This document shows, piece after piece, positions 1 to 64,000 of a stretch of DNA of 64,000 nucleotides (positions are counted from its first letter, which is position 1; the number at the start of each line of letters is the position of its first letter). The notes under the pieces were generated by a model that saw only the letters and a program-made list of their open reading frames with translations, was not told where the DNA came from and ran no database searches. The stretch comes from Adhaeribacter swui (GTDB lineage: Bacteria; Bacteroidota; Bacteroidia; Cytophagales; Hymenobacteraceae). Where the stretch lies: contig NZ_CP055156.1 in the NCBI RefSeq assembly GCF_014217805.1, positions 3,602,585-3,666,584 of the forward strand, read 5' to 3'. The position numbers and the translations under genes are program-made.

Positions 1-146
1 TATCGGCTTGCCCGGCCAGAGGCCTACCCGATGGTTAGACACGAGGCGGGAACCTCGCCCCAGCTTGCATTTAGCAAAAAAGTCCCCCTTGGGAGGCGGA
101 TTTTTACTTGCTCAATTTACAAAACTAGGGCGGCGTTAAATTAAGG
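1..146. other. Intergenic edge of window
   Basis: No coding region is visible. A short GC-rich hairpin (CGAGG at 42-46, CCTCG at 53-57) sits in a stretch that is more GC-rich than typical spacer here. It may be the cut end of a dispersed repeat that begins outside the window. It lies 3' of the minus-strand GH32 gene. Confidence 0.3.
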
Positions 147-1796
147 CTATTTCCAGATGGATTCGGCGGAGTAAACTTCCAGGTTTTTAACTTCGATGTT
201 GTTACCCTGGATAAGGAAACCTTCCTGATTCTTGGCGTCGGGATTACGGGCAAAGGAATAGGAGTAGGCGCCATTGTCGATGAATACTTCCACGGAGGTG
301 CGATCGATGTATATATCAGCGGTAATTTCCATGCTGGTCATATCTTCGGGAGAGTAAAATACACCGTTAACGAGGTTCGAATTCATGTCATAATCTACCA
401 GCTTTTGGCCGAACAAATTTAAGCCGGCGCTGGTGGCGTGGCTTAGTTTAAAAGTAGTTTTCAGGCGCAAACCATCGCGGTTATTAAATTCCTGCAATTT
501 CTGGCTGGCTTCGGGGGCGCTTAGGTTTTGCCAAGATTGCATTTTTTTAAAAATTTGCCCGGTTTCTTTTACCGGTACGCTAAACAAACGCACGCCGTCT
601 TTGGTGGTGCGCAAAGTTAATTCGGTGGGCAGCAGCATTTGGTTGTTAAAAGGCATGTTGGGCTGCGGAATGCGGCCCCAGCCCACCTGAATGCGCCGAC
701 CATCTGGTACCGGAATGTTGGCGTAAGTTTGAGCAGCGTAAATAGAACCAGTGCTAAAATAATGCTTGCCGCTTTCGGGCGTGAACGTTTTGCCATCAAA
801 AGAACCCAGCATGTAGGTATTAGATGCACCCAGCATTACCCACTTGGTTTTGTTTTTGTCGCCGTCAACGGGCAGTTCAAATAAATCGGGGCATTCCCAG
901 AAACCGGTGATGTGGCTTTGGTATTGCCAATCTTTTAAGTTGGGGCTGGTGTAAATCGAGTGACCGTCGCGCTCGTTCAGGGCCATTACCCAGTGCTTGC
1001 CGGGTTGGTACCAGAAAACGCGCGGGTCTCGGGTGTCTTTGCTGTTCCATTTAGCTTTAGTGTCAATTACCGGGTTTTTGGCGTATTTCATCCAGGTACG
1101 TCCTTTATCGAGGCTGTAGGCGACGCACTGCACTTCCTTGTCGGGGTTATCGGCGGTGTAGAGGGCTACCATGGCCGGGGTGTTGCCTTTATTAAAACCG
1201 GCGGTATTTTGGTAATCTATAATGGCGGAGCCCGAAAACATGGTGCCGAGCTGGTCGGGGTATAAGGCAATGGGCAGTTCTTGCCAGTGTACCAGATCTT
1301 TACTCACGGCGTGGCCCCAGTGCATGTTTTCCCATTCGCGTTCGTAGGGGTTGTGCTGGTAAAACAGATGGTATTCGCCTTCGTAAAAAACAAGGCCGTT
1401 GGGGTCATTAATCCAGCCCCGGCGGGAAGTAAAATGAAACTGCGGCCGGTTTTTCTCCCGGTACAACGAATCTTGACCGGTAATTTTATCGTCCTGGTAA
1501 ATCTGGCGGAGCCCGGCGGCATCGCCACTGTACTGCAAGGTTATGGTTTTGCCTTTTAGGGCGCTTAAATCGCAGAATACCCAGTACTCGGGTTTATCGG
1601 TTGCCAGCCGTATTTTAAATGTGCGCTCGGTAGTTTTGTTTACGGTAAACTGCATGGTGCCCCGCTCAGCTTGCTGCGATACCGGCAGGTTTAAATACCG
1701 TTTGGTAACTTTTAAGGTAATTTCGGCGGCAAATAAACCAGCATGGCTAATAAAAAACAGCAGTGTGGTAAGTAAAACGTTAGGGTACATTTTCAT
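147..1796 (-). CDS. Secreted glycoside hydrolase family 32 (levanase/fructan beta-fructosidase/invertase type)
   Basis: The protein should hydrolyse beta-fructosidic bonds in fructans or sucrose outside the cytoplasm. The 549-residue sequence starts with a signal peptide (about residues 1-24). A beta-rich N-terminal segment is followed by the GH32 five-blade propeller. The three acidic family motifs are present: WINDPNG (128-134, nucleophile D131), RDP (256-258, transition-state stabiliser D257) and ECP (301-303, acid/base E301). The last roughly 150 residues match the GH32 C-terminal beta-sandwich. The N-terminal extension of about 115 residues before WINDPNG is longer than in a minimal invertase and is typical of Bacteroidota levanase-like enzymes. 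The gene stands alone and diverges from the kinase gene at 2181. Substrate (levan, inulin or sucrose) cannot be decided from sequence. Confidence 0.93.
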   Translation of the reverse strand: MKMYPNVLLTTLLFFISHAGLFAAEITLKVTKRYLNLPVSQQAERGTMQFTVNKTTERTFKIRLATDKPEYWVFCDLSALKGKTITLQYSGDAAGLRQIYQDDKITGQDSLYREKNRPQFHFTSRRGWINDPNGLVFYEGEYHLFYQHNPYEREWENMHWGHAVSKDLVHWQELPIALYPDQLGTMFSGSAIIDYQNTAGFNKGNTPAMVALYTADNPDKEVQCVAYSLDKGRTWMKYAKNPVIDTKAKWNSKDTRDPRVFWYQPGKHWVMALNERDGHSIYTSPNLKDWQYQSHITGFWECPDLFELPVDGDKNKTKWVMLGASNTYMLGSFDGKTFTPESGKHYFSTGSIYAAQTYANIPVPDGRRIQVGWGRIPQPNMPFNNQMLLPTELTLRTTKDGVRLFSVPVKETGQIFKKMQSWQNLSAPEASQKLQEFNNRDGLRLKTTFKLSHATSAGLNLFGQKLVDYDMNSNLVNGVFYSPEDMTSMEITADIYIDRTSVEVFIDNGAYSYSFARNPDAKNQEGFLIQGNNIEVKNLEVYSAESIWK

Positions 1797-2180
1797 GGGG
1801 CCACAATTAAAAGAGGTAAGGTTGCGTACAGTACCAGAATTCCGAAATTTAAAAATTTACCGTGTAGTATTGTTACCACCAAAGAAATTTAAAAAACGAT
1901 CCGGGAATAAGATAGAATTACCTGCCGCAAATACACTGAGGAAAGAGGCACCTCCGAAAAATATTATTATTTTAAATAGCTCCGCCGGTATGAAGGTTGG
2001 GGGATTACTTATTAAGATGTAAGCTTTTAGCCAAAAGTAAGGCGGGTTGAGGTAGCTAAAACAAGAATATGAAAGACTTTTAAGATCAGGTAATTGAAAA
2101 TTTTTAAAAATTTTATCGTATAGAAATAGCCGTAGTAATTGCTCCTGGAACTATAAAGTACAACAGAAAAAAACTGGTTT
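1797..2180. other. Divergent intergenic region
   Basis: This 384-base AT-rich spacer separates the divergently transcribed GH32 and histidine kinase genes and must contain both promoters. I see no convincing TAnnTTTG element, repeat or RNA structure. An open frame across part of it lacks family features and was not called. Confidence 0.4.
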
Positions 2181-3314
2181 ATGACGCTGCAATCGCAAGA
2201 AAGCCTAAATACTTTATTTATTAACCAAATTAAAAACTACGCCATATTTGCCACCGACCCGGATGGCATTGTTACCACCTGGAACAAAGGAGCCGAGCGG
2301 TTAAAAGGCTACACCGAAGCCGAAATAGTGGGGCAATTTTACGGTGTTCTGTCGCCGGATGAGTACCAGGAAGCGGGCTTACCGGAGCGGGAATTACGAT
2401 TGGCTCTGGAAGGAGGGGTGTACGAAGCCGAAGACTGGCGCAAACGCAAAGATGGCTCATTTTTCTGGGCCACTATTATGCTTACCCCTATTTTTGATGA
2501 AGCCGGACAACACGTGGGCTTTACCAAAATAACTGGCGACATTACCAAACAAAAAGAGCTGCAAGACCAGTTAGCCGAGCGGCAACAATCTGCCCTGGAT
2601 CACAAAACCACCGAACTGAAGAAAGTAAATTTTGACCTGGATAATTTTGTGTATACCGCTTCGCACGATTTACGCTCGCCTATTTCAAATATTGAAGGTT
2701 TAATGGTTTTGCTCCGCGACGTTTTAGAGGAAAATCATTGTTTAAATTCCCAAATCAACGAAATCGTAAACCGGGTAACAGCTTCGGTAGACCAGTTTAA
2801 GCACATTATCCTGAACCTTACCGAAATAACGCGCTTACAAAAAGATTTCAGCGAAAACCCACCCGAAGAAGTGCTGAATATCCAAGACGTGTACGACGAG
2901 ATTATGGTGGACTTGGAAGATCCGGTGAAAAATAAAGTCTGTTTTATACAAACCGATTTTCAGGTGCATCAACTCAAGTTCTCGCGTAAAAATTTTAGAA
3001 GCATCTTTTATAACCTGCTGAGCAACGCCATTAAATTCCAGGCCGAGGAGCGGAGTTGCGTCATTAAAATTAGTACCCGCCTGGAGGAGCCGTATGTGGT
3101 ACTCCATATCCAGGACAATGGGTTGGGCATTAGCCGGCACCACCAAGGCCAGTTGTATTCCATGTTTAAACGGTTTCACGGGCACGTAGAGGGTGCGGGA
3201 ATCGGGCTGTACATGGTAAAACGGATTGTTGATAATGCCGGCGGTAAGATAGAAGTAGAATCGGAGGAAGGGGTGGGTACCGCATTTAACGTGTACTTTA
3301 AAGCCGGTTTGTAG
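2181..3314 (+). CDS. PAS-domain sensor histidine kinase (orphan, cytoplasmic)
   Basis: A soluble two-component kinase that would autophosphorylate on histidine in response to a ligand or redox cue at its PAS domain. The 377 residues have no membrane segment. The PAS domain spans about residues 10-125 and ends in a PAC-like GFTKITGDIT segment. A short coiled region leads to the HisKA H-box with H162 (SHDLRSP). The HATPase domain follows with N-box LLSNAIKF, G1 box DNGLGI and G2 box GAGIGLYM. It ends in GVGTAFNVYF, so the kinase core is complete. No response regulator or receiver domain lies next to it, so its partner must be encoded elsewhere. Start is an ATG just after an A-rich stretch. Confidence 0.92.
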   Translation: MTLQSQESLNTLFINQIKNYAIFATDPDGIVTTWNKGAERLKGYTEAEIVGQFYGVLSPDEYQEAGLPERELRLALEGGVYEAEDWRKRKDGSFFWATIMLTPIFDEAGQHVGFTKITGDITKQKELQDQLAERQQSALDHKTTELKKVNFDLDNFVYTASHDLRSPISNIEGLMVLLRDVLEENHCLNSQINEIVNRVTASVDQFKHIILNLTEITRLQKDFSENPPEEVLNIQDVYDEIMVDLEDPVKNKVCFIQTDFQVHQLKFSRKNFRSIFYNLLSNAIKFQAEERSCVIKISTRLEEPYVVLHIQDNGLGISRHHQGQLYSMFKRFHGHVEGAGIGLYMVKRIVDNAGGKIEVESEEGVGTAFNVYFKAGL

Positions 3315-3488
3315 CAGGCTTTTGTGTCTGTATTTAACAGCCGCTTATTTTAAATTGGCTATTCGTATTTATCCGCATACGGGTAAGCGGGTTATAATTT
3401 AAACTCTTCGTAAAACTTCAGGTGGTAAGTTCTGGCGCAGAAAAAATTTAAAAAACACTTTCTTTAGGAATAATTTAGCTCTTGTGCT

Positions 3489-4001
3489 ATGCCTATGACT
3501 GCTCCCGACTACATTAAATATTTAAGCTTAGAACCACACCCCGAAGGCGGCTATTACAAAGAAACCTATCGCGCCGCCGAAAGCATCCCGAACCGGGGTT
3601 TGCCTGCGCGTTTTGCCGAAACCGGCGAACGCAGCCTGGCCACTACTATTTATTTCTTGCTGCCGGCCGGCGAGTTTTCGGCGTTTCACCGGATTAAAAG
3701 CGACGAAGGCTGGCACTTTTACGCTGGCGGGCCGCTCTACATTCACGTTATTCATCCGGACGGCCAGTATGTCTGTTTGCTCCTGGGCGCAGCTATAAGC
3801 CAGGGCGAAACGTTTCAGGCGGTAGTACCGGCGGGCGCCTGGTTTGCCTCCGAACCCGCTCCCGGAACCGAATTTGCCCTGGTGGGTTGCACCGTGGCGC
3901 CCGGCTTTGATTTCCGGGATTTTGAAATGGCCAGTGCCCCAACGCTATTACCGTTTTGCCCCGAGCAAAGCGAATTAATTACCCGCTTGTGCCGGCAATG
4001 A
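3489..4001 (+). CDS. Cupin family protein (DUF985/Cupin_5)
   Basis: A 170-residue single-domain beta-barrel protein of the DUF985 cupin family. Characteristic segments are the N-terminal LEPHPEGGYYKETYR, then TTIYFLLPAGEFSAFHRI, then the metal-site-like DEGWHFYAGGPL, and FDFRDFEMA near the C-terminus. No signal peptide is seen, so it is cytoplasmic. Members are small-molecule isomerase- or epimerase-like proteins with no agreed reaction. The start could be Met1 (3489) or Met3 (3495); the first is kept because it is the most upstream ATG. It shows no operon partner: the next genes are on the opposite strand. Confidence 0.85.
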   Translation: MPMTAPDYIKYLSLEPHPEGGYYKETYRAAESIPNRGLPARFAETGERSLATTIYFLLPAGEFSAFHRIKSDEGWHFYAGGPLYIHVIHPDGQYVCLLLGAAISQGETFQAVVPAGAWFASEPAPGTEFALVGCTVAPGFDFRDFEMASAPTLLPFCPEQSELITRLCRQ

Positions 4002-4088
4002 TTTTAAATCACAAACCTGTCGCACAAATGAGTAGATATTTTAATGGTTAGGTGAAATTTACCATTAAGACATCTGCCTTCTGCTAAG

Positions 4089-4280
4089 TTATTGAGAAAA
4101 TTTTTTGCAGTTATATCCTTGACTTTCAAATTGACCTTTTCTGTCTTTTGCTTCTTTTCGGGGCAGACAAAATCTGGAATGATTGCTGGCATCTTTTATA
4201 CATTCGTAACAAAGTTCGTCTTTACAAGAACTAAGAAACAGCATGGTAAAAGATAAGCTAATAGAAATGAATTTCTTCAT
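4089..4280 (-). CDS. Small cysteine-containing lipoprotein
   Basis: A 63-residue product with a textbook lipoprotein signal: MKKF, a hydrophobic stretch, then the lipobox LSSC with the lipidated Cys near residue 19. The mature part is only about 45 residues, charged, and has four further cysteines (CYEC pair, FCLP, YNCKK), suggesting disulfides or a metal site. I recognise no family. The coding potential rests on the clean lipobox and the ATG start; base composition is AT-richer than the neighbours, in line with an accessory gene. Confidence 0.55.
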   Translation of the reverse strand: MKKFISISLSFTMLFLSSCKDELCYECIKDASNHSRFCLPRKEAKDRKGQFESQGYNCKKFSQ

Positions 4281-4707
4281 AAAATGCGGGATAAGTGGAA
4301 CTGTTAGATTTTTTCATAGACGTAATTTGATCGGGTACGTCTGATTCTACCGTTAGTTCAGGTTAAACAAAAAGGGGAACTAGGTAATTAGAAAATTCCA
4401 ATTTGGAGCATTAAAAAATTTCAATTTGCGGCTAGTTACAAAGTTTGAATAGGTACTGAAACAAGAGAAGAAACGAGAGTTAGTTTTTAAATATAACTTT
4501 TATAAACCGGTTCTCTGTAAGATTGTCGGTGTTTTAACCAGTTATACCGGAAAAGTATGCATGATCAGGGTGATGGAGTGAAGGTTTACCAATGGTAATA
4601 GGTTGACCCAAAAGGTAGTAATTTAATGAAATCAGCTTCGACTAAAAATTTATATTACCTCAGTTGCCAGGGCTACATTTACTGAGCAACCAACAACTAA
4701 CCACGCG
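4281..4707. other. Gene-free AT-rich spacer
   Basis: No supportable gene. The only structure seen is a short inverted repeat AGACGTA (4318-4324) / TACGTCT (4336-4342) upstream of the small lipoprotein gene, which could be an operator or chance. The rest is low-complexity AT-rich sequence. Confidence 0.35.
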
Positions 4708-5256
4708 CTACCGGTACCGGATGGGGAGCATATCCAGCTTTAATAATATCAGTAATAAAATCATGAAGCCCGTACCAGTGGCGGCTATAAGGTTGATGTA
4801 TTTTTGCGCCTTGGTGCGGCTTTTAAATACTTTTTCCATCGAACGAAACAATAACAAACCTAGCAGCCCGCCAAATGTATTCGTCATCATATCGGTGGTA
4901 TCAAAAGCCCCGACGGCCATCACGAATTGAATCACTTCCACTGTTAAACTTATCCCGAAAAAGAAGAAAAGTTTTTTCCAAAATGACCAGGGGGCAAATA
5001 AAACGCCCGTGTAGATGCCCAATGGTACAAAAACCAGCACATTCAAAATAATTTCCCCGGAGTCCATCCGGCCATGGTAAAAGATCTGGTGCCCAAACGG
5101 AATAAAGTTTACCTCGCGGTTACCCATATACGAAAACCGCACGCCCAGCTTTAACACCAAAATCCAAAATAAAGCCACCAGGTAAATACCAAATAATACC
5201 CGGGTTAACTTGTTGGCCGCTTGATAACTGTTCGCTAAATCTTTTTGCAAATTCAT
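4708..5256 (-). CDS. VanZ-like family membrane protein
   Basis: A predicted integral membrane protein of the VanZ-like/RDD-neighbour family. Starting at the ATG at 5256 (MNLQKDLANSYQ) gives 182 residues. The frame stays open further upstream to 5352, but those 32 residues are basic and not conserved-looking. It has about four hydrophobic helices (ALFWILVLKLG, ILNVLVFVPLGIYTGVLF, KLFFFFGISLTVEVIQFV and a C-terminal one near LIAATGTGFMILLLILL). The family-typical pattern N-x-x-F-x-P-x-G then E-x-x-Q is visible. VanZ-like proteins are linked to glycopeptide or envelope phenotypes, but function here is unknown. It stands alone. Confidence 0.8.
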   Translation of the reverse strand: MNLQKDLANSYQAANKLTRVLFGIYLVALFWILVLKLGVRFSYMGNREVNFIPFGHQIFYHGRMDSGEIILNVLVFVPLGIYTGVLFAPWSFWKKLFFFFGISLTVEVIQFVMAVGAFDTTDMMTNTFGGLLGLLLFRSMEKVFKSRTKAQKYINLIAATGTGFMILLLILLKLDMLPIRYR

Positions 5257-5419
5257 GTTGTGGATAGATGATGGGATAACCGGCTGTCTGTTACTTTTTA
5301 CCCGAGCGTACCCTAAAAACAAGATTAACCGCAATTTTAAAATTAGGGGCATTTACCTTAAAAAAGCCAGACTTGTTTTGCCACACCGCCAATAAATTAT
5401 AACCCCGAAAGAAATAAAC

Positions 5420-5815
5420 TTACTCAGCCCAATAATCCACTACCATTACCTCAGCCAGCAGCGGATCTACGGATTGGCTGAAAGCTTTATGCTTGGGGTG
5501 GGAGCCATAGGCATCTAAATCGGGCTGGTTTTTTACCGTTACCACAAAACAATGCGTGTACTTGCCTTGCTTCTGCGCCAGCGCCACATCCGGGCCTCCT
5601 TCTATTTCCAAAATCTGCGGCACCTGCGATTTAAGGTTCAGGAAATCCGAGGTAGCTTTTTGCATTTGCTCCGATGTAGTACCGGGTTTGAACTTGAAGG
5701 CTACTACGTGGCGGAGTTTTTTCTCTGGTGGAGTAGCTGTTTTTAGGTAGAAGCTGGACCCAATTATAAATAGTAATATACTTGTAATGATGATTTTTAA
5801 ATTGGTCCTTATCAT
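5420..5815 (-). CDS. Secreted Dabb (stress-responsive A/B barrel) domain protein
   Basis: A 131-residue protein with an N-terminal hydrophobic export or anchor segment (about residues 8-25) followed by one Dabb domain (about 34-131). Diagnostic elements are LRHVVAFKFKPGTT at the start of the domain, GGPDVA, the central HCFVVTVK strand and the HPKHKAF motif, which is shared by this dimeric ferredoxin-like fold. Dabb proteins include small cyclases and stress proteins; exported versions are common in Bacteroidota and Planctomycetota without a defined role. It is transcribed in the same direction as the VanZ-like gene, 163 bases upstream of it. Confidence 0.85.
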   Translation of the reverse strand: MIRTNLKIIITSILLFIIGSSFYLKTATPPEKKLRHVVAFKFKPGTTSEQMQKATSDFLNLKSQVPQILEIEGGPDVALAQKQGKYTHCFVVTVKNQPDLDAYGSHPKHKAFSQSVDPLLAEVMVVDYWAE

Positions 5816-6313
5816 ATAGAGATTTTAAAAATTAGTATTTAAGAGTAAACTTCGTCTGCATGTTTTCTATTTTACTTTTTCAATAGCGACTACTGAACTC
5901 TGTAAACCTAATAACGTTTTTTCATTAAGAATACAGTTTTTGTTAAATACTTTACCTAAGCTCTTGTAAAGGGAAGCATAGGAGTTAGTATCTTTTATTC
6001 TTAGTCGTTATTCATTGTATAATTGTTTTTTTTAAAATCTAAATTTTAAAAGTATAGCCGATAAAGTCCCCTTATGGAGAATGTGGGGGAGAATAGTATA
6101 TAACCTGTTGCTGGACTGCCTTCTATTTAGTTTTTCAACTAATAAGGAGTTCCAACGAATTAGCCACTGGCAGGTACTAAAAGCAAAATTTTACTTCTAA
6201 AAGACGTAAAAATTTTACCCTATTTAAAAGCTGATAGAAGTAAATTCAGGAATAAGGTAAAATGCTGGTTTTCTTGCTTACATTTAAACTTAAATCAGAC
6301 CACAACTACGGGC
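5816..6313. other. Divergent intergenic region
   Basis: About 500 bases between the minus-strand Dabb gene and plus-strand galM. It is AT-rich with runs of T and shows no ORF with family features and no clear inverted repeat. It must contain the galM promoter, but I cannot place one. Confidence 0.35.
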
Positions 6314-7342
6314 ATGGGTAACATAACAGAAGAAGCTTTCGGACATATGCCGGACGGGCAGGAAGTTCGTTTATTTACCTTAACTAACCAGAATGGCTTG
6401 CAGGTAAAGATAACCCCTTACGGTGGCCGCATTACTTCTATCCTGGTGCCGGATAATAAAGGCCAACTCGTTGATGTGGTACTGGGTTACAGTGACCTGG
6501 CCGGCTACTTAGCCGATGAATCTAACTTTGGCGCTATTATAGGCCGGGTATCTAACCGCATTGCCAAAGGCCAATTTACCCTCGATGGGCAAACCTATAA
6601 TCTGGCAATAAACAATGGCCCTAATCATTTACACGGCGGGCTAAAAGGTTTTGCTAAAGTAATCTGGCAGGCCAAGGTAACCAGCCAAAATACATTAGAG
6701 TTAACCTACCGGAGCCCGGATGGGGAAGAAGGTTATCCGGGTAACTTAACGGCCCGGGTTATTTACTCTATCTTGGATAACAATGAACTCCGAATTGAGA
6801 TTAGTGCCGAAACCGATAAGCCCACGCCGGTGAACCTGACGAGCCACAGCTATTTTAATTTAACCGGCGGCACCAGTACCATCCTGAACCACCAATTATA
6901 CCTGAATGCCGATGCCTACATTGCGGTTGACGAAACCGTAATACCCACCGGCGAAACGCCGACCGTGCATCATACGCCCATGGACTTTACCCAACCCCTA
7001 GTGTTGGGCAGTAGTATAGCGAAAACCAAAGGGTATGATAATACTTTTGTTTTGAATAAAACCGAAAACAACTTATCGCTGGCTGCCTGGGCGCTAGACC
7101 TCGCCAGTGGGCGGCAGGTGGAGGTGTATACTACCCAACCCGGTATTCATTTTTATACCGCCAACCACCTCGATGGCAGCTTTATGGGAAAACACGGCCA
7201 ACCCTACCAACAGTATCAGGGCTTTACCCTGGAAACGAACCGTTTTCCCGACGCCCCAAACCAGCCAACTTTTCCTAACACTATTTTACGACCAGGAGAG
7301 ACATTTCAGGAAGTCACCGTTTACAGATTTACTGTTCGGTAA
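6314..7342 (+). CDS. galM: Aldose 1-epimerase (galactose mutarotase)
   Basis: Interconverts the alpha and beta anomers of aldoses such as galactose and glucose. At 342 residues it is a full-length GalM. Key features are the N-terminal ITPYGGRITSILVPD strand pair, GRVSNRIAKGQF, NGPNHLHGG, the catalytic histidine in SHSYFNLTG (about residue 176) and the catalytic glutamate in LETNRFPDAPNQP near residue 310. There is no signal peptide, so it acts in the cytoplasm. No other gal gene is adjacent. It is downstream of a 500-base spacer and probably monocistronic. Confidence 0.95.
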   Translation: MGNITEEAFGHMPDGQEVRLFTLTNQNGLQVKITPYGGRITSILVPDNKGQLVDVVLGYSDLAGYLADESNFGAIIGRVSNRIAKGQFTLDGQTYNLAINNGPNHLHGGLKGFAKVIWQAKVTSQNTLELTYRSPDGEEGYPGNLTARVIYSILDNNELRIEISAETDKPTPVNLTSHSYFNLTGGTSTILNHQLYLNADAYIAVDETVIPTGETPTVHHTPMDFTQPLVLGSSIAKTKGYDNTFVLNKTENNLSLAAWALDLASGRQVEVYTTQPGIHFYTANHLDGSFMGKHGQPYQQYQGFTLETNRFPDAPNQPTFPNTILRPGETFQEVTVYRFTVR

Positions 7343-7712
7343 CATTTAAAAATGTAACGGGAAATGCTGTTGCCTCAACCCGTTCAAAAACGCAAAAGCC
7401 TCCAGGTTTAGCTGCAGCGTAAGAATAAAAAGCGGTTTCTGGACCACCTCTTCCTGTATGGACCTGGGTAGTTATAAGTAGCAATAAAAGGAAAGGATAA
7501 AATTTAAATGCTAATACAGGCCTTTACGGCCCTGGCAGGTGTTATCGCCTGCCAGACTACCGGGAAAATGTTGGAAATATTTTATAGAAGTTTAAATTTT
7601 ATATTAGGTAAGAAGTAAAATATAAGTATTTAAAGTTGTAAAATCATAGAATTGTCAGGTGGTTACACCTAACACGGAAGAAGAATTTTTAAAATGATTT
7701 GAAACTTTCGTC
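7343..7712. other. Spacer at left edge of AT-rich island, with hairpin
   Basis: 370 bases with no gene. A strong hairpin CTGGCAGG (7533-7540) / CCTGCCAG (7549-7556) with an 8-base loop lies between the convergent galM and SIR2-STAND genes, so it may terminate one or both, although there is no adjacent T-run. From about 7560 the composition turns strongly AT-rich, which marks the left limit of the island. Confidence 0.45.
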
Positions 7713-10700
7713 TTAATTATTTTTAAATTCTACTTTTTTCTTAAATTCTGATTCCCATAATTTTTTATGATCATTAAAAAATTGTTCTAAACCTTCAATA
7801 GGATAATACTCAAAATTGCATATATAAGTAAACTTATCAGGATCAAGAATATTTTTAAATTTAAATTCTAAATGTTGATAATAATATTTTGCACTTAGCT
7901 CTAAACCAATTCTGTAGTGATACTCAAATAATGGGTCATTAATTTTTGTTAGGTATTCACAGAAAAAGTATAAAGCTTCTAAATAATAATATTTTATGTG
8001 ATAAAGATTTTTTAGTGCTTTTTCAAAATGTTGAATCTTTATAATGTGATCTTCAGAAATAAAAGCATACATCAATTCTTTTAATCCTTTTGTATAAGGA
8101 TTTGTTATAACAAGCTTTTTAATATCTTCCTTTTCAAGGAATTTTACTTTAGAAAGAATGTAAGTGCACTGCATTCTTTCTAGGTGTTGTTCAGGAAATA
8201 AAAGATTAATATAATTTTCTAATTCGCTCAAATTCAAGGTTTTTAAAATAAATTCAATTTCAAAATTATAAAAACCTTTTTTTGCCCTTATTGAAGGGGT
8301 AAAGACACCTAAATAATAAAAATGAGTATCTAATAAAAACTCTACTGCTCTATTAGTTACAAAGGACTGAATATAATTAATAGTATAACCTTCCATACTA
8401 TGGATGTATGATATGATATTTCTATATTCTCTTTGGCAATGATCCTCATTTTCAAAAATTCGTTTTTCGATTTCCTCTGGAGGAAAAATATTCCTTAATT
8501 CTTCATATGAACTATTAAAATCTTTAAAATAATATGTGAACCAAGTGCTTATTACATTTAAATAAATATCCGCATTAGGTATATCAGTAAATAGATTCTT
8601 AATATCATTAAGCTTTCTCCGAAATGCATTAATCTGGCTTTCATTCACGATATAGCTCATTATACCATCAATAAAATTTAATAAATGAATTTTATTTGAA
8701 ACTATTGACTTTTCAGAAATCTCAATGTGTGGTAGGTAGTCTAAAACAAGAAGTAAATTATTTTTAATAGAATCGTTTAAGAATAATGCAAATGATGTAG
8801 ACTTTCGAAAGTCAACAAAATCGATGTATTCCAATTGGAAAGTGTTAAAATCATAAGCATCAATATAGTACTTTGCCTTGATATCCTTAGTCCTTTTTAT
8901 AAAATGAAATTCTGCAAATCTTCTGATGATTGGTTGTAGTTGTAAAGTTCCATCATAATTCTCAACTAATGATTTGTCTTGTAGTTGCTTCAATTCTAAA
9001 TCACTTATATTATTAGATGAAGACTTTTGTTTGTTAAACCATTTTTTAAAATTAGTTAAACTTATACCATCTGGAAATAGGTGGAGTAATTCAAAAGCTA
9101 ATTTTTGTTTGGTAGTAAGTTTATGATAAGAATAATTGATTGATTGAAAGATGGAACGAGTTCTTTCTATATTTAAGTCAACATTCTTTTTAAATATAGA
9201 CTCAAATTCTTCACTTGTAGCTTCAAAGAAATGTTCTTTTAATTGATCCCTTAATTCAGAAATGTTTTTGTGTTGGGAATTGGTCTTAGTAACTAATTTA
9301 ATTGCCAATGGGTTATTATTAAGAAGATTTTCTAAAATATCACTTCTTAAAATCTTTTCTTCAGATTCTTTTACATTCCCTTGGTAATTATTTTTAAAAA
9401 GATTTAGGGCATCATCGGTAATTAACGTTCCTAAGGTAAAAATATCCTCAAAATCAACTAAAAGACTTTCTCTAGAAGTAATAACTATGTTTGCATAATC
9501 AGTTGCAAATTCCAATAAAGAAATTACTTTTCTATAATCTTCCTTATTACTCAGATTTGACACAGTTTCAAAATTGTCAAGAATTATTAAGAGGTTAATT
9601 TTTTTAGAGTTTTCAAATAAGTATTCTCTAAAATTTATAATATTTTTTAATTTGAAACCTTTAGTAAGTTCTTCTTCAAAATCGGCATAACTGTTAATGT
9701 TTTCACAAGAAATAAAACTAACTCCAAAGTCAAAATATCCCCTATTATATAATTCATAACCTATTTTTTTTATTAAAGTAGTTTTGCCTAAACCTCCAGA
9801 GCCTTTTATATTTAAAAGTTTATTTGATTCAATGATTTTTAAAATCCTATTTGCAATTATACTTTGCTCTTCAACTCTACCAATAATTGAAATAGATGCT
9901 TTTGGTAAAAATTCTAGGGGGCGTTTGATATCATACAAAGATAAAAATTTAGGTCTCCCTTTTTCAATTTTAAAAGGTAAGGAATCAATATTATAAATGT
10001 TAATTTCTTTTTCTTTAAAACATAAATCGTTATTTCTTAAAGCTTTAAATATTAGCTTATTAATATTTGAAGCTTTATATCCAAGTAAATGAATGATTGA
10101 AAAATCTTGATTAATGTTAATATCTTCATCAGTGACAATTACTCTAATTGTTTTTTCATTTGGAATATTTCTGTCTAACTCTTCAATAGTTATTAATTCA
10201 CTTTTTAAATCTTCTCCTTCTATATATATTTTATTTTTATAGGAACTTGTTATAATAAAAACCAATTCAAAGTCATCTAGTAATTGTAGACTTTTTAGAT
10301 TTAAATAACCTTTATAAATTTCAACTTCTAAATTATCAAAATAAGTAGCTGACTTTGAAAAATTTTGGTTTAATGGAAGATCAACTGGTTCAGGATATAA
10401 GAAGGCAATTTTTGGGGTTCTATTTACTGGATACTTAGTCGTTAAGCCTTCAAGTTGATGGATGTTTTTAAACCTTTCATTTTTTATTACCAACATCTTT
10501 TCTATAAAGGAATTTATTTCTTTATAATCAGAAATATGGATGGGTTTAATATAGGGAAGAGAATCGAAATTTTTAGGAGTTGTTGTGAGAAGATAATGTT
10601 TATTATAACCTTCAAAAATTTTATTTAGATTATTAAAAACTAAATTTACATAAGGGTCATTAAATCCAAATCCAATAAATAAAATTGTGTTATTTATAAA

Positions 10701-11267
10701 TAAATCTTTTAATTTTAAAATAGCAGCATTTTCACTAGAATAAAGATTCAAATAATCAGAATGAAATAATATACATTTTGATGCATCAGATTTGGCACAT
10801 CCATGAAGTTTAAAAATGAATTTTTTTTCATTTTTAATTTCATTTATATTAAATGGTGAATTGTATAAAACAGTTGAAATTGTATTATCTGTTTTCTCAA
10901 AAGCATTATCATAATTTGTAGTTATTATCTTACTTGTCAGAGCCAATATCTTTTTGTGCAATGAAAAATCGTTTTCGGATTTTAAAACAAAATTCTCTTT
11001 TAAGTATTTGTGTATAATATCTTTTTCATTTTTTAATTTTTCAAGTACCTCAATTGGGTCTAATAATTTTTGTTCAAGAATGGGAATAAAAAGCTTTAAC
11101 TTTTCATCATTTATTTCTTTTATAACATCAATAACTAAGTTATTCCAGTCAGGTAAATTAAATATTTTTGATAATCCAGACCCTACAAAAATTATTAATT
11201 TATCATTTTTTATTGCACTTGTAATATTAGCTTCAATGGTTATATTTTTAGGTTCTTGTATTTCCAT
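7713..11267 (-). CDS. SIR2 + NB-ARC-type STAND ATPase, Avs5-like candidate anti-phage protein
   Basis: Seen: 1184 residues. An N-terminal SIR2-like domain (about 10-265) has the NAD-site motifs GSGLS (29-33), TTNYD (116-120), LHG with the presumed catalytic H155, and GFGFNDP (199-205). A Rossmann-like middle segment covers about 285-440. A STAND ATPase follows with Walker A GSGGLGKTT (489-497), Walker B LLIILDN (559-565), TSRE sensor (597-600) and a GLPL-like NNNPLAIKL near 657. The C-terminal 420 or so residues are helix-rich and unrecognised. Known: SIR2-STAND proteins (Avs5/AVAST type V) sense phage proteins and deplete NAD, and stand-alone bacterial SIR2 domains act as NADases in Thoeris, DSR and related systems. 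Inferred: this is a one-gene abortive-infection system, larger than described Avs5. Composition is far more AT-rich than all neighbours, and the gene sits between galM and a broken hrpB, so it was probably acquired horizontally. ATG start at 11267; no partner gene. Confidence 0.88.
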   Translation of the reverse strand: MEIQEPKNITIEANITSAIKNDKLIIFVGSGLSKIFNLPDWNNLVIDVIKEINDEKLKLFIPILEQKLLDPIEVLEKLKNEKDIIHKYLKENFVLKSENDFSLHKKILALTSKIITTNYDNAFEKTDNTISTVLYNSPFNINEIKNEKKFIFKLHGCAKSDASKCILFHSDYLNLYSSENAAILKLKDLFINNTILFIGFGFNDPYVNLVFNNLNKIFEGYNKHYLLTTTPKNFDSLPYIKPIHISDYKEINSFIEKMLVIKNERFKNIHQLEGLTTKYPVNRTPKIAFLYPEPVDLPLNQNFSKSATYFDNLEVEIYKGYLNLKSLQLLDDFELVFIITSSYKNKIYIEGEDLKSELITIEELDRNIPNEKTIRVIVTDEDININQDFSIIHLLGYKASNINKLIFKALRNNDLCFKEKEINIYNIDSLPFKIEKGRPKFLSLYDIKRPLEFLPKASISIIGRVEEQSIIANRILKIIESNKLLNIKGSGGLGKTTLIKKIGYELYNRGYFDFGVSFISCENINSYADFEEELTKGFKLKNIINFREYLFENSKKINLLIILDNFETVSNLSNKEDYRKVISLLEFATDYANIVITSRESLLVDFEDIFTLGTLITDDALNLFKNNYQGNVKESEEKILRSDILENLLNNNPLAIKLVTKTNSQHKNISELRDQLKEHFFEATSEEFESIFKKNVDLNIERTRSIFQSINYSYHKLTTKQKLAFELLHLFPDGISLTNFKKWFNKQKSSSNNISDLELKQLQDKSLVENYDGTLQLQPIIRRFAEFHFIKRTKDIKAKYYIDAYDFNTFQLEYIDFVDFRKSTSFALFLNDSIKNNLLLVLDYLPHIEISEKSIVSNKIHLLNFIDGIMSYIVNESQINAFRRKLNDIKNLFTDIPNADIYLNVISTWFTYYFKDFNSSYEELRNIFPPEEIEKRIFENEDHCQREYRNIISYIHSMEGYTINYIQSFVTNRAVEFLLDTHFYYLGVFTPSIRAKKGFYNFEIEFILKTLNLSELENYINLLFPEQHLERMQCTYILSKVKFLEKEDIKKLVITNPYTKGLKELMYAFISEDHIIKIQHFEKALKNLYHIKYYYLEALYFFCEYLTKINDPLFEYHYRIGLELSAKYYYQHLEFKFKNILDPDKFTYICNFEYYPIEGLEQFFNDHKKLWESEFKKKVEFKNN

Positions 11268-11296
11268 TTTGAATTAAAAGAAGTAAATAGTGAGTT

Positions 11297-11538
11297 TAAT
11301 TAGTAATTTAAATTTTGGCTGTGGTTTAAAATGTATGATGGTGCTAAAACATTGATTTATAAAAAGTTTTGATCAACATTCTATTTAAAAGATTTTCATA
11401 ATCACAATAATTTAAGACACTTTAATGCTCATTTAAGCATACTTTATTAGAAAGCAGTCCTGCAAGAATTTAATGCTGCTTTTAAAGTATTTATCCATCA
11501 TACATTTTAAACCACAACCTAAATTTAATTACCTATTA
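11297..11538. repeat. Long imperfect inverted repeat (MITE-like) upstream of the SIR2-STAND gene
   Basis: The left arm (11297-11341) and right arm (11495-11538) are near-perfect reverse complements over about 44 bases. The innermost 21 bases (11321-11341 and 11495-11515) match exactly, and the outer part has about five mismatches and one gap. The 153 bases between have no ORF. The element starts 30 bases upstream of the SIR2-STAND start codon, so it probably overlaps that gene's promoter. It could be a small non-autonomous mobile element, an island end, or a regulatory hairpin. No target-site duplication is visible. Confidence 0.6.
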
Positions 11539-11631
11539 TTATGTATATTGATCCTTTAGTATATTTCTAAGTTATAATTTAAATTTATTTACCGAACTTT
11601 CAAAATAACATTTCAAAGTTTAAATATTTAT

Positions 11632-11976
11632 TTGTACTCTTTCAATCCCTTCACCATAGACTTACCCGTTCGCGAAATAATCCCGGACTTACAAACCCAA
11701 CTCGCTGCCCAGAACACACTAATCGTACAAGCCCCACCGGGCGCCGGTAAAAGTACCTTGTTGCCTCTGGCTTTGTTAGACGAGCCTTGGCTAGCCAATC
11801 AGAAAATAATTATGCTGGAGCCCCGGCGCTTAGCCGCCCGCACCATTGCCGAACGCTTGGCTTTTTTGCTGGGCGAAGAAGTGGGGCAATTTGTTGTCTA
11901 TTACCCATGCTTCGAAAATGGCACTCTCGATAAACCCAGCCTGAGAATAACAACTACCGGTATTTTGCTGCAGTAA
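11632..11976 (+). pseudogene. Remnant of ATP-dependent helicase HrpB (N-terminal fragment)
   Basis: The 114-residue frame matches the first part of the DEAH-box helicase HrpB: FTIDLPVREIIPDLQ, Walker A motif PPGAGKST, then MLEPRRLAARTIAERLAFLLGEEVGQ (motif Ia region). After GQ the match degrades (YYPCFENG, where the family has YRIRFEN) and stops at GILLQ. Full-length HrpB is about 820 residues, so roughly 700 residues, including the DEAH motif, are missing. The frame opens only with a TTG; the usual ATG is absent. Both ends are damaged. It directly abuts the inverted repeat beside the SIR2-STAND gene, which suggests the island arrived in or replaced most of hrpB. Confidence 0.8.
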
Positions 11977-12024
11977 TCTGGTTGAGGAGCTTCTAGGATC
12001 AATAAGAAATCGCTTCGTAGTTTA

Positions 12025-12052
12025 ATAACAAAAATTTAACAATTTCTTAACA
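12025..12052 (+). promoter_or_regulatory. Pho-box-like direct repeats
   Basis: TTTAACA (12035-12041) and CTTAACA (12046-12052) form a direct repeat with an 11-base period, and a weaker third copy (ATAACA, 12025-12030) keeps the same phase. The layout resembles the PhoB/SphR boxes built from CTTAAC-type repeats. It ends 43 bases upstream of a TAnnTTTG promoter element in front of a phosphate-selective porin gene, so phosphate-limitation control is a reasonable inference. Confidence 0.5.
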
Positions 12053-12095
12053 GGCCGGGAGGTTCTGTAATTCCGGTAAACTGATGGGGATTCTC

Positions 12096-12103
12096 TACTT
12101 TTG
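12096..12103 (+). promoter_or_regulatory. Bacteroidota promoter -7 element
   Basis: TACTTTTG matches the Bacteroidota TAnnTTTG element, 72 bases upstream of the porin start codon. The upstream -33 element is not clear, which is common for activator-dependent promoters. Confidence 0.5.
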
Positions 12104-12174
12104 TGAAATTTTAAAGTTTTAGCGTTCTCTCCAACCTCCACCCGCGCAAACTTTAAAACTAAAGAGACTAAAAT

Positions 12175-13554
12175 ATGAGACTAAATTTTTGCCGACCCCT
12201 ACGCCATAGGGGCCAGTGGGGCTATGTATTTACTTTTTTATTGGCAAACGCCTTTGGCTTTCAGGCCCTGGCCCAGCAAAGTACCCCCGATTCTACTATT
12301 TCGCGCGGCGAAGGAATCTATTCTGTACTTAAAAAATTCGAAAATTTAAAATTTAGCGGCTACATACAACCCCAGTTTCAACTGGCGCAAAGTGCGGGTG
12401 CCCCTAATTTTGCCGGAGGTAACTTCGCCGAAAATTCAAATAACCGGTTTATGTTGCGGCGGGGCCGGATTTTATTGGGCTATACCCGCTATTTTAAAGA
12501 CGAACTGCCTTCGGTATCTTTTGTTTTTCAGTTTGATGTAACCGAACGCGGCGTGCAAATCCGCGACTTCTTCGGCAAAATCTACGAAAACAAGTTTAGC
12601 AAATTTCATTTAACCACCGGTATGTATCCCCGGCCTTTTGGTTTTGAAGTAAACTACCCCTCGGCCATCCGGGAAGCGCCGGAACGGGGCCGCATGTCGC
12701 AAATTTTGTTTCGCACCGAACGGGATTTGGGGGTGATGCTCAGTTTTGAACCCCAGCGTAAAGAGGATGCTTTAAAAAATTTGAAAATTGAGGCCGGGTT
12801 GTTTAATGGTACCGGGGTAGCCGCTCCAACCGACTACGACAGCCATAAAGATTTTATCGGCCGCGTATCCCTTAAACCCACCAGTATAGCCAAAAAGTTA
12901 ACTTTATCCGGCAGTGTTTCGCACTACAACGGCGGCATGCGCCAGTTCGGGAAACAAATTTACCGCTTAACCCAAACTTCCGGGGGGCCTGCTTTTCAGG
13001 TAGATTCTTCGGAAAGTAACATTGGTAAAATAGCTACCCGCCGGTACTACGGGGCCGATGCGCAATTAAAGATTTTAAATAAATGGGGTACCACCGAGTT
13101 GCGCGGCGAATTTATTACGGGCCGGCAGCCCGGCCTGGCCACTACCTCCGAAGTGCCGCTCACCGAGCCTACCACCGACCAGGTGATGCTGGTAAATAAT
13201 TTGCCCTTTTCGCGTAAAGTGGCTTTGCCGGTTTACCATCGTAAATTTAATGGCGCTTACTTTTATCTGGTTCAGGATATTAAAACCAACCGCGACCAAA
13301 TTGTAGTAAAGTATGATTGGTACGACCCCAACCAGGAAGTAAAAAACCATGAAATTGGCCGCCCGGGTTCCAACACCACCGAAGCTGATATTAAATTCAG
13401 CACTTTGGGTGGGGGGTACATTCATAATTTTACCAACAACGTGCGCTTTACGGTGTGGTACGATTGGGTTAAAAACCGTTCCACGCAACTCCCCAAATAT
13501 GCCAGCGATTACAAAGACAATATCTTAACCATCCGGGTAATGTATAGGTTTTAA
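12175..13554 (+). CDS. Phosphate-selective porin (OprO/OprP family)
   Basis: An outer-membrane beta-barrel for uptake of phosphate or polyphosphate. The 459-residue protein has a signal peptide (about 1-33, ending near ALAQQ), a short linker, then a continuous barrel. Typical elements are FSGYIQPQFQL, the strand RFMLRRGRILLGY, FQFDVTERGVQIRDFF and MYPRPFGFEVNYPS. It ends in the barrel signature ILTIRVMYRF with a C-terminal aromatic. The putative Pho-box and the promoter upstream support phosphate control. It appears monocistronic, because a palindromic repeat and a convergent gene follow. Confidence 0.9.
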   Translation: MRLNFCRPLRHRGQWGYVFTFLLANAFGFQALAQQSTPDSTISRGEGIYSVLKKFENLKFSGYIQPQFQLAQSAGAPNFAGGNFAENSNNRFMLRRGRILLGYTRYFKDELPSVSFVFQFDVTERGVQIRDFFGKIYENKFSKFHLTTGMYPRPFGFEVNYPSAIREAPERGRMSQILFRTERDLGVMLSFEPQRKEDALKNLKIEAGLFNGTGVAAPTDYDSHKDFIGRVSLKPTSIAKKLTLSGSVSHYNGGMRQFGKQIYRLTQTSGGPAFQVDSSESNIGKIATRRYYGADAQLKILNKWGTTELRGEFITGRQPGLATTSEVPLTEPTTDQVMLVNNLPFSRKVALPVYHRKFNGAYFYLVQDIKTNRDQIVVKYDWYDPNQEVKNHEIGRPGSNTTEADIKFSTLGGGYIHNFTNNVRFTVWYDWVKNRSTQLPKYASDYKDNILTIRVMYRF

Positions 13555-13555
13555 G

Positions 13556-13632
13556 CAGGTATCAGGTATCAGGTATCAGGTATCAGGATTCTTTATTCTT
13601 GCTACCTGATACTTACTACCTGATACTTGCTA
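13556..13632. repeat. Short tandem and inverted repeats between convergent genes
   Basis: Four tandem copies of a GTATCAG-type heptamer are followed by two inverted copies (CTACCTGATACTT) within 77 bases. The arrangement can fold into a long hairpin and lies exactly between the convergent porin and sugar dehydrogenase genes, so it may act as a bidirectional terminator. Copy number in such repeats is often variable between strains. Confidence 0.7.
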
Positions 13633-13636
13633 CTGA

Positions 13637-16255
13637 TTACTCCAAGATTATGCGCTCCGAAATTTCTTGTTTTCCTTGCTGCATTTTTAAAATATATAGC
13701 CCTTTCGGAAAGTTTGCTACCGGAATTCGGAAAGATTGATTCTTTGGATTTTGGTTATCACGGGTAGTAGAAAACACCGGTGTCCCTTGATTATTGTATA
13801 GGGTCAGGGTACAATTCGCGCTCGGGGTAGCTGGCAGCTCCACCTGTAAATAAGATTTGGCCGGGTTAGGGTATATCCGTAAGTCCACTACAGAAACATT
13901 GCTGCTCGGGGTAACTTCCAGGTAATCCAGGTCGGGGCCCATAGTGCCGGTAGAGGTTAGCCGCACTTTGTTAATTCCAGCTTTTAAATCTATGCTTACA
14001 CTTTTACTCGCCCAGTTGGTCCATTGTCCGGTGGCGGTAAACGGAAAAGCGGAAGAAATTAGCGTTCCGTTGGCTGCTAAACGTAAGGTTCGGGTACCGC
14101 TAAGCAAGGCGTACCGGAAACTTAAATTATAAATTCCGGCTGTTGGAGCCTGAATGGTCCATTCGATGTATTCGCCCGATAGTTTATTGTAATCGGCATA
14201 GCCTGTGCCACTGTATCCACCATGACCTGTCGCGACTATTACTCCTTGTAAATAGGCATTTTCGGCCTCTAAACGCATAGTAGTAGTGTTCGATTCGCGG
14301 TAAACGGCGGTATAGGTAGTGTTTTCCTTGGGAGTAGAAATGGTCTGGGTTGCGGTGCCCCCGTGCAGCCATTTTTCAAACACGTAGGTTTTCCCGTTTA
14401 GCGTTTGGTTAGCCACCGGGCCAATACTTCTTTCCAGGCCTACTACGCTGTTTACCGAAAAAGGCGCGTTTATTGGTTGGCCATCCAGGGTAACTTTAAG
14501 GCCAGCGGGTTGAGTAACCAACGAAATAGTAGCTAAGTACGGGTAAATATCGCGGTAAGTAGTATGGGTTAATCCTTTAGAATCTTTCACGGTTAACAAT
14601 AGCCGGTACCAAACGTTAGGAGATACTTCGCCGCTGGTAGGAATGGTAAAAGAACCACTTTTTACCCCGGCAGCTACGGGCGGACCATCGTGGTGGTGGG
14701 TGTCGTGGTGAAAATCCACGGACCAGGAAAAAGCGCTCGCGGGCAAAGTACCATCTTCAACGTCCGTACCTTCCCCCGAAAAAGAAATAGCATCGCCGGC
14801 CCGGTAAAAAGATTTTTCGGCTGGCGTAATAATTTGGGCTACCGGTGGATTGTTAAAACCGGTAACTATTAAGGCCACGCTGTTGCTGGTAGCGCTACCC
14901 GCTGAATTTTTTACCACCACCCGGTAATTGCCGGCATCGGCGGCTTTGGTGCTGGCAATGGTGTAAGTGGCTTGGGTAGCGCCGCTAATGTTTGCGTTAT
15001 TTTTTTGCCATTGGTAGGTAAATGGGGTTTTACCCGAAACGGCCACGCTAAAAGTAGCGGATTGCCCCGCGGTAACAGTAAGCGAAACGGGTTGCTGCAC
15101 AATTTTGGGAGCCGAGTTGGTGGTATAAATAATTTTAAAAATGGCGTTGGCGCTGCGTTCCAGGTAATACAAATTACCATCTGTACCTACTGTTAAACCC
15201 AAGGCGTAATAGCCCAGGTTAGTGGCAAAAGATTCCCGCTTGGGGGTAGCGCCGCTTAGGTCTAACACGTTAATCCATTTGCTGCATAAATCCTGGTAAA
15301 AATAGCGGCCCTGGTAGGCAGCCGGGTAGTTGGTGGTAGTGGGGTTAAAAAATACGCCGCCGGTTATGGCGCAGCCCGTACCATCTACGGTGCCGTAGGC
15401 GTGTTTGTACGTGTAAAACGGGTTATCGTACTGCGGATCGGTACTAACTCCTTCGGCGGCCGGCCAGCCAAAGTTTTTACCCCCAGTGGTAGCATCGTTA
15501 ATTTCTTCCCAGGCATACTGGCCCACATCGTTCACGAATATGCGGCCGGTGCCGGGCTGTACCGCAAAAGTGTAAGGGTTGCGCAACCCGGAAGCCCAGA
15601 TTCGTTTGCGCTGCTCCGAGCCGGTTGTATACGGATTGCCCGCCGGTACCGAACCATTCGGGTTAATGCGCAATAGTTTACCGTGGTAGGTATTTAAATC
15701 CTGCGATTGGGCCGGGTTCGCATTTTCGCCAATGGCTACGTATAATTTCCCGTCTTTCCCAAAATGCATGGCGCCGCCGTTGTGGTTGCTCGCCGAACTA
15801 AGCGGGTCTAAATCCAAAACAACCACCTCACTGCCAGCTACTACTACATCGCCGTTGGCGGTAAACCGGCTAATGCGGTTGCGGGTAGAATTGGCTAAGG
15901 TATAGTAAACGTACAGGTATTTATTGCTGGCGAAATTCGGGTCGAAAACTAAACCGATTAAACCTCTTTCCCCGTTCGAATCTACTTTTAATTTTAGGAA
16001 CGGAGTGGTTAGCAGCTTGTTATTTTTAATAACGCGTAAAGTGCCATCCTGCTGGGCAACAAACAAGCGGCCATCCGGGGCAAAAGCCAAAGCCGTGGGT
16101 TTAGCAATGCCGCTGGCCACTTGCACCCGGCTAAAGCCGGCCGGTAAAGTTTGCGCCTGGCTGCTGAAGCAGGAAAGTAATAGGTAAAATAATAATCCTG
16201 AAAAGAATCCACGTTTTTTGCCATAAACCAAGGCTTGGAGTAAAGTAATTACCAT
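13637..16255 (-). CDS. Secreted PQQ-type sugar (sorbosone/glucose) dehydrogenase with Ig, CBM6 and T9SS domains
   Basis: An 872-residue exported oxidoreductase. Order of domains: signal peptide (about 1-34, ending SSQA); a GSDH beta-propeller (about 38-375) with LAFAPDGRLFVAQQDG, GLIGLVFDPNF, ASNHNGGAMHFGKDGKLYV and GLRNPYTFAVQP; an Ig-like domain (about 383-465) with YQWQKN and DAGNYRVVV; a PKD-like segment rich in histidine (HHDTHHHDGPP, near 520); a stalk; a carbohydrate-binding CBM6-type jelly roll (about 655-790, starting MRLEAENA); and a type IX secretion sorting domain (about 795-872) with YPNPAKSYLQVEL and KGLYILKM. It would be secreted by T9SS and oxidise sugars at the surface using PQQ. 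Which sugar is unknown. Confidence 0.9.
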   Translation of the reverse strand: MVITLLQALVYGKKRGFFSGLLFYLLLSCFSSQAQTLPAGFSRVQVASGIAKPTALAFAPDGRLFVAQQDGTLRVIKNNKLLTTPFLKLKVDSNGERGLIGLVFDPNFASNKYLYVYYTLANSTRNRISRFTANGDVVVAGSEVVVLDLDPLSSASNHNGGAMHFGKDGKLYVAIGENANPAQSQDLNTYHGKLLRINPNGSVPAGNPYTTGSEQRKRIWASGLRNPYTFAVQPGTGRIFVNDVGQYAWEEINDATTGGKNFGWPAAEGVSTDPQYDNPFYTYKHAYGTVDGTGCAITGGVFFNPTTTNYPAAYQGRYFYQDLCSKWINVLDLSGATPKRESFATNLGYYALGLTVGTDGNLYYLERSANAIFKIIYTTNSAPKIVQQPVSLTVTAGQSATFSVAVSGKTPFTYQWQKNNANISGATQATYTIASTKAADAGNYRVVVKNSAGSATSNSVALIVTGFNNPPVAQIITPAEKSFYRAGDAISFSGEGTDVEDGTLPASAFSWSVDFHHDTHHHDGPPVAAGVKSGSFTIPTSGEVSPNVWYRLLLTVKDSKGLTHTTYRDIYPYLATISLVTQPAGLKVTLDGQPINAPFSVNSVVGLERSIGPVANQTLNGKTYVFEKWLHGGTATQTISTPKENTTYTAVYRESNTTTMRLEAENAYLQGVIVATGHGGYSGTGYADYNKLSGEYIEWTIQAPTAGIYNLSFRYALLSGTRTLRLAANGTLISSAFPFTATGQWTNWASKSVSIDLKAGINKVRLTSTGTMGPDLDYLEVTPSSNVSVVDLRIYPNPAKSYLQVELPATPSANCTLTLYNNQGTPVFSTTRDNQNPKNQSFRIPVANFPKGLYILKMQQGKQEISERIILE

Positions 16256-16520
16256 AAACAGCTTAAGCGATTAGTAAGAAATACATTTAACATCCGGTGG
16301 TATGTACCGGATAAGTCATCAGCAATGAGCCCTACTATAAAAATTTAAAATTAGGGCGCCGGGAAGTGCTAGCATTCAGAAATTTTAAAAAATAGCAAAT
16401 AGGCTGCTGCTAAAACTTGATTTTTAGCTAATTCTAAAATTTCGGGTGATGTAATCTGATGTACTGTAAACGCGCAGTAAAAAAAGAAAATCGTTGAGCT
16501 ATACTACGAATTAAATACTG

Positions 16521-16660
16521 AAGCTGTTTAGCATTCTAAAATTTAATAATTAGAGGTGCCAACTTGAAGCGAGTAGTATTTTGTGAAGCGATCCTGTTAT
16601 GGTGGTGGAGATGCCGCAATGGCGAATCTTGCCTCTAGTTTTATAAATTCGAAACAGCTT
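16521..16660 (+). repeat. MITE-like repeat, copy 1 (TIR AAGCTGTTT)
   Basis: A 140-base non-coding segment bounded by perfect 9-base terminal inverted repeats AAGCTGTTT and AAACAGCTT. A second copy in the same orientation lies at 56409-56555 and shares many internal blocks (TAGCATTnTnAAA, AGTGCCAA, GTAGTATTTTGTG, GGTTGCCTCTA-like). There is no ORF. The surrounding gap 16256-16703 has no other recognisable content. The features fit a short non-autonomous transposable element, though no target duplication is evident. Confidence 0.7.
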
Positions 16661-16703
16661 CTAATTGAAAGTGAGCCGGTCGAAATAGATAATTTTTAAA
16701 ATT

Positions 16704-18215
16704 TTAACGATAAGCAGTAAATACCCCCGAGCCATTAGAGCCCATGTAAGAACCCCATACGGGTTTGTCTTTTATTTTAATGGGCGTGTCGATACGCTTT
16801 ACCCGCATGCCCAAAAACGAAAGTAAATCGGAGTGGCTATAATACTGGCAATGCACAATATCCAGGTAACCATCCTGATCGAGGTCGCCGATCCAAGGGG
16901 TAGAAAAGATATTTTTAAATCCTTTGGTTTGATCGATGGTGTTGATGGATTTATCTTTAAAATTGAGGGCGAGTAACTTGTTTTCAATCGGAAAAGAAGT
17001 TTGATTTAAAAGGCTGCGGTTGCAATCGTATTCGTTAATGCTGATAATCACTTCGTCTTGCCCGTCGTGGTTTAAATCGTAAACTACCGGCGATGAGAAC
17101 CCGGAACAGCCCAAAGCATTTTTGTAGGCAATGGCGCCGTTTTTACCGTCGAGCATAATCTGGCGGGTACCTGTATTGTTGGGCCAGGCGCCTTTGCTCA
17201 CGAAGGTAAAAAAATCGGGCGTGTCGTCGTCGGTAAAATAACCCACAGCAAAGCTGTTACTCGATTCAGTGCCGGGAATTTGTTGTTGCCAAAGCTGTTT
17301 TTGATTTTTTCCGTTTAAAGAAAAAACGGTACTGCCGTGCGAAATAGCAATAATATCCTGCTGGCCATCATCCGTAATATCCACTACTACCGGCGGGGCA
17401 ATAAAGCCGTGTCCTTTTTCCGAAGCAATTACTTTGGCCCGGTTAAGTTTGCGCTGCATCAGATCCGAAAGTTTGACCTGGTATAAATTGCCCGAAATGG
17501 TTTCGCCGCCGGTGCCAAATAAAATCTGCCATTCTGTTTCGTTGGGTTGTTTAAAACACACCGGCGACATGTACGATTCCCGGCCGTCCGGCATGGTATC
17601 GGCGGCCAGTACGTGGCCGGTTTTCGGATCAATTACCATTAAAACTCCCGGGAAGCGATCCTGGGTAGAGTTAGGTTCGGCTTTGGCATTGCCGCCGTTG
17701 ATGGTGAGCAGTTCTTTTAAGCCATCGTTATTTTGATCCGGGATCAGGGCCAGATTGTAAAAGTTAAAACGGGCATAGCGCAGCACCGGGTCTGTTTCGT
17801 ACTGGTACTTATATTCCCAGATTACCTTACCGGTTTTGCCATCAAGCGCTTTCAGGTGGGGCGTACGACCACCAATAAACACATCTTTGATGCTATCGCC
17901 CGTAATATCGTACAAAGTAGCCGAGCCGTAAACCTGGTCGGGAGCTTCTTGCTGCCAGATTACTTTGCCGGTTTTTCCATCCAGGGCGATAATGCCTTGT
18001 TCGCTCACCTGAAATTCGTTTTTACCGGCACCCATTACAATATCCAACGTGCCATCCTGGTTTAAATCCGCCGTACGCGGCGACGATTGCGAGCCAATGG
18101 TATACAAGCTCTGGTCCCAGACCAAACTGCTTTGCGTTTTTTTAGGCGAACAGCCGCCCAGTAGCATTAAAAAATTTAAAAAAACAAAAGAAGCAAGAAT
18201 TAAAAAGCGCCACAT
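16704..18215 (-). CDS. FG-GAP/PQQ-repeat beta-propeller lipoprotein
   Basis: A surface or periplasmic lipoprotein, about 503 residues from the ATG at 18215 (MWRFLILASF), chosen because it puts a signal peptide and lipobox (LLGGC) at the N-terminus. The upstream 30 residues of the open frame are unlikely to be translated. The mature part is built of about seven blades mixing PQQ-like WQQ units (LDGKTGKVIWQQEAP, LDGKTGKVIWEYKYQ) and FG-GAP/VCBS calcium-loop units (DLNQDGTLDIVMGAG, DLNHDGQDEVIIS, DLDQDGYLDIVHC). Such proteins bind polysaccharide or other ligands, or act in surface assembly; the substrate is unknown. It is on the same strand as the sugar dehydrogenase but separated by 448 bases. 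Confidence 0.87.
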   Translation of the reverse strand: MWRFLILASFVFLNFLMLLGGCSPKKTQSSLVWDQSLYTIGSQSSPRTADLNQDGTLDIVMGAGKNEFQVSEQGIIALDGKTGKVIWQQEAPDQVYGSATLYDITGDSIKDVFIGGRTPHLKALDGKTGKVIWEYKYQYETDPVLRYARFNFYNLALIPDQNNDGLKELLTINGGNAKAEPNSTQDRFPGVLMVIDPKTGHVLAADTMPDGRESYMSPVCFKQPNETEWQILFGTGGETISGNLYQVKLSDLMQRKLNRAKVIASEKGHGFIAPPVVVDITDDGQQDIIAISHGSTVFSLNGKNQKQLWQQQIPGTESSNSFAVGYFTDDDTPDFFTFVSKGAWPNNTGTRQIMLDGKNGAIAYKNALGCSGFSSPVVYDLNHDGQDEVIISINEYDCNRSLLNQTSFPIENKLLALNFKDKSINTIDQTKGFKNIFSTPWIGDLDQDGYLDIVHCQYYSHSDLLSFLGMRVKRIDTPIKIKDKPVWGSYMGSNGSGVFTAYR

Positions 18216-18410
18216 GGAACGGATAGAATAGTAAAAGCAGAGCGAAACCGAGCGGGTTAAAAGGAGTAATGGATTTATTTTAAAAGACAATCCAGCAAGA
18301 TTCAACTGCGCTTAGTAAAACGGGTATTTAGGCTTGAGAATGAGAAAAATTTAAGAAATAACGGCTTATTCGGGTAGCCCGATAGTCTATAAACCTTTAC
18401 TCTTGCTCCA

Positions 18411-19661
18411 TTATAATTTCAGACGAACGCCGTTCCGGCTGAGCAAACCGGCTACACCCACGCAACCTAGCGCAAACACAAACGATTTAAGTAAACCCAC
18501 GCCGCCCGTCAGCATCCAGGCCGGCAAGTCTATTTGTAACCCGTCCACTATAGCGTAGGCAAAGTAGGGGAGCAGGTAACACAATAAGGTATCGGTGCCG
18601 GCCGGTTTTATAAAACTAAACCACTGGGCTTTCCTCCGCATGTCAGTGAGCCAGTAAATTGCCATAAACGTGAGAATGGTTAAAGCGCTGCATAAAAACA
18701 ACCAGGCCGGCGTAGCGCCGAGCTTCGCAATGCCCCAGTACGGCCTAGTGACGAAAGCCAACCCTAATAAGCCTACCGAAATACCCGCCAACACCAGTAA
18801 TAACGTAGCAGATTTATGTTGCTGCCGGTAATGCTGCACCAGTAAAGTGGTAATTACGCCGCCCAAGGTAATCGCTACCAGCGTACCCCCTAGAATCGGG
18901 TTAGGGATAAAATTTAAAAAACTATCCAGCGGGATTAGTTTCGCGCTGGCTACCATGCTTAAACCGCAGAACAAAACCCAGGCCGCTACAATCACCAGAT
19001 AGTTTCGGCCGGCAAAAAGTGTAATTAAAGCGCTGGCCAGGTAAGACCAACCAATTAACCCCAATATTCCCCACCAATACGTAGAGAACCGGCTTAGTTC
19101 TTCGCCTTCGCCGCCCCGGTAAACAAAAGCTAAAGCGAGCAGGATAACTACCCCCAGCCCTTGTAATACACGCGCTACCACCGGCTTTACTTTAACGGGG
19201 TATAAATTCCAGATCAGGATAAAAGATAAACAAGATAAGGAATACCAGGCAGTGCGCGACATACCGGTGGCGTCAGTGTGAAGGTATTCGCCGTTTACCA
19301 AAAACAAACCCATTACCAGCAAAGCCAGCGTGCGGGCGCCAATGTGGCCTAACAAAGTAGTTGTATTATCGCCTTTCTTTTTACGGGCTGCAATCGCCAG
19401 CGGAATAGACATACCCACGATAAACAGAAAAGCAGGAAAAACCGTATCGGCCAGGCCCAAGCCATCCACGCCGCGCGGAACGTGCTCCAGCCAGGCCGGG
19501 ATATCCCGCAGCGACCACAGGTCGTTCACAAAAATCATTAACACCATGGTAATGGCCCGCAAAATATCAATGGACGCCAGCCGTGCAGCTGTGGCCTGGG
19601 TGGTAGAAATAGGTTTTAACTCCGGGGCAGTAGTTAAGGTAGAAGCTTGGGTCAGAGCCAT
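18411..19661 (-). CDS. DUF5009/heparan-alpha-glucosaminide N-acetyltransferase-like membrane protein
   Basis: A 416-residue inner-membrane protein with about ten to eleven transmembrane helices. The N-terminal signature RLASIDILRAITMVLMIFVND followed by DTVFPAFLFIVGMSIPLA is diagnostic for the NagX/HGSNAT acyltransferase-like family. These proteins transfer or are thought to transfer acyl groups to amino sugars across the membrane. The family histidine is not in the usual position, so catalytic status is uncertain. It appears to be a single gene, and a role in amino sugar use fits the carbohydrate genes around it. Confidence 0.85.
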   Translation of the reverse strand: MALTQASTLTTAPELKPISTTQATAARLASIDILRAITMVLMIFVNDLWSLRDIPAWLEHVPRGVDGLGLADTVFPAFLFIVGMSIPLAIAARKKKGDNTTTLLGHIGARTLALLVMGLFLVNGEYLHTDATGMSRTAWYSLSCLSFILIWNLYPVKVKPVVARVLQGLGVVILLALAFVYRGGEGEELSRFSTYWWGILGLIGWSYLASALITLFAGRNYLVIVAAWVLFCGLSMVASAKLIPLDSFLNFIPNPILGGTLVAITLGGVITTLLVQHYRQQHKSATLLLVLAGISVGLLGLAFVTRPYWGIAKLGATPAWLFLCSALTILTFMAIYWLTDMRRKAQWFSFIKPAGTDTLLCYLLPYFAYAIVDGLQIDLPAWMLTGGVGLLKSFVFALGCVGVAGLLSRNGVRLKL

Positions 19662-20051
19662 TTTGTTTGGTTTTGGTAGCGTAGAAATATAAAAGATTTA
19701 CCGTACTTATCCAATTCTAAAGAGCAGCTTTTAAATTGATGAGTGCAAAAGAAATGAAGTCTAATGAAATCAGAGAAAACGTGACCAGAATAAATTTTGC
19801 TTTGAACCGATATATTTTCCTAAGCCATTAGTAATGAAAATATAGGAAAGGGCGGTGCCGTTGTTTGTGTCTTCACAAACAACTTTAAAAGCCTGAAGCA
19901 GAAGTTTTAAAATGGTAAAATATCTTCCATAAAATGAAAAATTTAAAAATTTAAAGTTTAGGTCCTTCCTAACCGGGTTCTTATCTAACAGCAAATTTCT
20001 TAAATCCGGAATATTGTTTAATTTTCCTTCCGTACTAAACTTAATTCCCGC
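19662..20051. other. Divergent intergenic region with palindrome
   Basis: 390 AT-rich bases between the DUF5009 gene and the esterase gene. A palindrome TTGTTTGTG (19861-19869) / CACAAACAA (19874-19882) is preceded by GTGCCG. A related sequence in the opposite orientation occurs at 33193-33220, so this is a short dispersed repeat. A 74-codon minus-strand frame (19770-19994) has no recognisable features and overlaps the repeat; it was not called. Confidence 0.4.
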
Positions 20052-21131
20052 ATGAAGCGCTGTTTACTTTTTTATCGCCTGGTATGTTTACTCGCAGTTT
20101 TTACTTTAAGCGCTAGCCGCAATGGGTTTAGCCAAACTAATGCGGCTAAGGCGGGCAAAGTCGAAAGAATTAAAGTCCACGGCAAAGGCCTGGAAAATAA
20201 TTTGTCCGGCGACTCGCCCGACCGGGAAGTATCGGTGTATTTGCCGCCCAGTTATCAAACCAATACTAAAAAACGCTACCCGGTAATTTACCTGCTGCAC
20301 GGCTACACCGACAGCGATGCTAAGCTGTATGGTTTCGAAAAACACTGGATGAGCTTGCCCGAAGTTTTAAATAAGGCTTACGCTGGCGGCAGTAAAAAAG
20401 AATTTATTTTTGTGACGCCTAACGCTTATACCCGCTTTCAGGGCAGCATGTATTCCAACTCGGCCACTACGGGCAACTGGGAAGATTTTGTGGCGAAAGA
20501 ATTAGTGGCTTATATCGATAAAAATTACCGCACCATTCCGGCAGCGGCCAGCCGCGGCTTAGCCGGGCACTCCATGGGTGGTTACGGGGCCATGCGCATC
20601 GGGCAAAAATACCCCGAGATTTTTTCGAGTTTGTACTTATTAAGCCCGTGTTGTTTAGAAACCAACAGCAACGTACCCCAGGATGAAGCCGCTCAAGCCA
20701 AGCTAGCGGGTATAAAAACCCAGGCCGATTTTGAAAAAGCGGATTTCTTTACCAAAGCCATGTTTGCCTCCGCCGCCGCCTGGTCGCCGAACCCGGCCAA
20801 AGCTCCTTTTTACCTGGATTTGCCCTTGGAAAATGGCCAGTTACAAACCCAGGTTATCGCTAAATGGACGGCCAACCGCCCACTTGCCAGCATCGACCAG
20901 CATATTTTTGCCATCCGGAAATTACGCGGCATTGCCTTCGACGCCGGCGACCAGGATAAAAGCATTGCTGCCAGTATTAAAGAACTGGATAAAATACTGA
21001 ACGCCTACGGCATTAAACATTTCTACGAAGAATACGACGGCGACCACGTTAACCGCGTTGCCGACCGGATTGGCAATAACCTGTTAAAATTCTTTTCGGA
21101 GAACTTAGTTACGGAGCAGGTTAAGAAGTAG
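20052..21131 (+). CDS. Secreted alpha/beta-hydrolase, esterase D-type (putative acyl esterase)
   Basis: An exported serine esterase of the putative-esterase (S-formylglutathione hydrolase/feruloyl esterase-like) family. The 359 residues begin with a signal peptide (about 1-27). The fold is clear: REVSVYLPPSY, PVIYLLHGYTDSD, then the nucleophile elbow GHSMGGYGAM (serine about residue 178), an acidic residue in the AFDAGDQD segment, and the catalytic histidine in YDGDHVNRV near the C-terminus. Such enzymes remove acetyl or feruloyl groups from polysaccharides. ATG start; the downstream region is a large inverted repeat, so it is monocistronic. Confidence 0.88.
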   Translation: MKRCLLFYRLVCLLAVFTLSASRNGFSQTNAAKAGKVERIKVHGKGLENNLSGDSPDREVSVYLPPSYQTNTKKRYPVIYLLHGYTDSDAKLYGFEKHWMSLPEVLNKAYAGGSKKEFIFVTPNAYTRFQGSMYSNSATTGNWEDFVAKELVAYIDKNYRTIPAAASRGLAGHSMGGYGAMRIGQKYPEIFSSLYLLSPCCLETNSNVPQDEAAQAKLAGIKTQADFEKADFFTKAMFASAAAWSPNPAKAPFYLDLPLENGQLQTQVIAKWTANRPLASIDQHIFAIRKLRGIAFDAGDQDKSIAASIKELDKILNAYGIKHFYEEYDGDHVNRVADRIGNNLLKFFSENLVTEQVKK

Positions 21132-21196
21132 GTGGCTGAGTAGTAGTACTAGATCATAATCGTATTAAAGACTACAATAGATTACTTTTAAAGGTA

Positions 21197-21863
21197 ATTC
21201 TTTGTAGACTTTTCAAGTCTACATGCTTTGGTGCTATCTAACTTGAAAAGTAACCAGTTTGCCTCATGGCCGGCAGGCCCCGTTTGGCTCTTCCGCACTC
21301 GCTAGCCTTCCTTTCCTCGACTCCGTCTGCGGAATTTTGCTCCGCAAAAACGGAACCCTAGCAGGTGCTCCACAGCCAAACTGATGTCAGTTGCACTTAG
21401 CTTCTGCTTAGCTAGGATTAAATTAACTTGGCGAAATTTTTAAATTTTAGGTAAACCATCTGGTTAAGTTTAGAAGAAAGGCCACTGATCTCTCTTTAAC
21501 TAAAAAGAAGAACGTCATCCCGAGCCTGTCGAGGGATCTAAAGGGTACCGCCAGTAACGGTATTATTTAGTTTCTTCCACAGGCTCAGAATGACCATCTG
21601 TATTTCTTTAATAATAAATTTCACTGATTATTTAAAAAATATTCTGGTTCAGCAAACTAAAGCTAAGTGCAAAGATACCAGTTTGGCTGTTGAGGGCCTT
21701 TTAGCGATTCGGTGTGGCGGAGCCACATTCCGCAGCGGAGCGAGGAAAGATTCGCTAAACCGCCCGAAAGAGCCAAACGAGGCCCGCCGGCCATGAGGCA
21801 AACTGGTTACTTTTCAAGTTAGATAGCACCAAAGCATGTAGACTTGAAAAGTCTACAAAGAAT
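21197..21863. repeat. Large element with 78-base perfect inverted ends, family A copy 1
   Basis: Positions 21197-21274 and 21786-21863 are exact reverse complements over 78 bases, and the arms continue with weaker complementarity for about another 130 bases each. The arms themselves carry a smaller inverted motif (GTAGACTTTTCAAGTCTAC, 21203-21221). The centre contains the separate 81-base repeat at 21514-21594. No gene is present; a 68-codon frame inside the right arm is a by-product. Related elements lie at 54158-54756, 56038-56256 and 31864-31912. The gap from 21132 to 21960 holds nothing else. Confidence 0.85.
21514..21594 (-). repeat. 81-base dispersed palindromic repeat, copy 1
   Basis: It runs from GTCATCCCGAGC to CTCAGAATGAC and contains GAGGGATCTA and TATTATTTAGTTTCTTC blocks. 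The same 81-base sequence in reverse orientation occurs at 58354-58434. Its outer ends are partially complementary (GTCAT/ATGAC), so it can fold as a hairpin. It sits in the middle of the family A element, which suggests nested insertion. Confidence 0.75.
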
Positions 21864-21910
21864 AACGTAAATATCTGCTACAAAAACTGCATAATCATTA
21901 CAAAGAGAAC

Positions 21911-21933
21911 GAGCGGTTATGATTTAACCGCTC
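21911..21933 (-). terminator. Hairpin downstream of blaR1-like gene
   Basis: GAGCGGTT (21911-21918) pairs with AACCGCTC (21926-21933) across a 7-base loop. On the plus strand it is followed by a T-rich run (CTTTTCTTTT), while on the minus strand the following bases are less T-rich. It lies 28 bases past the end of the BlaR1-like gene and may be a weak or bidirectional terminator. Confidence 0.5.
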
Positions 21934-21960
21934 CTTTTCTTTTAGCACAAATTTTAAAAA

Positions 21961-24231
21961 TCAATCCTTAAGCGCCTTAATGGCACCATCATGAATTTTA
22001 AGAGTAATGTACTTATCCAGGCTGTTGAAGTTATAACCTTTTTTCCGGGCTTGGGCAATAAAGTTACCGTCGATGTCGTGGATTTTTGCTTCTACCATTT
22101 TGTCCAGATCTACATTCTGGAAACCGGCTTTTTTTAAATCGGCAATATACGCGGCATTTACCCCGTGAATTTGCGCGTTTACCATTTGCTCGAAATCTAA
22201 GTCTTTAGAGCCTAAATCTCGGATGGCTTTAACCGTTGAAGCGCCTAAATTGTGAATGCGGGCCTGCAAGGTTTGATCCAGGGTCAAATTTTTCAGGCCG
22301 GCCGCTTGCAGTTCTTTAATATAATCCGCGTCTACGCCGTGAATATTTAGCTGCATCATGTTATCCAGGCTAAGCTCGCCAAAGCCTAACGCGCGCAATG
22401 CTTTAACCGATTCCGGGTTGATGTTATGAATTTTAGCTTCGATCACTTTATTCATGGGTAAATTAGTAATGCCCGTTTTCTTTAAATCCGCCACATAAGC
22501 TGCGTTTACCCCGTGGATTTTGGCTTCCATCATTTTTTTCATGCTCAAATCTTTAAAGCCCATTTTCTCGATTTCCTGCACGTACTTTTGATCAATGCCG
22601 TGGATTTTTGCTTCTATTACTTCTCCTAAAGTTGGTTTTTTGTGGCTGTGTTGCTGAAACATACCCAAATAGCTTTGATGATCCGACATTGAGATGTTGT
22701 GAATAGCGGATTCTAATAATCGTTCGCCGGTTACCTCGGCGTAGTTATTTTTTAAAAAATCAACGTAGGCACGGTTCACATTGGCAAAAAACAAATGAAA
22801 CAACAGGTTGCGGTCATCGGCTACTAAGTTGTTGGCAGCTAAATACTTTTTAAAATTGCTATTTTCGGTGAAAGTGTATTTGCCCTGACTTACCTCAGCC
22901 TCCAGGTTGCCATTTAACTGTAAAGTGCCTACCTCGTTGGTCATGGAATAAACCGCGTTGCCCGTTTTTTGAAAAAGCTTCTTCGAGAAGCACTCCGACA
23001 TGTTCCAGCTTGAGGCACGTTGGCCGCCTTTTAACTCCAGGCAATAATCAGTACCATCCTGGTGGCTGTACCAATAGCCTTTGGCCATATCTACATCGCC
23101 TTGCTGGTAGCGAATAGAGCTGTTTTGTTTGTTTTTGGGTTGGTCGGGCTCGGAAGCAGGTTCTTTATCCCGGGTGGGTTTTGCTTTATTTCCCAGGTCG
23201 GCATCATCGGGGTTTACGGTGCGAGCGGCCAATAAAATGTCGTTGAAGGGCAATTCCTGGCTGGTGGCCGGTTCGTTCATGATTAGCACCGTGCCGAAAA
23301 ACAAGGGTACCAGAAAACTGTACTTCCAGTAAGCGCTGGCGGTAGATTTTTTCGCGTTCATCATCTTGATTCTTTGTTTTAGTAAGGACTGATTGTAATT
23401 GGTAGTTATGCTGAGGGGTTTATTCGGCACGGCGATTTGCAACAAATTAAATTGGTACTCTTGCGGATTAATGGGTTCGGTTTGCAGCAGCGCAGCGTCT
23501 GTTTGGTACTCATTGTTTTTCTCGATTTCGCGCTTAAACCACCAGGCTACCGGGTTAAACCAAAGCACGATTACGGCCACTTCGGCCAATAGCAAATCCA
23601 GGCTGTGTTTGAGCCGCACGTGAATTTTCTCGTGCGCCAAGATTTGCTCGTAGGTAGCAAAATCGTAGTTGTTGGGGTAGATAAAAATAAATTTAAAAAA
23701 AGAGCAGGGTGCCTGGGGCCGACTGGTATTTACAATCACCGCTTCCCCGTCATTTACCTTATCTTCGGATTTTAAAGCCTGGTAAAACAAACTGCCTACC
23801 TGAAAAACCAAGTTAAGCGCAAAAATTCCTACGCCAAACAAATAAAGCAGCCCCAACCAAAACCAACCACTAAAGTTATTTTTGGAGTCATTACTGGTAG
23901 CATTAGCGCTTGATTTTGCCTCGGGCCCGACCGACGTCTTGATGGTAACGGAAGTGCTTACTTCCGGGGAAACAGCCGTTTTTTCCGGTACTTCAGTAAC
24001 TTGCCAGGTTGGTGGTGCCGACTGACCCGGTGATTGGAAGGCCGTTGTTAAATACCCCTGGTGGTTGATTAAAGCTGGCAATGCTACAAAGGGCAAAACA
24101 AAAGCTAAGCCTAATCCCGCAAGTAAATAAAACCGGTTGAGGGCAAAAAAGCTTTCCTGCTGCAATATTAATTTATAAAACAGGAAAACCACCGTGAGAG
24201 CGAAAGAGGCTTTTAGTAAAAACTCGATCAT
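21961..24231 (-). CDS. BlaR1/MecR1-type M56 membrane metallopeptidase with C-terminal helical repeats
   Basis: A sensor protease that would cleave or inactivate the BlaI-type repressor encoded just upstream. The 756 residues contain N-terminal membrane helices (about 1-25, 33-55, 123-150), then the zinc-protease motif HEKIH (200-204) in the M56 context and NNEYQTDAALL, then another membrane segment near 305-320. The extracytoplasmic part is not the penicillin-binding sensor of BlaR1. Instead it has an unassigned region (about 370-530) and eight consecutive 29-residue repeats with an x-x-I-H-G/N-[IV] core (for example EAKIHGV, EAKIHNI, QARIHNL) running to the end. The gene starts 13 bases after blaI ends and is clearly co-transcribed with it. 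Confidence 0.9.
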   Translation of the reverse strand: MIEFLLKASFALTVVFLFYKLILQQESFFALNRFYLLAGLGLAFVLPFVALPALINHQGYLTTAFQSPGQSAPPTWQVTEVPEKTAVSPEVSTSVTIKTSVGPEAKSSANATSNDSKNNFSGWFWLGLLYLFGVGIFALNLVFQVGSLFYQALKSEDKVNDGEAVIVNTSRPQAPCSFFKFIFIYPNNYDFATYEQILAHEKIHVRLKHSLDLLLAEVAVIVLWFNPVAWWFKREIEKNNEYQTDAALLQTEPINPQEYQFNLLQIAVPNKPLSITTNYNQSLLKQRIKMMNAKKSTASAYWKYSFLVPLFFGTVLIMNEPATSQELPFNDILLAARTVNPDDADLGNKAKPTRDKEPASEPDQPKNKQNSSIRYQQGDVDMAKGYWYSHQDGTDYCLELKGGQRASSWNMSECFSKKLFQKTGNAVYSMTNEVGTLQLNGNLEAEVSQGKYTFTENSNFKKYLAANNLVADDRNLLFHLFFANVNRAYVDFLKNNYAEVTGERLLESAIHNISMSDHQSYLGMFQQHSHKKPTLGEVIEAKIHGIDQKYVQEIEKMGFKDLSMKKMMEAKIHGVNAAYVADLKKTGITNLPMNKVIEAKIHNINPESVKALRALGFGELSLDNMMQLNIHGVDADYIKELQAAGLKNLTLDQTLQARIHNLGASTVKAIRDLGSKDLDFEQMVNAQIHGVNAAYIADLKKAGFQNVDLDKMVEAKIHDIDGNFIAQARKKGYNFNSLDKYITLKIHDGAIKALKD

Positions 24232-24243
24232 GGCTTGTAAAGA

Positions 24244-24609
24244 TTAGTTGCTTTTTTGGGAATTAATGATGCGGATCAGTTCGTCCAGTTCTTCGTTGGA
24301 GAGGTTTTCTTCCTTAGCAAAATGGGTGATCATTTTGGAAAAGGAATTGCCGAAATACTTGCTCTTAATATGGGCTACGTCTTGCTGCCGGTACTCGGCC
24401 AATGTAATTAAAGGAGAATACCGGTAAGTATTGCCTATTTTTTCAGCGTTTAAAAAACCTTTGTCCGTCAGAATTTTAACCATGGTGGCAATGGTATTGT
24501 AGTGCGGTTTGGGTTCCGGTAGGGCATCAATAATATCCTTCACGAAAGCGTGCTGGAGTTGCCAGACTACCTGCATGATTTGTTCTTCGCGTTTTCCTAA
24601 TTTTTGCAT
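24244..24609 (-). CDS. BlaI/MecI/CopY-family transcriptional repressor
   Basis: A 121-residue winged-helix repressor. The sequence LGKREEQIMQVVWQL, KDIIDALPEPKPHYNTIATMVKIL and LTDKGFLNAEKIGNTYRYSPLI covers the complete winged helix. The C-terminal third is the dimerisation helix pair, where BlaR1-type proteolysis usually occurs. It is the first gene of a two-gene operon with the M56 protease. It should bind the inverted repeat just upstream (24632-24669) and repress its own operon. There is no beta-lactamase nearby, so the target regulon lies elsewhere. Confidence 0.93.
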   Translation of the reverse strand: MQKLGKREEQIMQVVWQLQHAFVKDIIDALPEPKPHYNTIATMVKILTDKGFLNAEKIGNTYRYSPLITLAEYRQQDVAHIKSKYFGNSFSKMITHFAKEENLSNEELDELIRIINSQKSN

Positions 24610-24631
24610 GTTTTCCGTTGTTTTTTCAATA

Positions 24632-24691
24632 CTACTAATAGATTAGGAGTAATCCTAATAAATTAGTAGAAAAACTAATGAATTAGGAGTT
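24632..24691. promoter_or_regulatory. Putative BlaI operator region
   Basis: CTACTAAT (24632-24639) and ATTAGTAG (24662-24669) are perfect inverted halves. Nested inside is ATTAGGA-GTAA-TCCTAAT. Further ACTAAT and ATTAGGAGT half-sites follow to 24691. The dyad lies 23 bases upstream of the blaI start codon, the usual place for autorepression. It uses TACTA/TAGTA-like halves rather than the TACA/TGTA of staphylococcal BlaI. Confidence 0.6.
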
Positions 24692-24897
24692 TTCAGGAAA
24701 AATCAGCCTTAAAGAACAACCGGGATTGTTTATTAGGGAGTTACCAATGGAGAAAAGATAGTAATGCTGTACCGAAGAGTAATAATTAAAAAAGATTTTA
24801 AATTTTCTTGTTTGGTGATACTAACTATCAACCAGGAGATGAAAAAGGGAGAGCTGCAAACTAAAAGTACTCACCCTTTTTTAAATTTTTGATTCTT

Positions 24898-27057
24898 CTA
24901 ACTCTTTTTAAAATGAGCGGCCAAGCCTTGCGGTGCTAAAGGAAGTGTCGTTAATTTTATTCCGGTAGCATCCGCAATACCGTTGCGGATAGCGGGAGCA
25001 ATGCCCACAATCGGTGCTTCGCCAGCGCCCGCCGAAGGCAAATCCGGACGGTTTAACTGCACTATTTGGATGGCCGGCACATCTTTAAACCGGGGTACCC
25101 GGTACTGGGCAAAAGTAGGGTTTAAGATTTTCCCATCCTGAAAGTCGATGGCCTCGAACAATGCGCCGCCTAAGCCTTGCACAATGGCGCCTAAAATCTG
25201 GTTATCGAGGTGTTCGGGGTTAATAATGGCGCCGCACTCAAAAGCCGTCACCATCCGGATAACTTTTACCTCGCCGGTTTGCCGGTTAACCGCTACTTCG
25301 GCGCAGGAAGCCGTGAAGCCGCCTTTTTCGGTGCCGCCCGCAATGCCAAAGCCGTGATCCGGAGCGGGTTTGGATTTACCCCAACCAAAATTTTGCGCCG
25401 CTGCATTTAGCACCGCCTCTAAGCGCGGATTTTTTAAGTTTTTAAGCCGGAACTCCAGTGGGTCTTGGTTTACCAGTTGCGCCAGATCGTTCATGTGCGA
25501 TTCCAGGGCAAATATATTGGCGGTAGAGGCCAGGCCGCGGTAAGAACCTTGCTTTAAGGGCGAATCCACGGGATGATACTGGATTTGCTGGTTTTCTACT
25601 TCGTAGGGGGTATGAATGCCCGCGCCGCCGGAGTTGTAGTTATGAAATTCCCAGGCGGTAAGCGTACCATCGTTTTTCAAGCCGCTGTTTATTTCTATGA
25701 CCCCGGCTGGCCGGAAATAAGCCCAGGTAAACTCTTCGGTACGGGTCCAGGTAAGTTTTACGGGTTTACGGGAAACTTGGGCTAGCTTCGCGGCTTCCAG
25801 GGCCGCTTCGCCGGAGTGTTTACCGCCGTAAGCCGAGCCGGTGTCGGGCATGATTACCCGCACTTGTTCTTCTTTTAATTTAAATTCCTCGGCTAAGTCG
25901 CTGCGCACGCCAAAAGGGCGTTGGGTACCCGTCCAGACGGTAAGTTTATCGTTTTCCCACTGGGCCAAAGCGGCCCGGGGTTCCATGGGCGCATGGGCAA
26001 TGTACTCCACGGTATACGTGGCCGTTAACTTTTTATCGGCTACGGTTAGCCCTGTGGTAATATTGCCTTTGCTGCTGCCCCCGTTTCGGCCGCCTTGCTG
26101 ACCGGCCTCAGCGTTCTTTTTTAAAAAATTAAAAATTTCGGACCGCGCAGGTTGCGGTTTTTCTTGCCATTGGGCTTTTATGGCGGTAATGGCTTTAGTC
26201 GCGGTAACCACATCGGGGGCTGCTACGCCCACAAAATCGCCTTCGTGCACCACCGTAACCCCGCTCATGGCTTTGGCTCCGGATAAATCCAAGGAAGTAA
26301 GAGTAGCGCCGAAGCTGGGTGGCCGCAAAATTTTACCGTACAACATGCCGGGCAATTTCATATCGGAAACGTACTGGTGCTTGCCCGTTATAAAGTTGCG
26401 GCCGTTTACTTTAGGTATTGAAGTGCCGGCAATTTTCCAGTCGCTAACGGGAGTAAAAGATAAGTCGCCCGGAATGGTTTGCGTGAGTTGCTGGCCTTTT
26501 ACCAAATCGGCGTAAATGATGGTTTTACGACTGGCCGGATGCGTAATGGCGCCATCAATAGCTTGAAGGCTGTTTTTATCTGCTTTCCATTTTTCAGCTG
26601 CCATGGTCAATAAGGTTTCGCGGGCACTAATGGCGGCTTTGCGGAGTTGCGGCCCCATGGCTGGCGTGCTGCGACTGCCAAAGGTACCGGCATCGTAAGG
26701 CACCCGATCCGTGTCGCCCATTATTATTCTAATATGTTCGATGGGAACGCGTAATTCCTCGGCTACCACTTGGGCCAATGACGTGCGAATGTTTTGGCCA
26801 ACCTCTACTTTCCCGGTAAACACGGTAATTACGTTTTTCGGGCTGATGTGCAACCAGGCGCCAATCTGGTCTTCGGGTAATTTTCCGGTTAAAACATTTA
26901 CTGCTTCGGATTCACCGTTAAGCACTGTCGGCGGAAATACAACTGCCACCGCCAAGCCCTTGCCCAGCCATTTAAAAAAAGTACGCCGGTTCATCTCCTG
27001 GCCAATTAAATTGGTTTGTTCTGGCCGATCTTGTGAGTTAGGATTGAATAGCTCCAT
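24898..27057 (-). CDS. Molybdenum hydroxylase large subunit (isoquinoline 1-oxidoreductase beta-like, xanthine dehydrogenase family)
   Basis: Catalytic subunit of a periplasmic molybdenum aldehyde or N-heterocycle hydroxylase. The 719 residues carry a twin-arginine-like start (MNRRTFFKWLGKGLAVAVV) that begins at residue 22 of the long frame, so translation may really start at 26994. Typical segments are GKVEVGQNIRTSLAQVVAEEL, GTFGSRST, TGTQRPFG, GSAYGGKH, KQGSYRGLAST and the active-site GAGEAPIVGIAPAI with the catalytic glutamate. It follows its small [2Fe-2S] subunit with an 11-base gap, so the two form an operon. No cytochrome subunit or cofactor-insertion gene is adjacent. Substrate is unknown. 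Confidence 0.92.
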   Translation of the reverse strand: MELFNPNSQDRPEQTNLIGQEMNRRTFFKWLGKGLAVAVVFPPTVLNGESEAVNVLTGKLPEDQIGAWLHISPKNVITVFTGKVEVGQNIRTSLAQVVAEELRVPIEHIRIIMGDTDRVPYDAGTFGSRSTPAMGPQLRKAAISARETLLTMAAEKWKADKNSLQAIDGAITHPASRKTIIYADLVKGQQLTQTIPGDLSFTPVSDWKIAGTSIPKVNGRNFITGKHQYVSDMKLPGMLYGKILRPPSFGATLTSLDLSGAKAMSGVTVVHEGDFVGVAAPDVVTATKAITAIKAQWQEKPQPARSEIFNFLKKNAEAGQQGGRNGGSSKGNITTGLTVADKKLTATYTVEYIAHAPMEPRAALAQWENDKLTVWTGTQRPFGVRSDLAEEFKLKEEQVRVIMPDTGSAYGGKHSGEAALEAAKLAQVSRKPVKLTWTRTEEFTWAYFRPAGVIEINSGLKNDGTLTAWEFHNYNSGGAGIHTPYEVENQQIQYHPVDSPLKQGSYRGLASTANIFALESHMNDLAQLVNQDPLEFRLKNLKNPRLEAVLNAAAQNFGWGKSKPAPDHGFGIAGGTEKGGFTASCAEVAVNRQTGEVKVIRMVTAFECGAIINPEHLDNQILGAIVQGLGGALFEAIDFQDGKILNPTFAQYRVPRFKDVPAIQIVQLNRPDLPSAGAGEAPIVGIAPAIRNGIADATGIKLTTLPLAPQGLAAHFKKS

Positions 27058-27068
27058 TTTTTAAAATT

Positions 27069-27521
27069 TTAAGCTTGCGAGGCGGCTTCCTGAATGGCTT
27101 TTACGATGCGGGGATAGGTGCCACAGCGGCACACATTGCCGTTCATAAAATCAATGATCTGTTCTTCGGAAGGTTGCGGATTACTTTTGAGCAGCGCTAC
27201 CGTGGACATTACCATGCCCGAAGCACAGTAGCCGCACTGGAAAACATCTACTTTTAAATAAGCTTCCTGCACGGGGTGTAATTTTCCGGTTTTGTTTAGG
27301 CCTTCAATGGTGGTAATTTCCTTGCCGGCCAGGCTGCTGATTGGCGTTTGGCAAGAACGAGTGGCTTTGCCATCGACTAAAACCGTACAGGCACCGCACT
27401 GGCCTTCGCCGCAGCCGTACTTGGTGCCGGTTAAATCAAATTCGTCGCGCAGCACCCACAACAAGCGGGTTTCCGGTAGGGCCTGGCTGGTACGCTTTTT
27501 TTCGTTAATTTGTAGCTCCAT
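27069..27521 (-). CDS. [2Fe-2S] small subunit of molybdenum hydroxylase
   Basis: A 150-residue electron-transfer subunit with two [2Fe-2S] clusters. The plant-ferredoxin-like cluster ligands are in CGCGEGQCGACTV with the fourth Cys in SCQTP, and the second cluster binds through CGYCASGM and CRCGTYPR. Length and order match IorA/XdhC-type small subunits. It lacks its own signal peptide, so it would be exported together with the twin-arginine large subunit. First gene of the two-gene operon. Confidence 0.93.
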   Translation of the reverse strand: MELQINEKKRTSQALPETRLLWVLRDEFDLTGTKYGCGEGQCGACTVLVDGKATRSCQTPISSLAGKEITTIEGLNKTGKLHPVQEAYLKVDVFQCGYCASGMVMSTVALLKSNPQPSEEQIIDFMNGNVCRCGTYPRIVKAIQEAASQA

Positions 27522-27721
27522 GTTTTGCCTGTAGTTAGCTAAATACTTGAAAGCTATTTATTTTTAAGGACAAAGGCAAGAATTTTACCGGATCAATTAA
27601 AGCCAGGTGAGCACTCCCGGATAAGTCAACCCGATTTGGAATGGCGATCTTATCTTGGGTTATAAAGATTTACCCAAAATAATTTACTTGTTTTTTATTT
27701 GATGCTGTTTAGGTCTGAGAA

Positions 27722-28417
27722 TTATAAAACTTCCTGAAATGCCCGCAGGTATTTATCAATGTAAAATTGCTTGGATTTCGTTTTGTATTGCATCACGAAG
27801 CGCGGGTGCTCCAGGGCCACAATCGATTTAAAGAATTGTTGCTCGTCGTTGAGTTTTTTTAAAAATTTCTCGTTTTTGCCGGTGCCAAAACAAAAACAAA
27901 CGTCGGTGTTAATGCCAAAATTAATTTGCTTTTGTATGCTTTCCACGATAAACGGGTACACGGCTCGGGTTAAGTCGGGTTGGTCGTAGTAATTGTAGTT
28001 TACCTCGTTGCCGTTTTTGCCTTGCGCCGTAAAACCCAGTGGACAAACAGAATTAATGTAAAATTTTTGGTAAAAAGCTTCGGGGCCGCCAAAAGCATTT
28101 ACCACCTCATACACAAATACCGACGAAGGTTCGTGGGTTTCTTTGCCCGAGTACGCAATGCCGCATTCTTTTTGCAAACGCTTGGGGTCGGTAAAAGGCA
28201 CGCCCGTTAATCCGCCGCCAAACCGGCCCGGGTTAATGCCCAGAATCATGTGCCGCGGGTTGTAATCGGCGTAGTACTTGCGGTAAAACACAGACGATAC
28301 TGGCAGAATTTCTTTATTCTCCCGAAACGGATTTAAGATATTAACGCCTGCCGGCAACTGACCGGTAAACTGCAGATGAGTATTAAATTGAATAACTTTT
28401 TCGGCAAAGGTGTACAT
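27722..28417 (-). CDS. SMUG2-type uracil-DNA glycosylase family protein
   Basis: A 231-residue DNA repair glycosylase-like protein. The active-site motif GINPGRFGGGLTGVPFTD (about residues 59-76) corresponds to the SMUG-type GMNPG-F-TGVPFGD loop, and the later EHPRFVMQY fits the intercalation/histidine loop (H near 205). SMUG2 family members found mostly in Bacteroidota remove uracil and deaminated bases. It stands alone and is transcribed away from the fluoride riboswitch. Other base-excision genes (Nei at 31081, UvsE at 32064) are near but not in the same operon. Confidence 0.85.
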   Translation of the reverse strand: MYTFAEKVIQFNTHLQFTGQLPAGVNILNPFRENKEILPVSSVFYRKYYADYNPRHMILGINPGRFGGGLTGVPFTDPKRLQKECGIAYSGKETHEPSSVFVYEVVNAFGGPEAFYQKFYINSVCPLGFTAQGKNGNEVNYNYYDQPDLTRAVYPFIVESIQKQINFGINTDVCFCFGTGKNEKFLKKLNDEQQFFKSIVALEHPRFVMQYKTKSKQFYIDKYLRAFQEVL

Positions 28418-28603
28418 GTGCTATTTTAAAGCGATTTTTTAAATTTTTTAATTTCCCAGACAGCTTCGGTGCGATTAAGCAGGTATCTGGTAAATAAACG
28501 TTATTATGCATTAAATCTGTTTACCTGTTCGGGTTAACCAACCAAATTTATTTCGCTGGTTTCATTAAAAACAAGAACTCATTTTAAATTTAAACCAGAT
28601 TGT

Positions 28604-28611
28604 TATATTTG
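28604..28611 (+). promoter_or_regulatory. Promoter -7 element for the fluoride operon
   Basis: TATATTTG is an exact Bacteroidota TAnnTTTG match ending about 7 bases before the first base of the predicted riboswitch, placing the transcription start close to 28618. No clear -33 partner is visible. Confidence 0.6.
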
Positions 28612-28612
28612 C

Positions 28613-28703
28613 GCCGGTACAGGAAATGGTGTCTTCCTGCGGAAACCGCTCCCTCTGGAGCTGATGGCGCCTACAGATAAAATAATTTAAAATTATTTGT
28701 AGC
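28613..28703 (+). promoter_or_regulatory. Fluoride riboswitch (crcB motif) with expression platform
   Basis: The aptamer spans about 28619-28674. The conserved pieces in order are AGGAAATGGTGTCTTCCT (first hairpin and pseudoknot strand), GGAAACCGC, a variable stem, then AGCTGATGGCGCCTAC. These match the crcB/fluoride riboswitch consensus AGG-ATGG-GT...AAACGC...GCTGATG-C-CCTAC. Immediately afterwards an AT-rich inverted repeat (CTACA / AATAATTT pairing with AAATTATT / TGTAG, 28671-28702) overlaps the ribosome-binding region of the next gene. Fluoride binding would free that region and switch on translation. The downstream gene is a CLC-type fluoride exporter, which independently supports the call. 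Confidence 0.9.
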
Positions 28704-28704
28704 T

Positions 28705-30018
28705 ATGCCGCGCTTTTTCTCTAACCTGCAACAAGCCTCGATTTTTAAACATCTCCTGAAATGGACTTTGCTGGCCTTGCCCATTGCGGCTGGAGTAGGT
28801 TCGTTGGTAGCATTGTTTTTATGGTTGTTAGATGTTGCCACGCAATACCGTTTCCAGCATCCTAATTTATTGTATTTACTGCCTGTAGCTGGTGTTTTTA
28901 TTTACGCGCTTTACAAGTACCTGGGCAAAAATGCCGAGGCGGGTAATAATTTGATTCTGGACCATATTCACGAGCCGGGCGCCGGTATTCCGTTGCGCAT
29001 GGCGCCCCTGGTTTTAGTTACTACCATTATTACACATTTATTTGGCGGCTCGGCGGGTCGTGAAGGTACGGCCGTGCAGATTGGCGGCAGCATTTCTTAC
29101 TACCTGGGCCAAAAGTTAAAACTAAGCTCTGCAGATATTTCAATTATGTTGCTCTGCGGGATGGCCGCTGGTTTTGGGGCCGTGTTTGGTACGCCGGTTA
29201 CGGGGGCGGTATTTGCCCTGGAGGTACTGGCCATCGGCGTTATCCGGTACAAGGCGCTGCTCCCGTGTTTAATCGCGGCCGTTCTGGCCGATTTGGTGTG
29301 TTCGGCTTGGGGCATTCACCATACGCAGTACCGAATTACTTTTCAGAAAATGCCATTTAACTTAACTACGTTTCTGCAAACCGATTATTTATTGTTGTTA
29401 AAAGTGATTGGCGCCAGTATCGCTTTTGGTTTAGTTTCCCAGCTTTTTGCCCGCACTACGCATATATTTAAAAATCTGGCCAATCAAGATATTTCGATAA
29501 AATGGTTGATTCCGGTAGTAGGTGGTTTATTGATCATTAGCCTTACCTTTCTGCTACAAACCCCGGATTATTTAGGCTTGGGCGTAGTGCCCCCGCCGGG
29601 TGGACAGGTGAGCATTACCACCGCTTTTACGGTTGGCGGAGCCACTTATTTTAGCTGGTTCTGGAAGTTACTGTTTACCGCTATTACTTTGGGCATGGGT
29701 TTTAAAGGCGGCGAAGTAACACCGCTATTTTTTATTGGGGCTACCTTGGGCAATACGTTGGCGGTGCTTACCGGCGCACCCGTGGATTTAATGGCCGCTT
29801 TAGGTTTTATCGCGGTATTTGCCGGCGCTACCAATACGCCCCTGGCTTGCACGTTAATGGGAGTGGAGTTGTTTGGCGGTGAACCCGTTTTGTATTTTGC
29901 CGTTGCGTGTTTTACGGCGTATTATTTTAGCGGCCACCAGGGTATTTACGCGGCGCAACGAGTCGCAATTAATAAGGTATGGCATTCCAGAGAAAACAAA
30001 AATACACCGGATGAATAG
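28705..30018 (+). CDS. CLC-F fluoride/proton antiporter
   Basis: Exports fluoride from the cytoplasm in exchange for protons. The 437-residue protein has the CLC fold with about 10-12 membrane helices. The selectivity-region motif [12 protein letters not shown] replaces the GKEGP of chloride CLCs, as in the CLC-F branch. Later motifs are [13 protein letters not shown] and [19 protein letters not shown]. It starts 2 bases after the predicted sequestering hairpin of the fluoride riboswitch. Monocistronic. Confidence 0.93.
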
Positions 30019-30203
30019 CTTACTTAAATTTTAAATTTTTAAAAATATCATTTGTAATAGCAGATAACCTGGTGCTTTGCGTTATAAAGCGGAGCTTTCC
30101 GGGTTTTAAGACTTTCTTGAATCTGCCCAGAATTTAGGTAAATGGTACCGGGATTTTTTGAATCTAAGTTTTTTACAGTATCTATTGGTTTAAAAGGTAA
30201 CGT

Positions 30204-30980
30204 ATGCGATCCATCCAGCTATTAGCTTTGTTTGTTTTAATCTGTTTGGGCAGTGGCTGCCAATCGCGCCAGACCAAACAAGAAGCTGCTCCAACTGAAC
30301 CCGCAGATAAAGAAGCCCAGCAGATTGTAGACAAAGCCATTGCCCGCCATGGTGGTAAAAGATTTGAAAATTTACAAATAGCTTTTGATTTTCGGGATCG
30401 CCATTACGAAGCATCCCGCCAAGGCGGCATTTATACGTATACCCGATCTTTTACCGATTCTACGGGCCAGGTGAAGGATGTTTTAACCAACGATTCGTTT
30501 ACCCGCACCATTAACGGACAAGTGCAAAAACTACCCGACGAGCGGGTGAAAGCTTTTACGGCTTCGGTAAATTCGGTTATTTATTTTGCCTTGCTACCGT
30601 TTGGGTTAAATGATCCGGCCGTTAAAAAAGAACTAATCGGCACCACTACCATTAAAAATACGCCTTACGCTAAAATAAAAATAACCTTTACGCAGGAAGG
30701 CGGCGGTACTGATTTTAAGGATGAGTTTTTATACTTTATCAATCAACAAACCAACACCCTGGATTATTTTGGCTACACCTATGCCACCGAAGGCGGCGGC
30801 ATCCGTTTCCGCGAAGCCATCAATCCCCGGGAAATTAAAGGTATTCGGTTTCAGGATTACGTGAATTACGCACCCACCGATTCTCTGGATTTCTGGCAAA
30901 TAGAACAGCAATTTTCCGCCGGAAAGCTGAAAGAGTTTTCCCGGATTGAGTTACAAAACATTCAGGTAAAAAATAGCTGA
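30204..30980 (+). CDS. DUF6503 family lipoprotein
   Basis: A 258-residue lipoprotein. The signal peptide ends in the lipobox GSGC (C19), followed by a charged linker and then the family body starting with AQQIVDKAIARHGGKRFENLQIAFDFR. The fold is predicted to be LolA/LppX-like beta-rich, based on repeated strand-turn patterns such as YTYTRSFTDSTGQV and IKGIRFQDYVNYAPTDS. Bacteroidota-specific, function unknown. The next gene (Nei) is on the same strand 100 bases on, but the two are separated by an inverted repeat. Confidence 0.8.
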   Translation: MRSIQLLALFVLICLGSGCQSRQTKQEAAPTEPADKEAQQIVDKAIARHGGKRFENLQIAFDFRDRHYEASRQGGIYTYTRSFTDSTGQVKDVLTNDSFTRTINGQVQKLPDERVKAFTASVNSVIYFALLPFGLNDPAVKKELIGTTTIKNTPYAKIKITFTQEGGGTDFKDEFLYFINQQTNTLDYFGYTYATEGGGIRFREAINPREIKGIRFQDYVNYAPTDSLDFWQIEQQFSAGKLKEFSRIELQNIQVKNS

Positions 30981-30983
30981 AAA

Positions 30984-31077
30984 TTCGTTACTAGTTGCTC
31001 GTTATTCGTTGTTAGAGCAATGAGTAAGATGATGATTGTACAATTGTCGGTCATCAACGAACAACGAGTAACGAACT
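30984..31077. repeat. Inverted repeat between DUF6503 and nei-like genes
   Basis: TTCGTTACTAGTTGCTCGTT and a later AACGAACAACGAGTAACGAA are imperfect reverse complements flanking a loop of about 40 bases. It ends 3 bases before the start codon of the DNA glycosylase gene, so it could terminate the upstream gene or shield the downstream start. Confidence 0.6.
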
Positions 31078-31080
31078 AAT

Positions 31081-31824
31081 ATGCCCGAAGGACCCCGGAT
31101 TGCTTTCTTAAAAGAACAACTAGACCCATTTGTGGGGCAGACGTTGGTAGAAGCGCAGGGTACCGCTAAAAATATTCCATTCGCTTTATTACCGGAGCAA
31201 ACCTTAATTGAAATCAAGACCTTCGGAAAAGAACTGTTATTGTGTTTTCCGGATTTCGCTTTGCGTATTCACCTCATGTTTTTTGGTAAATACGCCATTA
31301 ATGCCGAATTAAACCGCGAATTGCAATTAGGTTTAATGTTTGAAACCGGGGTAGTAAATTTTTACGCCTGCGATTGCCGGTATATTCCCGAACCCTTAGA
31401 CCAACTATACGACTGGACCACGGATGTACTGCACCCGGCCTTTGACCAGGATAAAGCATTAGAGCAATTACAGCGTAAACCAGACCAACTCATCTGCGAT
31501 GCCATCCAGGATCAAACTATTTTGGCGGGCGTAGGCAATGGCATTAAAAATGAAGTTTTATTCCGGACCCAACTGCATCCCTTAAGTACCGTAGGCGCAA
31601 TTCCGGAAATTAAATTAAAAAACCTCATCCGAACCTGTGTCGCTTTTAGCCACGAATACTTGTCCTGGAAGCAGGAAGGTGCCAATACGAATAACTGGCT
31701 GGTTTACCAGCGAAATACTTGTCCCCGGGATCTCGTACCTCTACGAAAAGAAAAGCTCGGCAAAACCAAGCGTTCTTGTTATTACTGCGAAATGTGTCAG
31801 GAATTGTATTCTTCTGCTTTTTAA
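31081..31824 (+). CDS. Fpg/Nei family DNA glycosylase (endonuclease VIII-like)
   Basis: A 247-residue base-excision glycosylase/lyase. The N-terminus MPEGPRI gives the catalytic Pro2 and Glu3 required after Met removal, which fixes the start codon. The helix-two-turn-helix lies in DQTILAGVGNGIKNEVLFRTQLHP. The C-terminal zinc finger is CP...CYYCEMCQELY with cysteines in the expected pattern, though it ends without the usual long GR-rich tail. It removes oxidised pyrimidines or purines from DNA. No operon partner. Confidence 0.9.
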   Translation: MPEGPRIAFLKEQLDPFVGQTLVEAQGTAKNIPFALLPEQTLIEIKTFGKELLLCFPDFALRIHLMFFGKYAINAELNRELQLGLMFETGVVNFYACDCRYIPEPLDQLYDWTTDVLHPAFDQDKALEQLQRKPDQLICDAIQDQTILAGVGNGIKNEVLFRTQLHPLSTVGAIPEIKLKNLIRTCVAFSHEYLSWKQEGANTNNWLVYQRNTCPRDLVPLRKEKLGKTKRSCYYCEMCQELYSSAF

Positions 31825-31863
31825 AAATCTTTGAGTAGGAAGCTCGGTTAAGTATATAGTTAT

Positions 31864-32035
31864 TACTTGTAGCCTGTTCCAGTCTCCAGGCTTTGGTGCT
31901 ATCTAACCCCTCCACCCTAAAGGGCACCTCCCCTAAAAACAGGGGGGAGATGCGGATTTGAAGAATTCTTTTGCTTGAAATACTTTAAGCTCCCCGCCTT
32001 GGATAAGGAGGGGTTGGGGGTGGTTGAATTTATAA
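31864..32035. repeat. Degenerate family A end plus C-rich/G-rich palindromes
   Basis: The first part (31864-31912) matches the left end of the family A elements (GTCTCCAGGCTTTGGTGCTATCTA). It is followed by CCTCCCCTAAAAACAGGGGGGAG, a strong hairpin, and by a GGAGGGGTTGGGGGTGG stretch that is complementary to the early AACCCCTCCACCC. No gene. The same kind of C/G-rich hairpin is found at 55881-55901 and 56130-56175. Confidence 0.6.
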
Positions 32036-32063
32036 AAATTTTAATTATTCAATAGGCTAGTCC

Positions 32064-32972
32064 TTATTTCTCTATCCCATAATCCTGCAAGTACTTCGCA
32101 ATTGCCAGTTCTTTGGCCTTAGCTTCGAACATAATATCCATTTTCTGATTATAGGTTTGTACTTTTTCGTAGAGGTAGTCGGCGTGAGAGGTAGCAACGG
32201 AGCTGGGGTCTTCGTACTTTTTCTTGGAACTGGAATAATGCACCACCGGCGTAATACCGGCAGGCCAGGTGCTGATGGCTGCCAGCAAGGCTTCTTCTTC
32301 GCTTAAGCCGCCGGTACAAAACTGGTGATGAAAATAATCGAAAGTAATGGGTACGTGGGTTTGTTCGTGCAGCCACAATAAATCATGTACGCTAAACATA
32401 TTGGCTTTGTCGTCGTTCTCCACCGTTATTCTTTTGCGCACGTTGTCGGGTAGGCGCATGTAATTGTCAGCAAACCGGTCGAGTGCCGAGGGTTTATCGC
32501 CGAAAGCGCCGCCCACGTGGATGTTAATTTTGGCGTAGGGGGTTTGGGGTAATTGCAGTAAATCCATAACGGCGGCGTGTTGGCTGAGTTCGTGAAAGGT
32601 TTTGGTTATTACGTTTTCGGAGTTGGACGCCAGCACGTTAAACGGACCGGGATGGTAGGTTAAACGCAAGCCGCTTTGGGCCGCCTTCTCGCCGCAACGC
32701 TTTAGAACCTGGCTGATTGCCTCGTAATCCGGTAAGTCCGTTAGCTGGTACTGGCTCATCCAGGGGAGCATGTCCGAACTCATCCGGAAAAACAAAATAC
32801 CGTGTTGGATATTCCAGTTCAATACCTTTTCAAAGTCGGTAAAATTAGCTAGCGCCAGCGTCGAAGCGTAAGGCACTCCTTTTTCCAGGAAAGTCCGTTT
32901 CATCATGGAACGGTTTACCTGCACTTTTTGAGCGGCCAAAGTTAAATTAATGGAGGCATAGCCATACAGCAT
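32064..32972 (-). CDS. uvsE: UV damage endonuclease UvsE (UVDE family)
   Basis: Nicks DNA 5' of UV photoproducts and abasic sites in a single-protein excision route. From the ATG at 32972 it is 302 residues beginning MLYGYASINLTL, which matches the family N-terminus; the longer frame from 32996 would need a TTG. The TIM-barrel metal ligands are recognisable in the segments YHPGPFNVL, KINIHVGG, TVENDDK and FDYFHHQFC, and in VVHYSSS. It stands alone on the minus strand. Confidence 0.92.
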   Translation of the reverse strand: MLYGYASINLTLAAQKVQVNRSMMKRTFLEKGVPYASTLALANFTDFEKVLNWNIQHGILFFRMSSDMLPWMSQYQLTDLPDYEAISQVLKRCGEKAAQSGLRLTYHPGPFNVLASNSENVITKTFHELSQHAAVMDLLQLPQTPYAKINIHVGGAFGDKPSALDRFADNYMRLPDNVRKRITVENDDKANMFSVHDLLWLHEQTHVPITFDYFHHQFCTGGLSEEEALLAAISTWPAGITPVVHYSSSKKKYEDPSSVATSHADYLYEKVQTYNQKMDIMFEAKAKELAIAKYLQDYGIEK

Positions 32973-33513
32973 ACATTCTAAAGTTAAATTGCGCAAACCG
33001 CATTTTTAAGAATCCGGAGCGAGCATGTACGTAAATCAACCGGTTAAAGACAAAAGCCAACTGATTTTAAAATTTATAACCATCAGCCGGTTTACTTGTT
33101 TGCTTAATTGTTTGTTTTAAAACTGCGTATACAATACCCGCAGCGAAGCTGAAGAAGAATTAATAACCGCAATCGTTTCGCGTAAAGACAAATCGTTTGT
33201 GAAGACACCAACGACGGCACTGGAAAGAGCTAAACGACAGCTTTAATTGGGATGCTGCGATGGCACTGTTTAATAGTATAATAATTGTTCCAGTATGGGC
33301 AACGCGCTCTAAATTCGCCCAAGGCAGTGTCTCACTGCCAAGTATTGGGTAAGTTTTATGAGAAAAGAAAAAAAATAAAAATTCGTTTATAACCGTTTTC
33401 CGGGATTAATCTCGCTGAAAAATAAACCGGTAATTACCGGAACACAAGCAGGAAAAATTGCTTTTGTTGCTATTCAAAAAATCAAAAATTTAAAAAATAC
33501 GAATTTAAATAAG
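32973..33513. other. Gene-free spacer with a short dispersed repeat
   Basis: 541 bases with no supportable gene. It contains GTTTGTGAAGACACCAACGA followed by CGGCAC (about 33195-33220), related in reverse orientation to 19855-19880. Codon-like remnants around 33130-33280 do not extend into a readable frame. The promoter of the DHFR-like gene must lie near the right end. Confidence 0.4.
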
Positions 33514-34215
33514 ATGAAACCTTACGTAATATGCCACATGCTCGGCTCGGTGGATGGCCGGATTAAACAGGATATCTGGGGATTTAAAGACCATCATAAA
33601 TATTTTGAAGAAACCGCTGAGAAAATTCCGGCGGATGCCTGGCTGGTAGGCCGGGTTACCATGCAGGAGTTTTCGAGCAAGCAGGAATATGCGTTGCCAC
33701 CCGCCCAGGAAGATTTACCAAAAACCGATTTTGTGGCGGATCAGCCGGAAAAATCTTTTGCGGTAGTCATCGACCCGGCTGGCAAATGTTTCTGGGATAC
33801 CAATATGGTTTCTACGGAACACGTAATTGAAGTGCTCACCGAAAAAGTGCCCGCTAATTACCTGGAGCATTTGCGTAGCAAAAATGTGTCTTACATTTTT
33901 GGCGGAAAAGAAGAACTCGATCTGGCACTGGTACTGGAGAAATTACACGATCTTTTTAACATTAAAACTGTGCGGATAGATGGCGGGGGGCATGTAAACG
34001 GGTCTTTTTTAAAAGCCGGCTTAATTGATGAATTTAGTTTGGTGCTGGCACCCGTCGCCGATGGTACCATTGGCTCGCCCACGGTTTTTGAAGTAGAAGA
34101 AGGTTATGGTACTCGCCAGGCTACGCATTTTAAAATCAAATCCGTCGACCGGATATATGACGATTTTCTCTGGATTCGCTACGAGGTAGTTAAAAATCAG
34201 CAAACTGACTGGTAA
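33514..34215 (+). CDS. RibD C-terminal/dihydrofolate reductase-like family protein
   Basis: A 233-residue reductase with the RibD_C fold. It begins MKPYVICHMLGSVDGRI, the standard first strand and SxDG motif, followed by WLVGRVTMQEF, the strand FAVVIDPAGK and VRIDGGGHVNGSFLKAGLIDEF, and LAPVADGTIGSPTVFE. These proteins reduce pteridine- or pyrimidine-like substrates with NADPH; the substrate is not known. It is 41 bases upstream of the NAD(P)-binding protein gene and may share a transcript with it. Confidence 0.87.
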   Translation: MKPYVICHMLGSVDGRIKQDIWGFKDHHKYFEETAEKIPADAWLVGRVTMQEFSSKQEYALPPAQEDLPKTDFVADQPEKSFAVVIDPAGKCFWDTNMVSTEHVIEVLTEKVPANYLEHLRSKNVSYIFGGKEELDLALVLEKLHDLFNIKTVRIDGGGHVNGSFLKAGLIDEFSLVLAPVADGTIGSPTVFEVEEGYGTRQATHFKIKSVDRIYDDFLWIRYEVVKNQQTDW

Positions 34216-34256
34216 GTAATTTTTAAAATTTTAAAAAACATCATAACTAAAATATC

Positions 34257-34907
34257 ATGAAAGTAGCATTAATCGGCGCAACGGGATTTGTGGGTTCCGC
34301 CATTTTAAACGAATTAGTGGAAAGGGGCCACCAGGTAACCGCCATTGTCCGGAACCCGGAAAAAGTAAAATCAGCGGAAAATATAACGGCAGTAAAAGCC
34401 AATGTTCTGGACGAAAACGAAGTAGCCGAAGCAGTAAAAAACCATGACGTAGTAGTGAACGCCTTTAATCCCGGCTGGACCAACCCGAATATTTACGAAG
34501 AAGCCATGCAAGGTTCTCAGGCCATTCAAAGCGGGGTAAAGAAAGCAGGGGTAAAGCGCTTGTTTGTAATAGGTGGTGCGGGCAGTTTGTATGTAGCCCC
34601 CAATACGCAGTTAATTGATACGCCGCAATTCCCGGAAAGCTTTAAAGCCGGCGCTTCTGCGGCCCGCGATTACTTGAATATTTTAAAAAAAGAACAAGAT
34701 TTAGTCTGGACTTTCCTGAGCCCGGCCATCGAAATGCACCAGGGAACTTCGGGCGAACGCCGCGGCAAGTACCGCATAGGTTTAGAAAATCCGGTTTTCG
34801 ATGAAAACAACCGCAGCGTAATTTCCGTGGAAGATATGGCCATTGCTATTGTGGACGAACTGGAAAACCCGAAGCACATCCGTCAACGGTTTACGGTAGG
34901 GTATTAA
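34257..34907 (+). CDS. NAD(P)-binding NmrA/SDR-like protein
   Basis: A 216-residue Rossmann protein. The N-terminus MKVALIGATGFVGSAILNEL gives the GATGFVG dinucleotide motif, then VTAIVRNPEK and the strand VVVNAFNPGW. It lacks the full YxxxK catalytic pair of classical short-chain dehydrogenases, so it is closest to the atypical NAD(P)H-binding/NmrA group, some of which are reductases and some redox sensors. A terminator-like hairpin follows at 34924. Confidence 0.88.
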   Translation: MKVALIGATGFVGSAILNELVERGHQVTAIVRNPEKVKSAENITAVKANVLDENEVAEAVKNHDVVVNAFNPGWTNPNIYEEAMQGSQAIQSGVKKAGVKRLFVIGGAGSLYVAPNTQLIDTPQFPESFKAGASAARDYLNILKKEQDLVWTFLSPAIEMHQGTSGERRGKYRIGLENPVFDENNRSVISVEDMAIAIVDELENPKHIRQRFTVGY

Positions 34908-34923
34908 ATCAATATTTATTATT

Positions 34924-34969
34924 TAGCCAAGCTATGATGCAAAAGTAAAGCTGCACCATAGCTTGGCTA
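34924..34969 (+). terminator. Rho-independent terminator-like hairpin
   Basis: TAGCCAAGCTATG and CATAGCTTGGCTA form a 13-base perfect stem with a 20-base loop, 17 bases after the stop codon, followed by AATTTT. It probably ends the transcript from 33514-34907. Confidence 0.7.
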
Positions 34970-35039
34970 TAATTTTACAGCCGAACTGAGTTAAAAGTAG
35001 GCGTAGCTAATATTTAGGTGTAATTAGTTGATATATTCA

Positions 35040-35546
35040 TTATTGTTCTTCTGATTCAAAAGCACTAACATCTTTTTCAAGTTCCTTAGGCGATACTTCA
35101 TAGAGGTAATTCATCAGGTCATAAAATTCCTCTTTTGTTTGTAATCTTACTCGTTTCAGTTGACCGTCTGGATAAATAAACTCCACTCGATATGGTTTAA
35201 AAGTAATAGTAGCAACAACAAACGAAATCTTTTTTAAATCTTTAAAATATACCCGAAAAACTGGCGAACTAGATTTTACTTCGATGTAATCTTCATATAA
35301 CATTAAACAACCTTTTTCATTACTTTTTATAGCGAGTAATAACAAAGAGACCAGTCCCAAAAAAAATATGAAACCTATCCCATTGTTGATACTCTTGGGA
35401 GATAAGTCAGATGTTATTATCTGAATAAACGGTTGTATAAAACCTAAACCCCAAAAGCCCAAAACAGCTACACCCAAAAGAATTACAGCTATTTTATTAA
35501 CCCGTTTATTCGTCCTGTTTACATGAATGGAGTAGGATTTAATCAT
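35040..35546 (-). CDS. Small membrane protein, unknown function (PH-like)
   Basis: A 168-residue protein with two transmembrane segments near the N-terminus (about 20-42 and 53-74), followed by a cytoplasmic domain. That domain (about 78-145), with GCLMLYEDYIEVKSS, VYFKDLKKISFV and VEFIYPDGQLKRVRLQTKEEFYDLM, has the strand and helix layout of a bacterial PH-like/YcxB-type domain, which is an inference. An acidic tail ends it. The coding sequence is AT-richer than average and there is no partner gene. Confidence 0.65.
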   Translation of the reverse strand: MIKSYSIHVNRTNKRVNKIAVILLGVAVLGFWGLGFIQPFIQIITSDLSPKSINNGIGFIFFLGLVSLLLLAIKSNEKGCLMLYEDYIEVKSSSPVFRVYFKDLKKISFVVATITFKPYRVEFIYPDGQLKRVRLQTKEEFYDLMNYLYEVSPKELEKDVSAFESEEQ

Positions 35547-35717
35547 ATTATATAATTCTGCAACCGACTACTTTATAAAATCTGGTAGTTGTAAGTAAAA
35601 TCTAAGGTTTAAATTTTCTTTTTTGACGAACAACAATAATTTAATTTAGAAAATCATAATTTCGGAAGTTTTAAATTGTAGTAAGAAGTCTAAAGAAGAT
35701 TGATTTAACCGTTCGTT

Positions 35718-36365
35718 ATGAAAAATGCTCTTCTGTTTTTGCTCTTTGTTAGTTTGGCTCCGGTCGTTATCAGCCAAACGAAACCCAAAGCAATTCGCCT
35801 GTTTAATGGCAAAAATTTTAAAAATTGGCAAGGCGATACCCTAAAAACCTGGCGCATTCAAGACGGTGCGCTGGTAGGTGGTTCCTTAACCGAAAAAGTA
35901 CCGCATAACGAGTTTTTGAGCACTACCAAAAGTTACTCCAACTACGTGCTGCGCCTGAAGATTAAATTAACCGGTACCGAAGGATTTATCAACGGTGGCG
36001 TGCAGTTTCATAGCCAGCGCATCGCCAACCCGCCCTACGAAATGACCGGCTACCAAGCCGATTTAGGCAAAGGCTTCTGGGCTAGTTTATACGACGAATC
36101 GCGCCGCGATAAACTACTGGCAGTGGCCGATTCTAATCTGGTAAAACAAATCTTAAAGCCCAACGACTGGAACGATTACGAGGTGCGCAGCGAAGGCAAG
36201 CGTATTCAAATTAAGCTTAACGGTCAGCAAACAGTAGATTACACCGAACCGGAAGCCACTATTCCGCAATCGGGCCTGATTGCCTTGCAAGTACACGGCG
36301 GCGGGAAAGTAGAGGTATATTACAAAGATATTTATCTGGAAGAACTGCCGAAATCAAGAAAATAA
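35718..36365 (+). CDS. DUF1080 family secreted protein (3-keto-glycoside hydrolase type)
   Basis: A 215-residue exported protein: signal peptide (about 1-20, SLAPVVISQ), then one concanavalin-like DUF1080 domain with IRLFNGKNFKNWQ, LKTWRIQDGALVGG, FLSTTKSYSNYVLRLKIKL, NGGVQFHSQR and GYQADLGKGFWASLYDES. DUF1080 members from gut Bacteroidota hydrolyse 3-keto-disaccharides made by Gfo/Idh/MocA enzymes. Two such oxidoreductases are present 20 kb downstream in this window, but not in the same operon. The next gene (36625) is on the same strand after 259 bases. Confidence 0.9.
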   Translation: MKNALLFLLFVSLAPVVISQTKPKAIRLFNGKNFKNWQGDTLKTWRIQDGALVGGSLTEKVPHNEFLSTTKSYSNYVLRLKIKLTGTEGFINGGVQFHSQRIANPPYEMTGYQADLGKGFWASLYDESRRDKLLAVADSNLVKQILKPNDWNDYEVRSEGKRIQIKLNGQQTVDYTEPEATIPQSGLIALQVHGGGKVEVYYKDIYLEELPKSRK

Positions 36366-36624
36366 CAAGGACAACAACCAGGTACCGGGTTGATTGCGAA
36401 TAAGTACTAAAACAAAAAAAGCTTTTTTGTAAATGCTGATTTTGAACGGGCATCTGCCCGAAATTACTCTTTTTAATATTGCTTTTCTTTAGAAATAATC
36501 GCTACTTTATAGGTTAAACCGGGTACTTACTTGCCAAAATAAAGGCGGTTCGGGCATCTTCCATTTTTAAAATTTAGCCGAAAGGCTATTCATTCTGATT
36601 ATAACGCATCTTAATTCTTGTTTT

Positions 36625-39501
36625 ATGAACTTACCCCGTTCTCTTGCATTGCTCTTTTTAACTTTATCTCTTAGTGCTTCTGCTGCTGCCGCCAAGCCGG
36701 GGGTGCCAATGGCAAAAATTAAAAAACTAGCCAAGTACGACCGGGAATATACCCTGCAAACCACCATTTTGGGTTACTACGGGCCCGATGGCAAACGCAA
36801 CCCGGTGCTGCAAGCTAAAAAAGGCGAAACTGTGCGCATTAAAATCGTGAACGGCGAACTCATGACCCACGACATTGCCCTGGAAAAAATAGGGGTAAAA
36901 AGTAAAGTGCTCGTGGAAAAAGGCGACACCGCCAGCGTAGTTTTTAAAGCCACCCAAAGCGATACGTATTTCTGTACCATTCCGGGGCATAAAGCGGCCG
37001 GTATGGTGGGCAAATTTGAAGTAGTAGCCGAAATTGCTTCCTCGGAAAAAGTAATTCCGGGAATAGCGCCTAAAAACGCTGGTAGAGTTTTAAACCTGAA
37101 TTTTGAGAAAGGTACCCTACAGGACTGGACCGCCGAAGGTGATGCTTTTCAGAGTCCGATTGTGTCGCAGGATCCTTCGCCGGTGCACGAAAAAGACATG
37201 AAAATCAGCATGTCGGGTAAGCACTTTGTGAGCAGTGGCGGCACTAAAAATTATAAATTAACTGGTACGCTAACTTCGGCGCCTTTCCTGGTGAACCAGC
37301 CATTTGCCGCCTTTAAAGTATCGGGCGGCGCCTTACAAGATACTCGCGTAGAATTGGTGCGGGCTGATAACAACCAGGTGTTTTTTCAAATTACCGGTTC
37401 GGGCCGGGCTACTTTGCAACCTGTGGTGGTTGATTTAAAAGACGTACAGAACAAAGAAATTTTCATCCGGTTAGTTGATAAAGAAACTGGTATTTCTACC
37501 ATTCCCTATATTGGCGATGACAAATGGGCCCACATAAACTTCGATGATTTTCAGTTTTATGCTACCCGTCCTGATTTCCCGAATGAGTTAAAGCCAAGCG
37601 ATATTGCCATTTTACCTCCAATCGATCCGGTTTTGCACGCCGGCTTATCTGGCCCGGAAGCCGCCAAAGCCATGACCATGGCACCCGGATTTACCGTGAA
37701 ATTAGCCGCTTCCGAACCACAGATTATTCGCCCTATCAGCTTTACCATCGATCCCCGCGGCCGTTTATGGGTAGCCGAAGCGCATACCTATCCGGTACGG
37801 GCTCCCGAAGGCCAGGGCCGCGATCGGGTACTAATCTTTGAAGATACCGATGGCGACGGCACCCTGGACAGCCGCAAAGTATTCGCCGAAAATTTAAATT
37901 TGATCAGCGCCATTGAAGTGGGCATGGGTGGCGTATGGCTCGGCTCAGCGCCGAACCTCTTGTTTATTCCGGTAGATAAATCCGGCGATAAACCGGCTGG
38001 TCCGCCACAAACGCTGCTCGATGGTTGGGGCCTGGATGATACCCACGAAATTTTGAATAACTTCCGCTGGGGACCCGATGGTTGGTTGTACGGCACGCAC
38101 GGCGTATTTACCCATTCCAAAGTAGGCGCACCAGGCACCCCCGAAGACCAGCGCGTTAAATTAAACGCCGGCGTGTGGCGCTTTCACCCGACTACCAAGA
38201 AATTTGAGTTATTCTCCGAAGGTACCAGTAACCCCTGGGGCATCGACTGGAACGACTACGGTCATGCTTTTATTACGGTGTGCGTAATCCCGCACATGTT
38301 CCATATGATTCAAGGTGGAAGGTACCAGCGGCAGGCCGGCGAGCATTTCAACAAATTCACCTACGACGATATTAAGCAATCTGGCGATCACGTGCACTGG
38401 GTCGGCGACCGTGGGCCGCACGCCGGTAATTTTAGATCGGATGCCAAAGGTGGTGGGCACGCCCACGCCGGGGCTATGATTTACCTGGGCAACGAGAACT
38501 GGCCGAAAGAACTGCGCAACAATGTGTTCATGAACAACATTCACGGCAGCAAGGTAAACGTAGACCAGTTAAACCGCAAAGGTTCGGGTTACGTGGCCAG
38601 CCACGATAAAGACTTTCTGGTTACCAACGATTCCTGGTCGCAGTGGCTGAATTTTCGCTACGATCCGAGCGGGTCGGTGTTCGCCATCGACTGGTACGAC
38701 AAAAATCAATGCCACAGCTCTAACCCCGACGTGCACCAGAAAACCATGGGCCGGATTTTTAAAATCAGCCACGAGTCCGATAAGTTTGTGAAGGTAGATT
38801 TGGCTAAAGCGTCGGATAAGGAACTGGTAAATTACCAGCTGCACAAAAACGAGTGGTACGTGCGTAACGCCCGCTTAATTTTGCAGAAGCGCGGTCCGAA
38901 CAAAAAAGTGCATAAAGCCCTTAAGGAAATTTTAAAAAATAACCCTGACGAAACCCGGAAACTCCGCGCCATGTGGGCTTTGCACGTAACCAAAGGCTTA
39001 GATGAAAAAGAGTTGCTGGCTTTATTGGATGAAAAGAGTGAATACGTCAGAAGCTGGGCTATTCAGCTTTTAGCCGAAGATCAAAACTTATCCGACGCCG
39101 CGCTTAAACGTTTTGCCGAGATGGCCAAAAACGATCAATCCGCGGTAGTTCGTTTGTACCTGGTGTCGGCCATGCAGCGCACCGCTCCGGAAAAACGCTG
39201 GGAAACGCTGGAAGCCTTAGCCCAGCACGAAGAAGATAAAGACGATCATAATTTGCCTTTGATGTTATGGTACGCTTTTGAGCCCATGGTACCCACCGAT
39301 ATGAACCGGGCAATTGAATTGGCCCGCAAAGCCAAAGTAAATTCCATTTTACCGTTCACCGTACAACGCGTAGCCGCCATCAACACTCCGGAATCCAAGA
39401 AAGCGCTGGAAGGCTTGCAACACCACCTGGGCATGATGGACCACAGCCACCAGAACCACACGGTACAAGCTCTGGTAAAAAAAGCCCTGGAACCGAAGTG
39501 A
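36625..39501 (+). CDS. Cupredoxin + PVC-type dehydrogenase propeller + HEAT-repeat exported protein
   Basis: A 958-residue secreted multidomain protein. Signal peptide (about 1-23); a plastocyanin-like cupredoxin (about 45-135) with the full type 1 copper set H82, C117, H122 and M127; a jelly-roll-like segment (about 150-315, LNFEKGTLQDW); a membrane-bound dehydrogenase-type six-blade propeller (about 345-740: MAPGFTVKLAASEP, DPRGRLWVAEAHTYP, VLIFEDTDGDGTLD, WGPDGWLYGTHG, NPWGIDWNDYGHAF, WSQWLNFRYDPSGSVF); then helical HEAT-like repeats to the end. The usual C-terminal cytochrome c motif of this family (CxxCH) is absent, so electrons may leave through the copper domain. Substrate presumably a sugar. 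A strong terminator follows. Confidence 0.88.
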   Translation: MNLPRSLALLFLTLSLSASAAAAKPGVPMAKIKKLAKYDREYTLQTTILGYYGPDGKRNPVLQAKKGETVRIKIVNGELMTHDIALEKIGVKSKVLVEKGDTASVVFKATQSDTYFCTIPGHKAAGMVGKFEVVAEIASSEKVIPGIAPKNAGRVLNLNFEKGTLQDWTAEGDAFQSPIVSQDPSPVHEKDMKISMSGKHFVSSGGTKNYKLTGTLTSAPFLVNQPFAAFKVSGGALQDTRVELVRADNNQVFFQITGSGRATLQPVVVDLKDVQNKEIFIRLVDKETGISTIPYIGDDKWAHINFDDFQFYATRPDFPNELKPSDIAILPPIDPVLHAGLSGPEAAKAMTMAPGFTVKLAASEPQIIRPISFTIDPRGRLWVAEAHTYPVRAPEGQGRDRVLIFEDTDGDGTLDSRKVFAENLNLISAIEVGMGGVWLGSAPNLLFIPVDKSGDKPAGPPQTLLDGWGLDDTHEILNNFRWGPDGWLYGTHGVFTHSKVGAPGTPEDQRVKLNAGVWRFHPTTKKFELFSEGTSNPWGIDWNDYGHAFITVCVIPHMFHMIQGGRYQRQAGEHFNKFTYDDIKQSGDHVHWVGDRGPHAGNFRSDAKGGGHAHAGAMIYLGNENWPKELRNNVFMNNIHGSKVNVDQLNRKGSGYVASHDKDFLVTNDSWSQWLNFRYDPSGSVFAIDWYDKNQCHSSNPDVHQKTMGRIFKISHESDKFVKVDLAKASDKELVNYQLHKNEWYVRNARLILQKRGPNKKVHKALKEILKNNPDETRKLRAMWALHVTKGLDEKELLALLDEKSEYVRSWAIQLLAEDQNLSDAALKRFAEMAKNDQSAVVRLYLVSAMQRTAPEKRWETLEALAQHEEDKDDHNLPLMLWYAFEPMVPTDMNRAIELARKAKVNSILPFTVQRVAAINTPESKKALEGLQHHLGMMDHSHQNHTVQALVKKALEPK

Positions 39502-39554
39502 AATTTTAAAAATTGAAAAATACTCCATTAATCTAATTGGTAGTACTTCCAGCT

Positions 39555-39596
39555 AAAAGCAAAAGCCCTTGCGTTTACGCAAGGGCTTTTGCTTTT
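39555..39596 (+). terminator. Rho-independent terminator
   Basis: A perfect hairpin AAAAGCAAAAGCCCTTGCG / CGCAAGGGCTTTTGCTTTT, with a loop of only four bases (TTTA), lies 54 bases after the stop codon of the multidomain gene and ends in T-rich sequence. It is symmetrical enough to work in either direction. Confidence 0.85.
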
Positions 39597-39792
39597 CATA
39601 ACCTGATGTACATTAGCGCTGGTTTACTTCCTAGTCTTATTCTTTGATAATGATCAAGAATGCCACCATCTCTTTTCCTGTTATTCAATGGGAGACAATT
39701 CTGCTGCGTAGCTAAATAGTTTCCTCCTGAATGACCCTAATTTTTAAAATTTGATTGCTATGCAACAAATAGCCGTTCCAGGTGCAAAAGGT

Positions 39793-39872
39793 GACGCTAA
39801 ACTGTTCGAGCGTTCAGCGAGTTTTTAGCGTCTTGATTTTTTTGGTTCTTTTTGTATCAAGACAAAAAGAAC
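39793..39872. repeat. Two adjacent hairpins in a gene-free gap
   Basis: Hairpin 1 pairs GACGCTAAA (39793-39801) with TTTAGCGTC (39824-39832). Hairpin 2 pairs GTTCTTTTTGT (39845-39855) with ACAAAAAGAAC (39862-39872). They are separated by a T-rich run. The composition and arrangement suggest an intergenic repeat common to Bacteroidota. The rest of the 39502-40009 gap holds only the terminator at 39555. Confidence 0.6.
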
Positions 39873-40009
39873 AAATACTTCAGCAATGAAACAACTTCAC
39901 TTAGAAACCAAAGCTATCAAGACAGCTATGCGAACGAGAACCTCCTTTTTGATTTGCCAGCTAAGGAAGTAAATCCGCACATAGTTGAATTATCCTAAAT
40001 TTTTAAAAA

Positions 40010-41059
40010 TTACGTTAACTCGGCTGTTGTACCAACAGCTTTTTTCACCGCCGGAGCCACAACCGTTCCTAATAACTCAATCGCCCGCAGAACTTTGTCG
40101 TGGGGCAAGGTACCCACACTAATGTGCAACAAAAAGCGGGTATTCTGAAAAAGCTCGTAGTTGTACAAAATCTTATCAATTACCTGCTGCGGACTACCTA
40201 CTAACAAAGAACCTTCTGGGGCGCGCATCATCTCAAACTGCGGCCGGTTCATGGGCGGCCAACCGCGTTCCCGGCCAATCTGGCTCATTAAAAACGCATA
40301 AGGTCCGTAAAAATCATCCGCAGCTTTTTTTGAATCTTCCCCGATAAACCCGTGCGAGTTAATACCCAGTTGCAGTTTCGTTGTATCGTGACCGGCTTTC
40401 TGGTAGGTTTCTCGGTACAGGTTGGTGAAAGGTACAAACCGCTCCGGCATGCCGCCAATAATGGCCAAAGTCATGGGTAAGCCGTAGTTGGCCGCCCGCA
40501 CCACCGATTCTGGGGTACCACCCACGGCTACCCAAATCGGCAACTCGGGTTGGTAGGGGCGGGGGTAAACGCCGCGGTTATCAATGGAGGGTCGGTGGTG
40601 GCCTTCCCAGGTGATTTTTTCGCTTTTATTAAGTTTTAGAAGTAAGTCCAGCTTTTCGGCGTATAGGGTGTGGTAGTCTTTTAAATCGTTGCCAAACAGC
40701 GGGAAAGATTCGATAAAAGAACCCCGGCCCGCCATAATCTCGGCCCGGCCTTTAGATAATAAATCTACGTGGGCAAAATCCTGAAAAACCCGCACCGGAT
40801 CGTCGGAACTTAGTACTGTAACGGCGCTGGTAAGTTTTATATTCTTGGTTTTAACGGCGGCGGCAGCCAGAACAATGGCCGGCGAAGAAACTACAAAATC
40901 CGGCCGGTGGTGTTCGCCAATACCAAACACATCAAGGCCAACCTGGTCGGCCAGTTCAATTTCTTCCATCAGGTTGCTTATCCGTTGGTACGGAGCTAAA
41001 AGTTTGCCGGTGCTCGGGTCGGGCGTATTTTCAACGAAGGTGGTTATGCCAATTTCCAT
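40010..41059 (-). CDS. LLM-class flavin-dependent oxidoreductase (bacterial luciferase-like)
   Basis: A 349-residue flavin-dependent monooxygenase-like TIM barrel. [87 protein letters not shown] and [26 protein letters not shown] define the family. Members use reduced FMN to oxidise small organic substrates; the substrate is unknown. It has no operon partner. Confidence 0.93.
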
Positions 41060-41264
41060 GATACATGTAGGTACATTAATTTACGCAAAAGAACAGGAAT
41101 AATTTAATTAACCCAATTTTAGCAGGCGAATGCTTTGGGGTAGTTACTTTATTAAATGTTATCCTGTAAAAATTTAAAAAAATACTTTTTACAGGATAGT
41201 AAACAAGTGGTAAATGTTACAGCTTTAAGTTTAACCAAAAATAAAGGCGCAAGTTGCTCCTAAA

Positions 41265-41301
41265 TAAAAAAGGTAGTTCCCGTTAAAGAACTACCTTTTT
41301 A
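41265..41301 (-). terminator. Bidirectional-type terminator
   Basis: AAAAAAGGTAGTTC (41267 onward) pairs with GAACTACCTTTTT (to 41300) around a short GTTAAA-containing loop. It lies 20 bases past the end of the CsbD-like gene and has A/T-runs on both sides, so it can terminate that gene on the minus strand. Confidence 0.8.
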
Positions 41302-41319
41302 AGTAAATGAATTTATGGC

Positions 41320-41532
41320 TTATAAACCTTGAATCCAGCTTTTTACATCCTGGGCGGCTTTGCCTATTTTGTCGCCAATTTTACCAAACCATTCTTCTTG
41401 TTTTCCTTCTGAATACTCCAGATCATCGTCGGTTAAATGGGCATATTGTTGTCTGATTTTACCTTTGGTTTCGGTCCAGTTGCTGCGGGCTCTTAGCTCG
41501 GCAGCATCATCGTTAAAGCTATTATTTTCCAT
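41320..41532 (-). CDS. CsbD-like stress protein
   Basis: A 70-residue, highly charged, helix-rich protein of the CsbD family: SNWTETKGKIRQQYAHLTDDDLEYSEGKQEEWFGKIGDKIGKAAQDVKSWI. These small cytoplasmic proteins are induced by general stress and have no defined biochemical role. It is monocistronic with its own terminator. Confidence 0.88.
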   Translation of the reverse strand: MENNSFNDDAAELRARSNWTETKGKIRQQYAHLTDDDLEYSEGKQEEWFGKIGDKIGKAAQDVKSWIQGL

Positions 41533-41826
41533 TTTGTTTTATCTTTAAGTAATTACACATGGTGTATAAAAGTATTAACGGTATTTATCCGTAAGGGTTA
41601 TTAATTATCTTTCCGTATTTAATACTAGTGGCAAATAATTGTAGGTTAGATTAACGGGAACCTGAACCATAGATATGGTTTAATGGCTGGTATTCAGATT
41701 TTAATTATCATTTTAAAAATCGGCTTCATTTATTTTGCTTAACTATAGAGTAAAACTTAGTTCTTAATAAATTAAATGATTTCTGCTGGTTGAGTTGGGT
41801 TTTAGCAAAAAAATTAAAAATAAAAC

Positions 41827-42741
41827 ATGATTGATATTGTAATTGAAGCCCGGAATGCGGCTATTATGCCGGGGATGGAAGTACGCCGGATTTTACCTTT
41901 TCGGCTGCGCCGGATGGTGGGGCCATTTATTTTTATGGATCACGCGGGACCCGTGCAGATTACGCCCCAGCAGGTTTCTAATATGGATGTGTTGCCGCAT
42001 CCGCACATTGGTTTGTCCACGGTAAGTTATTTGTTTGATGGCCAGGTAACACATCGCGACAGCCTGGGGGTTAAACAGGTAATCCGCCCCGGCGAAGTCA
42101 ATTGGATGACGGCCGGTCGTGGCATTGCTCATTCCGAACGTTTCGAAGATCCGGCTACGCTAGCAGGCGGTTCTTTAGAAATGATTCAAACCTGGGTGGC
42201 TTTACCAGAAAAAGAAGAAGAAGCTTTGCCCAGTTTTGATAATTACCAGCCGGAACAATTACCCGTTTTTACCGATACCGGCGTTTGGATGCGCTTGATT
42301 GCCGGCAATGCCTTTGGATTACAGAATAACGTAAAAACCCACTCGCCGCTATTTTACTTACACGTGGTTTTGCAAGCCGGCGCCCGGTTCGGGTTACCGC
42401 GGGAACATACCGAAAGAGGAGTTTACGTAGCCAAAGGCAGCGTAGAAATTGCCGGACGAACTTACACGGTGGGCCAGATGCTGGTATTTACCAAAAACTC
42501 CGACCCAATTATTCTGGCCAAAGAACCAACGACTTTGATGTTATTAGGCGGCGAACCTTTGGGCGAACGGTTTATCTGGTGGAATTTTGTGTCGTCGCGT
42601 AAAGAGCGCATTGAACAAGCTAAAGCCGACTGGAAAGAAGGCCGCATTTTGCTACCGCCCACCGATAACTTGGAATTTGTGCCGCTCCCGGAAGATAAAT
42701 CCCGCCCAGCCGGCAGCCCACCCCCGCAAGCGTTATCCTGA
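41827..42741 (+). CDS. Pirin family protein
   Basis: A 304-residue double-domain cupin of the pirin family. The N-terminal cupin carries the metal ligands: PHPHIGLSTVSYLFDGQVTHRDS (His, His, His) and the later HSERFEDP (Glu region), and the conserved MTAGRGIAHSE. The C-terminal cupin covers about residues 165-260 (RGVYVAKGSVEIAGRTYTVGQMLVF). Pirins act as quercetinases or redox-sensitive regulators; here the function is not known. A decayed partial copy of its last third is at 47809-48195, downstream of the ABC transporter genes. Confidence 0.92.
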   Translation: MIDIVIEARNAAIMPGMEVRRILPFRLRRMVGPFIFMDHAGPVQITPQQVSNMDVLPHPHIGLSTVSYLFDGQVTHRDSLGVKQVIRPGEVNWMTAGRGIAHSERFEDPATLAGGSLEMIQTWVALPEKEEEALPSFDNYQPEQLPVFTDTGVWMRLIAGNAFGLQNNVKTHSPLFYLHVVLQAGARFGLPREHTERGVYVAKGSVEIAGRTYTVGQMLVFTKNSDPIILAKEPTTLMLLGGEPLGERFIWWNFVSSRKERIEQAKADWKEGRILLPPTDNLEFVPLPEDKSRPAGSPPPQALS

Positions 42742-43098
42742 GGAAAGCGGAACAACCAAATTTTGGGAAAATAATTGGCAGATAAACAAAAAGTTATTAG
42801 CAGCCCTGACAAGTATTCCTGTTTAGCTGCTTCGTACGCACGCAAAAGAGTATGAAACTTAGCTGAACCCAAGAATTCAACGGAATGAAAAACGTGATTC
42901 TTTTTTTTAAATTTTAAATTTTTTAAAAATTCAACTACCGCTATTTTTAATTTCAGAGTATTTAGTTTGTGTTGCTCTGATTTATTTTAACAGATATGCA
43001 AGCCTTAACACATACAGCATTCGCAACAACGAATACTGTATGCGTAAAGGGCAAAGTTGATAGAATATGCTATTTAAGGACAGGTCTTAGATAGCGCA
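42742..43098. other. Spacer between convergent genes with palindrome
   Basis: 357 bases without a gene. A hairpin CATACAGCATTCG (43011-43023) / CGAATACTGTATG (43030-43042), 12 of 13 pairs, lies 57 bases beyond the end of the minus-strand ABC permease gene and could be its terminator, although no T-run follows. Confidence 0.5.
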
Positions 43099-46000
43099 TT
43101 ACTTCTCGACCTGTATAACATTATCTTCCAATCTCAGGTCAATAAGTAGATAATTTGGATCAATACCGCCACTAATGGGCTTTCGGGGTACGGTTAGTTT
43201 AATGGTTTGCTCACCCGTCCGAATGCGGTGCATCTGCTGATAAAGGGGATCACTTAGATCTTTATCTTCTTCGTATAAGCCTACTTCCAGCCAGTCATGC
43301 ATGGGTACTTCTTTTTCTAAACCCGTACTATCCACAACTATTTTTTGCGCCTGCACCCGCAGGGTTACCTGCCAGTTACCAGCTTTTGTTGGGTTTGCAG
43401 TAACTTGCTTTGTTTTAAGGCGCCAATACGTGTTCTGTTGAAAAAGGTCGCGTAATAGGTAATGTAAGGAGTCTGGGGTTACTTGTTGCAGCTCCTGGTA
43501 CAAATCCAGGGTAGTGGGCAGGGGTAGCTCTCCGGAGCTGTGTTTTTGGAGTAATCGCTGGAGTGCCCCATTAACTTTGGCTTGACCGATGTACTTACTT
43601 AAGGCATGCATGGCAAGCCCACCTTTACGGTAATACAAAAATTCTTCATTTGCCCGAAGTAAAGAAGCACTAGCCAGGGAACGGGGCATTTCGTAAGCGG
43701 AGTGCAGGTAGTTAACGTATTGCCGCAAATGATTTTGGCCATAGTACTTTTCCAGAACCTGCATGCCGGCATATACGGCAAGGCCTTCAATCAGTACCCC
43801 GGCACCTTCTACGTTGGCGGGGCTTAATCGGGCCATTCCCCACCACTGGTGCGCTACTTCGTGCGCCAAAATATAGTAAGGGAGATCAAAGCCTTGTGGG
43901 CTGTCATCGGGGTTCATCAGGGAGTATTGTTCTCCATAATAAATCAGGCTTGCATCGGCACTAGCCCCACCCCCACCCCCGGAGCCAGCGTGCTCTACTA
44001 CCGTTAAATGCCCATAGGGGTAAGCACCGAATTGTTCTGTATAATACCTCAGTGATGCTTTCACGCTCTGCAGCATGCGGTCAATGTTTTGGACGTGCCC
44101 GGGATGGTAGTAAATCCGGATGGCAACATGTTGCCATTTGCTTTTGTGCACCGCGTAGTTGCCGGAAAAGAAAGCGTACTCGCCCCCGATGGCCGCATCG
44201 GTTTTATACCGAAAGTAGCGCCGGTTGCCGACTGTCCAGGTCTTTTTTAAGCTGCCCGGTGTTACGGCAATTTCTTCTTTGGCTGTGCCTACCGTAGCTT
44301 CAAAAGTGCTTTGATCGTTGCTAAAGGGTTTGTTACGCGCCTGCAAATCGTACAGCGAAGGCATAGTGGGGCGTGGGGCGAGCTTATACTTTTTCCGGAG
44401 CACCGCATCCTTAATTTCCCGGCGGCTTTGGTAGCCAATACTAGGGAGTAGGTCGTAATTGGTAAAGAAGGTGCCGTTTTTTACCACCAGGGAATGAGTG
44501 TTGTTCATCTGGAAACCACGCTGTTTATGAGTTACTACAAAGTTTAATTGCAGGGAGTCGCCGGGTTGTAATGCTTGCTTTAGCGCATATATGTAATAGC
44601 TGCGTTCTTTATCTTTAACTACGCCAACCGCTGAACGGTTGAACTTTACCGCACTTAATTTTACGCCCGGAGTGCTCCCCATATGGATAGAGTTAATGGG
44701 CACGGTGTTTTTATTCACCAGGGTGTAAGCAGCCCGGATTTCGACTTGCTGTTGATCCGGGTAAATCTCGGCGTGCAGTTTGGTAGCAGTAAGCTGGGGT
44801 TGCGGTGTGTTTCGGAATTGGCTATAGCGTTGTTCGTATTCGGCCTTACGTTTATTCAGGTCGGCGCTGGACAGGTACTCGTTTAATATATTTGTATTGT
44901 AGAAAATAAAGCTACCCAGGGTAAGAACAAGTCCGGTAACAATTACGGTAACCCAGGCGGTAGCGGGGGTAAAACGGTGTCGGGCTAACTGAAGGCGGTA
45001 TTTTAAACCTTGCTCGCGGCCCCGCGGCCAAAGCAAATTGGCGGCTACAGCCAGGAACAAAGCCCAGGCAATCCAATAAAACTTAAACCACAGCCACGGT
45101 CCCAGGGTAGTACCAAAGCCCCGCATATCGGTGTACGACCATCCTGGGGAAGCGCCAAATATAAGCATTGGGTGCTCTACCTGAAAAGTGCCCGGAAAGG
45201 CGATGAAGCCGAAAACTAACAGCATTACCAAATAACCTATGTATTTTTGATTCACCACCACGTGTACCACCAGGGCCAGCAGGGCAAAAATCAGGTAGTC
45301 CGGAAGCTGAAGGAGAAAGAGCACCTGCAAGTACAAGCCTAAGTCCAATGTATAGTAGCCCATATTTAACTGCATCCCGATACCTTCGGCCAAAAGCAGC
45401 ACCATCCAAACCACGATAATCAGGCTTAAACCCAGAAACTTACCGATAAAAAATACCCATTCCGGTACCGGGGTAGCATCAATTAAATCCTGCAGGCCGG
45501 CATCCCGTTCCCGCCAGACAAGCTCCCCGCTATAGTACATAATGAGCAGCGGAATAATTACCCACGGGCTACTGATATTAGAGATTGGCGTAGCCAGGTA
45601 GCTTAATACTTGCGGCGTAGTTGGGAGCAACGGAATACCAAACTGCGTTATGATGCGATTAGCGCTTATTACCGAAACCAAAACTAGTGCCGCAACCAGC
45701 GTAAGTCCGGCTGGGTGTTGGGCAATTTTTTTAAAAAATGCCCCAGCTAAGGTGAATGTCTGATAGAAATAGGTGGCAAAGTTGAAACTGCGGGAAACTT
45801 GCGGAACAGAAATGGCGGGTGCTTTATTGCGGGTGGCGGTAAATGTTTCGGGCGGTAAGTTTGGCCGACGTTTTAAGCCAACTACAACATGGTGGGTTTC
45901 CTGATGAGTAAAACGGAAGCGAAAGTACGTAAGTAACAGCAAGCCTAAAGCCACGCTCAGCCACAAAACACGATTCAGCAGAAACATTCCTTCCAGCATA

Positions 46001-46692
46001 ATTAGTCGCGTATTTTTTTCGGTGGCCGTCCAGGTTTGCAGTTCGTTACCTATAATTCCGGTAACTCCAACCGGGTCTAGTAATTTTACCAGGTCCCAGT
46101 TACCGAAGAGCCTGGCCATCGCCAGCGCAATAATTTGTGCCACCAAGGCTAACAGAAGGCTGGCCAGGTAACTGGTCATTACCCGGCGGTTAAGCGCAGC
46201 CAGGCTAAATTGGAGCGCGGTGGCCACCAAGGCACCAGGCAAGGCAATGAAGAAGTAGACGTTTCCGTAAATTAATGGCCGGAAAGGTAATAATTCGCCG
46301 GACTCCATACCGGGCAGATAGAAGGAAAGCAGTGCCCCCACTGGTAACGAGAGCAGCAGCAAGGCATTTACCGCCAATGCAGCCAAAAAGCGTCCGCCCA
46401 GATAGTGCAGCTTCGTTACCGGAGCAGTGTAGGTTAGCGGATGCATTCGCGTTTGCAGATCCCGGGCGGCGGCTTCGCCCGCCACGGCCGCACCCATGAT
46501 GAGCCAAATAAAGCCACCAATTACCGTAACTGCCGTGATATGGAAGGTATTGTTAGGGTATACGCCGTCGCCCGGGGTAGTTACCAGGTTCATCAGCAAA
46601 GTAAACACCAGCAAAACTCCTAAATAAAGCCAGGTGGTGCGGCGCCGTATTTGGTAGGTGAATTCAAAGCAGAAGATCGTCCAGAGTTTCAT
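43099..46692 (-). CDS. ABC-2 type permease fused to M1 family metallopeptidase
   Basis: A 1197-residue membrane protein. Residues 1 to about 590 are an ABC-2-type permease duplicated into two six-helix halves separated by a loop (segments WLYLGVLLVFTLLMNLV, FALLALVVHVVVNQKYIGYLVMLLVFGF). The second half (about 600-1180) is a gluzincin aminopeptidase of the M1 family with a complete zinc site HEVAHQWWG (HExxH) and the third ligand Glu in IEGLAVYAG. The N-terminal M1 barrel precedes it (YYHPGHVQNIDRMLQSV, VEHAGSGGGGGASAD). The ATPase gene ends 4 bases inside its start, so the pair is translationally coupled. Such fusions occur in Bacteroidota; the substrate (peptide, bacteriocin or other) is unknown. 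Confidence 0.9.
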   Translation of the reverse strand: MKLWTIFCFEFTYQIRRRTTWLYLGVLLVFTLLMNLVTTPGDGVYPNNTFHITAVTVIGGFIWLIMGAAVAGEAAARDLQTRMHPLTYTAPVTKLHYLGGRFLAALAVNALLLLSLPVGALLSFYLPGMESGELLPFRPLIYGNVYFFIALPGALVATALQFSLAALNRRVMTSYLASLLLALVAQIIALAMARLFGNWDLVKLLDPVGVTGIIGNELQTWTATEKNTRLIMLEGMFLLNRVLWLSVALGLLLLTYFRFRFTHQETHHVVVGLKRRPNLPPETFTATRNKAPAISVPQVSRSFNFATYFYQTFTLAGAFFKKIAQHPAGLTLVAALVLVSVISANRIITQFGIPLLPTTPQVLSYLATPISNISSPWVIIPLLIMYYSGELVWRERDAGLQDLIDATPVPEWVFFIGKFLGLSLIIVVWMVLLLAEGIGMQLNMGYYTLDLGLYLQVLFLLQLPDYLIFALLALVVHVVVNQKYIGYLVMLLVFGFIAFPGTFQVEHPMLIFGASPGWSYTDMRGFGTTLGPWLWFKFYWIAWALFLAVAANLLWPRGREQGLKYRLQLARHRFTPATAWVTVIVTGLVLTLGSFIFYNTNILNEYLSSADLNKRKAEYEQRYSQFRNTPQPQLTATKLHAEIYPDQQQVEIRAAYTLVNKNTVPINSIHMGSTPGVKLSAVKFNRSAVGVVKDKERSYYIYALKQALQPGDSLQLNFVVTHKQRGFQMNNTHSLVVKNGTFFTNYDLLPSIGYQSRREIKDAVLRKKYKLAPRPTMPSLYDLQARNKPFSNDQSTFEATVGTAKEEIAVTPGSLKKTWTVGNRRYFRYKTDAAIGGEYAFFSGNYAVHKSKWQHVAIRIYYHPGHVQNIDRMLQSVKASLRYYTEQFGAYPYGHLTVVEHAGSGGGGGASADASLIYYGEQYSLMNPDDSPQGFDLPYYILAHEVAHQWWGMARLSPANVEGAGVLIEGLAVYAGMQVLEKYYGQNHLRQYVNYLHSAYEMPRSLASASLLRANEEFLYYRKGGLAMHALSKYIGQAKVNGALQRLLQKHSSGELPLPTTLDLYQELQQVTPDSLHYLLRDLFQQNTYWRLKTKQVTANPTKAGNWQVTLRVQAQKIVVDSTGLEKEVPMHDWLEVGLYEEDKDLSDPLYQQMHRIRTGEQTIKLTVPRKPISGGIDPNYLLIDLRLEDNVIQVEK

Positions 46693-47585
46693 GGGGCAAC
46701 CGGTTTATAGTATGCTGTATGGCCGGCCATGGTGGCAAAGTAAACATCTTCCAGGTCAGGGGTTATTGCTTCAAAGTTGTTGCCGGGAGCTTCCTCGCTG
46801 TAAATATGCACTACGGTCTGGCCGCCGAGCAGTTTAGTAGAGATAATTTGATACTCTTGTTCCATCTCCGGCAGCTTACTTTTCTCCACCATACGGCGCC
46901 AGATCCTGCCCTGCAATTCTGCCATGGCTTTTAGGGGCTCCGCTTCCTGCAAAATTTGTCCTTTATGGATAATGGCCATGCGGGGGCAAAGCTCGCGTAC
47001 ATCTTCTACAATGTGGGTAGATAGCAGCACCACGCTGTTCTCGCCCAACTCGCTTAACAAATTAAGAAAGCGCACCCGTTCGGCTGGGTCCAGTCCTGCC
47101 GTAGGTTCATCCACGATCAATAGCTTCGGGTTTCCCAGCAGCGCCACGGCCACGCCAAATCGCTGCTTCATACCACCCGAAAAGTTGCCCAGTTTTTGCC
47201 GGCGTTTTTCCCATAAATTGGTTTGTTTCAGTAAGGCCGTTACTACTTCTTTTCTGGCCGACCGGTTAGTAATGCCTTTCAGTACAGCAAAATAATCGAG
47301 CAGATCTTCTGCTTTTGCTTGCGGGTACACCCCAAATTCCTGCGGCAGATATCCCAATGTTTGGCGCACTGCTTCTTTTTGGTTCAACACGTCCAGACTA
47401 TCCAGGTAAATACTGCCTGTGTCGGGTTCCTGCAAGGTAGCCAGGATGCGCATGAGGGTGGATTTACCGGCTCCGTTTGGCCCTAGCAGGCCGTACATGC
47501 CCTTCGGAATGGTGAGCGTAATATCCCGGAGTGCCTGAACCCCGTTAGGATATAATTTGGCGATATTGGTAATTTGTAGGGTCAT
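46689..47585 (-). CDS. ABC transporter ATP-binding protein
   Basis: A 298-residue ATPase that would energise the fused permease-peptidase. Walker A GPNGAGKST, the Q-loop in LGYLPQEFG, the signature NFSGGMKQRF (SGG), Walker B LLIVDEPTAGLDPAER and the H-loop STHIVEDV are all present. The last part (about 215-298) is an extension, common in ABC-2 exporter ATPases. It is first in the two-gene operon. Confidence 0.95.
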   Translation of the reverse strand: MTLQITNIAKLYPNGVQALRDITLTIPKGMYGLLGPNGAGKSTLMRILATLQEPDTGSIYLDSLDVLNQKEAVRQTLGYLPQEFGVYPQAKAEDLLDYFAVLKGITNRSARKEVVTALLKQTNLWEKRRQKLGNFSGGMKQRFGVAVALLGNPKLLIVDEPTAGLDPAERVRFLNLLSELGENSVVLLSTHIVEDVRELCPRMAIIHKGQILQEAEPLKAMAELQGRIWRRMVEKSKLPEMEQEYQIISTKLLGGQTVVHIYSEEAPGNNFEAITPDLEDVYFATMAGHTAYYKPVAP

Positions 47586-47808
47586 GGGTTTATTCTATTA
47601 GCCGTAATTCTGATCTGGCCACCTGACTGCAATGCAGCGCTTTATAAGAGCAAGCCTACTGTTTTTTACTACAAGTGGTGCGCTTCCGAATCGCGTGGAT
47701 TAGCAGATAAGGGAGTGATATGAAGGTAATATATAGTACTATGTTTTGCAAGCTACTATATAAAATATTTTTTAAAAATCTGGTTTTTGGCTTACTAATT
47801 CAGGAACG

Positions 47809-48195
47809 ATGCAAGTGCCAGGGGATAGGTCTTGTTTCTCTTTTGTAGTGCGGGCGTGTTGAAAGAGGAATTAACGTGGCTAGAAGCAGATTTGAGCTGG
47901 CAGGATGAACCTAAACGGTGGGCCAGATGCTGGTATTTACTAAGAATATCGGCCCAATTATTCTGGCCAAAGAAAAGAACCATTTACCCGGATGCTGTTG
48001 GCCGGCGAACCCTAGGGCAAACGGTTTAACTGGTGGAATTTTGTGTTGTAGAGGAAAGAGCGCCTTTAACAAGCCAAAGCCGGCTGGAAAGAAGGCCGCA
48101 TATTGCTACCGCCTACCGATAACCTGGAATTTGTACTGCTCCCGGAAGATAAATCCCGTCCTGCTGGCAGTCCACCCCCGCAGGCGCTATCTTAA
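47809..48195 (+). pseudogene. Decayed 3' fragment of a pirin gene
   Basis: The DNA aligns with the last 370 bases of the intact pirin gene (42371-42741) with short indels. Clear shared blocks include GAAAGAGGA...ACGT, GGTGGGCCAGATGCTGGTAT, AAGAAGGCCGCAT, CCGATAAC.TGGAATTTGT and GCTCCCGGAAGATAAATCCC, and the stop codon context CGCAGGCGCTATCTTAA. Internal stops and frameshifts prevent any product. It sits on the same strand as the intact copy, so the two pirin ends bracket the oppositely oriented ABC operon. Confidence 0.8.
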
Positions 48196-48221
48196 TTTAT
48201 TTTAATTTACTGTGGTGATGA

Positions 48222-48559
48222 TTATTTCTCTAAAAGGAAGTACAGATAAAAACTTTGGTCTTGGTTGGGCTCCCCATGGGTAGCGTAATTACTGCTCTTG
48301 ATTTGCCACCCCTTTTCTTGTTGCTCTTTTAATATTTTTAAAGCACCTGAATAATCATATACATTTTCTGCAGTTACTCGTTTTTGCCCAAAGCTGCGGC
48401 TGCTTCTGGAGTTGATATGTTTATAATCATATTTTTACGTTGACCAGAGACTATAAACGTCATGGTTTCTTTAGAAACAGCCTGCTCGTACTGGGTAAAG
48501 CTAAATAAGGCCTTTATGATTAAAGCCAAGACTAAGGTGATACTTTTGTTTTGTCCCAT
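48222..48559 (-). pseudogene. Small secreted protein gene split by a single-base frameshift
   Basis: The minus-strand reading starts MGQNKSITLVLALIIKALF (signal-like) and continues to STPEAAAALG, where it hits a stop. One base shifted, at the GGCAAAAAC run (about 48386-48394), the frame carries on as QKRVTAENVYDYSGALKILKEQQEKG to FYLYFLLEK and a stop at 48222. The combined length (338 bases) is one short of a multiple of three, which fits a one-base deletion. Joined, the protein would be about 112 residues, exported, with unknown function. Either a real mutation, phase variation at the A-run, or a sequencing error. Confidence 0.7.
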
Positions 48560-48664
48560 TAATGTATTTTTAAGAATTTTTAAATTCCATCCATGTTGCT
48601 CAAAGGTCTCGTGTTAGCGGTGGTTGAAGGCTGACGTTTACACAAGGTTTGCCATGGTCTTTTT

Positions 48665-49507
48665 TTATTTCAGGAATGTATCAAAATTATTTTTGGGTTG
48701 GTAATTCAAATCTCTTTTTGCCTTAGCTATTGAATAAACTCTGTCTATCTTTTCGGGATATTTCCAGTTATTTCGTCTGTAAAACTCTTCCGCTTCCGGA
48801 TAGTATTTACAAATCACATCCTGAGGGTTACTATATATTTCTGACAAGTCGTCCTTTTTAAAGGGGCTCTCGTTTGATATATTGTAAATCTCAAATGAGC
48901 TGAATTTCTTTTCCAAAGCCAATTGATGCCCCTTTGCTCCGTCCTCTTCATCCAATCCCCTATATATTCGATGATTTGCTTTAGTGTTATCGTCTTCTGG
49001 CAAAAACCTGGACACTCTTAAGACTGTGGTTTCAATTCCTTCTTTCTCGAAATAGTCCTTGCAAAGCAACTCACATGTTAGTTTGGTGATATCGTAAATA
49101 TCTCTTGGTTGAGGAATTAATTCTTCATCTACCCAAACAGCTTGCTTGTCACTTACCATTGCTGTACCATAAATGGAGGTTGTGCTTGTGTACAGAAACT
49201 TACGGACCCTATTTTCAACCGATGCTGACAGGAGATTATTGGTTCCATTAATATTTGTTTCAATGAATTTATCCCTGGAATAGTTTAGGTCTGTATGCTT
49301 TCCATGTAAAGCGGCTGTATGGATTATGGCATCAACTCCTTTTGTAACTTCTTTAATAATATTTCTATCCCGGATATCGATTATTTCATCTGTTGTATCG
49401 CTTTCTATAAGGTCAATTCCTAATATATTGTAATTATTCATTCTTAGGAGCCGAACAATTTCTTTCCCCAATTTTCCTGAAGAACCTGTAACTAATACCC
49501 TTTTCAT
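48665..49507 (-). CDS. NAD-dependent epimerase/dehydratase family protein
   Basis: A 280-residue extended short-chain dehydrogenase. Nucleotide site TGSSGKLGKEIVRLL (motif GxxGxxG), then the strand IIHTAALHG, and the catalytic triad region STTSIYG with DIYDITKLTCELL, where Y and K are the YxxxK pair. Members act on nucleotide sugars or related substrates; specificity is unknown. Its coding sequence is visibly AT-richer than the surrounding metabolic genes, and it is flanked by unusual non-coding spacers with cassette-like features. Confidence 0.88.
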   Translation of the reverse strand: MKRVLVTGSSGKLGKEIVRLLRMNNYNILGIDLIESDTTDEIIDIRDRNIIKEVTKGVDAIIHTAALHGKHTDLNYSRDKFIETNINGTNNLLSASVENRVRKFLYTSTTSIYGTAMVSDKQAVWVDEELIPQPRDIYDITKLTCELLCKDYFEKEGIETTVLRVSRFLPEDDNTKANHRIYRGLDEEDGAKGHQLALEKKFSSFEIYNISNESPFKKDDLSEIYSNPQDVICKYYPEAEEFYRRNNWKYPEKIDRVYSIAKAKRDLNYQPKNNFDTFLK

Positions 49508-49521
49508 TTTTTATTGATTGT

Positions 49522-49654
49522 GGCTAACGTCCCCGGCTTTGCGGCGGCCGGGAGATTTACTTGATGATCCTGCCACCCGAAAGAGCCAAGGTTGAAATGT
49601 AAAGGAAGGGAGGCAGAATATAACCCGGGTGCCGTAAAGGCTTTGTTGGTAGTC
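49522..49654 (-). other. Integron attC-like spacer (candidate)
   Basis: Reading on the minus strand, this spacer starts with GACTACCAAC (49654-49645), the exact reverse complement of GTTGGTAGTC that stands immediately upstream of the next gene (50215-50206). It ends with GTTAGCC (49528-49522), directly before the epimerase start. In between, AAAGCC...CGGCACCCGGG near one end is matched by an imperfect complement CCCGGCCGCCGCAAAGCC near the other. This is the geometry of a 133-base attC site whose outer ends match the gene's own 5' boundary. The core sequences depart from the strict GTTRRRY rule, and no integrase is present in the window. Confidence 0.4.
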
Positions 49655-49658
49655 GTTT

Positions 49659-50201
49659 TTACTTTTTTTCTTTTTTATAAAGCTCCGAAAGCATTAGGGT
49701 TGGCTTTATCCAACTGTATTTCCTCCAGATTCTTTCCTCTTTTTGCTCCTTAAATAAGCGGACCTTAAATAATTCTTCATTCAGGAATAAAGAAAAGTCC
49801 TCAGCGTCATAGTGGACAGATATGGGTGGGTAGAACTTCTGATTTGGTAATGGTTGCCTGGTTGTGATCTGTATTCGGTTTGCAATAAAATATTCTAAGG
49901 CTTCTGAGTTCTTTTGTTCAACCTTGCTTTCCTTTTGGTCGCAAAATATTGTTTTGGTAAATGTTTTGCCATTTTTTCTCCAAATGATTCCTGCATCGAT
50001 AAATCCTTCACAATCCAACTCTGCACCTAAAGTCTCACAACCATTACAATAATAATGGTATGTAAGAATTGTATCAACATTATCTTTTCTTAAATTCTCC
50101 AAAACTTTTCGCAAGGAAGGATGAAAAGAGTCCAGATTATCAACTTGCCCAAAACAGGTAGTTGCAAAGAAAAATAAGATTAAGGTTATGAGTATTTTCA
50201 T
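49659..50201 (-). CDS. Hypothetical secreted protein
   Basis: A 180-residue exported protein with signal peptide about 1-18 (ending CFGQ). A paired-cysteine segment YYCNGCETLGAELDCEGF suggests a disulfide or metal site. The rest is charged, with RIWRKYSWIKPTLMLSELY at the end. I recognise no family. AT-rich and bounded on both sides by the 10-base inverted sequences described for the attC-like spacer, so it may be a mobile cassette. Confidence 0.65.
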   Translation of the reverse strand: MKILITLILFFFATTCFGQVDNLDSFHPSLRKVLENLRKDNVDTILTYHYYCNGCETLGAELDCEGFIDAGIIWRKNGKTFTKTIFCDQKESKVEQKNSEALEYFIANRIQITTRQPLPNQKFYPPISVHYDAEDFSLFLNEELFKVRLFKEQKEERIWRKYSWIKPTLMLSELYKKEKK

Positions 50202-50217
50202 AAATGACTACCAACTA

Positions 50218-50248
50218 GCAGATAAACGGAACTACTCCGCTTATCTGC
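50218..50248. repeat. Hairpin upstream of the hypothetical secreted gene
   Basis: GCAGATAA-CGGA (50218-50230) pairs with TCCG-TTATCTGC (50237-50248) in a near-perfect stem, directly beside GACTACCAAC. A second partial copy (GGATAAACGGAG) follows at 50292-50303. It may be the folded half of the preceding cassette's recombination site or an ordinary intergenic palindrome. Confidence 0.55.
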
Positions 50249-50344
50249 ATTATATGGAGTAAAGTAATTCCATATATCCGTCTATTTTGGCTGGATAAAC
50301 GGAGTGTATAAAACCGCCTTATGGTGAATTTATTTTCCAACCCC

Positions 50345-51997
50345 CTACAACGACACGCCGCGCTTCCAGGGAATAAAATCATCCTGGCCGAGTTGTACGG
50401 CTTTGGGGGTAATCTCGCCGCTGGCTACTTTAATGCAGAATTCCAGGATTTCTTCGCCTTTGCTTTCGATGGTGGCCTCGCCCGTGATAATATCGCCGGT
50501 ATCCAGGTCAATAATGTCGGCCATACGTTGGGCTAGTTTGGTGTTGGTGGATATTTTAACAACCGGGCAAACGGGATTGCCGGTGGGCGTGCCTAAACCA
50601 GTAGTAAACACAATGACGTTAGCGCCGGAACCTGCTTTACCCGTGGTAGCTTCTACGTCGTTGCCGGGAGTGCAAACTAAACTTAGGCCGGGTTTGCGCA
50701 CGGGTTCGGTATAATCCAGTACGTCGGCTACGGGAGCAGTGCCGCCTTTTTTAGCTGCGCCGGCGCTTTTTATGGCGTCTGTGATTAAGCCATCTTTAAT
50801 GTTGCCCGGCGAAGGATTCATATCGAAGCCAGAACCTACGGCTTGCGCCTGCGCCGAATAGCCTTTCATGAGCCGGATAAACTTGTTGGCGGTTTCATCA
50901 TCAACGCTGCGGTCCACGAGCTCTTGTTCCACGCCGTTCAGTTCGGGAAACTCGGCCAGTAAAACCGAGCCACCCAAAGCCACTACTAAATCGGCAGCGT
51001 AGCCCAATGCCGGGTTCGCCGATATGCCGGAAAACCCATCGGAGCCGCCGCATTTTACGCCCAGTACCAGTTTGCTTAACGGAGCCGGTTGCCGGGTTTG
51101 TTTGTTGGCTTCAATTAAGCCCAGGAAAGTTTGTTTAATGGCTTCGCTGAGTAATTGTTCTTCGCTTTGGCTGCTTTGTTGCTCAAAAAAGTAAACCGGC
51201 TTGTCAAAATTCGGATTACGTTCCCGGATGTGTTGTTGCATTTGGTCGTACTGCAAATGCTGACAGCCTAAGCTGAGAATGGTAACGCCGGTCACATTGG
51301 GGTGATCCATGTAGCCCACGAGCAATTTGCTGAGGATTTCGGAATCTTGCCGGGTGCCGCCACAACCGCCCTGGTGCGTCAAAAACTTAATGCCATCGAT
51401 GTTCTCGAATACGCGTTTGGTCTGGAGTTCTTCGGTAAATAATTTAAAATCGGTGTTAGCCACCGCTTCCGCCGATTGGCTTTGCTTATACAGATCTACT
51501 AACTGCCGGGCCTGGTTTTGGTATTTAAAACTTTTGGCGTACCCAAGTTCGCGGGTTAAGGCGTCTTTTATTACTTCTAAGTTGCGGTTTTCGCAGAAAA
51601 CGGTGGGCACAAACAGCCAGTAATTAGCCGTTCCTACTTTGCCGTCGGAACGCAAATAGCCGTTAAAGGTGCGGTTTTGCCATTTGCTCACGTCCGGGGG
51701 CGTCCAGGAGTATTGTTTGGTGCGGCCGCTGTAATCCGAGGCGGCGTGTTTTAAATTAGCCGTGGAAATTAGCCCACCCCGCGCAATGGGCAGCATGGTT
51801 TTTCCCACCAACACCCCGTACATGGTAACCGGGTCGCCGATGGCAAAATCCTTGGCTGCGAATTTATGTTTGGCTGCTACATCGTCTTGCAGCAGATAAG
51901 TCTCATTTTCAAAAACAATGGCTTCCCCTTTTTTTAAATCCGTAAGCGCCACAATTACGTCGTCCTGGGGGTGTACTTTTAATACTTTAGCTTGCAT
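50345..51997 (-). CDS. uxaA: Altronate dehydratase (UxaA family)
   Basis: Dehydrates D-altronate to 2-keto-3-deoxygluconate in galacturonate breakdown. The 550-residue protein has the N-terminal SAF-like domain (about 1-75: MQAKVLKVHPQDDVIVALTDLKKGEAIVF) fused to the large C-terminal domain. In the latter, FNGYLRSDGKVGTANYWLFVPTVFCENRN, FLTHQGGCGGTRQDSEIL, GCQHLQYDQMQQ, VLGVKCGGSDGFSG and the CTPGNDVEATTGK segment are typical UxaA motifs, with conserved cysteines for iron binding. Full length. No other uxa gene is adjacent. Confidence 0.93.
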   Translation of the reverse strand: MQAKVLKVHPQDDVIVALTDLKKGEAIVFENETYLLQDDVAAKHKFAAKDFAIGDPVTMYGVLVGKTMLPIARGGLISTANLKHAASDYSGRTKQYSWTPPDVSKWQNRTFNGYLRSDGKVGTANYWLFVPTVFCENRNLEVIKDALTRELGYAKSFKYQNQARQLVDLYKQSQSAEAVANTDFKLFTEELQTKRVFENIDGIKFLTHQGGCGGTRQDSEILSKLLVGYMDHPNVTGVTILSLGCQHLQYDQMQQHIRERNPNFDKPVYFFEQQSSQSEEQLLSEAIKQTFLGLIEANKQTRQPAPLSKLVLGVKCGGSDGFSGISANPALGYAADLVVALGGSVLLAEFPELNGVEQELVDRSVDDETANKFIRLMKGYSAQAQAVGSGFDMNPSPGNIKDGLITDAIKSAGAAKKGGTAPVADVLDYTEPVRKPGLSLVCTPGNDVEATTGKAGSGANVIVFTTGLGTPTGNPVCPVVKISTNTKLAQRMADIIDLDTGDIITGEATIESKGEEILEFCIKVASGEITPKAVQLGQDDFIPWKRGVSL

Positions 51998-52010
51998 AAT
52001 TTAGTCCATA

Positions 52011-52030
52011 GTCGACCGTCGATGGTCGAC
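52011..52030. promoter_or_regulatory. Palindrome upstream of uxaA
   Basis: GTCGACC (52011-52017) and GGTCGAC (52024-52030) are perfect inverted halves separated by 6 bases, ending 13 bases upstream of the uxaA start codon. It could be an operator or a short repeat unit. Confidence 0.4.
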
Positions 52031-52196
52031 AGTAAATTTATGTATTATTTTAAAAATTATTCTGGTTCAAGGAATGCGAAATTGGCGGGTTAAAAAGGTT
52101 ATCTCGAAATTTAATTTTACTTAACTTTATGAATTTTCTGCTGGAGCTACTGCTAAATTAATTTTTTAGTCGATTGTACGACTTATCATGCTTAAT

Positions 52197-52649
52197 TTAA
52201 TCATTAACTTTAGTCAGATATTTTAAAATCAGAATAGGGACAATATTGATCATAACGATTATTTCTGCACTTATTGAGCTATAAGCCAGTTCAAAACCTG
52301 ATAAAGAATATAAAAAATTAATCAGAAAATTATTACTAAGGTCAACCCCAAATGAAAGCTGGATACCAGAGTAAAATTTGTAAGTTATACCAAACGCGCT
52401 TAAATGAATAATCTGAAGAGATTGATTAATCCTTGTCCATTTGATTTTAGTTTTACTTTTTGTCTCTTCTTGAATTAAAAGGCTGCCGCAATAAATAGAA
52501 AAAGCATATAAAGCCATGGCTATAAAAAATATGCTTAAAGTTGAGCCCGGAACTGTTGATCTATTTAAGATAGTCCATAAAATTATGAATAAACCTAGAA
52601 TCCCTCCAGCAATTTGATACCAACCTAAGTATTTTAATTTACCATCCAT
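52197..52649 (-). CDS. Hypothetical four-helix membrane protein
   Basis: A 150-residue protein with about four transmembrane segments (12-31, 37-58, 75-95 and 125-145 approximately). No recognised motif. AT-rich codon use, unlike the uxaA gene downstream, suggests an accessory gene. ATG start at 52649. It has no evident partner. Confidence 0.55.
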   Translation of the reverse strand: MDGKLKYLGWYQIAGGILGLFIILWTILNRSTVPGSTLSIFFIAMALYAFSIYCGSLLIQEETKSKTKIKWTRINQSLQIIHLSAFGITYKFYSGIQLSFGVDLSNNFLINFLYSLSGFELAYSSISAEIIVMINIVPILILKYLTKVND

Positions 52650-53054
52650 TAAATTCTATGAGTTAATTATTTCACCGTTTACAGATAAGCTTGCCTTTAT
52701 AATTTAAACATAAATTCAGGGCGTAAAACCAACCAGACTTATCTTACTTTTAGTTAAACCGGAATACCTTTCTTTTAAAATAAGAGATAAGGAAACACTT
52801 TTTTGGGGAACATATTGCCCTAAACTTTCAAAAAATTAAATTTTTTATTTCCGGAATAAACCAGCATCTTCCTGATTGGAATACTGGTTTAGAATAAACC
52901 CGTTGAATAATTTGAGTGATAATAGGGTATAAACTACAACCGGGATTCTCTTGGTTTTAGCTGAATTTTTAAAAATCTTACTTCTGGTAAATGATTGACC
53001 AGAAGCCAAGCACGACACATATATTACTTTTATAAGTCTATTATTTAAAAAACT
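52650..53054. promoter_or_regulatory. Divergent spacer with candidate operator for the sugar isomerase gene
   Basis: 405 AT-rich bases. The one clear element is a dyad CTTCTGGT (52981-52988) / ACCAGAAG (52998-53005) with a 9-base spacer, 50 bases upstream of the plus-strand start at 53055. That is a suitable position for a sugar-responsive repressor or activator. A 71-codon minus-strand frame here was not called. Confidence 0.4.
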
Positions 53055-54035
53055 ATGCAAAATAGAAGAAATTTTTTGAGAGCTTCCGGTGCCCTAATGT
53101 TGGGCGGTTTGGGAAGTTTAATGCTCCCGGGTTGCAATACCAAAGATGCCAAAACTACTTCCGAAACGGACTCTACCGATAGTACGGCTACCGCAAACAC
53201 CAGTCAAAATACCCCGGCGGCCGCTATACCGGCGGCTGGCTTGCAATTATACACCGTGCGCGAATTACTAGATAAAGACCTGAAAGGTACTTTGCAAAAA
53301 ATAGCCGACATCGGGTATAAAAACATGGAAGCGGCGGCCGGCGCCAAAGGCCATTATTATGGCTTAAAACCCAAAGAATTTGCGTCGATGCTGGACGGCA
53401 TGGGCATGAAAGTGCGGAGCAACCACGTATTGGTAGGTGGCCAAGCTAAAGAAGAAGCGCCTTTGCCGGATAGCTTGCAAACGTTAAATAACAACATGCA
53501 GCAGCTCGTAGACATGGCCGCTGAAGCTGGGCAAAGTTATTTGGTTTGTGCCTTTTTGTTCCCGAGCGAGCGCAAAACCATCGACCAGTATAAAAAATAC
53601 GCGGAGTTGTTTAACAAAACCGGCGAAGCTTGTAAAAAAGCCGGACTCACTTTCGCTTACCACAACCATGATTTTGAATTCCAGAAAATAGACAACCAAG
53701 TGCCTTACGACATTCTGTTAAACGAAACGGATAAAGATTTAGTGAAAATGGAGCTGGACTTGTACTGGGCCGAAAAATCCGGTAACGATCCAGTTGCCTT
53801 GTTCCAGAAACACCAAGGCAGGTTCCCGCTGTGGCACGTAAAAGACATGGATAATACCGATAAAAAGTTCTTTACCGAAGTAGGCAACGGTACCATTGAT
53901 TTTAAACCTATTTTTGAAGCGGCTCAAACCGCCGGTATGGAGTATTATTTTGTGGAGCAAGATGTTACCCCGGGCAATCCCATCGATAGCATTACTACCA
54001 GTTTCAAGAACTTGCCTAAGTTTTTACCGGCTTAG
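53055..54035 (+). CDS. Exported sugar phosphate isomerase/epimerase-like TIM barrel
   Basis: A 326-residue protein with a twin-arginine-like start (QNRRNFLRAS) and a lipobox (MLPGC, Cys about 27), so it is exported and probably lipid-anchored. The mature part has a Thr/Ser/Asn-rich linker (30-60), then an xylose isomerase-like TIM barrel (about 62-325). Segments are GLQLYTVRELLDKDLKGTLQKIADIGYKNMEAA, LTFAYHNHDFEFQ, VKMELDLYWAEKSG, WHVKDMD and YFVEQD. The ligand residues (His, Glu, Asp) are consistent with metal-dependent isomerase or 3-keto-glycoside lyase activity. A terminator follows. Confidence 0.9.
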   Translation: MQNRRNFLRASGALMLGGLGSLMLPGCNTKDAKTTSETDSTDSTATANTSQNTPAAAIPAAGLQLYTVRELLDKDLKGTLQKIADIGYKNMEAAAGAKGHYYGLKPKEFASMLDGMGMKVRSNHVLVGGQAKEEAPLPDSLQTLNNNMQQLVDMAAEAGQSYLVCAFLFPSERKTIDQYKKYAELFNKTGEACKKAGLTFAYHNHDFEFQKIDNQVPYDILLNETDKDLVKMELDLYWAEKSGNDPVALFQKHQGRFPLWHVKDMDNTDKKFFTEVGNGTIDFKPIFEAAQTAGMEYYFVEQDVTPGNPIDSITTSFKNLPKFLPA

Positions 54036-54050
54036 TATTTTTAAAATTTT

Positions 54051-54097
54051 AAAAATTCAGCCGTATTTTCAATGGAAAGTACGGCTGAATTTTTTTA
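54051..54097 (+). terminator. Rho-independent terminator
   Basis: AAAAATTCAGCCGTA (54051-54065) pairs with TACGGCTGAATTTTT (54080-54094) and runs into a T tract ending at 54097. It lies 15 bases after the isomerase stop codon. Confidence 0.85.
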
Positions 54098-54157
54098 TGC
54101 CAGCAGGTTAAATGGTACCAAGCCTTAGTTAAAATAAGTAAGATTCATAGTTTTTCT

Positions 54158-54756
54158 TTGGAGCCGGTTCCCGTCTCCAGGCTTTGGTGCTATCTAGTTT
54201 GCTGGCTTTAAGTTTTGCCTCATGGTCGGCGGGCCTCGTTTGGCTGTGTAGGGCTGGTCTAAGCTTGTTTTGTTCGTTCCTCACAATGCCTCGTGCCTCG
54301 GCACCACAACCTTAGAAGGCCCTACACAGCCAAACTGGTGTCTTTGCTAGTAGCTTCCGTGTTTACTTTTTTTAGTATTATTAGATTGTATTAAGCTGAA
54401 TTTGTCAGGATTTGCTGAGGGGGAAAGCAGAACCAGGCAGCTTCATTCCGTTAATTCTTGTCATTAGTAGCAACCAATTAAAATCATTTTCCTTCTTTTT
54501 AATCAAACAGATTGATTTCTACCAGACGAGCCGGAAAAGCCGCAGCTAAGCGCGAAGATACCAGTTTGGCTGTGGAGGGTCTTTCGGATTCTGCGAATCT
54601 AGCGATTCGGTGTGGCGCAGCCACATTCCGCAGCGGAGCGAGGAAAGATTCGCTAAACCGCCCGAAAGAGCCAAACTAGGCCAGCCGGCCATGAGGCAAA
54701 ACTTGTAGTTTGCCAATTAGATAGCGCCAGAACATGGTGACGGGAACCGGCTCCAA
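54158..54756. repeat. Family A element, copy 2 (599 bp)
   Basis: It starts TTGGAGCCGGTTCCCGTC and ends GACGGGAACCGGCTCCAA, a perfect terminal inverted repeat. Inner arm blocks, CTTTGGTGCTATCTA and GCCTCATGGtCGGC on the left and GCCGGCCATGAGGC on the right, are shared with the 667-base element at 21197-21863. A block GCGATTCGGTGTGGCGnAG followed by CCACATTCCG is also common to both right arms. No gene. The flanks 54098-54157 and 54757-54949 are empty. Confidence 0.8.
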
Positions 54757-54949
54757 GTAAATAAAGTAGGTTTAACAGCATATTCTATAAAATAACTATT
54801 AGCGCTATGGTTTAATTTTAAAAATTTATAGCAAGATTGTTTCTGTTTTTATTACATTTCTGAAATGTTGTGCTAGCTGATTCTGCGGAAAAGCTACTGG
54901 CTTGGCGATACATTGTTCCAATCAAAAGAAGTAAAACCTAAAATTACCC

Positions 54950-55798
54950 ATGCGCATTTTTACGAAATACTTATTTTTTGTTCTGATTATCGGATTTTTG
55001 TTGCCCATCGGTCTTTCGGCTAAGCCGGCCATTAACTGGAAGAATGTAACTATTTTGATCTACACCAAAAACGGGAAAGGCTACGTGCACGATAATATTC
55101 CGTCGGCGGTAGCGGCCTTGCAATTAATGGCCAAGCAGCAAGGTTTTAAAGTAGAAGTATCCGACGATCCGGCGGTGTTTACGCCCGAAAATTTAAAAAA
55201 ATTTACCTTACTGTTGTTCCCCAGCACTAACAACGATGTTTTTAATACGCCCGAGCAACGCCTGGCTTTTAGACGCTACATGCAGTCGGGGGGTGGTTTC
55301 GTGGGCTTGCACTCCGTAATTGGTACCGAACGTAACTGGACCTGGTTTAAGCAAATGCTGGGCGGCAGCTTTGTATGGCACCCAAAATTTCAAAATTTAA
55401 AAATTCAAGTGATTGATCCGACCCACCCCAGTGCACAGGGTTTGCCTAAAGTTTGGGAGAAACAAGATGAGTGCTATTTTATGAAAGATTTATACCCCGG
55501 CGCGCGCGCCTTTATGGCCCACGATTTAACGGTTCTGGACAGAACGGATGCTGCCGAAAGCGAAAAAATTAAAAATACCGCCGGCCCATATACCACATTG
55601 TACCCCGCGGCCTGGTACCAAACCTTCGATGGTGGCCACGTCTGGATAACTGCCCTGGGACACGCCAAAACCGATTACCAGGACCCCACTTACTTACGCC
55701 ACATTTGGCAAGGAATCCAGTACGTAGCCGGTCAGGTAAAAAAACTAACGTCTAGCAACGCCTACGCCAACTCTTACGACGAACCTGTACGGTATTAA
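54950..55798 (+). CDS. ThuA domain secreted protein
   Basis: A 282-residue exported protein with a signal peptide (about 1-24, FLLPIGLSA). The ThuA glutamine amidotransferase-like fold is evident: VTILIYTKNGKGYVHDNIPSAV, FTLLLFPSTNNDVFNTPEQRLAFRRYMQSGGGFVGLHSV, the strand IQVIDPTHPSAQGLP and HVWITALGHAKTDYQDPTYLRHIWQGIQYV. ThuA domains accompany sugar oxidoreductases in carbohydrate use clusters; they are thought to act on keto-sugars or glycosidic bonds. It is upstream of, but not contiguous with, the two Gfo/Idh/MocA genes. Confidence 0.9.
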   Translation: MRIFTKYLFFVLIIGFLLPIGLSAKPAINWKNVTILIYTKNGKGYVHDNIPSAVAALQLMAKQQGFKVEVSDDPAVFTPENLKKFTLLLFPSTNNDVFNTPEQRLAFRRYMQSGGGFVGLHSVIGTERNWTWFKQMLGGSFVWHPKFQNLKIQVIDPTHPSAQGLPKVWEKQDECYFMKDLYPGARAFMAHDLTVLDRTDAAESEKIKNTAGPYTTLYPAAWYQTFDGGHVWITALGHAKTDYQDPTYLRHIWQGIQYVAGQVKKLTSSNAYANSYDEPVRY

Positions 55799-55880
55799 GT
55801 TTTGCGGCGGAAGATTTACTATTTACTTAGCCTGAGGATCAATAAATAACTATTCCACTATGGTGATTTTACCACCCCGG

Positions 55881-55901
55881 CCCCTCCTGAAACAGGAGGG
55901 G
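55881..55901. terminator. Hairpin downstream of ThuA gene
   Basis: CCCCTCCTG pairs perfectly with CAGGAGGGG around AAA. It lies 83 bases after the stop codon and is followed by a partial T-run (AGCTTTTGA). It is likely a weak terminator or part of the C/G-rich hairpin repeats also seen at 31915-31945 and 56130-56175. Confidence 0.5.
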
Positions 55902-56037
55902 AGCTTTTGAATTGCTTTGATTGGATTAAGTTTTCGCTTTGTACAAGCGATATTTATTCGCAGGATTTAAATAGTTATAAAGAGACCAGTAATTTTAAAC
56001 ATTAGTATTATCCTTAATTGAGAACTGTAGCTCCTAG

Positions 56038-56256
56038 CAACCGACACCAGTTTAGCCAGTAAGGCACATATAAGGTTTCGGTTCTGCGCAACAGAATTCC
56101 GCATGGAGTGAGAAAACAGAATAGCAGTATTTCCTCCCCTGTTTTTAGGGGAGGTCCCGCAGGGGGAGGGGTAAACGAGGCCCGCCGGCCATGAGGCAAA
56201 CTCAGCCAGCTCAAACAAGATAGAACTAAAACCTGGAGACGGGAACCGGCTCCAAG
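56038..56256 (-). repeat. Family A element, copy 3 (right arm only)
   Basis: The right-arm sequence GCCCGCCGGCCATGAGGCAA and the terminal GACGGGAACCGGCTCCAA, shared with copies 1 and 2, are present. The left arm is missing, and a C/G-rich hairpin (CCTCCCCTGTTTTTAGGGGAGG, about 56138-56160) is inserted in the middle. The region 55799-56697 holds no gene apart from this and the 147-base repeat. Confidence 0.7.
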
Positions 56257-56408
56257 TAACACCAGTTCTGCCTTCGTGCAGCCAATGCGGTTTCCGGCTT
56301 TTAGCCGGAGTGAAGTCACAGACTTTACATTATAAATAAGCACAAGTTTAAAAATTGGCGCAAGTAAAAGTTGGTGTTAGGCAAAAGAACCAATAAGAAG
56401 AGTAAAAT

Positions 56409-56555
56409 AAGCTGTTTAGCATTTTGAAATCTAATAATTAAAAGTGCCAATTAGAAGCTTTTAGGAGTAGTATTTTGTGGAGCTATCCCGTTTTGGTGAT
56501 GGAGACACCCCCAAAGGCGAAGGTTGCCTCTATTTCTATAAATACAAAACAGCTT
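56409..56555 (+). repeat. MITE-like repeat, copy 2 (TIR AAGCTGTTT)
   Basis: 147 bases bounded by AAGCTGTTT and AAACAGCTT, same orientation as copy 1 at 16521-16660. Shared blocks include TAGCATT, CTAATAATTA, AGTGCCAA, GTAGTATTTTGTG and GGTTGCCTCTA. It lies in the gap before the Gfo/Idh gene. Confidence 0.7.
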
Positions 56556-56697
56556 CAAATTTAAAAACTCTACTGCCAAAAAGCTTATGCAATAATAGAT
56601 TCATAGTGAATTTTAAAAAAATCCTCCGTAAAAGCTTCTAAATTCAATCGGGATTAGTAATTTATAAGTTGATTTCTCCCCCAAAACTATTTGTAAC

Positions 56698-58095
56698 ATG
56701 GCAACGAATGATTTTTCTGAATTATCGCGGCGCAGCTTTTTAAAAAAAGCGCTCACCGGAACAGTAGCTACTTCCCTGGCCGGAATCGGATTTCCGACGA
56801 TTGTGCCCGCCTCGGTGTTGGGTAAAAACGCGCCGAGCAACCAGATAAACATAGGTGCCATTGGTACCGGCCGCATTTCGCGTGGCCACGATATGCCTGG
56901 TATCTGGAAACACAATCAAGCCCGCATCATGGCCGTTTGTGATCTGGACCAAAAACGCGCCAATGAAGCCAAACAACTCGTAAACGAATATTACAGCAAG
57001 AAAAACAAGCAGCCCTACGATGGCGTAAAAGTATACTTCGATCACCAGGAATTATTGCAAAACAAAGACATAGACGCGGTAGTTATCAGCACCCCCGATC
57101 ACCAGCACGCCTACATTGGTATCCACGCGGTAGAAGCAGGCAAAGACGTATACCTGCAAAAACCAGCTTCCCTCACCATTGCCGAAGGGCGGGCATTAAG
57201 TAATGCGGTGCACCGCACCGGCCGTATTTTACAGATTGGAAGCCAGCAACGCTCTTCAGCGCAGTTCCGGTACGCTGCCGAACTGGTGCGAAATGGCCGC
57301 ATTGGTCAGTTAAAAACCGTACAGGTAGGTTTGCCCGGCGACCCGGCCGGCGACGAAGAACCAGAAATGCCAATCCCGAAAAATTTAAATTATGATGCCT
57401 GGCTGGGTTCCACGCCGTACGTGTATTACACCGAAAAGCGTGTGCATCCGCAAAACGATTACAGCCGGCCGGGTTGGTTGCGCTGCGAACAGTTTGGTGC
57501 CGGCATGATCACCGGTTGGGGCTCGCACCACGTCGATTGCGCCCATTGGGCCATGGATACCGAATACACTGGGCCTATTGAAGTATGGGGAAAGGCAGAA
57601 TACCCGGCCAAAGGTTTGTGGGATGTGCATGGGATTTTCCGGACGGAAGCCCTGTATGACAATGGCATGAAAATGATTGTAAGTAATGAATTGCCCAACG
57701 GCATTCGTTACGAAGGTACGGAAGGTTGGATCTTTGTGACCCGGGGCGATTACGCCGCCACGGCCAGTGACCCGGTAGCCAAAAAATCCGGCACCAAAGC
57801 CTTAGAAGCGAGTAATCCCAAATTGCTGACCTCAAAGATTGGTCCGGAAGAAATTCATTTATACGAAAGTTCGGATCACCACGGCAACTGGCTGGAGTCG
57901 GTTAAATCGCGTAAGCCCCCGATTGCACCCGTGGAAGTGGGCCACCGTTCCTGTTCTACCTGCCTTATTCACCAGATTGCGATGAAGCTGAAACGCAAGG
58001 TGTATTGGGACCCCGCCAAAGAAAAATTTAAAAATGACGACGAAGCCAACAGCATGCTGTCCAGGTCGCAACGTTACCCATATTTAGTGGGGTAA
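56698..58095 (+). CDS. Gfo/Idh/MocA family oxidoreductase, twin-arginine exported
   Basis: A 465-residue NAD(P)-dependent sugar oxidoreductase. The N-terminus RRSFLKKALTGTVATSLAGIG is a Tat-type signal. The Rossmann domain (about 45-190) has the strand INIGAIGTGRISRGHD and the conserved YLQKPASLTIAEGRAL (the EKP motif as QKP). The C-terminal domain (about 190-465) contains WLRCEQFGAGMITGWGSHHVDCAHWAMD, with the metal or catalytic histidines. It would oxidise a sugar or inositol-like substrate in the periplasm, bearing its own tightly bound NAD, as known for glucose-fructose oxidoreductase. ATG start; the spacing to neighbours suggests its own transcript. Confidence 0.93.
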   Translation: MATNDFSELSRRSFLKKALTGTVATSLAGIGFPTIVPASVLGKNAPSNQINIGAIGTGRISRGHDMPGIWKHNQARIMAVCDLDQKRANEAKQLVNEYYSKKNKQPYDGVKVYFDHQELLQNKDIDAVVISTPDHQHAYIGIHAVEAGKDVYLQKPASLTIAEGRALSNAVHRTGRILQIGSQQRSSAQFRYAAELVRNGRIGQLKTVQVGLPGDPAGDEEPEMPIPKNLNYDAWLGSTPYVYYTEKRVHPQNDYSRPGWLRCEQFGAGMITGWGSHHVDCAHWAMDTEYTGPIEVWGKAEYPAKGLWDVHGIFRTEALYDNGMKMIVSNELPNGIRYEGTEGWIFVTRGDYAATASDPVAKKSGTKALEASNPKLLTSKIGPEEIHLYESSDHHGNWLESVKSRKPPIAPVEVGHRSCSTCLIHQIAMKLKRKVYWDPAKEKFKNDDEANSMLSRSQRYPYLVG

Positions 58096-58217
58096 TCTGT
58101 AAAGGGATCTTCAGGTGTAGTTTTTAAGCATATGCATGACTTAGCTAAGTGATGCTGCTTGGCAGGTGGAAGTATATTGAATTATAGATTCTGACGTGAG
58201 CGTTCACGTTCGTTTCT

Positions 58218-58253
58218 AACAGTTTGGTTAGCCTCCGGCAATGCCAAACTGTT
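58218..58253. terminator. Hairpin downstream of Gfo/Idh/MocA gene
   Basis: AACAGTTTGG (58218-58227) pairs exactly with CCAAACTGTT (58244-58253) around a 16-base loop. A smaller hairpin CGTGA-GCGT-TCACG sits just before it. Both are about 100-155 bases past the stop codon and lack a T-run, so they are terminator candidates only. Confidence 0.4.
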
Positions 58254-58353
58254 AAGCCTTTACCAAGAAGAAAATTTAAAATTTCCACTTATCAAAGATC
58301 AGAATCTGTTGATCAGACATAAGTCTGCATAAAAGAAATGTCTCCATTCCATG

Positions 58354-58434
58354 GTCATTCTGAGCTTGTCGAAGAAACTAAATAATACCGTTCATTTCGG
58401 TACCCATTAGATCCCTCGACAAGCTCGGGATGAC
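58354..58434 (+). repeat. 81-base dispersed palindromic repeat, copy 2
   Basis: GTCATTCTGAGCTTGTCGAAG to GATGACCG; this is the reverse orientation of 21514-21594, with about 85 percent apparent identity. The ends GTCATTCTGAGC and GCTCGGGATGAC are partly complementary. No ORF. The surrounding gap 58096-58711 contains nothing else except the hairpins listed. Confidence 0.75.
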
Positions 58435-58774
58435 CGTCAAAAATTTTTGATAATACTTGTTGTTTATGAATCGGGAGGCTTCTACAAAGGCGAACCGAAC
58501 TTACCTTTCCTAGAACAAATCATCTGTCAAGTTTTTGCCAACCTGAGATCGAAAGATAAGGGACGTGAACGAAGACTCTCTCGACAAATTCAGAACTTTA
58601 AGTTATACAATTATTGAGGAATAAAGAGTGTAATGGTAAATAGGAGAAGCGTTTCGTCAGACTATTCCTCCTGATTCGGTTACGTTTCCGGAATTTAAAT
58701 GCGAGTTAAATTTGATTTGCTCCGGTATAAGCTTTTTATTTACCCGTTCGAATCCTGGCAATAAAATGCATTCT

Positions 58775-60205
58775 ATGAAAAAACTCTTTTTCCCCGCCTT
58801 ACCTGTTTTACTAATCAGCACTTTGATTAGCTGTTCTAACAACAAAAAAGAAACCAATACGGAAAATAAAAACGAAACAGAAGCTAATACCACCGCCACT
58901 ACTACCGGTCAGATTAAGTTAATGACCTTGGATCCGGGGCATTTTCACGCGGCTTTAGTGCAAAAGTCCATGTACCCCAACGTAGATCCTTTGGTGCACG
59001 TGTTTGCGCCGGCCGGACAGGACGTGGACGAACATCTTAAACGAATCAGCCAGTATAATGCCCGCGCCGAAAGTCCTACCCAGTGGCAGGAAGATGTGTA
59101 TACCGGTCCGGATTTCTTGCAGAAAATGCTGACGACCAAACCCGGCAACATGGTAGTAATGTCGGGCAATAACCAGAAAAAAACGGAATACATTAAAGCC
59201 GCCGTGGATGCGGGCCTAAATGTTTTGGCCGATAAACCCATGGCCATTACCACGCAAAACTTTGATTTATTAAAAGAAGCGTTTGCCTCGGCGGAAAAAA
59301 ATAAAGTAATGCTATACGACATCATGACGGAGCGTTACGAGATTACCACCATGTTGCAACGCGAGTTCTCGAAACTGCCCGAGGTATTTGGTACCCTGCA
59401 AAAAGGAACGGCAGCGGATCCGGCTATTACCAAAGAAAGCGTACATCACTTTTTTAAATACGTATCCGGTTCGCCTTTAAAACGACCAGCCTGGTTTTTT
59501 GATGTAACGCAGCAGGGCGAAGGCATTGTGGACGTAACTACCCACCTGGTAGATTTAGTGCAATGGGAAGCTTACCCCGAGCAGGTTATTGATTATGCCA
59601 AGGATGTAAAACTAACCAGCGCCCGCCACTGGCAAACCAAACTCACCCCTAAACAATTTAAAACCGTAACGCAACTTGATTCTTATCCGGATTTTTTAAA
59701 AAAAGACGTGCTAAATGATTCTTTATTGGGCGTATACGCGAACGGCGAAATCAATTACCAACTAAAAGGCACACACGCCAAAGTATCGGTCATCTGGAAT
59801 TTTGAAGCCCCGGAAGGTGCCGGTGATACCCACTTCTCCATCATGAAAGGCACCAAGGCCAACTTAATTATCCGGCAGGGCAAAGAGCAAAACTACAAAC
59901 CGGTATTGTACATCGAACCCGTGGCCGGCGCTGATTTAAAAACTTTTGAAGAAACCTTAAAGACCGGCTTGGCCACGGTCCAAACTACTTTCCCGGGCGT
60001 AACCGTCGAAAAAACCGGCAACATCTGGACCGTTACGGCTCCCGAAAAATACCACAACGGCCACGAAGCCCATTTTGGTCAGGTTACCGAAAAGTACCTG
60101 GAGTTTTTATCCACGGGTAAAATGCCGAAGTGGGAGGTGCCCAATATGCTGGCGAAATACTACACTACCACCAAAGCCCTGGAGCTAGCCCGTAAGAAAA
60201 AGTAA
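58775..60205 (+). CDS. Gfo/Idh/MocA-family lipoprotein oxidoreductase
   Basis: From the ATG at 58775 the protein is 476 residues with a signal peptide ending in the lipobox LISC (Cys19 in this numbering); the frame is open back to 58712 but only with a TTG start. The Rossmann part contains KLMTLDPGHFHAALVQ, VVMSGNNQKKTEYIKAAVDAGLNVLADKPMAI (motif DKP where EKP is usual) and AFASAEKNKVMLYDIMTERYE. The C-terminal part has GEGIVDVTTHLVDLVQWEAYPEQ and the end of the fold. An exported sugar oxidoreductase-like protein; the divergent EKP motif means NAD use should not be assumed. A terminator follows. Confidence 0.87.
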   Translation: MKKLFFPALPVLLISTLISCSNNKKETNTENKNETEANTTATTTGQIKLMTLDPGHFHAALVQKSMYPNVDPLVHVFAPAGQDVDEHLKRISQYNARAESPTQWQEDVYTGPDFLQKMLTTKPGNMVVMSGNNQKKTEYIKAAVDAGLNVLADKPMAITTQNFDLLKEAFASAEKNKVMLYDIMTERYEITTMLQREFSKLPEVFGTLQKGTAADPAITKESVHHFFKYVSGSPLKRPAWFFDVTQQGEGIVDVTTHLVDLVQWEAYPEQVIDYAKDVKLTSARHWQTKLTPKQFKTVTQLDSYPDFLKKDVLNDSLLGVYANGEINYQLKGTHAKVSVIWNFEAPEGAGDTHFSIMKGTKANLIIRQGKEQNYKPVLYIEPVAGADLKTFEETLKTGLATVQTTFPGVTVEKTGNIWTVTAPEKYHNGHEAHFGQVTEKYLEFLSTGKMPKWEVPNMLAKYYTTTKALELARKKK

Positions 60206-60271
60206 AAATTTAAAAAAAGTAGCTGATACGCGCGCTTTTAAGCAATTGCTACATATTGTAGCTTATTCCTC

Positions 60272-60323
60272 AAAACTCCCGATACCAACCTGTTCAGTTT
60301 AACAAGTTGGTATCGGGAGTTTT
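60272..60323 (+). terminator. Rho-independent terminator
   Basis: AAAACTCCCGATACCAAC and GTTGGTATCGGGAGTTTT form a long perfect stem with a 16-base loop, 66 bases after the Gfo/Idh lipoprotein stop codon, followed by ATATTATT. Confidence 0.85.
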
Positions 60324-60430
60324 ATATTATTTATAAGTTGAGAAAACAGATTAAGTTTTCTGCTCATTTTAACTGGCGCCAGTCCTAGCATAGTGATACT
60401 GGTAACTAAAGAACAATAGCCAGTCTCCTG

Positions 60431-60492
60431 CTGGTGCGAGCTTGTAGCTCGTACCTTAATCGTTCAAAGTACGAGCTACAAGCTCGCACTAG
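60431..60492. repeat. Large perfect palindrome in gene-free gap
   Basis: GTGCGAGCTTGTAGCTCGTAC (60434-60454) and its exact complement (60469-60489) form a 21-base stem, with 23 of 24 pairs if extended outward, and a 14-base loop. It lies between two genes transcribed in the same direction. The rest of 60324-60719 has no gene. Confidence 0.7.
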
Positions 60493-60719
60493 CGGAAAAC
60501 TAAATATTTTTAAAAGTGCTTTAGTAAATAAGACAATCAAAGAACTGGTTTCGGGTTATTGTTGTTTATGACTTAACATAGCCTGTTTTGAAATATAAAA
60601 GGATTAACTTGCGTTAAACAAATACCGGCGCACTCTTTGTAAAAAGCTAAATGATAAGTTTCGAGTAAGATTTAAGTGCAGGTACTTACTTTAGATTCCG
60701 AATTTTTTAAAAATTTTCA

Positions 60720-61820
60720 GTGAAGCAACTTTACTTTTTATATTTATTCTGTGGGTTATTAGCGGTTGCTTGTTCTTCGCCGAGCGGCGGCAAAAACGAA
60801 GAAGTACCCGAACCGCAGCCCACGCCTTACACGCTTTCTTTTTCCGAACGCTTTCAGCCGCCTACCATTCCGGCCGATAATCCTTTAACCGAAGAAGGGG
60901 TTCTGTTGGGTCGGCGGTTGTTTTACGAGAAGAAACTATCCGGCGATAACACCATTTCCTGCGGCAGTTGCCACCAGCAAAAACTAGCCTTTACCGACGG
61001 CAAAGCCCTGAGTACCGGCATTAACGGCCAAAGCACTACCCGGAGCTCCATGAGCTTGGTAAATCTGGCTTGGAACAAAACTTTTAACTGGGCTGGCGAA
61101 GTTAATTCTTTAGAAGCGCAAGCCCGCATTCCCATTGAGAACCCTCTGGAAATGCACCAGAACCTGGACGAAGCCGTTAGCGAACTTCAGAATACCGGCA
61201 CGTACCCTAACCTTTTTAAGAAAGCCTTTGGCACCAGCACCATTACCTCGGATTTAATGCTGAAAGCCCTGGCCCAGTTTACCCGCACCCTGGTTTCTAC
61301 TAATTCCCGCTACGACAAATTCCGGGCCGGACAAGCCAACTTAACCGTGGAAGAACTAGAAGGCATGCAGTTGTTTATCACGCACCCCGACCCGAGTCGG
61401 AATTTGCGCGGTGGGAATTGCGGCGATTGCCACGGCAGCGATTTTTTTACCTTACAGCAATTCCACAACAACGGCTTAGACGAAACTTTTGCCGATAAAG
61501 GTCGGGGTGTCGTAACCGACAAAGCTACCGACGACGGTAAGTTTAAAGCGCCCTCCTTACGCAACATTGCCGTTACCGCCCCTTACATGCACGACGGCCG
61601 GTTCAAAACCCTGGAAGAAGTACTGGATCATTACAACGACCACATCAACAATGCCAGCCCCAACCTGGATCCTTTAATCATAGAAGCGTCGAACCAGGTA
61701 AGAGGTAAATCGTTGTTGCTTACTCCCGAAGAAAAAACGAAAATTATTAAGTTTCTGCATACGCTTACCGATGAATCGTTTTTGCAGGACGAGCAGTTCT
61801 CGGAAATCACGACTCCTTAA
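60720..61820 (+). CDS. Di-heme cytochrome c peroxidase family lipoprotein
   Basis: A 366-residue exported enzyme of the MauG/CcpA di-heme family. The GTG start gives a signal peptide with lipobox LAVAC. Two heme c sites are visible: CGSCH (81-85) and CGDCH (234-238). Conserved elements are LGRRLFYEKKLSGDNTISCGSCH, WNKTFNWAGEVNSLEAQARIPIENPLEM, and the C-terminal LRNIAVTAPYMHDGRF, whose Met is a heme-ligand candidate. It is the first gene of a set with a Cys-rich small protein, MbnP and an MbnH-like enzyme. Confidence 0.92.
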   Translation: MKQLYFLYLFCGLLAVACSSPSGGKNEEVPEPQPTPYTLSFSERFQPPTIPADNPLTEEGVLLGRRLFYEKKLSGDNTISCGSCHQQKLAFTDGKALSTGINGQSTTRSSMSLVNLAWNKTFNWAGEVNSLEAQARIPIENPLEMHQNLDEAVSELQNTGTYPNLFKKAFGTSTITSDLMLKALAQFTRTLVSTNSRYDKFRAGQANLTVEELEGMQLFITHPDPSRNLRGGNCGDCHGSDFFTLQQFHNNGLDETFADKGRGVVTDKATDDGKFKAPSLRNIAVTAPYMHDGRFKTLEEVLDHYNDHINNASPNLDPLIIEASNQVRGKSLLLTPEEKTKIIKFLHTLTDESFLQDEQFSEITTP

Positions 61821-61898
61821 AGCCATGGTGGTAAAAACCGAAATAATGCTTTTTTTTAAAAATTTCCGTTTCTACTTTTACCCCGCAAACAAAACTAC

Positions 61899-62282
61899 TT
61901 GAAAAGTACCGTTACCATAGCGCTCTTACTGGTAATGCTGGTGCAAAGCTTCAGCAAGGTATTTATTGTTCTGGATTACCAGGCCAATAAAAACTACATC
62001 GCCGAATTTTTGTGCGTGAACAAGGCCAAGCCGCAAATGCATTGTAACGGCCAATGCTACCTGAAAAAGCAGTTGCAAAAAGCGGAGCAACAAGAAAATC
62101 AATCAACTACTCCTAACTTAAAGCACGCCGCCGAAATAACTTTATTTTGCCAGCATTTGTTTTCGTTGCCTTTTACTCCCGTTCCTTTACCCGTTCAGCA
62201 TACCTTTACCTACCTGCCTGGTGTAGCAAAAGCCAACCTCAGGTTTATCTTCCATCCGCCTCAGTTTACGGTTTTAGCTTAA
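61899..62282 (+). CDS. Small secreted Cys-containing protein, unknown family
   Basis: 127 residues starting at a TTG codon (KSTVTIALLLVMLVQSF). An N-terminal signal or anchor segment is followed by FLCVNKAKPQMHCNGQCYLKKQLQ, which puts three cysteines in a compact motif, and a hydrophobic proline-rich stretch (LFSLPFTPVPLPVQHTF). The position between the di-heme peroxidase and MbnP suggests a role in the same metal-linked pathway. Start and function are uncertain. Confidence 0.6.
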   Translation: MKSTVTIALLLVMLVQSFSKVFIVLDYQANKNYIAEFLCVNKAKPQMHCNGQCYLKKQLQKAEQQENQSTTPNLKHAAEITLFCQHLFSLPFTPVPLPVQHTFTYLPGVAKANLRFIFHPPQFTVLA

Positions 62283-62453
62283 TTTTTAAATTTTTCGTTA
62301 TCCCAACGAATTGCGTTTGGGTGACCTTACGCCTGAATTAAGCTACCGGAGCGTATGCTCTATCTTTCTGATTTTTTTAAAAATGGCAGTTTAAGCGGGT
62401 TCCCCAGCTTAACAGATAGCGCTATTCATTATTTAATAAATTTCTAATAACTC

Positions 62454-63221
62454 ATGAAATCTTTATTCTTGAAATATATTCTTGTTATTTTTTCTTTCGC
62501 TGTTTTGTTTACCGCTTGTAAAAAAGATCCCGAACCCGGAACCACTCCCATTACCACGGGCAAAGTAACTCTGGAGTTTGACCACGTAGTCGGTGACCAA
62601 GCGTTAGCCTTAAATCCACAGCAATACACCAATGCCAACGGCGATCAGTTTCAGATAACTACCTTTAAATACTACATCAGTAATATTGTATTAACCAAAG
62701 CCGATGGCACCAGCTACAAGCAACCCGAAAGCTATTACCTGGTAGACGAGGAAGAACCAGATTCCAAGCTGATTACCCTGGAAGAGGTACCGTCGGGCGA
62801 GTACACGGGTTTAACTTTTACGGTGGGTGTGGATAGCGTACGCAATGTGTCGGGGGCACAAACCGGCGCCTTAGACACCGCCTTAGGCATGTTCTGGAGC
62901 TGGAATACCGGTTATATTTTCCTGAAGCTGGAAGGTTACTCACCCCAGTCCGAGAAAGGCGGTTTAACTTTTCACATTGGCGGCTTTAAAGCACCGAACA
63001 ACACCATCCGCACCATTTCGCCTAATTTAAACGGGAGTAAAATGCTGGTAGCGGCTGGTAAAGCGCCGCAGGTACATTTAAAAGTAAACGTGCTGGAGAT
63101 GTTTCAGTCGCCGCATCTAATCAAGTTTGCTGATTTAAGCTCTACCATGGGTGGGCCGGCTTCGGTAACCATTGCGGATAATTACCGCGACATGTTCCAG
63201 GTGGACCATATCCATAATTAA
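62454..63221 (+). CDS. MbnP-like copper-binding lipoprotein
   Basis: 255 residues with a signal peptide and lipobox FTAC (Cys22). The body begins with GKVTLEFDHVVGDQALALNPQQYTNANGDQFQITTFKYYISNIVL and contains the family's conserved ALGMFWSWNTGYIFLKLEGYSP, with tryptophans. MbnP proteins bind copper at a site that needs oxidation of a tryptophan to kynurenine by MbnH. The following gene, starting 3 bases after this stop codon, encodes a di-heme enzyme, giving the classic MbnP-MbnH pair. Confidence 0.92.
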   Translation: MKSLFLKYILVIFSFAVLFTACKKDPEPGTTPITTGKVTLEFDHVVGDQALALNPQQYTNANGDQFQITTFKYYISNIVLTKADGTSYKQPESYYLVDEEEPDSKLITLEEVPSGEYTGLTFTVGVDSVRNVSGAQTGALDTALGMFWSWNTGYIFLKLEGYSPQSEKGGLTFHIGGFKAPNNTIRTISPNLNGSKMLVAAGKAPQVHLKVNVLEMFQSPHLIKFADLSSTMGGPASVTIADNYRDMFQVDHIHN

Positions 63222-63223
63222 CC

Positions 63224-64000
63224 ATGTTTGGTTTTTGGCTGCTAAACAGAAAGTATGGGCTGATTCTGGCGGCTATTTTTTTAAATTTTTTGGCCGGTTG
63301 CTACCCCGATCCGGAGGTACCCACAGCCGTTGACTTACAGAAAAACCCGGCCCACTTTCCCGAACCCGTTTACCTGTTCACCGATAACGAACCAAGCCAA
63401 GCCGGTTTTGAGCTGGGGCGCCAGTTGTTTTACGATCCGCTGCTTTCCCGGGATGGTACGGTATCATGTGGTACCTGCCATAAACAATTTGCCGGCTTTG
63501 CGGATTTAGATCATACGGTGAGCCACGGCATACAAGACCAATTAGGAACGCGCAACACGCCGAGTTTAGCTAATCTGCGTTGGGATAAATCATTTTTTTG
63601 GGATGGAGGAGTTACGCACCTGGAACTGGTACCATTGGCACCCATAACAAATCCTGTGGAAATGGGCGAAAGCTTGAGTAACGTAGTCCGGAAACTGAAC
63701 CGCAGCCCGCAATATGTGAAATTTTTTAAAAAAGTTTTCCATCAGGATAGCATTAACAGCCAGCAATTGTTCCGGGCCATGGCGCAATTTATGGGTCAGT
63801 TCGTATCGGCTTCGGCGCCTTACGACCAGTACGTGCAGGGCAAAACCAACGCCTTAACGGCTACCCAAGTTCAGGGTTTAGCGGTGTTTAACAGCAAGTG
63901 CGCGAGTTGCCATACGCCGGGTTTATTTACCGACTTGTCATTCCGCAACAACGGCTTAGATGCAGATTTTAAAAAAGATGCGGGCCGGCAGATTATTACG
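63224..64000 (+). CDS. MbnH-like di-heme cytochrome c peroxidase (truncated by window end)
   Basis: The gene runs off the right edge with 259 codons visible. The start ATG is at 63224. A lipoprotein signal with lipobox LAGC (Cys26) precedes FELGRQLFYDPLLSRDGTVSC, the first heme site CGTCH (82-86), RNTPSLANLRWDKSFFWDGGV and the second heme site CASCH (about residue 226). It overlaps MbnP's transcript closely, and MbnH homologues form a bis-Fe(IV) state that oxidises a Trp in MbnP. Start is well supported; the 3' end is outside. Confidence 0.9.
   Translation, partial: MFGFWLLNRKYGLILAAIFLNFLAGCYPDPEVPTAVDLQKNPAHFPEPVYLFTDNEPSQAGFELGRQLFYDPLLSRDGTVSCGTCHKQFAGFADLDHTVSHGIQDQLGTRNTPSLANLRWDKSFFWDGGVTHLELVPLAPITNPVEMGESLSNVVRKLNRSPQYVKFFKKVFHQDSINSQQLFRAMAQFMGQFVSASAPYDQYVQGKTNALTATQVQGLAVFNSKCASCHTPGLFTDLSFRNNGLDADFKKDAGRQIIT

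Follow-up and report, generated by a model that had tools for sequence, protein, structure and literature searches.

Does one gene in the window, by which we mean the whole stretch of 64,000 nucleotides analysed here, encode a complete anti-phage receptor, and is such a receptor an Avs5 protein or something apart from Avs5? The gene is an open reading frame on the minus strand (7713-11267(-), as are all of its features given below) with an ATG start and a product of 1184 aa, in which the open reading frame, Pfam (SIR2_2 and NB-ARC) and an AlphaFold2 model place, from the N-terminus onwards, a domain of SIR2 NADase type, an additional middle domain, a STAND ATPase of NB-ARC type and a C-terminal helical region. 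The original prediction had read SIR2 and a STAND ATPase within this single gene; both Pfam families score above cut-off, and all the motifs that it listed are present in the translation, in the SIR2 part (GSGLS 29-33, TTNYD 116-120, LHG 154-156, GFGFNDP 199-205) and in the STAND part (GSGGLGKTT 489-497, LLIILDN 559-565, TSRE 597-600, NPLAIKL 652-658). The full-chain structure prediction proposed at that stage was run with AlphaFold2 and gave a mean pLDDT of 82.5, while the middle segment and the C-terminal third gave no Pfam match at E<=0.1. We consider the product to be, probably, a single-protein anti-phage STAND receptor that depletes NAD, and set beside this reading the domain order, the catalytic and Walker residues kept intact across the family, the exchange of effectors and the patchy distribution that are observed here.

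Domains and proposed mechanism

The N-terminal effector domain, at about residues 13-250 (10518-11231), matches SIR2_2 (PF13289) at E=5e-23, above the Pfam cut-off, and shows sequence kinship with the NADases KomC and ThsA, which extends to DSR2 and FAM118B when the family profile serves as the query. N118 and D120 of the TTNYD motif (10908-10922) and H155 (10803-10805), whose role as the SIR2 catalytic histidine is assigned by analogy, are kept in 25/25 SIR2-bearing rows of a 26-row family alignment. This alignment, A2, is without L035 (in two pieces), L050 (whose sequence begins within the gene) and L052 (HD-CE), the last being used in the tree and in pairwise comparison only; alignment A1 takes in relatives from the genome searches and the plasmid copy L023, and the tree also includes L023, L002, L003 and L017.

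The NB-ARC-type STAND module covers about residues 460-790 (8898-9890) and contains, on our reading of the secondary structure of the model, helical parts and a putative winged-helix part; the Pfam NB-ARC match spans residues 473-689 (E=2e-7, 31.1 bits against a cut-off of 23.5). K495 of the Walker A motif (9777-9803) and both D564 and N565 of the Walker B motif (9573-9593) are found in 26/26 rows. The AlphaFold2 model and windowed conservation delimit an all-helical C-terminal region, the presumed sensor, from about residue 779 or 794 to 1184 (7713-8888), where residues 800-1020 are variable, residues 1021-1140 are more conserved, and no Pfam repeat was matched.

By analogy with Avs5, DSR2 and ThsA, from which phage sensing, oligomerisation, NAD+ loss and arrest are carried over, the helical C-terminus would sense something produced during infection, the NB-ARC ATPase would next exchange nucleotide and oligomerise, and oligomerisation would gather the N-terminal SIR2 domains. 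The gathered SIR2 domains would then hydrolyse NAD+, and the infected cell would stop ahead of phage spread. The middle domain, which lies between effector and ATPase, would most likely relay the signal of the core to the effector that a given protein carries.

The middle domain and the exchange of effectors

An extra middle segment between SIR2 and STAND had been anticipated, and it was borne out as a domain of about residues 285-425 (9993-10415). Modelled alone, this domain reached an AlphaFold2 pLDDT of 87.4, and of its eight Foldseek hits at E<=0.001, six were to chains of SAVED-CHAT or caspase entries (best TMq 0.60), which suggests a caspase/CHAT-like alpha/beta fold. Such a predicted fold, taken with the invariance of E350 and P294 (26/26 rows), would suit a second enzyme in the chain, a CHAT-type protease or a TIR-like NADase, and hence a protein with two effectors. 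We judge this quite improbable, however, since a His after the third strand occurs in 2/26 rows, a Cys after the fourth strand in 3/26 and the CHAT/caspase catalytic pair of His and Cys together in 0/26, the Pfam search with the middle domain gave no meaningful match, and TIR is absent among the best 50 structural hits listed. Kinship to CHAT at the level of sequence was tried as well and is not confirmed by sequence profiles (hhalign E 0.095-0.58): five hhalign runs gave E values of 0.16-0.58, and a larger run with 46 CHAT rows gave E 0.095 and a score of 16.6, which is not significant and does not exceed the controls (1/40 column shuffles higher; SIR2 control 18.1). The middle domain resembles caspase/CHAT domains in its predicted fold, without their catalytic pair. 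From that fold and from its keeping company with the core, a non-catalytic adaptor is its most likely role.

This company is seen where the effector is exchanged, as the middle domain there accompanies the ATPase-sensor core. Two relatives bear other N-terminal domains, a metallophosphoesterase and an HD-CE domain, on a core with 62% identity over 925 and 898 residues, their N-termini being different. Each of them is nested in the tree with a SIR2-bearing sister (support 98/99 and 100/100), and the occurrence of other N-terminal domains on the same core, each with such a sister, speaks for a sensor core whose effectors are exchangeable.

We tentatively propose, as a possibility that we hold at less than even confidence, that these proteins form a STAND receptor family of their own, apart from Avs1-5, in which a fixed pseudo-caspase (dead CHAT) adaptor, NB-ARC and sensor would be fitted with SIR2, metallophosphoesterase or HD-CE, and a degenerate caspase fold would couple an apoptosome-type ATPase to other effectors. 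If true, this would amount to a widespread one-gene NAD-depleting receptor that PADLOC models reach only via its SIR2 part, and to a natural experiment in which one sensor core bears three different effectors; trigger and output would then be separable and exchangeable, because the same core occurs with all three. How caspase and NB-ARC modules were united in cell-death pathways is a question on which an apoptosome-type ATPase with a dead caspase-like adaptor would also bear directly.

Distribution, composition and neighbourhood

A profile scan of genomes returned 41 loci, 28 of which match beyond the SIR2 part and are spread over four phyla; it is alignment-based and supersedes an earlier scan with the single protein as query, in which no relative was found. 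The original prediction had described a horizontally acquired gene, and the distribution is indeed patchy, with a match beyond SIR2 in 0/7 other genomes of the genus and 4/204 of the family-level sample (own included), and with plasmid-borne copies: the core is on 3 of 72,556 plasmid records, one copy adjoining integrase and recombinase genes. In the phylum sample 3/395 genomes match at E<=1e-20, own included, and G403 of that sample and L026 appear to be one gene, which does not count as two independent cases. Among 50,697 phage records there was no relative, and a pattern-based scan of viral contigs gave one match, which is SIR2-only. Three organisms have copies in pieces. In the tree a single branch, modestly supported, sets apart the Bacillota and likewise the Bacteroidota (59/80 and 90/89), and there is no sign of recent transfer between phyla. 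L026 (Flavobacterium) and L030 (a Spirosoma-labelled MAG) are a close pair from different families (100/100), which fits a transfer within the phylum, with the caveat that L030 is a binned contig.

The gene had also been described as an AT-rich island, and its G+C is lower than that of the remainder of the window (24% versus 45%). The recent transfer that might be read from this composition alone is ruled out as a deduction: all 28 copies measured (two plasmid copies and the genome loci other than L035 and L050, 26 out of 28) have lower G+C than their own flanks, with a mean deficit of 13 points, and because low G+C is common to all of them whatever the flanks, AT-richness is by itself no sign of recent transfer.

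As to the flanks, the metabolic gene named in the original prediction is a galactose mutarotase, the left neighbour, and the helicase remnant is a helicase fragment, but one that is a truncated extra end and is not evidently linked to the gene. Positions 11632-11976 hold the N-terminal end of a helicase, presumably HrpB-type, which shares 75% identity over 112 residues with an intact protein of 814 aa in a genome of the same genus, and the own genome has an intact copy elsewhere that is 88% identical to the 814-aa protein; the fragment, an additional and truncated helicase end, lies at a rearranged junction. The proposal of a one-gene system held, as no recurrent partner gene was found among the 271 ORFs of at least 70 aa that surround 28 relatives to a distance of about 6 kb, the most recurrent neighbour cluster being present at 6/28 loci in scattered positions.

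PADLOC families numbered 59 in one set of 99 neighbour proteins and 17 in another of 101, versus 9 in 100 control proteins, tallies that count families rather than proteins, and these neighbour hits are not clearly above control. Of the 59 families 25 are listed, 20 of them single-member GajB models that presumably all hit one protein, and the mad3, mad8 and AriA models ring in both neighbour and control sets. The neighbour scan covered 200/223 ORFs (23 dropped, mostly at locus ends), ORFs of <100 or >1500 aa having been excluded earlier, and the control scan 100/169 ORFs from two genomes carrying relatives. Ten chosen neighbours gave 0/10 PADLOC hits at E<=1e-5, and the 34 other ORFs of the window gave 8 families at that threshold with one member each, of which mad3, mad8 and AriA are also in the control. 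Defence against plasmids or other mobile DNA rather than phages, or a stress-triggered cell-death switch, would accord with this neighbour tally, with the three plasmid-borne copies and with a presumed sensor whose ligand might be something other than a phage product; we regard such a role as improbable, as Avs5, DSR2 and ThsA, the closest characterised comparators, act on phages (PMC12931631 and other published abstracts).

Comparison with known systems

The literature searched, including the available portions of PMC12931631, PMC13174449, PMC11559045 and PMC8195603, with subscription literature mostly outside its scope, does not describe this family. Avs5 is likewise a one-gene system with an N-terminal SIR2 domain (PF13289), a STAND ATPase and a C-terminal helical region, and the window protein may be nothing apart from it, namely a divergent Avs5 (AVAST type V) in which a linker has grown into a domain. 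We think this rather unlikely, although the domain order is the same and the AVAST5 filament is the best structural match of the whole model (DSR2, a STAND-TPR protein and ThsA also match), with a superposition on AVAST5 that is poor at TM 0.18-0.28. nSTAND3 (PF20720) scores near its cut-off in the window protein (22.6 bits, below 27.2) and passes it in 1/6 relatives scanned (L047, 32.9 bits), whereas the NB-ARC cut-off is passed by the window protein and 5/6 relatives. The three tested Avs5 proteins share only 18-21% identity among themselves in the accessible part of PMC12931631. An HMM search for Avs5 membership, suggested with the original prediction, came back negative, as a PADLOC scan of the window protein to E 0.1 listed no Avs5 and the own genome, searched at E<=0.001 with the Avs5 model PDLC02170 (771 positions), gave 0 matches. 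The Walker B motif is LLIILDN, versus IIFIE in PaAvs5-1 (PMC12931631, text available), and the middle domain, which adds about 140 residues, is retained by a core that occurs with non-SIR2 effectors too. The protein is also larger, as had been claimed, with 1184 residues in all against the length of that model and a PaAvs5-1 numbering that reaches 828 in the same portion of PMC12931631. We therefore describe a receptor that would work like Avs5, without assigning it to Avs5.

DSR2/DSR1 also combine a SIR2 domain, similar by profile, with a long C-terminal part, but the sequence likeness is confined to SIR2, behind which the window protein has an NB-ARC ATPase. By sequence the closest SIR2 domains of solved structure are those of ThsA (Thoeris) and KomC (Kongming). 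ThsA and KomC answer nucleotide signals from partner proteins, whereas effector and receptor are one chain in the window protein. The SIR2 and NB-ARC parts of a Pantoea plasmid SIR2-NB-ARC protein (WP_207806739.1, 963 aa) can be aligned by hhalign with the profile of the family (E=1e-35), with a gap across most of the middle domain, the NB-ARC match starting about 85 residues past the SIR2 match. The conflict proteins of PMC8195603, as far as its available text extends, share with the window family N-terminal effectors that are exchangeable, SIR2 being among 13 such effectors of one bacterial conflict system and calcineurin-like domains among those of STAND-FGS and TRADD-N systems, but their constant cores (TPR with GreA/B-C and PIN; STAND-FGS; TRADD-N) differ from the core described here.

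A one-gene SIR2-STAND protein and its conserved residues

The minus-strand open reading frame at 7713-11267 encodes 1184 residues, and its translation contains every motif named in the original prediction, which had read the gene as a SIR2-type NAD site fused to a STAND ATPase. Pfam bears out the fusion, placing SIR2_2 at residues 113-232 (E = 5e-23) and NB-ARC at residues 473-689 (E = 2e-7); no other Pfam match passed the cut-offs and no NCBIfam match was found at E ≤ 0.01. PADLOC matched the protein on the SIR2 parts of its LmuA, ThsA and Dsr1 models, with a weak mad8 match (E = 0.009) on the ATPase. The 6.2 Mb genome carries one copy of the gene. Across a 26-row family alignment, N118, D120 and H155 are kept in 25/25 SIR2-bearing rows and K495, T496, D564, N565, T597 and R599 in 26/26. 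In the C-terminal region residues 800-1020 are variable and 1021-1140 more conserved, a pattern that would be consistent with a sensing surface that varies and an end piece that stays fixed. Taken as a whole, the protein is probably a STAND receptor encoded by one gene and armed with SIR2 as its effector, and it most likely acts against phage through NAD+ depletion.

Family distribution and exchange of the effector

The window protein used singly as query returned no relatives from the species-genome collection; a second scan, with an alignment of six sequences, returned 41 loci. Twenty-eight of these (L025-L052) match past the SIR2 part: 12 are from Bacteroidota, 12 from Bacillota (10 in Paenibacillus), one from a Campylobacterota bin and three from Pseudoalteromonas contigs. 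Among the remaining 13, 11 match in the SIR2 part, L064 matches in the ATPase, and L065 matches weakly from SIR2 into the ATPase. In six loci (L054, L055, L056, L057, L060 and L062) a related SIR2 domain is joined to a TPR array and Pfam matches no ATPase, which is another SIR2-sensor layout.

The core behind the SIR2 part occurs on 3 of 72,556 plasmid records, one of the three in pieces, and no relative was found in 50,697 phage records; viral contigs gave one match, to the SIR2 part only. Scoring the best few candidates per genome, we found matches past SIR2 in 4 of 204 genomes of the own family (own counted, one of the four in two frames) and no SIR2-STAND gene in the seven other genomes of the genus. 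At E ≤ 1e-20 and with the own genome counted, 3 of 395 genomes matched in a phylum sample and 5 of 291 in an order sample, the other four of the latter in the SIR2 part only. Copies in pieces occur in three organisms (L004, 1474-5042; L024, 8001-11072; L035, 5929-9494, in two pieces), as though the gene were costly to keep. The L050 copy is entered mid-way at a contig end.

Two of the 28 core-matching loci lack SIR2. Its place is taken by a calcineurin-like phosphoesterase in L045 from Paenibacillus (E = 5e-12) and by an HD-CE domain in L052 from a Bacteroidota MAG (E = 2e-26). L045 shares 62% identity with the SIR2-bearing L046 over 925 residues, as does L052 with the SIR2-bearing L031 over 898; both stretches begin where SIR2 ends or where the middle domain starts, and the segments listed ahead of them are at chance level. 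In a core-only tree L045 is sister to L046 (support 98/99) and L052 to L031 (100/100). Because L052 and L031 are both binned contigs, that case may reflect chimeric assembly; the record title of L045 names no bin. From the core identity and the sister pairs we therefore conclude that the N-terminus has been replaced at least twice and that the middle domain is part of the core.

Genomic setting and composition

The metabolic gene and the helicase remnant originally described are a galactose mutarotase on the left and, on the right, an extra HrpB-type N-terminal fragment of 114 residues (11632-11976), which is followed by a gene with no Pfam match. In the congener G005 an intact helicase stands about 5 kb beyond the mutarotase (89% identical in DNA), and the start of this helicase matches the window remnant at 85%. 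The window's right flank is found elsewhere in three congeners (G003, G004, G005), and an intact helicase gene is present at a second site of the own genome; thus the SIR2-STAND gene occupies a junction that has been rearranged. In G005 the window's Dabb gene has a short match on the mutarotase's other side, and local gene order has therefore changed more than once. A 217-base element (11310-11526) with inverted ends of about 30 bases sits upstream of the gene, some 40 bases from its start codon, and an 82% identical copy of the element occurs in the congener G006; it is probably a miniature transposon.

The gene is AT-rich, as had been noted. All 28 copies measured fall below their own flanks in G+C (mean gap 13 points; flanks 25 to 55%), and low G+C is therefore a family trait. 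No neighbouring gene recurs in a fixed position across the 28 loci. At two of them (L033, 5998-9402; L028, 5983-9498) same-strand genes lie within 60 bases on both sides in an operon-like arrangement.

The middle domain and comparison with known systems

The whole-chain model had a mean pLDDT of 82.5 and a pTM of 0.63, and the isolated middle domain 87.4 and 0.82. Foldseek ranked SAVED-CHAT first for the middle domain (E = 1.9e-5, TMq 0.60), and SAVED-CHAT or caspase entry chains made up six of the eight matches at E ≤ 0.001; much of the lower-ranked material was flavodoxin-like folds. Of the 26 rows, two have a His past the third strand and three a Cys past the fourth; none has both. A middle-domain profile scored no CHAT family significantly, and Pfam gave the domain no meaningful match. 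These results point to a domain that is caspase/CHAT-like in predicted fold, with kinship unproven, and that by its residues would be dead as a protease.

The AVAST5 filament was the best structural match of the whole model, followed by DSR2, a STAND-TPR protein and ThsA; the TM-scores on AVAST5 (0.18-0.28) reflect common parts and not a single pose. By sequence the family profile matched the solved SIR2 proteins ThsA, KomC, DSR2 and FAM118B and no AVAST5 chain at E ≤ 0.1, in a sequence set that may not contain the AVAST5 entry. A protein that carries SIR2 and NB-ARC and is encoded on a Pantoea plasmid also aligns with the family (E = 1e-35), most of the middle domain being gapped in the alignment. 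NB-ARC exceeded its cut-off in five of six relatives scanned and nSTAND3 in one. Avs5 is described as comprising SIR2, nSTAND3 and C-terminal repeats, and as hydrolysing NAD+ when a phage protein triggers it (PMC12931631). In the suggested comparison with SIR2 and Avs families, SIR2_2 matched (E = 5e-23) and the Avs5 profile PDLC02170 did not match the window protein. The protein resembles Avs5 in its sequence-readable parts but fails the profile test for membership; new here are a cross-phylum family that PADLOC reaches through SIR2 only, natural effector exchange on its core, and a middle domain, caspase-like in predicted fold, that is kept with the core.
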